Shown here piece after piece: positions 1 through 20,241 of a stretch of DNA of 20,241 nt. The notes beneath the pieces were generated by a model. The model was given only the letters and a program-made list of their open reading frames with translations, was not told the DNA's origin and searched no databases. Source of the stretch: a virus; the IMG/VR virus record IMGVR_UViG_3300025759_000926, positions 1 to 20,241 of that record; one strand, given 5' to 3'. A program made the position numbers and the translations under genes. The first letter of the stretch is position 1, and each line of letters opens with the position of its first letter.

Positions 1-427
1 TCTTTCTCACCAACGCATCTTTAAATGCAGAGTACAAAACATTGAAACCCTGATTCTTTTGTTGAACGATGTAGTTGATGTAGTCGGTTTGTTGCTCTGC
101 CAGGGGAATATCTTCAGGGCCATTGGGGACGAACTCGACTACCTTCTTAGTACCAAAAAAAGTACGCATGATAGAAGGCAACATAAATAAAACTGTATCT
201 CTGACATCGGTAGAAATAAATTCTGATTGTAAGGTTGAAGTTGCCTCTGGCTCACTACCAAGATAATACTCAGTTGACTCAGCTCTCTCTTCTCCGACTT
301 GGTGGATGAAGTCTTTTGCATCATCCATTTCAGATTTAATTACACCGACTAAATCGATCATGCTTGATTCTTCATCAACTTGCATCTCGATTTCTGCTTC
401 GATTTCTTTAACTTTCTTTTCTGCCAT
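1..427 (-). CDS. Phage portal protein, P22-like (3' end outside window)
   Basis: This is the N-terminal 142 residues of a longer protein; the reading frame runs off the left edge without a stop. Portal proteins form the dodecameric ring at the head vertex through which DNA is packaged and ejected, and they dock the terminase. The visible part has a charged, acidic N-terminus rich in Glu and Lys. It continues into SEFISTDVRDTVLFMLPSIM, then VEFVPNGPED, then a segment ending SAFKDALVRK, a pattern I recognise from P22-type podovirus portals. The ATG at 427 lies 6 nt downstream of the terminase large subunit stop, the usual terL-portal order. The family call rests on remembered motifs and not on an alignment. 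Confidence 0.85.
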   Translation of the reverse strand, partial: MAEKKVKEIEAEIEMQVDEESSMIDLVGVIKSEMDDAKDFIHQVGEERAESTEYYLGSEPEATSTLQSEFISTDVRDTVLFMLPSIMRTFFGTKKVVEFVPNGPEDIPLAEQQTDYINYIVQQKNQGFNVLYSAFKDALVRK

Positions 428-433
428 ATAAAA

Positions 434-1966
434 TTATCCCACTCTAAATATTCTGGACTTCAGAGGTTTCTTGAAATTATAACCTAAATAACTTTGGCTT
501 CCACCAAAACTTGCGGCACTACTCGCCATCGTCAACGCAAGTGCATCGGCTTTGTCAGGAGATTTTATACCTCTTTTTCGCATTTCGTCTTTACTCTCTA
601 TCTTTATCTTCCCGGTAGAGGTATATTTATATTGAGGCGCAGCCAATTCCGAGGCAAGCTCATCATTTTCAGGAAGTCGGCAATCACGCTGCGCCAACCA
701 ATCTTTCACAGCAAACCAAAGTTCTGCTCTCAAATTCAAATAGTTCTTTTTCGTGCTTGGCGCTTCCGCCACGTTCACTCCGCGCACAGGGAGATTTTGC
801 TCTGCGAGGCGATCCACGACTCCTGATCCTAGGCCAATCACATCAACCAAAATCTCTTGCGGTTGTTCCATCGCAGTCGCATCGTCATAAAGATTCTTCA
901 CCGCACCGCAGAGTTGCATCAAGTCCATCGACTGAAAGGTTTTAATCTCAATGACAGTATTCCCTTGGCGCACACACAGCGCAGAGTTATCGCCGCCGAA
1001 TCTTGCAACGTCTAACCCCCAGAGAATGGGCGCGGATGCGGCGAGGGCTACGTCACGTCCCATAGCCGATCTAATTAATTCCATTGGTATGACAGTATCA
1101 TCGTCTGCTTTAGGGAACTCGCCCATAACTTCCACACGCGATACAGTCGAATCTTCTCCGTATTGTTCGATCATCTTTTGGAACAGATCTTTGTCTGTGC
1201 CTTCAACATCGCGAGAGTCGATTTGTTCTGATTTCCAAAAAGCGCGTTTGGAGTGGAATGAATCGTAGAATGGCCCTGTGTTTCGGCGCGGGTTGGAGAA
1301 AGTAAACCAATAGCGATTGGGCGTGGGTTCTGAGAAGAAACCTTCAGATACCGAGTAGATGGGCGCGGGGATACCTGAAGCCTCATCCATGATTAAACAA
1401 ACACCATATGAGGAGTGAATACCTGCAAACGCATCTGGATTTTCTTCAGACCAAAGCTGTGCTTGTGCGTAGTAATATCCTGTGTCTATTTTTAGATCAC
1501 GCACTAAGGCTTCTTCAAACCAACCAGCAGGTTTAATCGTGGTTGCTGTTTTTTGAAACCAATGTGAGTTAATTGCTAGGGTTAGCCATTTACCTAATTC
1601 AGCCCATGTTCTACTTCTAAGCTGTTGTTCGGTGTTAGCTGTAACAATAATCGTGCCACCTAATCTTGTGGATAACATCCATAAAATGATCCAAGCGACT
1701 AATGCTGATTTACCAATACCACGACCTGAAGCTACTGCAAGTCTAAACATCTCAGGCATATCAATTACATTGTTTCTTTGAATATGTGTCGAAATTTCCC
1801 TTAAAATTTTTTCTTGCCACTTCCTTGGCCCTGAGAAATGTTCGAGGGGGGTATCCTTTTGTCCCCAAGGGAATACGAATTTAACAAAATTATATGGATC
1901 ATCTTTAATATTCATTGACCATATTTCAGTCATTAATTCTTGTTCTTGTTTTACATCGTATTTCAT
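434..1966 (-). CDS. terL: Terminase large subunit (packaging ATPase and nuclease)
   Basis: This 510-residue protein is the motor that threads DNA into the prohead and cuts it. The N-terminal ATPase domain has a Walker A at about 80-87 (SGRGIGKS) and a Walker B at about 190-195 (CLIMDE). The C-terminal RNase H-like nuclease domain shows the expected acidic residues: D319 in WGLDVARFGGD, D375 in ILVDVIGLG, and the pair around 471-474 in SPDKADALAL. Length and domain order match a complete large terminase. It sits between the small subunit gene and the portal gene on the same strand. No clear Shine-Dalgarno sequence precedes the ATG, and an in-frame TAA lies three codons upstream of it. Initiation may therefore depend on the unusual leader in the preceding gap. 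Confidence 0.95.
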   Translation of the reverse strand: MKYDVKQEQELMTEIWSMNIKDDPYNFVKFVFPWGQKDTPLEHFSGPRKWQEKILREISTHIQRNNVIDMPEMFRLAVASGRGIGKSALVAWIILWMLSTRLGGTIIVTANTEQQLRSRTWAELGKWLTLAINSHWFQKTATTIKPAGWFEEALVRDLKIDTGYYYAQAQLWSEENPDAFAGIHSSYGVCLIMDEASGIPAPIYSVSEGFFSEPTPNRYWFTFSNPRRNTGPFYDSFHSKRAFWKSEQIDSRDVEGTDKDLFQKMIEQYGEDSTVSRVEVMGEFPKADDDTVIPMELIRSAMGRDVALAASAPILWGLDVARFGGDNSALCVRQGNTVIEIKTFQSMDLMQLCGAVKNLYDDATAMEQPQEILVDVIGLGSGVVDRLAEQNLPVRGVNVAEAPSTKKNYLNLRAELWFAVKDWLAQRDCRLPENDELASELAAPQYKYTSTGKIKIESKDEMRKRGIKSPDKADALALTMASSAASFGGSQSYLGYNFKKPLKSRIFRVG

Positions 1967-2110
1967 AGCAAAAATTTAGTTATGTAGTTCTATATTTTTA
2001 ACCCCCGCCGCAAAAGTGACCTGGGGGGTAACAAGATCGGAGAGTTTGATCCTGCCGGGCAACCCAGGTCTGACATGATAACCAGTAAGGGAGATGAGAA
2101 GTAACCACGC
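1967..2110. other. GC-rich structured gap between terS and terL
   Basis: This 144-nt stretch holds no convincing ORF. Its core, 2001-2070, is about 61% G+C by my count, clearly above the surrounding A+T-rich phage DNA. It contains an 8-bp perfect inverted repeat, a compact TGCC-G-GGCA inverted repeat at 2053-2061, and two GATC sites. Candidate roles are a terminase recognition (pac or cos) site, a leader or small RNA transcribed with the packaging genes, or both. The sequence alone does not decide between them. Confidence 0.5.
2018..2070. repeat. 8-bp perfect inverted repeat GACCTGGG / CCCAGGTC
   Basis: The arms are 2018-2025 and 2063-2070, separated by 37 nt. Inside the loop lie the two GATC sites and a second short inverted repeat (TGCC-G-GGCA). 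As RNA this would give a closed stem with a structured loop. As DNA it could be a dyad recognised by the terminase small subunit encoded next door. There is no U-run, so it does not look like an intrinsic terminator. Confidence 0.55.
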
Positions 2111-2581
2111 CTAGCCCGTATTTTCTTTGTTTGACAGCGTGTCCTCTGAAAGGACACGTTGTGAAGTAAGTTCTGGTTTGTTTATATGGCCTTCAATCAC
2201 ACGATTTTTAGCTGAATCTAGGATTTGCGCAAGATTAACTTGATGCTGGACTTCATTTTTGTCCATCCATGCGGAGCTGTCTCGGTTTTTTAAGAAAAAT
2301 ATCTGTGCTTGAACAGATCCGTTGATTGCTTCTTGGTACAAAGCGTTGGTTACATCGGCAACTGCTTTTGCTCTTCCTTTCTTCAAAGCGCTATCAAAAT
2401 TTCCCTTTTCGCGTTTTCTACGAGCTATCGTGGAAACAGATGTATTCAACAGCTCTGCAATTTGTCGTTCAGACAAACCATTACCTGACCATTTTTCAAT
2501 GTTTGCATAATCTTCTTCGCTAAACTTAATTCGTTTGCGACCAGATTTACCTTTTAAATAACTATAATCTTTATCCGACAT
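2111..2581 (-). CDS. terS: Terminase small subunit (DNA-recognition subunit)
   Basis: This 156-residue protein would recognise the phage packaging site and load the large subunit. An HTH of the resolvase/homeodomain-like type lies at about 17-55 and includes LSERQIAELLNTSVSTIARR. It is followed by a helical segment and the block GSVQAQIFFLKNRDSSAWMD at about 88-107; an AQIFxLKNR...W pattern is typical of phage small terminases. The C-terminus is polar, as in other TerS proteins where it contacts TerL. The gene is upstream of terL on the same strand but separated by a 144-nt structured gap. The ATG at 2581 opens onto the divergent promoter region. Confidence 0.85.
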   Translation of the reverse strand: MSDKDYSYLKGKSGRKRIKFSEEDYANIEKWSGNGLSERQIAELLNTSVSTIARRKREKGNFDSALKKGRAKAVADVTNALYQEAINGSVQAQIFFLKNRDSSAWMDKNEVQHQVNLAQILDSAKNRVIEGHINKPELTSQRVLSEDTLSNKENTG

Positions 2582-2658
2582 ACTCAGATTCTACTTTAAT
2601 GCAACAAATATCCCTATAGGTTTTGACATACTTAATGAGGTAATAGTGTAGAAAAGAG

Positions 2659-2686
2659 TTGCATTGTGTAGTCTATTTGATATAAT
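2659..2686 (+). promoter_or_regulatory. Putative sigma70-type promoter for the small-gene operon
   Basis: TTGCAT at 2659-2664 is followed 16 nt later by a perfect TATAAT at 2681-2686, preceded by TG in the extended -10 position (TGaTATAAT). The expected start of transcription is near 2693, about 37 nt upstream of the first small gene. A further TTGACA at 2623-2628 has only a poor -10 partner. The -35 hexamer TTGCAT recurs in the minus-strand promoter near 12240. Confidence 0.65.
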
Positions 2687-2692
2687 TATTTT

Positions 2693-2710
2693 GTAGCCAA
2701 AGAAAGCTAC
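2693..2710 (+). other. Small hairpin at the predicted 5' end of the small-gene mRNA
   Basis: GTAGC at 2693-2697 pairs with GCTAC at 2706-2710 around an 8-nt A-rich loop. The stem begins just where the upstream promoter predicts +1, so the mRNA would start with a stem-loop. Such 5' hairpins are known to stabilise some bacterial mRNAs; that role here is inference. Confidence 0.35.
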
Positions 2711-2729
2711 CATTTAAAAAGGAAAAAGT

Positions 2730-2930
2730 ATGACAAACGAAAAACTAAAATTAATCAAAACTCTTGTAGTAGATTTAGGTTGGGAATATGACCGAATGTC
2801 CTCAAGTGGTAAAGAAACCTACGATGCACTAGAAACTGCATTAGGTTTAGACAAAATACCTGTTTCAAAAGAGCAACTTATTTCAATGGGTATGCCTGAA
2901 AATTTAGCTAACGATTATCTAAAACAATGA
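2730..2930 (+). CDS. Small hypothetical protein (66 aa), first gene of the plus-strand cluster
   Basis: I do not recognise a family. The product is a soluble, mostly helical 66-residue protein with a mixed-charge N-terminus (MTNEKLKLIKTLVVDLGWEY) and no cysteines or membrane segment. An AAGGA Shine-Dalgarno element precedes the ATG. It is the first gene after the promoter and its stop overlaps the next start (ATGA). Position and size suggest an early accessory protein, but no function is visible. Confidence 0.75.
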   Translation: MTNEKLKLIKTLVVDLGWEYDRMSSSGKETYDALETALGLDKIPVSKEQLISMGMPENLANDYLKQ

Positions 2931-3169
2931 TCCAATACCAAGAAGAAAAAGTTACAGCTAAGACAAAAGCTAAACACGAAGTATCAGACTATCTCATGGA
3001 GTTATTTAACAATCCTCAGAGATATATCAAAGACTTAGGCGAGCTAACCACCAAAGAGCAAGACGAAGTCCTCAGACACATTAGTTTGTTTGAGGATCGA
3101 ATCCATAAAGTTCTTGGTGTTAGTTTCAAACAGATAGACAGTAAAACCAATTTCATTAAAAATATATAG
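2927..3169 (+). CDS. Small hypothetical helical protein (80 aa)
   Basis: The family is unknown. The protein is 80 residues, highly charged, and probably all alpha-helical, with Lys/Glu-rich segments and a central LTTKEQDEVLRHISLFEDRI helix. Its ATG lies inside the stop region of the preceding gene (ATGA at 2927-2930), implying translational coupling. No signal peptide or metal site is seen. Confidence 0.75.
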   Translation: MIQYQEEKVTAKTKAKHEVSDYLMELFNNPQRYIKDLGELTTKEQDEVLRHISLFEDRIHKVLGVSFKQIDSKTNFIKNI

Positions 3170-3179
3170 GAGAGTAATT

Positions 3180-3320
3180 ATGGCAATTCATATGACGAGA
3201 TATAAAGGTAAGAAGGTTCAAGGCAAAGGAGAAGAGTTCATGGAAGAACTTAGACGAATGGTCGCTGAACACAAAGCCAAGGAGAAGAAAGGTGACTCAG
3301 TACAAAGACAAGCTAAATAA
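3180..3320 (+). CDS. Very small basic protein (46 aa)
   Basis: A 46-codon frame starts at an ATG preceded by AGGAGAG at good spacing and ends in TAA. The product (MAIHMTRYKGKKVQGKGEEF at the N-terminus) is Lys-rich with one amphipathic helix and no recognisable domain. It overlaps the GTG start of the next gene by 29 nt. A strong Shine-Dalgarno, tight placement in the cluster and charged composition support it as real. Function is unknown. Confidence 0.6.
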   Translation: MAIHMTRYKGKKVQGKGEEFMEELRRMVAEHKAKEKKGDSVQRQAK

Positions 3321-3561
3321 TCGGAAAGAAGAATTGATAGAAGAACAAATGGATAAGACTTGGACTTGTATCTACTCTCAATGGGATAAGCGTGATCCAA
3401 ACGCTGAGAACTATAGAAAGACCATTTATGCAAGTGGCAGAGAAGTTACTACACAAATTCTAGTAGCCTTTGGTATTCACAACACAAGAAGTGAATGGAA
3501 TCATGTTAAATACAAAGAACCAATGCGTAGATGGGTTTTTAGGAAAGCATTTAAAAAATGA
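3292..3561 (+). CDS. Hypothetical protein (89 aa), GTG start
   Basis: The family is unknown. The 89-residue product is basic and rich in Trp, Arg and Lys, with a charged helical N-terminus and a C-terminus ending RRWVFRKAFKK. The start is a GTG placed a few bases after AAGGAG. The frame begins inside the 3' end of the previous gene and ends in an ATGA overlap with the next. The basic, aromatic-rich C-terminus would suit nucleic-acid or protein contact, but this is a guess. Confidence 0.7.
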   Translation: MTQYKDKLNNRKEELIEEQMDKTWTCIYSQWDKRDPNAENYRKTIYASGREVTTQILVAFGIHNTRSEWNHVKYKEPMRRWVFRKAFKK

Positions 3562-3659
3562 CACAAGTTTTGCTATGGGTACTGTTTTTTCTCTGTTTAC
3601 TTGTATATGTAATAACAGTATCCGTAGCACTCTATCTAATCGTTAAGGATAAAGTATGA
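3558..3659 (+). CDS. Tiny single-span membrane protein (33 aa)
   Basis: The 33-residue frame is almost entirely one hydrophobic helix (about residues 4-28, VLLWVLFFLCLLVYVITVSV and onward) ending in a short basic tail, KDKV. It should insert in the inner membrane with the tail in the cytoplasm. It is linked by ATGA to both neighbours, which argues strongly that it is translated. Possible roles include a membrane anchor, superinfection exclusion or a holin-like accessory; none is proven. Confidence 0.65.
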   Translation: MTQVLLWVLFFLCLLVYVITVSVALYLIVKDKV

Positions 3660-3982
3660 AAAAATTTATTGAGTGTTCAGAGTGTGGTAATTATTTTGTT
3701 AAATACCATAAACGTAAAACTTGTAGCAACGAATGTTCAAGGCAACGTCAATATAGACTGAATAGAAATTCATGTAGTGTTGGAGATGTAACAGAATCAG
3801 AGGGTTTTGATATCTATGAGCTTGAGTGTTGTTCAGTTGATCCAAATATTCTAAGACAAGCAGAAGAATATGAAAGTCGTTCAAAATATGATTGGGAGAT
3901 GTTTAGATTCTTTGTTTTATTAAACAAAACTAGATCAGGTCAATTTTCAAGCAAACCAAAAGACACAGGTTCGTTTAAATGA
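3656..3982 (+). CDS. Zinc-finger protein of unknown function (108 aa)
   Basis: The N-terminus carries a four-cysteine zinc-binding site: C7 and C10 in CSECG, then C22 and C26 in TCSNECS. A basic RQRQYRLNRN segment follows, as in small treble-clef or zinc-ribbon DNA- or RNA-binding proteins. Two or three further cysteines near 40-60 could form part of a second site. The C-terminus is charged and helical. The ATG follows AAGGATAAAGT and overlaps the previous stop. A role in binding nucleic acid is likely; the target is unknown. Confidence 0.75.
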   Translation: MKKFIECSECGNYFVKYHKRKTCSNECSRQRQYRLNRNSCSVGDVTESEGFDIYELECCSVDPNILRQAEEYESRSKYDWEMFRFFVLLNKTRSGQFSSKPKDTGSFK

Positions 3983-4113
3983 GCAACCAAGAACACAGGC
4001 TCATCCAACACCTCAAGAACGAATATAAGAAGATGAATAAGGATCAGCTTATAGAAATTATCCTTAATCAAATAAGGCCACACATAAACAGAAAACCAAG
4101 CAATGGGAGATAA
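3979..4113 (+). CDS. Very small charged protein (44 aa)
   Basis: A 44-residue frame coupled by ATGA to the zinc-finger gene. The product is helical and Lys/Gln-rich (NKDQLIEIILNQIRPHIN near its middle) with no recognisable domain. Support comes from the stop/start overlap and the tight chain of genes, because it is too short for composition to be decisive. Confidence 0.55.
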   Translation: MSNQEHRLIQHLKNEYKKMNKDQLIEIILNQIRPHINRKPSNGR

Positions 4114-4116
4114 ATT

Positions 4117-4167
4117 ATGGTTAGTTATCCTTGTGGATGGTTCGATCCAGAACAATTACCAAAATGA
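4117..4167 (+). CDS. Possible 16-residue ORF (leader or micro-gene)
   Basis: A 16-codon frame (MVSYPCGWFDPEQLPK) follows a GGGAGA element at workable spacing. Its TGA is shared with the ATG of the next gene (ATGA at 4164-4167). It fills exactly the gap between two coupled genes, so it may be translated to carry ribosomes into the next frame. A free-standing function is uncertain. Confidence 0.35.
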   Translation: MVSYPCGWFDPEQLPK

Positions 4168-4337
4168 GCAAACTTAAACATCAACAGGTAATGAAACTCT
4201 GTGTCATGACTGAAGAAGATGTGTTTAACGACAAGACATCAACTGAAGAAATGATGGAGATTATTGCGGATGCAATCACTAATAAAAGATTTTACTTTGA
4301 ATTAATTAACCCAAAAAAAGATAAGGAGAGCAAATGA
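4164..4337 (+). CDS. Small hypothetical acidic protein (57 aa)
   Basis: The chosen start is the ATG in the ATGA overlap at 4164; a longer frame would need a TTG at 4131 and lacks a good ribosome site. The product is helical, Met-rich and acidic in the middle (MTEEDVFNDKTSTEEMMEII), then ends in a Lys-rich tail. No family is recognised. It is coupled by ATGA to the next gene as well. Confidence 0.65.
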   Translation: MSKLKHQQVMKLCVMTEEDVFNDKTSTEEMMEIIADAITNKRFYFELINPKKDKESK

Positions 4338-4552
4338 AAATATATATAGCTAGAGAAGTTAATGATCCAATGCTTTATTCATTACATACAAACAAAAAAG
4401 ATTGTGATAAGTGGATAAGGGACAACACAATGGAAGCTACCTTTTATGATACTGAACCGAAAAATTTCTTTATTAAAGTTATTGAATTTAAATTAAACAA
4501 GCAAAGTATTTTACATGCAATCGATAACATAATAGAGGTATTTTTACGATGA
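4334..4552 (+). CDS. Small hypothetical protein (72 aa)
   Basis: The family is unknown. The N-terminus (MKIYIAREVNDPMLYSLHTN) looks like a beta-strand entry, followed by a Lys/Asp-rich helix and further alternating strands, so a small alpha/beta fold is likely. An AAGGAGAG ribosome site precedes the ATG, and the gene overlaps both neighbours by ATGA. Confidence 0.7.
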   Translation: MKIYIAREVNDPMLYSLHTNKKDCDKWIRDNTMEATFYDTEPKNFFIKVIEFKLNKQSILHAIDNIIEVFLR

Positions 4553-4731
4553 CTTACGAAATAGCTGAATATAAATATGCGTGTTATCTGAGAGATAAAG
4601 GTTATGTCGGTGAATTACCCTATCCAAGTCCAAAACATTCTAAGATGGATGAAGAAGGTAATTGGCTGCTTATCAATCGTGAGGGCCACAAACTTGCAAA
4701 AGTATTCATTGGCGGAAAAGTAATAGCATGA
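4549..4731 (+). CDS. Small hypothetical protein (60 aa)
   Basis: The family is unknown. The product starts with a helical, Tyr-rich segment, then has DEEGNWLLINREGHKLAKVF, which reads as a small beta-hairpin or sheet. There is no metal site or membrane segment. It is coupled by ATGA at both ends. Confidence 0.65.
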   Translation: MTYEIAEYKYACYLRDKGYVGELPYPSPKHSKMDEEGNWLLINREGHKLAKVFIGGKVIA

Positions 4732-4811
4732 TTGAGAGTCTAACCATTACAGTCGCAATAGCTTTACTGATCCTCATTGTTATCTTTGACGATAACTTCC
4801 CAAACACATAA
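4728..4811 (+). CDS. Tiny membrane peptide (27 aa), last gene of the cluster
   Basis: A 27-residue frame overlaps the previous stop (ATGA). It contains one hydrophobic stretch (LTITVAIALLILIVIF, about 5-20) followed by an acidic, polar tail DDNFPNT. It would be a single-span inner-membrane peptide. It is the second such mini-membrane protein in this operon. Short length limits confidence. Confidence 0.5.
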   Translation: MIESLTITVAIALLILIVIFDDNFPNT

Positions 4812-4816
4812 GTTTA

Positions 4817-4873
4817 GGGCGAAGGCTACTCAGGTTTATTCATACCACCTTCCTTAGAGAGTAGCCCAAGCCC
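4817..4873. repeat. Long imperfect inverted repeat at the convergent gene junction
   Basis: GGGC (4817-4820) plus GGCTACTC (4824-4831) pairs with GAGTAGCC (4859-4866) plus GCCC (4870-4873), giving 12 paired positions with a 3-nt internal loop. The 27-nt loop can itself form a short AGG/CCT stem. It lies where the plus-strand small-gene operon meets the end of the minus-strand winged-helix gene. A transcription barrier in one or both directions is plausible, but there is no clear U-run. Confidence 0.45.
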
Positions 4874-5271
4874 ACCAATAAAATATGTTTTCTTTTACCA
4901 GCAATCGCTTTCTCAACGAGCTTTCTTTCTTCCTCTAAGGCAACCCGGATTAAACCTTTCTCAGCCAAAGCGCTGACAGCTCTACCAACAGACCTGCGGT
5001 TCATACCTATCATCTTGGCGTAATAACTATAAGCATCATGCGAACTAAAGGTTTCATAGCGATAGCGCTCAACCACCGCCCACAGCACAAGCGTTTCTAC
5101 CGGGCTAATATCCGTTCTCCCTGCGCGCGCCCTAAACCACGCCCACAGATGCGTTCTGAGTTTCTTCCAATCCCTAAAATCATTAACGAATCTTACATGC
5201 ACAAACGCTGAATGTTCCTCGTTCTCTGGCACTCCGTTAACAATCCACCAATATTGATCTTGCTCTCTCAA
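4840..5271 (-). CDS. Winged-helix (HTH_36-like) DNA-binding protein, possible replication initiator or regulator
   Basis: The C-terminal half contains a winged-helix of the HTH_36 type: SPVETLVLWAVVERY, then AKMIGMNRRSVGRAVSALAE, then KGLIRV. The N-terminal part is Trp-rich (QYWWIVNGVPENEEHSAF) and resembles no domain I can name. Proteins of this type act as replication initiators or repressors. I chose a TTG start at 5271 that overlaps the upstream stop (TTGA), with GGGAG about 10 nt before it. A GTG at 5322 would add a purely basic Arg/Glu repeat encoded by low-complexity DNA. Three 21-bp repeats lie about 280 bp upstream and are the obvious candidate target; that link is inference. Confidence 0.7.
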   Translation of the reverse strand: MREQDQYWWIVNGVPENEEHSAFVHVRFVNDFRDWKKLRTHLWAWFRARAGRTDISPVETLVLWAVVERYRYETFSSHDAYSYYAKMIGMNRRSVGRAVSALAEKGLIRVALEEERKLVEKAIAGKRKHILLVGLGYSLRKVV

Positions 5272-5477
5272 TGTAGCGTTTCTCCCTCGCTCTCGCTTGC
5301 GCCTTCGCTCTCGCTCTCGCACACGCTCTCTTCATCTACGACTGCCTCTAATGTTCCTAGCAGAGTCACTCCCAGGTATTCGGCTTGCGCCTGTGCGCTA
5401 GCGAAATCTTTTGCATAGATCTTAGGGCCATCGTATTTAACTCCGTCCCACTCAAACTCAGTAATAAATATTTTCAT
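5268..5477 (-). CDS. Small hypothetical protein with acidic Glu/Ser tail (69 aa)
   Basis: The start is the ATG at 5477, which has an excellent AAGGAGAG Shine-Dalgarno; a longer frame to 5522 would run through the leader hairpin. Residues 1-45 form a probable small alpha/beta domain (MKIFITEFEWDGVKYDGP and a helix with ASAQAQAEYLG). The last 20 or so residues are a Glu/Ser repeat (ESESEGASESEGE) encoded by a GAGAGC-like microsatellite. Acidic tails of this kind can mimic DNA or mask a partner's basic surface. The stop overlaps the start of the winged-helix gene, so the two are co-translated. No family is recognised. Confidence 0.7.
   Translation of the reverse strand: MKIFITEFEWDGVKYDGPKIYAKDFASAQAQAEYLGVTLLGTLEAVVDEESVCESESEGASESEGETLH
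5277..5326 (-). repeat. GAGAGC-type microsatellite within the coding overlap
   Basis: On the minus strand this stretch is an imperfect hexamer repeat of GAGAGC/GCGAGA. In one frame it encodes the Glu/Ser tail of the 69-aa protein. In another it would encode alternating Arg and Glu at the N-terminus of the winged-helix ORF if the GTG start were used. Such tracts are prone to slippage in multiples of 6. Confidence 0.7.
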
Positions 5478-5490
5478 GCTCTCTCCTTGT

Positions 5491-5522
5491 GTGAGAAAAA
5501 TGCGCCAAGCATTTTCTCTCAC
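5491..5522 (-). promoter_or_regulatory. Near-palindrome in the leader of the 69-aa/winged-helix operon
   Basis: On the minus strand GTGAGAGAAAATGC and GCATTTTTCTCAC face each other around a 5-nt loop TTGGC. The inner 7 bp are perfect and the outer 6 bp pair after one bulge or mismatch. It sits immediately before the ribosome binding site of the 69-aa gene. It may be an operator for a dimeric HTH protein, or an RNA hairpin controlling translation. There is no downstream U-run, so a terminator is unlikely. Confidence 0.5.
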
Positions 5523-5551
5523 TCTTATTATGTTATGTAGGGATATATGAC

Positions 5552-5614
5552 ACTCTACGCCACCTCTTTGGTACTGTACGCCACCTCATGGGTACTCTAC
5601 GCCACATCTCCTGT
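5552..5614. repeat. Three tandem 21-bp iteron-like repeats
   Basis: The copies are 5552-5572, 5573-5593 and 5594-5614, with consensus ACTCTACGCCACCTCNNGGGT. The core TACGCCAC is identical in all three and the period is exactly 21 bp, two helical turns, so bound proteins would align on one DNA face. An A+T-rich stretch with TATATC and CATAATA lies next to them at 5523-5551. The array is between the 60-aa gene and the operon containing the winged-helix protein. Iteron arrays of this sort mark replication origins or cooperative operators. Confidence 0.8.
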
Positions 5615-5796
5615 TAATAATTCTCCTTGGCAAACGCTATTTGATGAATGATCTTTTCAATCGAATTCATTTCTTTTTGTTCATCTCTGGTTAATTTTGA
5701 TGCCTTTTCTTTATCCACCAACAACTTACCTTTATCTGCGAGTGCATCAATTAGCAGTTGTTTTTCCTGGCTTGTTAGTATTAGTTTTATCGCCAT
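5614..5796 (-). CDS. Small hypothetical helical protein (60 aa)
   Basis: The family is unknown. The product is 60 residues, Lys-rich and wholly helical, with heptad-like hydrophobic spacing (LILTSQEKQLLIDALADKGK), so a short coiled coil or helical hairpin is likely. The ATG is 2 nt after the methyltransferase stop, with GAGGT as ribosome site. Its stop codon lies in the end of the third 21-bp repeat. Confidence 0.65.
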   Translation of the reverse strand: MAIKLILTSQEKQLLIDALADKGKLLVDKEKASKLTRDEQKEMNSIEKIIHQIAFAKENY

Positions 5797-5798
5797 AG

Positions 5799-6308
5799 TT
5801 ATACCTCATTACCCCAAACGTCCCAACCAGGTGTTTTATCTCTTGCAAAGAGTTCTATTCTTGGCTCATAACTCATTGTTTCAATCATCTGTCTTGCCTC
5901 TATTGGTTTTTGTGAATGTTTCCTTTTTGGACTAACCAACAAACTACTAACATTTCTTCTGATAGGTTTTAGATTGCCCTTTACACCAAATAAACACAAT
6001 TCATGTTGCCCTCTAAAATAATATCCAATACCAAAACTATCTTTAGCCCAAACAAAATTAGTGACATATCTAAAACCCCATGACTCCATAACCTCAATAC
6101 CGTCTTTTAAAAAATTATTAGTTACCCATAAATAAAGCCAACAATTATCATCTGCAATATCTTTTACAGGCATATCAACAATATCTTTTGTTTTCATAAG
6201 GTTGTAATGCCTATCAGCACCCCTTTTAATCTTTCCACCCCCTTGCTCATTCCAAGGTGGATCAGCATAAATGGTTTTATATTTTTTGTTTGGTAGATTT
6301 ATCTCCAT
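5799..6308 (-). CDS. MT-A70 family DNA N6-adenine methyltransferase
   Basis: The enzyme would transfer a methyl group from SAM to the N6 of adenine in phage DNA. The catalytic motif DPPW is at 16-19 (YKTIYADPPWNEQGGGKIKR). Other family blocks are CWLYLWVTNNFL, GFRYVTNFVWAK, KHSQKPIEA and the C-terminal ELFARDKTPGWDVWGNEV. At 169 residues it is a typical compact phage MT-A70 enzyme and looks complete. I chose ATG 6308 over the longer frame to 6392 because AAGGAGAG precedes it and the homologous block begins immediately. It is in the operon downstream of the PP-loop protein and two small genes. Phages use such enzymes to evade host restriction; this role is inferred. Confidence 0.9.
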   Translation of the reverse strand: MEINLPNKKYKTIYADPPWNEQGGGKIKRGADRHYNLMKTKDIVDMPVKDIADDNCWLYLWVTNNFLKDGIEVMESWGFRYVTNFVWAKDSFGIGYYFRGQHELCLFGVKGNLKPIRRNVSSLLVSPKRKHSQKPIEARQMIETMSYEPRIELFARDKTPGWDVWGNEV

Positions 6309-6405
6309 TTTTTTTCTCTCCTTTTCTTTTGTTAAAAATTCTATCGAAGTTCTCATCAAACTTAGATTTATCCATTGGTCTTTGTTTATCACCTTTTCCT
6401 GTCAT
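6277..6405 (-). CDS. Small conserved-looking basic protein (42 aa)
   Basis: The frame begins MTGKGDKQRPMDKSKFDENF followed by DRIFNKRK. The opening MTGKG-x-x-RP and the later FDxNFDxIF pattern resemble small proteins I recall from many tailed phages, of unknown function. It overlaps the previous stop (ATGA at 6402-6405) and covers the start of the methyltransferase gene by 32 nt. Residues after about 33 are low-complexity Lys-rich. Confidence 0.6.
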   Translation of the reverse strand: MTGKGDKQRPMDKSKFDENFDRIFNKRKGEKKNGDKSTKQKI

Positions 6406-6524
6406 TGTTTCTCCTTCTCAGCTTTGGCTAATTCTTCCTTACAATCCTTTAACCTTTCCTTTATTAGATCGTTTAATCTTTGTATCCAATCTAACTCTTT
6501 GTTTATTTTTTCTAGTTTATCCAT
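6402..6524 (-). CDS. Very small coiled-coil protein (40 aa)
   Basis: A 40-residue frame starts at an ATG preceded by GGGAG at good spacing. The sequence is a charged Leu/Ile heptad helix (MDKLEKINKELDWIQRLNDL and onward), most likely a short coiled coil. It is 13 nt downstream of the PP-loop gene and coupled by ATGA to the next small gene. Function is unknown. Confidence 0.6.
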   Translation of the reverse strand: MDKLEKINKELDWIQRLNDLIKERLKDCKEELAKAEKEKQ

Positions 6525-6537
6525 AGTTTTACTCCCT

Positions 6538-7368
6538 TTAATCGTGACAAAAACAGGTCATTTGGTCATCATCGTTGAACAAAGTCTGTTGTTGTTTACT
6601 TAAATCTAATAACTGTATGTAGTTTGGTCGGTCTTTTCTGAATGTTGCACCTACTTGTTTTTCTTTTTCGATCCACCAATCTGCCATATGTGGCCTTTCT
6701 TTTAGAATCGAGATTGTGGTGTCCATGCCTTTTAAGAAACATAAATCACAGTTTCCAGCAGGTGTTTTGCCATAAGCATTAGTTAAATTTAGATCAAAGT
6801 TCTGTTTACTCCAAAAATCTGTAACATCTTGAACTGTATGTTTAGCCTCTGCCATTGGTAGTACGTTGTCCCAGGGTTCGTAATTAGATGCTCTCATAGC
6901 GCTTGCTACTCTTCTTGGCTCGTCATAACGCAACCCAATCACGTTGTACCAATCCTTATAACCAGATATGTTTTTCATAAACCTTTTCATAACATTAATC
7001 TTTAGCTCACTTGTGCAAAACCTTGTAACCGGGTTTGGTAAGTATGGTCGTTTTCTTAATAATTCATCAAAAGGTTCTCCGTTACGACTTGCTGTTTCGT
7101 AAGTTACGATCTTGGTTCTCCATATTGGCCTTTCTTCTGCAATCTCTAACTCCAACCAATTAATAGGTACGTCCCATTTTTCTGATACTTCATGCACAAA
7201 GTCTAAAGTTTCAGGTGCTTCTTTACCTGTATTAGCAAATACAACATGAATATCTTCAGGTAACTTGCCATTAAATGCTTTTAAAATGTTCCAAAGCATA
7301 AAGCCAGATGTTCTACCACCACTAAAACTAATCAATGCAGGACTTGGTATTTTGTATGGATTGCTCAT
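6538..7368 (-). CDS. PAPS-reductase-like PP-loop ATP pyrophosphatase
   Basis: This 276-residue protein carries the PP-loop SFSGGRTSGF at about 14-23, the adenylation motif of the PAPS reductase/ATP sulfurylase-like superfamily. Further family blocks are VVFANTGKEAPETLDFV (42-58), RFCTSELKINVMKRF (116-130) and IGLRYDEPRR (144-153). Five cysteines are placed as C118, C207-x2-C210 (NCDLC) and C272-x-C274 at the C-terminus, which could hold an Fe-S cluster or act redox-wise. Its substrate is not known: sulfate assimilation, thio-modification of nucleic acid and nucleobase modification are all possible. It lies between the primase-helicase and the adenine methyltransferase, a context that favours DNA modification. 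Confidence 0.85.
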   Translation of the reverse strand: MSNPYKIPSPALISFSGGRTSGFMLWNILKAFNGKLPEDIHVVFANTGKEAPETLDFVHEVSEKWDVPINWLELEIAEERPIWRTKIVTYETASRNGEPFDELLRKRPYLPNPVTRFCTSELKINVMKRFMKNISGYKDWYNVIGLRYDEPRRVASAMRASNYEPWDNVLPMAEAKHTVQDVTDFWSKQNFDLNLTNAYGKTPAGNCDLCFLKGMDTTISILKERPHMADWWIEKEKQVGATFRKDRPNYIQLLDLSKQQQTLFNDDDQMTCFCHD

Positions 7369-7390
7369 AAATTAATCAAGTATATCGTTT

Positions 7391-9232
7391 TTAAAAGCCT
7401 TTTAAATCAAAGGCACTATCTACATAAGGTTCTAACACAGCATCTCGTCTAAACAATGTCTTGACAGACATATCGACTTCACCTGAGTTAGCCTTCACCA
7501 CACCCCCTCGCACCACGCGCAATCTGTCGTACTCCACTCCGTTTTCCAGACAAATGCGCTCTGCTTCTGACTCATCGCCAAGCCATAGGCCTAAACACAG
7601 CCTATGACCATCCACGATGCCAGTTGCGCCTCGGAAACTTTCACGCGCTGCCAAAGCAGAATCTTCGCCACTAAGGGCTTGTTTCCGCATATGATGGATC
7701 GACAACACGCTACAGTTCATGCGCGAGGAGATCGAGGCGCAGAGCTGACAATATAATTGTGCGGCTTCATTTGAACTACTTATCGGTGCGGCAGCCACCG
7801 CAGATAAGGTATCAATGCACACAAACTCTAAATTCTTGATGCCTTCTAACTCTTCAATGAGTTCATAGGCTTGTTCTGTAATATTTAACCCAGACGAATC
7901 TTCTCTAATAAGTGTCATAGGTTTAGGGGTATCAGGAATGGTATAAGCAAAAACGTCATACTTTGTGTCATACCTTTTACCATGAGGATCAAGCGCTTGC
8001 AATCGTCTGGCTATTTCGCCCTGATCGTCCTCGGCTGAGATATAAACTGCATTGCCTTGAGCTTTAACAGGTTGTCCCAACCACTCGCCCTCGCCTTGTG
8101 CTACCTTGAGTGCGAGATCTAAAGCCAACATCGACTTACCGACACCGCCAATGGCTGCGAGTAGGCTTGGCTTATTCTTTTCTAACAGTCGGTCAACCAA
8201 CCAAACTCTAGGCGGTGGATCACCAACAATGTTTCTAATGGCATACCGGGTTATTCCAAACCCTTGTTCTAATATCTCTTGTTTAACCTTTTCCAAACCA
8301 TGTTCAGCAAACATGTCGTTGTAATCGCCTGTAAGGCTCGGTATGCGCATGAAACAATTATAGATACCAGAGCATATGTCTTGTGCTTTACGCTGTCCTA
8401 CGCCATGAGAATCGTTGTCAAAGCATATATACATCTTAGCATCAGTTTTCTTGCGTAAATTATTAACTGCATCCATACCAAAGTTAGCAGAGAATACACA
8501 GGCCACAGGGATGCGTGTTGCTTCCCAAATGGTGCTTGCAGTTGCGTAACCTTCACAGATTGCAAGTTCTTGTACGCTTCTTAACGAGTTAAAATCTGTA
8601 CCAATCAAGAACACATTACCCTTGATTTCTCCACCCCCAGCGAATCTTTTACCCCCTTTTTTGTTGATGTACTGTAGAGAACGAATGTTGCCTGTAGTAT
8701 CATATACACCGACTACAAGATTTCCCTTTTGGTCAACTTTTAAACCATAATTTTTAACTTTTTTACTTGTAAGGTACTCATGCTCCGTAATATTTTCAAA
8801 AGAACCGAAGAGAAGTTTTATCTCTTTAGCCACTTCTTCATGCCTCTCTTTTTCAGCTTTGTCACGCCTCTCATGAGCCTCAAGCATTTGTTTCTTTAAT
8901 TCTTGGTTCTGCTTGGGTGTTAAAGTATTGGTGTTGATAGAACTCCATTTACCTTCAAAGCCTGACTTCCAATTACCAAAGACAGCAAAGTAATTACCTT
9001 TGAGTTCATTAATACAATACCAACCTGATCGCTGATTGGATCTATCAGCCTTCGCGCCTGCGCCCTCTGCGACTCTTACTCTCACCAACTGCCCAGACGT
9101 ATCTAAATAATCCACCAATAAACCATGATTACGCATCTCGTTAATGAGTTCGTTTAAATCTTTACCTTGTTTGTAGATGTTGTCCTGATCGACAACGATG
9201 CCTTCCTCTCCAAAAAATCTAGTCAGATCCAT
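7391..9232 (-). CDS. Bifunctional primase-helicase (Toprim plus RepA/AAA_25-type ATPase)
   Basis: This 613-residue protein is the core replication enzyme. A Lys/Glu coiled coil at about 105-140 separates the N-terminal region from a Toprim domain with the conserved Glu in ELAICEGYATAS (E227) and the acidic motif CFDNDSHG (D272, D274). DYNDMFAEHGLE at about 303-314 is the usual C-terminal Toprim element. A RecA-like ATPase follows: Walker A AAIGGVGKS (359-367), YISAEDD (397-403), Walker B EFVCIDT (469-475) and SIHHMRK (511-517). This layout matches P4-alpha- and RepA-type phage primase-helicases. I see no CHC2-type zinc finger at the N-terminus. The 3' end of the upstream gene overlaps its start by 14 nt. 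Confidence 0.9.
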   Translation of the reverse strand: MDLTRFFGEEGIVVDQDNIYKQGKDLNELINEMRNHGLLVDYLDTSGQLVRVRVAEGAGAKADRSNQRSGWYCINELKGNYFAVFGNWKSGFEGKWSSINTNTLTPKQNQELKKQMLEAHERRDKAEKERHEEVAKEIKLLFGSFENITEHEYLTSKKVKNYGLKVDQKGNLVVGVYDTTGNIRSLQYINKKGGKRFAGGGEIKGNVFLIGTDFNSLRSVQELAICEGYATASTIWEATRIPVACVFSANFGMDAVNNLRKKTDAKMYICFDNDSHGVGQRKAQDICSGIYNCFMRIPSLTGDYNDMFAEHGLEKVKQEILEQGFGITRYAIRNIVGDPPPRVWLVDRLLEKNKPSLLAAIGGVGKSMLALDLALKVAQGEGEWLGQPVKAQGNAVYISAEDDQGEIARRLQALDPHGKRYDTKYDVFAYTIPDTPKPMTLIREDSSGLNITEQAYELIEELEGIKNLEFVCIDTLSAVAAAPISSSNEAAQLYCQLCASISSRMNCSVLSIHHMRKQALSGEDSALAARESFRGATGIVDGHRLCLGLWLGDESEAERICLENGVEYDRLRVVRGGVVKANSGEVDMSVKTLFRRDAVLEPYVDSAFDLKGF

Positions 9233-9572
9233 TTTGAATTACTCTCTCTATTCTCCCACTACGCGCTTGCTCATTCGCCCAAGTCATGTAGTTGTTTACT
9301 ATAGCACTAAAGAGTAACTCTCGATCCTTTCTTTCCCATTCGTGCATAACGTAACTCCCATTACTCTTTGCTATGTCTAAATAGGTTTGTTTAGATTGTT
9401 TGATAGTGTAGTCAATGCCATCTTCACAAGCTACAGCTATTCTTTTTAATTGTTTACCCTCGCGCACTTTCTCCATGTGTTCTATACAACATGCTCCATA
9501 AATTTTATTCTCTTGAACCACCATGTATGGCCCTGACGGAATGTAGCAATAGCCACATAACGCAGGGCGCAT
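9219..9572 (-). CDS. Hypothetical zinc-binding protein in the replication operon (117 aa)
   Basis: Near its N-terminus it has CGYC (C6, C9), then CC-x2-H (C28, C29, H32), a plausible single zinc site around GPYMVVQENKIYGACCIEH. The rest is basic and helical, with KRIAVACEDGIDYTIKQS and an Arg-rich end. I chose ATG 9572, 10 nt after the SSB-like gene's stop; a longer frame to 9641 would overlap the SSB gene by 59 nt in a different frame. It may be a replication or recombination accessory protein. No family is recognised. Confidence 0.7.
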   Translation of the reverse strand: MRPALCGYCYIPSGPYMVVQENKIYGACCIEHMEKVREGKQLKRIAVACEDGIDYTIKQSKQTYLDIAKSNGSYVMHEWERKDRELLFSAIVNNYMTWANEQARSGRIERVIQNGSD

Positions 9573-9582
9573 CTTTAGGGGA

Positions 9583-10050
9583 TTAAAATGGTATTTCGTC
9601 TGTTTCACTAGACTCTTCTTTTGGTGCTTCTTTCTTAGCAACCTTTGGAGTTTCTGTTATTTGCTCCGCAGGTTTCCATGAATTACCAAATTTAGAATCT
9701 GTTTCAGGATAACCATTTTCGTTAAGTACCACAGAACAGCTTACGCTTGTTCCTTTAAGATCATCGGTATCTTTGATACCACCATCAATGCCAGCAGCTT
9801 TAGCTAGCTTGGTCATTTCCTCTGCACCCATCTTCACATACTTTGGATCATCATGTCCGACTGTAATAGTGTGTGGGACAAAGTGTCCTGTACCTTGAAT
9901 CTTAAAGTTAAGTTGCATACCCAACCATCCATTCTTTCCACTCTTGAGTTCCTCATTAGTTGAGTTGTACTCAAGATTATATCTACCGGGTTTAAGTTCA
10001 GGCTTTGATTCCTCAACCTCAACACCATCAAAAAAGTTTGTAATATCCAT
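9583..10050 (-). CDS. DUF669-type single-stranded-DNA-binding protein
   Basis: The N-terminus MDITNFFDGVEVEESKPELK and the block LKPGRYNLEYNSTNEELKSG, then WLGMQLNFKIQG, match the DUF669 family found beside phage recombinases and regarded as SSB-like. The C-terminus is a flexible acidic tail ending ETDEIPF, like the DDDIPF tip with which bacterial SSBs recruit partners. The Lys/Glu-rich linker before it is also typical. It is two genes downstream of the Sak4-like ATPase, a pairing known from other phages in which SSB stimulates Sak4. It should bind ssDNA during replication and recombination. Confidence 0.85.
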   Translation of the reverse strand: MDITNFFDGVEVEESKPELKPGRYNLEYNSTNEELKSGKNGWLGMQLNFKIQGTGHFVPHTITVGHDDPKYVKMGAEEMTKLAKAAGIDGGIKDTDDLKGTSVSCSVVLNENGYPETDSKFGNSWKPAEQITETPKVAKKEAPKEESSETDEIPF

Positions 10051-10072
10051 AATTTACCCTTACTTTTTAAAA

Positions 10073-10273
10073 TTAACCTGGATCATAAGAATCATAGTCA
10101 GATAAATATTTAACTAGATCCTTACAATCCGCCTCTAAAGAAATAAGCCAATGTAGACCATCAACAGGTAAAGAATTGTCCTCTGGGTTGATTGAATCAA
10201 TTTCATTATTCAAAGCATCTCTGCATAACTCTAAGGTTTTCTTTACTCTGTCAACTTCTCTAAATTGACTCAC
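10073..10273 (-). CDS. Small hypothetical protein (66 aa), GTG start
   Basis: The family is unknown. I chose the GTG at 10273 because it overlaps the upstream TGA (GTGA) with GAGGAG upstream; a longer frame to 10303 would overlap the Sak4 gene by 34 nt. The product is acidic and helical, with DRVKKTLELCRDALNNEI near the start and a Trp/Leu-rich middle (LHWLISLEADCKDLVKYL). It lies between the Sak4-like and SSB-like genes and may assist them. Confidence 0.65.
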   Translation of the reverse strand: MSQFREVDRVKKTLELCRDALNNEIDSINPEDNSLPVDGLHWLISLEADCKDLVKYLSDYDSYDPG

Positions 10274-11001
10274 TTCAGCATCTCCTCTCGAATAGAGTTC
10301 CATTCAAAAGGCATTTCACTCGGTAGGCCATATCTGTTTTTAGCTTGAAAACCAGGCGCTTCCTGAGTAAAAATCTTTCTATCTCCAGCAACAGTTCTTG
10401 TGGACATTGATCCACTCTTGCCTTTGACTTGTACTGTACCAATCTTATAGTTCGCAAAGAAAACACAATCAGCATGTTCAATAACAAGGTCTGCTGCTTT
10501 TCTATACAACTTAATTTGGTGTTTATCATGCGGATCATTGGTTGGATCTTCGATGCGCTTAATCTCATTATGAGCAATCTGCAAGATTGTCATATTCTTT
10601 TCATCTCTTAATTGGTTTAAAAGATTTAGATATTCCTTCCACATCTTTAATGTGGCTGCGTATCCCTTACCAAATGAAGGCTGAGATATATCTTGCCAAC
10701 CATTCTCTTCACACACATGATCGTTAATTAGTTTCTCAAGCCAATCTAAGCTATCAACTGCAACTGTACGATACTCATGATCCTCTTCTAAAAGAGATTT
10801 CATATTACTCATAAATTCATTGTAAGTTTTAGCTACAGGAAAATGCGCACATTCGATTTTACCAATACCATCTTCACATTGAACAATGACTGTTCCTGTC
10901 ATGGTTGATGCAAAGGTTGTCTTACCGATTCCGCCCGGACCATACAATACAAGTATGGGTGGCTTCATTTTTGCTTTTTGAATTATTGCAGCTAAACTCA
11001 T
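10270..11001 (-). CDS. Sak4-like recombination ATPase (AAA_24 / RecA-like)
   Basis: This 243-residue protein has a RecA-like core with Walker A GPGGIGKTT at 21-29 and Walker B TVAVDSLDWLEK at 79-90 (D83). It then has a segment QIAHNEIKRIEDP and a C-terminal KNRYGLPSEMPFEW, all typical of AAA_24 phage ATPases. Members of this family (Sak4) promote single-strand annealing and strand exchange with a cognate SSB. Here the DUF669 protein and a Cas4-like nuclease are encoded in the same operon, which fits. It overlaps both neighbours by 4 nt. Confidence 0.85.
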   Translation of the reverse strand: MSLAAIIQKAKMKPPILVLYGPGGIGKTTFASTMTGTVIVQCEDGIGKIECAHFPVAKTYNEFMSNMKSLLEEDHEYRTVAVDSLDWLEKLINDHVCEENGWQDISQPSFGKGYAATLKMWKEYLNLLNQLRDEKNMTILQIAHNEIKRIEDPTNDPHDKHQIKLYRKAADLVIEHADCVFFANYKIGTVQVKGKSGSMSTRTVAGDRKIFTQEAPGFQAKNRYGLPSEMPFEWNSIREEMLK

Positions 11002-11279
11002 TTTGCCACCTCAACTTTTTTATCGTCACCCTCTAATGCAGCATCCAATTGTGCAGCAAGATTGTTAGAATCTCTTTCAAGACTTCTCAAATCTTGTGTC
11101 AAGTGTATTGCTTGTTGATACAATTCAGAATTTCTTTTGTATTGTATCGAACGATTTACACTAGATAATTCATTCGCCAAAGGCATAGTTTTTTCATCTA
11201 AGTCAGTTTCAAAAACTTCTCTTGTTGAGCCATCCTCTCTATTAATAGTAAAGATAGGCTCTGCTTTTTTATCAGTCAT
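10998..11279 (-). CDS. Hypothetical coiled-coil protein (93 aa)
   Basis: The first 30 residues look like small beta-strands (EPIFTINREDGSTREVFETD). The remainder is a long charged helix with heptad spacing (SELYQQAIHLTQDLRSLERD and following), so dimerisation by coiled coil is likely. It sits 2 nt downstream of the Cas4-like nuclease and is coupled by ATGA to the Sak4 gene, which argues for a recombination partner role. No named family is recognised. Confidence 0.65.
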   Translation of the reverse strand: MTDKKAEPIFTINREDGSTREVFETDLDEKTMPLANELSSVNRSIQYKRNSELYQQAIHLTQDLRSLERDSNNLAAQLDAALEGDDKKVEVAK

Positions 11280-11281
11280 AA

Positions 11282-12004
11282 TTACTCTCCAGAGTTGCGT
11301 TTATATTCATCACAATATGATTTGGCTTTACAAAATTTACATTGCTTACCAAACGCATATCGTGGGTTTTCTTCAAAACAAGCATCTATCGCTTCTTTTA
11401 AATCTGTAAAACCCCAATTCACCAAATTGGGAGCTGAGATTTCAAATGTCTTAATAGGGTTCTTAACCCTTGGTTGAACGATTGTAAGTTCTACAGTTAT
11501 GTCCGGGTTGCTTTGTCCGTATCTTGTTAATGCACCCAAACCATAAATCATTAGCTGTTTGTTCTTTACAGCCTCAACAGGCCATTTGCCTGATTTTAAA
11601 TCTATAACACATATCCGATCTTCAGCTATTAAGATACAGTCAGCAGTACCATAACACTTATCAGATATCTCATTAATAAATAACTTTTCCTCAATGATTC
11701 TAGTTGCATTTAATTCTTTTTCTCTTTTTAAAATGTAATCAACATACATTTCAGCGCAATCAACCATTGCATCGTCAACCTCTATTTCAAAGTCCTCAAC
11801 GACTTCGGTACGACCAAGCCAATACTCACGCAGTCCTACATCTATGAGTCTGCCTTTTAAAAGCATTTCAGTCATGGAGTGAATAAGTGTACCTGTCGCG
11901 GCAGGCAAACTTGTTTCGTATGGTTTGTCTGCGTTCTCCTTAATGTAAGCAGAACACCCAAACCAACTTTCTGCTGCGGATGCGCTAGCTGGTGCGTGTA
12001 TCAT
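11282..12004 (-). CDS. DUF2800 / Cas4-like Fe-S exonuclease (PD-(D/E)XK)
   Basis: This 240-residue nuclease begins MIHAPASASAAESWFGCSAY, matching the SPSSAxRWLxC start of DUF2800. The catalytic core is visible as GTLIHSMTE (H42), YGTADCILIA (D122) and VIDLKSGK (D135, K137). C17 together with C222, C225 and C231 (QCKFCKAKSYC) would hold a 4Fe-4S cluster as in Cas4 and AddB nucleases. It should resect DNA ends to feed the Sak4/SSB recombination pair. I chose ATG 12004, where homology starts; a longer frame would need TTG at 12040 and overlap the HTH gene by 56 nt. Confidence 0.85.
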   Translation of the reverse strand: MIHAPASASAAESWFGCSAYIKENADKPYETSLPAATGTLIHSMTEMLLKGRLIDVGLREYWLGRTEVVEDFEIEVDDAMVDCAEMYVDYILKREKELNATRIIEEKLFINEISDKCYGTADCILIAEDRICVIDLKSGKWPVEAVKNKQLMIYGLGALTRYGQSNPDITVELTIVQPRVKNPIKTFEISAPNLVNWGFTDLKEAIDACFEENPRYAFGKQCKFCKAKSYCDEYKRNSGE

Positions 12005-12185
12005 TATAGAGAACCCTTGAGCCTTGCTCGAATCTTTCAATATCTTCGATATCGTATAGGATCTTACCCTCTATCTTGTAATAGGCAGGGCCTATCTGCT
12101 TACCGCGCCAATTCTCTAATGTTCTGGAGCTTCTACCCCAACGATCAGCGAGTTCTTTGGTATCTATGAATTTTCTTTCGTTCAT
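11985..12185 (-). CDS. Small HTH_17 (MerR/excisionase-like) DNA-binding protein
   Basis: This 66-residue protein has the fold signature of the MerR/Xis-like family: FIDTKELADRWGRSSRTLEN at about 6-25, WRGKQIGPAYYKIEGKILYD as the wing, then IEDIERFEQ. It is the first gene of the minus-strand replication operon, directly behind a divergent promoter, with AAGGGA as ribosome site. It may act as excisionase for the integrase or as the operon regulator. The two roles cannot be separated here. Confidence 0.8.
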   Translation of the reverse strand: MNERKFIDTKELADRWGRSSRTLENWRGKQIGPAYYKIEGKILYDIEDIERFEQGSRVLYNDTRTS

Positions 12186-12210
12186 GATTGTTCCCTTATT
12201 GATTTGTTTC

Positions 12211-12239
12211 TTGTCGAATATACTAAATTACACTATCAT
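12211..12239 (+). promoter_or_regulatory. Putative divergent promoter for the DUF3310 gene
   Basis: TTGTCG (12211-12216), a 17-nt spacer and TATCAT (12234-12239) form a moderate sigma70-like promoter. It overlaps the minus-strand one almost exactly. Simultaneous use of both would be sterically exclusive, suggesting a switch; the neighbouring HTH_17 protein is the obvious candidate regulator. Confidence 0.4.
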
Positions 12240-12245
12240 ATGCAA
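12217..12245 (-). promoter_or_regulatory. Putative promoter of the replication operon
   Basis: On the minus strand TTGCAT (12245-12240) and TATATT (12222-12217) are separated by 17 nt, with transcription expected near 12210, about 25 nt upstream of the HTH_17 start. The -35 hexamer is identical to that proposed at 2659. Confidence 0.55.
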
Positions 12246-12267
12246 ATAATATTTAACTGGAGATGAT

Positions 12268-12570
12268 ATGAGTATAGATGATGTGAGTGCGAGAGAGTGG
12301 GATGAAGCAATCGGTGGTTTAGCTACCAACAGACAAGTAGGTGGCGATCATTATAGAAAGCTCAAAATCACTCCTACGGACTATGTTTATGCTAACAACT
12401 TGTCTTGGAATCTTGGTAATGTTGTTAAGTACGTTACCAGGAATAAGGACGATAGAGTCAAAGACTTGTTGAAAGCCAAGCACTATATCGACTTAGAACT
12501 TGAGATGGTGCATGGTGTTGATAGTGAGGGTAACAGTATTGGGCCTTACACCATTGAAACTAAGGTCTAG
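12268..12570 (+). CDS. DUF3310 protein (putative nucleotide-related phage protein)
   Basis: Residues about 20-80 match DUF3310: TNRQVGGDHYRKLKITPTDY, then NNLSWNLGNVVKYVTRNK and DLLKAKHYIDLELE. The family is common in phages and is sometimes labelled nucleotide kinase, but its biochemistry is not settled. At 100 residues the length is normal. A TGGAGATGAT ribosome site precedes the ATG. It is read away from the replication operon with which it shares the promoter region. Confidence 0.9.
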   Translation: MSIDDVSAREWDEAIGGLATNRQVGGDHYRKLKITPTDYVYANNLSWNLGNVVKYVTRNKDDRVKDLLKAKHYIDLELEMVHGVDSEGNSIGPYTIETKV

Positions 12571-12580
12571 GAGTATGGAT

Positions 12581-12787
12581 ATGAACTTTGCAGACTTTGA
12601 TGATCCTGTAAAAAACGAATGTGAAGGTAAAAAGCCTATTCATTTGGACAGAGATTTGATGAAAGATTTTGTAATGTTTTGTCGTGCAAACGAGAAAGAT
12701 CCTCAACGTGTAGCTGAATACCTAATTAAATTAGGTATTCATACACCGAATGAGAATCGTGTTTGTATTGATATAGGTAACTTATAG
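12581..12787 (+). CDS. Possible ribbon-helix-helix protein (68 aa)
   Basis: Residues about 20-52 read as a short beta-strand (PIHLD), helix A (DLMKDFVMFCRAN) and helix B (DPQRVAEYLIKLGI), the layout of Arc/MetJ-type ribbon-helix-helix repressors. I chose the ATG at 12581 because AGGAG lies 7 nt upstream; an ATG at 12575 leaves only 1 nt of spacing. It is 10 nt downstream of the DUF3310 gene. Its 3' end overlaps the integrase gene by 6 nt in convergent orientation. The assignment is from pattern only. Confidence 0.55.
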   Translation: MNFADFDDPVKNECEGKKPIHLDRDLMKDFVMFCRANEKDPQRVAEYLIKLGIHTPNENRVCIDIGNL

Positions 12788-13627
12788 ATCTCTTTCTATA
12801 ATACTTTCTATGTGCTGACCAACCACCTGCGCATTAGCTATCGCTTGGTCTTGATGAATATGAGCATATCTTTGAGTAGTCGCTACATCTTTGTGGCCTA
12901 ACAAGTTACCTACGTCTGATAAATTAATCTTTTGTAAAGACCAACTAGCATAAGAGTGTCTTATGTCATGCAGTCTTGCATCCGCACACCCCACGCGCTT
13001 GCGCACCACATCCCATGCATACCTGGGCGATTGGATGCCAATGATGTACTCGCTGTATCTATCGCATCGCTCAAGAATCTTGCGTACACCCGGCGTAATG
13101 TGAATGATGCGATCCTCACCAAGTTTATCGGTCTTATGCTCTTTAATAATCAACACATCGCCTTTGATGTCTGACCATTTAGCTTTCGCTATCTCACTCA
13201 CTCGCGCACCTGTTAAGAGCAATAACCAGATAAAATTACATGCTTGCGTATAGCGTTTGTTCTCTCCTAGTACATCTAACTCTTCAGTTATTGCAATTAA
13301 CTCATCATTCGTGAGATAGCGTTTGCGTTTGACTTCTCTGTTTTTATGAATATGCAAAGCAGGATTGTTGTCAACCAAACTAAGTGTAATCGCTAAATTA
13401 AACATAGCCTTGAGGATAGAGAGGCACTTATTTGACGTATAGGGGGAACGATCAGTTATATCAAACAATAATGATGCAATATCACCACGAATGATATCTG
13501 ATACCTCTCTATCTCCAAGAACTTTTCTTATGTCGTTGTCATAAAACTGTTGGGTACGTTTGATGCTTTTAACACCACGTCTTTGCATATCTTTAATGTA
13601 GGCCCTAAATAAATCATTGAGTTTCAT
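12782..13627 (-). CDS. int: Tyrosine recombinase / phage integrase
   Basis: This 281-residue integrase has an N-terminal SAM-like core-binding domain (about 1-95) and a C-terminal catalytic domain with all expected residues: R142 in LTGARVSEI, K165 in KEHKTDK, H220 and R223 in ARLHDIRHSYA, H245 in LLGHKD, and Y254 in TTQRYAH. It should recombine attP and attB. No attachment site is recognisable: the gene abuts the methyltransferase by 1 nt on one side and overlaps the ribbon-helix-helix gene on the other, so attP must lie elsewhere. The start at 13627 is the first ATG after the methyltransferase stop. Confidence 0.92.
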   Translation of the reverse strand: MKLNDLFRAYIKDMQRRGVKSIKRTQQFYDNDIRKVLGDREVSDIIRGDIASLLFDITDRSPYTSNKCLSILKAMFNLAITLSLVDNNPALHIHKNREVKRKRYLTNDELIAITEELDVLGENKRYTQACNFIWLLLLTGARVSEIAKAKWSDIKGDVLIIKEHKTDKLGEDRIIHITPGVRKILERCDRYSEYIIGIQSPRYAWDVVRKRVGCADARLHDIRHSYASWSLQKINLSDVGNLLGHKDVATTQRYAHIHQDQAIANAQVVGQHIESIIERDL

Positions 13628-13628
13628 C

Positions 13629-15449
13629 TTACAGCTCCATGTTTTTTAAGATGTGCGTAATCACTTCGATTGTCCAACCATTGCCTAACATCTTATATCT
13701 TTGTGTGTTGGATACATGATTGGTGTAGTTATCTGGCACAGTCTGTAAGCGTTCACACTCTAAGGGCGTGAGCTTGCGCCAATAAACCTCTTGAGTGTCA
13801 TTCTTAGTCAGACTTATTTTATGATCGTTATTTAAAGCAGGAGTTACTGTACCGACTTTACCATCATCTCTTGGTTGCAATTCTTTGGCTCTAAAAGGTG
13901 TATGATCTTTACCTGTCTTTTGCCTATTCTCTTTACGAGCCTTCTTAGCTTCTTCTGTTCTAACTTCTCTGTAGGATTGAACGACAAAACTATCTTTTTG
14001 CACAGTTGTTATTGCATTAGCTTTTTCATCCTTTCTTAATTCAAGTTTTTGACTTGTCGATCCATCCTCGTTGTATCTGCCACGCCACGCGCCTGAAACA
14101 ACCTTTGGTTCTCTATTACCGCCTTGACAAGTATTGACTGTTGGCGATTTACCATCAGGTGAATACACACGCTTTAATATATCGTGACCATTAACATCAA
14201 CTGCTGTGCCTATGTGTTCAGGTTTACTGCTTGTTTCTATTAATTGATCTGCATTAGATGCTGTTAGTGTTGGTGACTTACCATGATCTCCATAAACTCT
14301 TTGTGTGCTTTCATAAACGCCATCTCTATATTCAAATTCCATAATTTGTTTATCAAATGTATCGTTAGAGATAGATAAAACTTCTTTTAATTTAAACCAA
14401 ATATCATCGCTTGGGATTGCAAAACTTTTATCAGTTCTAAACCAATGCTCAACTTTAGTTATTGGTAAATTAATTTCTTCTGCAATCAACTTATTTGTTT
14501 TTTTTGCATCAGCTTTGCTTTGTCTTAACAAATTTTGTAAGGCTTTTATGTCAACCTCATGTTTTCTTACTTTAACTTGTTCAACATTCATTCCCACCCT
14601 GATAGGTTTTTGCGGAACTAAAGTCATGCCATTGTTACCTGCGCCTTTATACATACTCGCTGTCATACATAATGATTTTTCATCTAAATTTCTTCTATGT
14701 TTACGATTGCGTTCTGTATCTTTAGTAGGCTTATGTTTATCACCTACATAACCATTAGCGTAACCATGTGTTCCTGCGCAAATTGTTCCTGATTTTTTAT
14801 TTGCATCATGGATCGTATTTGCTTGACTTTTATAATTTGGATTTAATTGATTACCACCTTGATAATTTTCTTGTAGGTTACTACCAACATAATGCTCTGA
14901 TCCAACTTGATCTTCCAATATATCTCTTAACACAATTCCCCTCTCTTCAGGTTGGGTTATATTAGGTATGTTAGTCCAATAATATCTCTGCCGGGATTGT
15001 GCTGATACCAATGAACTATTAATAAAGATAGGCTCAATACCAAAAGGTAATTCAGGATAACAAGCTGATACTTGTTCTGAGATAACTTGTAAGTATTCTT
15101 TTTTCATCTTGACATTTTCTAGCAAGAAATACTTAGGCTTGATTTCTTTTAATAAACGAATGAACTCAAAGAAGAGAGCTGATCTTGGATCATCAAAAGC
15201 AAGTTGTTTACCTGCAAAACTAAATCCCTGGCATGGTGATCCTGCTAACATCAAGTCAACATCTTTAAAATCATTTGGATCTAAATTACAAACATCTCCA
15301 ACTTGTATGGTTTTTGGAAAGTTTGCTTGAGTTACTTGCATAGCGTATTTATCTATTTCGCTTGCATAATAGGTGTCAACTTTAATACCAAGGCGATTGA
15401 GCGCTAGTTGTCCGCAACTCATACCATCAAATAAACTTAATACTTTCAT
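13629..15449 (-). CDS. DNA cytosine-C5 methyltransferase with oversized variable region
   Basis: The catalytic half shows motif I (LSLFDGMSCG, 4-13), the PCQG nucleophile loop (72-75), LLENV (109-113) and the QSRQR block (151-155). The C-terminus has motif IX (LTPLECERLQTVPDNY, 560-575) and motif X (LGNGWTIEVI, 588-597). Between about 185 and 557 lies a very long variable region with repeated K-x-x-T-type blocks. It also contains an inserted HTH-like segment, AEEINLPITKVEHWF at about 323-337. C5 enzymes usually have much shorter target-recognition regions, so several recognition modules are likely. I chose ATG 15449 (GAGGGAACG before it, homology at once) over the longer frame to 15503. Confidence 0.9.
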   Translation of the reverse strand: MKVLSLFDGMSCGQLALNRLGIKVDTYYASEIDKYAMQVTQANFPKTIQVGDVCNLDPNDFKDVDLMLAGSPCQGFSFAGKQLAFDDPRSALFFEFIRLLKEIKPKYFLLENVKMKKEYLQVISEQVSACYPELPFGIEPIFINSSLVSAQSRQRYYWTNIPNITQPEERGIVLRDILEDQVGSEHYVGSNLQENYQGGNQLNPNYKSQANTIHDANKKSGTICAGTHGYANGYVGDKHKPTKDTERNRKHRRNLDEKSLCMTASMYKGAGNNGMTLVPQKPIRVGMNVEQVKVRKHEVDIKALQNLLRQSKADAKKTNKLIAEEINLPITKVEHWFRTDKSFAIPSDDIWFKLKEVLSISNDTFDKQIMEFEYRDGVYESTQRVYGDHGKSPTLTASNADQLIETSSKPEHIGTAVDVNGHDILKRVYSPDGKSPTVNTCQGGNREPKVVSGAWRGRYNEDGSTSQKLELRKDEKANAITTVQKDSFVVQSYREVRTEEAKKARKENRQKTGKDHTPFRAKELQPRDDGKVGTVTPALNNDHKISLTKNDTQEVYWRKLTPLECERLQTVPDNYTNHVSNTQRYKMLGNGWTIEVITHILKNMEL

Positions 15450-15477
15450 CGTTCCCTCATGTGTATATAAGCGTAGA

Positions 15478-15876
15478 TTAGTGTATGTCAGATAATATGT
15501 CAATAATGTTTTTTATCGCATCATTGTTCTTCATATGCTCATCATCAATAGTGAGTTGATTTTGTTGCATTGGTTTTACAAAAACTATGTTGCGATATTT
15601 AAGAGAAACCAAAGCGAATATATCTATGGCTTGGTCTTTGTAAAATCTATCTTTGGTGTGCGCGCCTCTGCGCATGTCGAATCGCCAATTAACTCTGCCT
15701 GTGTTGATCTTGGATGCGGTTTTGACTTGAACTTTATACAGCCGGGCTTCGTGTTCAAAGACTATATCTGCTTCTGAACCATGCGGAACAATAAGGACTG
15801 TATCAGATATTTGAGAGAGGAGTGCTGCTGTGAGATATTCACCTGATCGACCAACTCGTTCTGTGGCCCTTGGCAT
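15478..15876 (-). CDS. PD-(D/E)XK family nuclease next to the C5 methyltransferase
   Basis: This 132-residue protein has the nuclease core in order: ERVGRSGEYLTAALLSQ (E13), a strand ending VPHGSEADIVFE (D37) and YKVQVKTASK (Q50, K52). The Q-x-K form of the final motif is a known variant of E-x-K. It resembles small endonucleases such as group I intron-type or Holliday-junction-resolvase-like proteins. It is transcribed directly before the C5 methyltransferase with a 28-nt gap, so a restriction partner is also possible. The ATG at 15876 follows the virion gene's stop by 8 nt. Confidence 0.75.
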   Translation of the reverse strand: MPRATERVGRSGEYLTAALLSQISDTVLIVPHGSEADIVFEHEARLYKVQVKTASKINTGRVNWRFDMRRGAHTKDRFYKDQAIDIFALVSLKYRNIVFVKPMQQNQLTIDDEHMKNNDAIKNIIDILSDIH

Positions 15877-15884
15877 TTCTGATG

Positions 15885-17420
15885 TTAATTATTCTTAGTC
15901 AAACTATCCAATAATTCTTGTGTTGTAAATGATCCTAATTGTCCTGATACATAAGGAACAGATTGTTGCGCACCAAGACTTGCAAGATTAATTCCTTCTC
16001 GTAAGGCTATGTTTGAAAGAGGATTTTGCAAAGCAGCTAAATATCCAGCAATACCCATGCCTACTGGTGTTAGTGTTCCTGTCCCTGCGCCTACTCCTGC
16101 TCCACCACCTAAAAGCCCATAACCTAAAATACTTCTTGGTACAGTCCCACTTTCTGGTAATGTTCTTCCTAAAACCTCTTGACCTAATTCAGCATATTCT
16201 TGTAGAGGTGCTTCTCCTCTTTTAAATTGCACCTTAGATCTAGTTTTATCGGCTTGCTTTATAGCTGCTCTTAATTGAGCAGGTGTATATAATTCATCCG
16301 CAGACTTAGTAACTGCTTCACCTAAAGTTTGTACTTGTTGATATGCAGTATCTACTCTTTTAAGTTTTCCTATATTTAGAGTATTACCTTCTATAACATT
16401 TCTTACTTGTTTTAAAACTTCTGCTTCGTCTAATATATCTACATTATCTGATTTTGATTTAGTGGTTATATCTCTTTTAATTTTTTGTAAAAGTTTTTGT
16501 ACGTCTTGACCTTTTAAGTTTGTTCTATTTTGATATGGCGTTAAATATCTTTTAATCAAAGCATTTCTTTGTGCTTGTGTTAAATCTGAACTGTTAATTA
16601 CATTCAGCGATTCACCGCGCACAGTTTTAATATTTGAAATTTTTAAATCTTTAACCACATCATCGTATTTATTACTAAGTTGTTTTTGCACATCTTTATA
16701 AAGTTTATTAACAGGTAATGATTTATCTACTTTAACACCCTTAATTCCTTGCACAGCTTTTTCAAAACCCCTGATATTAAAAGACTCTTGACCTTTTCTA
16801 AGTGCTTTTGTAACACCTGTTCCAGGTACACTTGAGAGAGCCTCTTCAGCGATTCTTAAACCACCACCAATAAGGCTTCCTTCGTCCCCGCCCATAGCTT
16901 GACCTGGTGTGAGCGGTACTTTTTCTTTTAATAATTCCCTTGCTTTTGGTGTCACTCTTGGCAAAACTGCTTGGCCTACAGACGATCCTGCAACACCCAA
17001 ACCAGCGCCTGCAACACCACCAATACCTCTTTCCATAAGACCTTCTTTTGTTCTTATATCACCTTCGCCAGTCCCAACCCCATAAAGACCAGATTGAACT
17101 GCTGCTGTAGTTTTTGGAGCTTGTTTTATTGCTTGTGACAAAGCAGATCTTCCTAAACCAGCAACACCTGTTAATAAGCCACCAGCTAGTTCAGAGCCAT
17201 AAGCTGCAACAGGTTGTTCTTCTCTAAATTTTTGTATATCAGACCTAACATCTTTTATAATTTCTTCGTAGTCTTTATCACTAAGAATTGATCTTACATA
17301 AGCCTCTGCCTCGTCACCAAAACCAAAACCTAATCCTTGTCCAAGTATAGCTCTAGCGTAATCTTTGATTCCGCCTGTTTCTTTTTTCTTTATTTTGCTT
17401 ATGCCCGGCTCGTAACTCAT
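15885..17420 (-). CDS. Glycine-rich virion protein, putative DNA ejection protein
   Basis: The 511-residue protein begins with a segment (about 22-75: ARAILGQGLGFGFGDEAEAY, later FREEQPVAAYGSELAGGLL) that I recall from many phage structural proteins. Gly/Ala-rich hydrophobic stretches at about 76-97, 132-153 and 430-465 could cross or disturb a membrane, as ejection proteins of T7 and P22 type do. The middle is Lys-rich and helical. It is the last virion gene of this module and the nuclease gene follows it on the same strand. The ejection role is inferred from composition and context. Confidence 0.6.
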   Translation of the reverse strand: MSYEPGISKIKKKETGGIKDYARAILGQGLGFGFGDEAEAYVRSILSDKDYEEIIKDVRSDIQKFREEQPVAAYGSELAGGLLTGVAGLGRSALSQAIKQAPKTTAAVQSGLYGVGTGEGDIRTKEGLMERGIGGVAGAGLGVAGSSVGQAVLPRVTPKARELLKEKVPLTPGQAMGGDEGSLIGGGLRIAEEALSSVPGTGVTKALRKGQESFNIRGFEKAVQGIKGVKVDKSLPVNKLYKDVQKQLSNKYDDVVKDLKISNIKTVRGESLNVINSSDLTQAQRNALIKRYLTPYQNRTNLKGQDVQKLLQKIKRDITTKSKSDNVDILDEAEVLKQVRNVIEGNTLNIGKLKRVDTAYQQVQTLGEAVTKSADELYTPAQLRAAIKQADKTRSKVQFKRGEAPLQEYAELGQEVLGRTLPESGTVPRSILGYGLLGGGAGVGAGTGTLTPVGMGIAGYLAALQNPLSNIALREGINLASLGAQQSVPYVSGQLGSFTTQELLDSLTKNN

Positions 17421-17425
17421 GACCT

Positions 17426-18418
17426 TTAAATGATATCCTCTTTTCTAAATACTTCTAATTTACCATTATAAATAATGATATCCCCATCTTTTAGACTGCC
17501 TTTTTTGTAAGCATCTTCTACGTCTTGTCCTTCTTGAAAGTTTTGATAAATAGTTGGTAGCTGACCTTTTTCTTCAAGCTCTAATAAATAATCATCAAAA
17601 CCGAAAACACTATTATTTTTTTGAATATATTTTTCTTTTAAAGTTTTAAGTTTTTTATCACGCTCTGCTGTTTGCAACCAACTACCCATAAGTATTAAGT
17701 TACCTTCGGTTGTTTTACCAAAACTAGGAGCAGCCATTTCAAATGTTCTTGCTTCAAAATCTGAAGTAGAACCTGATCCTTTTTCTCTCATTCTTGGTAT
17801 TAAAAATTTAAAAGTTGAGTTTACAAATTCTTGCTCACCCAATCTATCATCAACTGTTATACCAGCAGAATTAAATACTTGCTTATATGGTAAAAGCACT
17901 TCTTGAAAATAACCTGTTTCAACATCTCCACTCAGTAATAAATCTTTTGCAAGTGAAACCTTGTCTATAAGAGGTTTTTGTTGTGCTATTAAATCTGAAT
18001 CATCTTCGAGTTGTTTTAAACTGTATTCAATAACCTTTTGATTATTTCCTAAATTAATTGTTGTACCGCCTTTTGCAATTTCTAATGCCTCTCTATAACT
18101 AATATTAGGATCTTTACTCATGATAAATTGAACATTTTGTATTAGAGATGTTGTTTTTGGAACTTCTTCTCTAGCTTCCAGTCTAGCTTGCGCTCTACCT
18201 ACAATATCCCTTCCTGCAAAAGCATCGGATAATCTGGCTGCAAGTTCTCGCATGCCTTGTTGTTGGGCCATGCTTCGTTGTTGGTTATAAATATTTAATT
18301 CTTCAGGAGATAGCTGTTGTAATTGATCTTGTGTCAATAATTCGCCTTCATCGTCACCAAAGCCACCAAGCCTTGATATAAAGTTTCCACCGCTAGTTTT
18401 TAATTGTCCAAAACTCAT
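17426..18418 (-). CDS. Hypothetical virion-associated protein (330 aa)
   Basis: I do not recognise a family. The N-terminus is Gly/Ser- then Gln/Leu-rich (LLTQDQLQQLSPEELNIYNQ) and helical. The centre has alternating helices (SYREALEIAKGG, DSDLIAQQKPLIDKVSLAKD). The C-terminus has a small beta-hairpin (GSLKDGDIIIYNGKLEVF). It is flanked within 10 nt by two putative ejection or virion genes on the same strand, with AGAGGT as ribosome site. It is probably part of the same virion subassembly. Confidence 0.55.
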   Translation of the reverse strand: MSFGQLKTSGGNFISRLGGFGDDEGELLTQDQLQQLSPEELNIYNQQRSMAQQQGMRELAARLSDAFAGRDIVGRAQARLEAREEVPKTTSLIQNVQFIMSKDPNISYREALEIAKGGTTINLGNNQKVIEYSLKQLEDDSDLIAQQKPLIDKVSLAKDLLLSGDVETGYFQEVLLPYKQVFNSAGITVDDRLGEQEFVNSTFKFLIPRMREKGSGSTSDFEARTFEMAAPSFGKTTEGNLILMGSWLQTAERDKKLKTLKEKYIQKNNSVFGFDDYLLELEEKGQLPTIYQNFQEGQDVEDAYKKGSLKDGDIIIYNGKLEVFRKEDII

Positions 18419-18426
18419 AAAGACCT

Positions 18427-19629
18427 CTAACTAAATATGCCTGCGATAGTTCCTAAGATATCGCCTGCGCCTGTTTTTTTCTTTTCTCTTTGACTCATTA
18501 AAGCAGGTACACCACTTAGTGCTTGCGTGAGCGCGCCTAATTGTTGTTGTCCATAACCTTGCGCTCTTATAAACTCGTTGTAAGCCTGATCCATAGCTCT
18601 TTGTTGTAGAGCTTGTTGTTGACCACCAATACCACCAAGTAAGCCTAAACCTCTGTATTGATCTTCTAACTGTCCACCAAGCAATCCTGCTTGGAATTGT
18701 CTAGTTCTAAGATCAAGTTCAGGTTGCATCAAGGCTGCTCTGCCAGCTATGTCTAGTTCTGCCATGCCTGTTTGTTGAGCTAATCTTGCTTGCTCTAATG
18801 CTCTTTGTTGTGCTTGTTCTGCACCTAAAAGCCCGGCTTGTTGCTGTAATTGTGCTTGTTGTAAGGCTCTTTGAGATGTAATGTCTTGCCCGGCAAGACC
18901 TGCTTGTTGCGCTAATTGAGCCTGTTGTAAGGCACGTTGTTGTTGTTGTTCAGCTCCGAACAAACCAAGTTGTTGTTGTCTAGCTAGATCAGCCTGCGCT
19001 GCTTGTTGTGCTTGGCTAAATCCTCTTTCTCTTTGCCCGGCAATAGTTCTAGCCATTTGTTCAATAAATGGCCTTTGTGATTCTTGCTCTAATAATGCAG
19101 ATCTTGAACCGCCAAAAGCACCTGCGCCAATAGCTCTTGATTGTGACATACCTCTAGCAATATCGGCTTGCCTTTGTATGTCAGCCATTGTTTGATCGAT
19201 AACTTGTTGTTGATAAGGAGATTGATAAGCGCCAATATCTACATCTAGTAAACCTCTAAATTGCGGAGCTTGAACATCTCCTATTTGCGCACCACCAAAT
19301 ACAGGAACTTCTTGTATTTGCGCTGCTGTTGGTGTTGCTACAGGACTTATCTGCGCTGTTGTGCCTGTAACCGGGGTTATGGTTGGTGCTTGCATAGTCG
19401 CTAATTCTTGTATGCCTGCTCTTGGATCATAGCCCATTGAGGACTCAAATAATCCCCTTGTAGCTTGCATTTGTCTTAACTGATCTGGATTAAACCCGGC
19501 TACTTGTGCGCCTGTATATGGTATGAATGGTTGTTGTGCAATAGATTTTCCTGCTTGGAAAACATCTTCGTACATTTGTTGTTGCCAAGCTGGTACTTCA
19601 GTTTTTGATGTAGTTGATCCTTTACTCAT
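18427..19629 (-). CDS. Gln/Ala-rich virion protein with 22-residue tandem repeats
   Basis: The N-terminus (TEVPAWQQQMYEDVFQAG, then PFIPYTGAQVAGFNPDQLRQ) is a pattern I recall from podovirus-like structural proteins. Residues 140-215 are helical and end in FSQAQQAAQADLARQ. Residues 219-306 are four tandem 22-residue repeats of the form QQAGLLGAE-QQQRALQQAQLA. The last 60 residues are helical with a short hydrophobic end (GDILGTIAGIFS). Such a long Gln/Ala helix could form a coiled-coil tube or a DNA ejection channel. The gene overlaps the GNAT-like gene by ATGA. Confidence 0.65.
   Translation of the reverse strand: MSKGSTTSKTEVPAWQQQMYEDVFQAGKSIAQQPFIPYTGAQVAGFNPDQLRQMQATRGLFESSMGYDPRAGIQELATMQAPTITPVTGTTAQISPVATPTAAQIQEVPVFGGAQIGDVQAPQFRGLLDVDIGAYQSPYQQQVIDQTMADIQRQADIARGMSQSRAIGAGAFGGSRSALLEQESQRPFIEQMARTIAGQRERGFSQAQQAAQADLARQQQLGLFGAEQQQQRALQQAQLAQQAGLAGQDITSQRALQQAQLQQQAGLLGAEQAQQRALEQARLAQQTGMAELDIAGRAALMQPELDLRTRQFQAGLLGGQLEDQYRGLGLLGGIGGQQQALQQRAMDQAYNEFIRAQGYGQQQLGALTQALSGVPALMSQREKKKTGAGDILGTIAGIFS
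18712..18975 (-). repeat. Four tandem 66-bp (22-codon) repeats inside the Gln-rich gene
   Basis: The four units encode residues 219-240, 241-262, 263-284 and 285-306. The core GLxGxxxxxQRALQQAxLxQQ is strong in units 1-3 and degenerates in unit 4. Twenty-two residues equal two hendecads, the periodicity of gently right-handed or parallel coiled coils. Confidence 0.8.
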
Positions 19630-20024
19630 AGTTCTTTTCTAATTAAATATTCTGGCTCAAAGCCTAAATGTTTTAGTTTTCTTAACCATCCTTTTCGACC
19701 ACCGCCATATAATCTTTTACATCCTGCGGCTTTTGCAAATGCCTCTATAGATGGCAACATTTCTTCTAATTCTTTGTAATCTCCACCACAAAATAACAAG
19801 TTTAATGCTGTATTCTGTGGGAATACTACAAATTCTGTAACCATTGCAGACCTCTCTGCGGGCCACAAATGGAACAATCCATGCCTTATTTTATCTTCAA
19901 TATCGTCTAATGTATAGGAATCTTGGTGTTTGATAGCCTTTGCAATCCAATGTTTACAGCGATTCCATTCAATCTCCCAAGCATCTTTCTTGGGAAACTC
20001 AACAATATTAGTCGCCTTTTCCAT
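19626..20024 (-). CDS. GNAT-fold-like protein of the virion module
   Basis: The block DIEDKIRHGLFHLWPAERSA, then VTEFVVFPQNTALNLLFCGG, then LEEMLPSIEAFAKAAGCKRL followed by YGGGRKGWLRKLKHLGFEPE, follows a conserved phage pattern. I associate it with a GNAT acetyltransferase-like fold (P-loop-like GGGRKGW) among podovirus virion genes. Whether it has acetyltransferase activity is unknown. I chose ATG 20024; a TTG at 20030 is possible. It overlaps the end of the preceding partial gene by 17 nt. Confidence 0.6.
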   Translation of the reverse strand: MEKATNIVEFPKKDAWEIEWNRCKHWIAKAIKHQDSYTLDDIEDKIRHGLFHLWPAERSAMVTEFVVFPQNTALNLLFCGGDYKELEEMLPSIEAFAKAAGCKRLYGGGRKGWLRKLKHLGFEPEYLIRKEL

Positions 20025-20241
20025 ATTCAATAATACTTAAAACCAAGTGTATGTTTGCATGGTTCACTTGTGCCTTTATTATTTCGCCTTGTTGGATAAT
20101 GATTCCTGCGTTGGTTTGTAACTCTTCGGTAGCGTGTGCTGATATGTTGTGTTGCTTATAAATAAAAAACTCATTAGAGCTAGTATCAGTAATTGATACA
20201 TCTAAATTAGTTTGTTGATTACCATGATCGCAAGCTAAAAA
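20008..20241 (-). CDS. C-terminus of an unidentified virion-region protein (start outside window)
   Basis: An open frame of 77 codons runs from the right edge to a TAA at 20008-20010, with no stop in between. The residues (NQQTNLDVSITDTSSNEFFI, then a run into SAHATEELQTNAGIIIQQGE, ending SIIEYGKGD) look like a beta-rich domain. I recall similar tails in phage proteins beside head or tail genes but cannot name the family. Overlap with the GNAT-like gene suggests one operon. Confidence 0.6.
   Translation of the reverse strand, partial: FLACDHGNQQTNLDVSITDTSSNEFFIYKQHNISAHATEELQTNAGIIIQQGEIIKAQVNHANIHLVLSIIEYGKGD

Follow-up and report, generated by a model that had tools for sequence, protein, structure and literature searches.

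What does a chain of very short, closely linked genes encode, and is any of its products shared beyond a single phage? We asked this of positions 2730-4811 of a virus record of 20,241 bases (termed the window), for which a first-pass annotation had proposed a chain of about twelve tiny plus-strand genes acting as an early takeover or anti-defence island.

The window and its relatives

The window derives from a tailed phage with an integrase and has a G+C content of 38%. In addition to the terminase and replication-initiation-like (rep-like) genes of Table 1, profile matches identified a methyltransferase, a PAPS-reductase-like protein, a primase-helicase, a Sak4-like annealing protein, an exonuclease, the integrase and a second methyltransferase; we take one methyltransferase to be of the MT-A70 type and the other of the C5 type. 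DNA comparison of the window with phage records found none near, and the best identity of its large terminase to those records was 50%. IMG/VR holds hundreds of relatives of this terminase, of which we kept 80 (TerL loci); in 38 of them, termed full loci, the stretch examined includes the small terminase as well as the rep-like gene.

Scans of the window for Rfam families, tRNAs and terminators gave nothing useful. At 5552-5614, three 21-bp direct repeats of the CTACGCCACCTC type, with a spacing of 21, adjoin on its upstream side the minus-strand operon containing the rep-like gene; they look like the iterons of an origin. The CTCTCGC-type repeats at 5277-5326 correspond to the Arg/Glu-rich N-terminus of the rep-like ORF, whose true start may lie further in. 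The 144 nt between the terminase genes (1967-2110) are G+C-rich by eye, with an unremarkable RNA fold (z -1.2) and no match in Rfam.

Table 1 Features of the array and its surroundings. Full loci, number of the 38 full loci with a member; pN/pS values are against L001-L003.
Feature	Position	Strand	Length (aa)	Full loci	Remarks
Large terminase	434-1966	minus			phrog_2-type; profile match
Small terminase	2111-2581	minus			profile match
Promoter-like block	2659-2686	plus			TTGCAT-N16-TATAAT, extended -10 TGATATAAT from 2678; kept in L001-L003
g1	2730-2930	plus	66		cargo, first slot; weak phrog_17030 match (7.9e-5)
g2	2927-3169	plus	80	8/38	pN/pS 0.04
g3	3180-3320	plus	46	3/38	L001-L003 only; pN/pS 0.06
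g4	3292-3561	plus	89	12/38	GTG start
g5	3558-3659	plus	33	8/38	single hydrophobic span
g6	3656-3982	plus	108	2/38	CxxC...CxxxC; cargo
g7	3979-4113	plus	44	7/38	pN/pS 0.05
g7b	4117-4167	plus	16	18/38	micropeptide MVSYPCGWFDPEQLPK
g8	4164-4337	plus	57	6/38	3 of the 6 outside the interval; pN/pS 0.05
g9	4334-4552	plus	72	0/38	cargo
g10	4549-4731	plus	60	31/38	framework gene
g11	4728-4811	plus	27	6/38	single hydrophobic span
Rep-like gene	4840-5322	minus			replication-initiation-like; profile match

A chain of coupled tiny genes

Twelve plus-strand ORFs of 16-108 aa fill the segment, as had been proposed, and they diverge from the packaging genes. Eight of the 11 junctions, all of them named in the first-pass annotation, are shared ATGA tetranucleotides, with ORFs of 14 codons or more on either side. 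Dinucleotide shuffles of 2730-4811 contained a mean of 0.88 and a maximum of 5 such junctions, none of 1000 reaching 8, and other window segments of the same size have at most 3 per strand. The remaining junctions are a 10-nt gap between g2 and g3, a 29-nt overlap of g3 with g4, and a 3-nt gap between g7 and g7b.

All frames common to the window and its three closest relatives (L001-L003) are intact; the stops in close relatives that had been named as an argument against the chain were not found there. Pooled pN/pS against these relatives was 0.04-0.10 for g2, g3, g7, g8, and g10, 0 for g11, 0.28 for g6, and 0.46-0.51 for g4 and g5. Against more distant loci, for which many synonymous sites approach saturation, values ranged from 0.19 to 0.66, the extremes being g11 and g5 (0.51 for g5 in the near comparison).

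The description of most products as unrecognised holds: Pfam and PHROG searches with g1-g10 returned weak matches only. As read from the sequence, g6 carries the cysteine pattern of the postulated zinc-finger protein, with weak similarity to an HNH profile (phrog_1271, 2.5e-5), and g5 and g11, the two presumed single-span membrane mini-proteins, each have one hydrophobic segment. PADLOC, whose models cover defence and not counter-defence, gave a single weak match for g1-g10, of g8 to a Cas6 profile (0.0012, 16.6 bits), which we judge to be chance. The g10 structure model has a pLDDT of 93, but a fold search with it found no significant match (best viral match unnamed, E 0.034); the g4 fold model is of moderate confidence. 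At 10804-11418 of L017 (reverse-complement coordinates), a 204-aa HNH-endonuclease-like ORF lies between g10 and g11, and its C-terminal end is similar to the end of g10, as if a copy of g10 had been captured.

Framework and exchangeable slots

The array had been placed behind a strong promoter. A candidate block is indeed present and conserved in L001-L003, but its -35 hexamer is weak, which is why it is absent from the list of a consensus promoter scan; that scan was uninformative (9 sites vs 11.6 expected).

The first gene behind this block differs in all four phages. Additional ORFs are present in L001 (83 aa, between g2 and g3) and in L002 (72 aa, between g7 and g7b); L002 is without g6. 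No relative of g1 or g9 was found among the 80 TerL loci, and in IMG/VR both occur in only one other contig, 99.9-100% identical to the window. By contrast, g10 is always located, in the full loci that carry it, in the interval between the small terminase and rep-like genes (hereafter the interval), on the plus strand. The array thus combines a framework with slots whose content is exchanged, and closely related phages carry different small cargo genes downstream of a common promoter.

We propose that the array would be a single operon of the early type, in which a conserved promoter precedes tiny genes coupled in translation; the partly constant portion, g10 above all, would serve as the framework and the slots would exchange cargo. 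Its assignment to the early class is an extrapolation from position.

A widely shared micropeptide

The most widely shared element of the array is the 16-codon gene at 4117, g7b, which the first-pass annotation had not singled out. Its core is YP[CGS]GWFDxEQLP. With all sources pooled, we found YP[CGS]G[WS]FDxEQLP in at least 136 distinct IMG/VR contigs, among 202 distinct viral loci examined, most of which had been chosen by pattern. These scans were pattern-based, and the one with YPCGWFD alone gave at least 120 stretches. Among the matches listed, 119 loci were read, one of them ending at the motif; in 114 of the other 118, xEQLP follows and the frame ends shortly afterwards, and the remaining four (L175, L179, L186, and L200) look like chance. 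In variants of the family, Gly or Ser replaces Cys, and a more distant group is exemplified by MINYPCGWYDPDQLPKSK in L251. An extended form of about 50 aa in L183 and L250 has a common C-terminal part, KIKYI...DLDGKD.W.KRSEYQQ.NSV.KNIFK.

Where g7b occurs in full loci, it lies within the interval on the plus strand in 7 cases and outside it on the minus strand in 11. The other 20 have no recognisable copy in the stretch examined, although absence from a single contig is weak evidence because metagenomic contigs are short. We conclude that the g7b product belongs to a new family of micropeptides.

Searches beyond these contigs yielded no credible match. A scan of 84,980 bacterial and archaeal genomes for the core pattern as far as EQ found no copy, and tblastn of 50,697 phage records with the micropeptide gave nothing credible, in both cases at the sensitivity used. 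There were no Pfam or PHROG families for two 24-aa forms, and with the long L183 form a Pfam match to RE_ScaI stayed below threshold (0.007, 16.5 bits vs a cut-off of 25). A PDB sequence search returned two chance-level nanobody matches only. Searching for the motif inside larger proteins, as GWFDxEQLP with the Tyr codon replaced by one not starting with T, gave 0 stretches, and the literature searched for the string YPCGWF contained no mention of it. Fremin et al. reportedly compiled a small-gene catalogue of phages and microbiomes in 2022. The GMSC catalogue predicts ORFs from 30 nt and holds proteins of 9-99 aa (PMC11364881), a range that covers 16 aa, and the micropeptide may therefore sit in it unnamed.

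Coding constraint on g7b

Because the core is conserved at the DNA level over a short stretch, it could be a conserved RNA or DNA element in which the open frame is incidental. This is very hard to reconcile with the spelling of the core: among the 120 contigs listed, its 42 nt occur in 62 distinct spellings that encode one peptide, and the differences between them fall mainly at synonymous sites. The search pattern itself fixed part of the core; the L and P that follow the pattern were left free, and they are kept in all 62 spellings, written with five and four codons, respectively. In a set found through the terminase only, whose members were recognised with a less strict core motif (21 with the window counted, 15 spellings), pS was 0.365 and pN 0.089. 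Median identity between members was 0.83 in the core vs 0.31 and 0.33 in the 45-nt flanks.

Each of 90 distinct upstream-plus-ORF sequences starts with ATG (85) or GTG (5), an SD-like match precedes 64, and 32 overlap the next gene by ATGA. Together with the lack of an Rfam match at the window locus, these observations make a nucleic-acid element highly improbable. The near comparison of g7b alone cannot show constraint, because each of L001-L003 differs from the window by one changed residue and at no synonymous site.

Neighbours and phage lineages

The shortness of g7b and its ATGA overlaps with the next gene would also suit a leader or arrest peptide that regulates translation of that gene in cis. 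The first ORFs downstream of the micropeptide, however, belong to at least 14 families, the largest accounting for 18 of 117 (set of 128 loci: the 120 distinct contigs listed, seven repeats, and the window), and no ORF family is present on more than 39 of the 120 contigs listed that carry it. There is thus no fixed downstream gene to regulate, which argues against a role in cis. Moreover, the core stands at the start of ORFs that are between 16 and 51 aa long, which leaves a variable distance to the stop codon. We therefore regard regulation in cis as improbable. Frameshifting of g7b into a longer product was set aside because the downstream families differ. In L197 and 17 other loci, the gene directly downstream encodes a phage exonuclease VII small subunit (PF02609, 1.2e-15).

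The family also crosses phage lineages. Among 30 longer records with the micropeptide, 8 have a window-type terminase, whereas the terminases of L194 and L137 belong to a different family, phrog_38, and show no similarity to that of the window by BLASTP at E 1e-3. Profiles of g2, g4, g8, and g10 likewise have members in contigs of the phrog_38-terminase group (the g8 case, L174, is placed there by shared gene clusters only), indicating that part of the tiny-gene set is common to unrelated phages. The proposed operon would accordingly draw on a partly common tiny-gene pool. Transfer of gene modules across pelagiphage families, involving other genes, has been described (PMC9599517).

The terminases of HTVC027P and HTVC023P, cultured phages of SAR11 (Pelagibacter), are 61% and 59% identical to that of L194, but unlike L194 these phages have no recognisable micropeptide in 50.0 of 57.6 kb and 40.9 of 60.9 kb, respectively; the stretch examined of 023Pt_psg01 contains no micropeptide either. 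A terminase 85% identical to that of the window occurs in a contig binned as Candidatus Pelagibacter. We do not take this as a host assignment, as the binned contig is itself phage sequence, without the micropeptide in the 13.9 kb examined.

Comparison with T4 Stp and proposed mode of action

T4 Stp is an anti-restriction peptide that also activates the PrrC tRNA nuclease. Its gene lies within a run of tiny genes in the T4 record. Stp has 26 residues, of which the N-terminal 18 are almost invariant and the tail polymorphic, belongs to the delayed early class, and inhibits type Ic restriction (PMC3014915). The g7b product resembles Stp in size, in its conserved N-terminal part and variable tail, and in its setting; conservation of Stp is described for T4-related phages, whereas the g7b core occurs in two unrelated terminase lineages. 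BLASTP produced no alignment of the two at E <= 100, and in a three-way alignment of g7b with both Stp members only M1 is common. The likeness is therefore one of mode and not of membership.

This likeness in anatomy and setting and the exchangeable slots of the array could suggest that the micropeptide and its neighbours block host restriction-modification or another defence complex, as Stp does. Given the absence of sequence similarity to Stp, the PADLOC search with nothing beyond the weak g8 match, and a motif so invariant across lineages that it would need one very conserved defence target, we consider this specific version rather unlikely, while an anti-defence role of g7b in a general sense is plausible. 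The island reading of the whole array stands in a similar position: exchangeable slots and tiny genes partly common to unrelated phages fit it, but none of the products matched a known anti-defence or takeover family in the profile searches.

On balance, we think that the product of g7b is probably a docking peptide that acts in trans and whose gene belongs to a pool of tiny genes common to several phages. Residues 1 to about 14, M..[IV]NYP[CGS]GWFDxEQLP, would be its functional part, with a free tail. Within P-x-G, Cys can give way to Gly or Ser, which favours a tight turn over chemistry, as far as the residues can tell; a metal, disulphide or modified-peptide role of the Cys was set aside because of the same replacement. 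The near-invariant 12-residue core, the free tail and the free surroundings have the look of a docking motif and point to a small docking peptide whose target is important. We infer that g7b most likely works in trans by supplying a ready-made short linear motif, in which the turn formed by P, a small residue and G, together with the W-F-D and E-Q-L-P residues, would dock on a conserved protein, either one of the infected cell or one that replicates the phage. By analogy with Stp and its restriction enzyme, docking might switch the target off or redirect it.

More tentatively, the family may represent a transferable 12-residue docking motif that exists as its own gene, has one conserved target in the infected cell, and has been passed between unrelated tailed-phage lineages with the g2, g4, g8, and g10 pool.

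Phage micropeptides this small are rarely credible from sequence alone, but g7b has the support of constraint at the codon level, seen in many contigs and in two terminase lineages, and the array around it has a clear framework-and-slots layout. To our knowledge, the family may rank with the smallest phage protein modules that are widely shared, and g7b is small enough to be synthesized, so its target can be fished directly.
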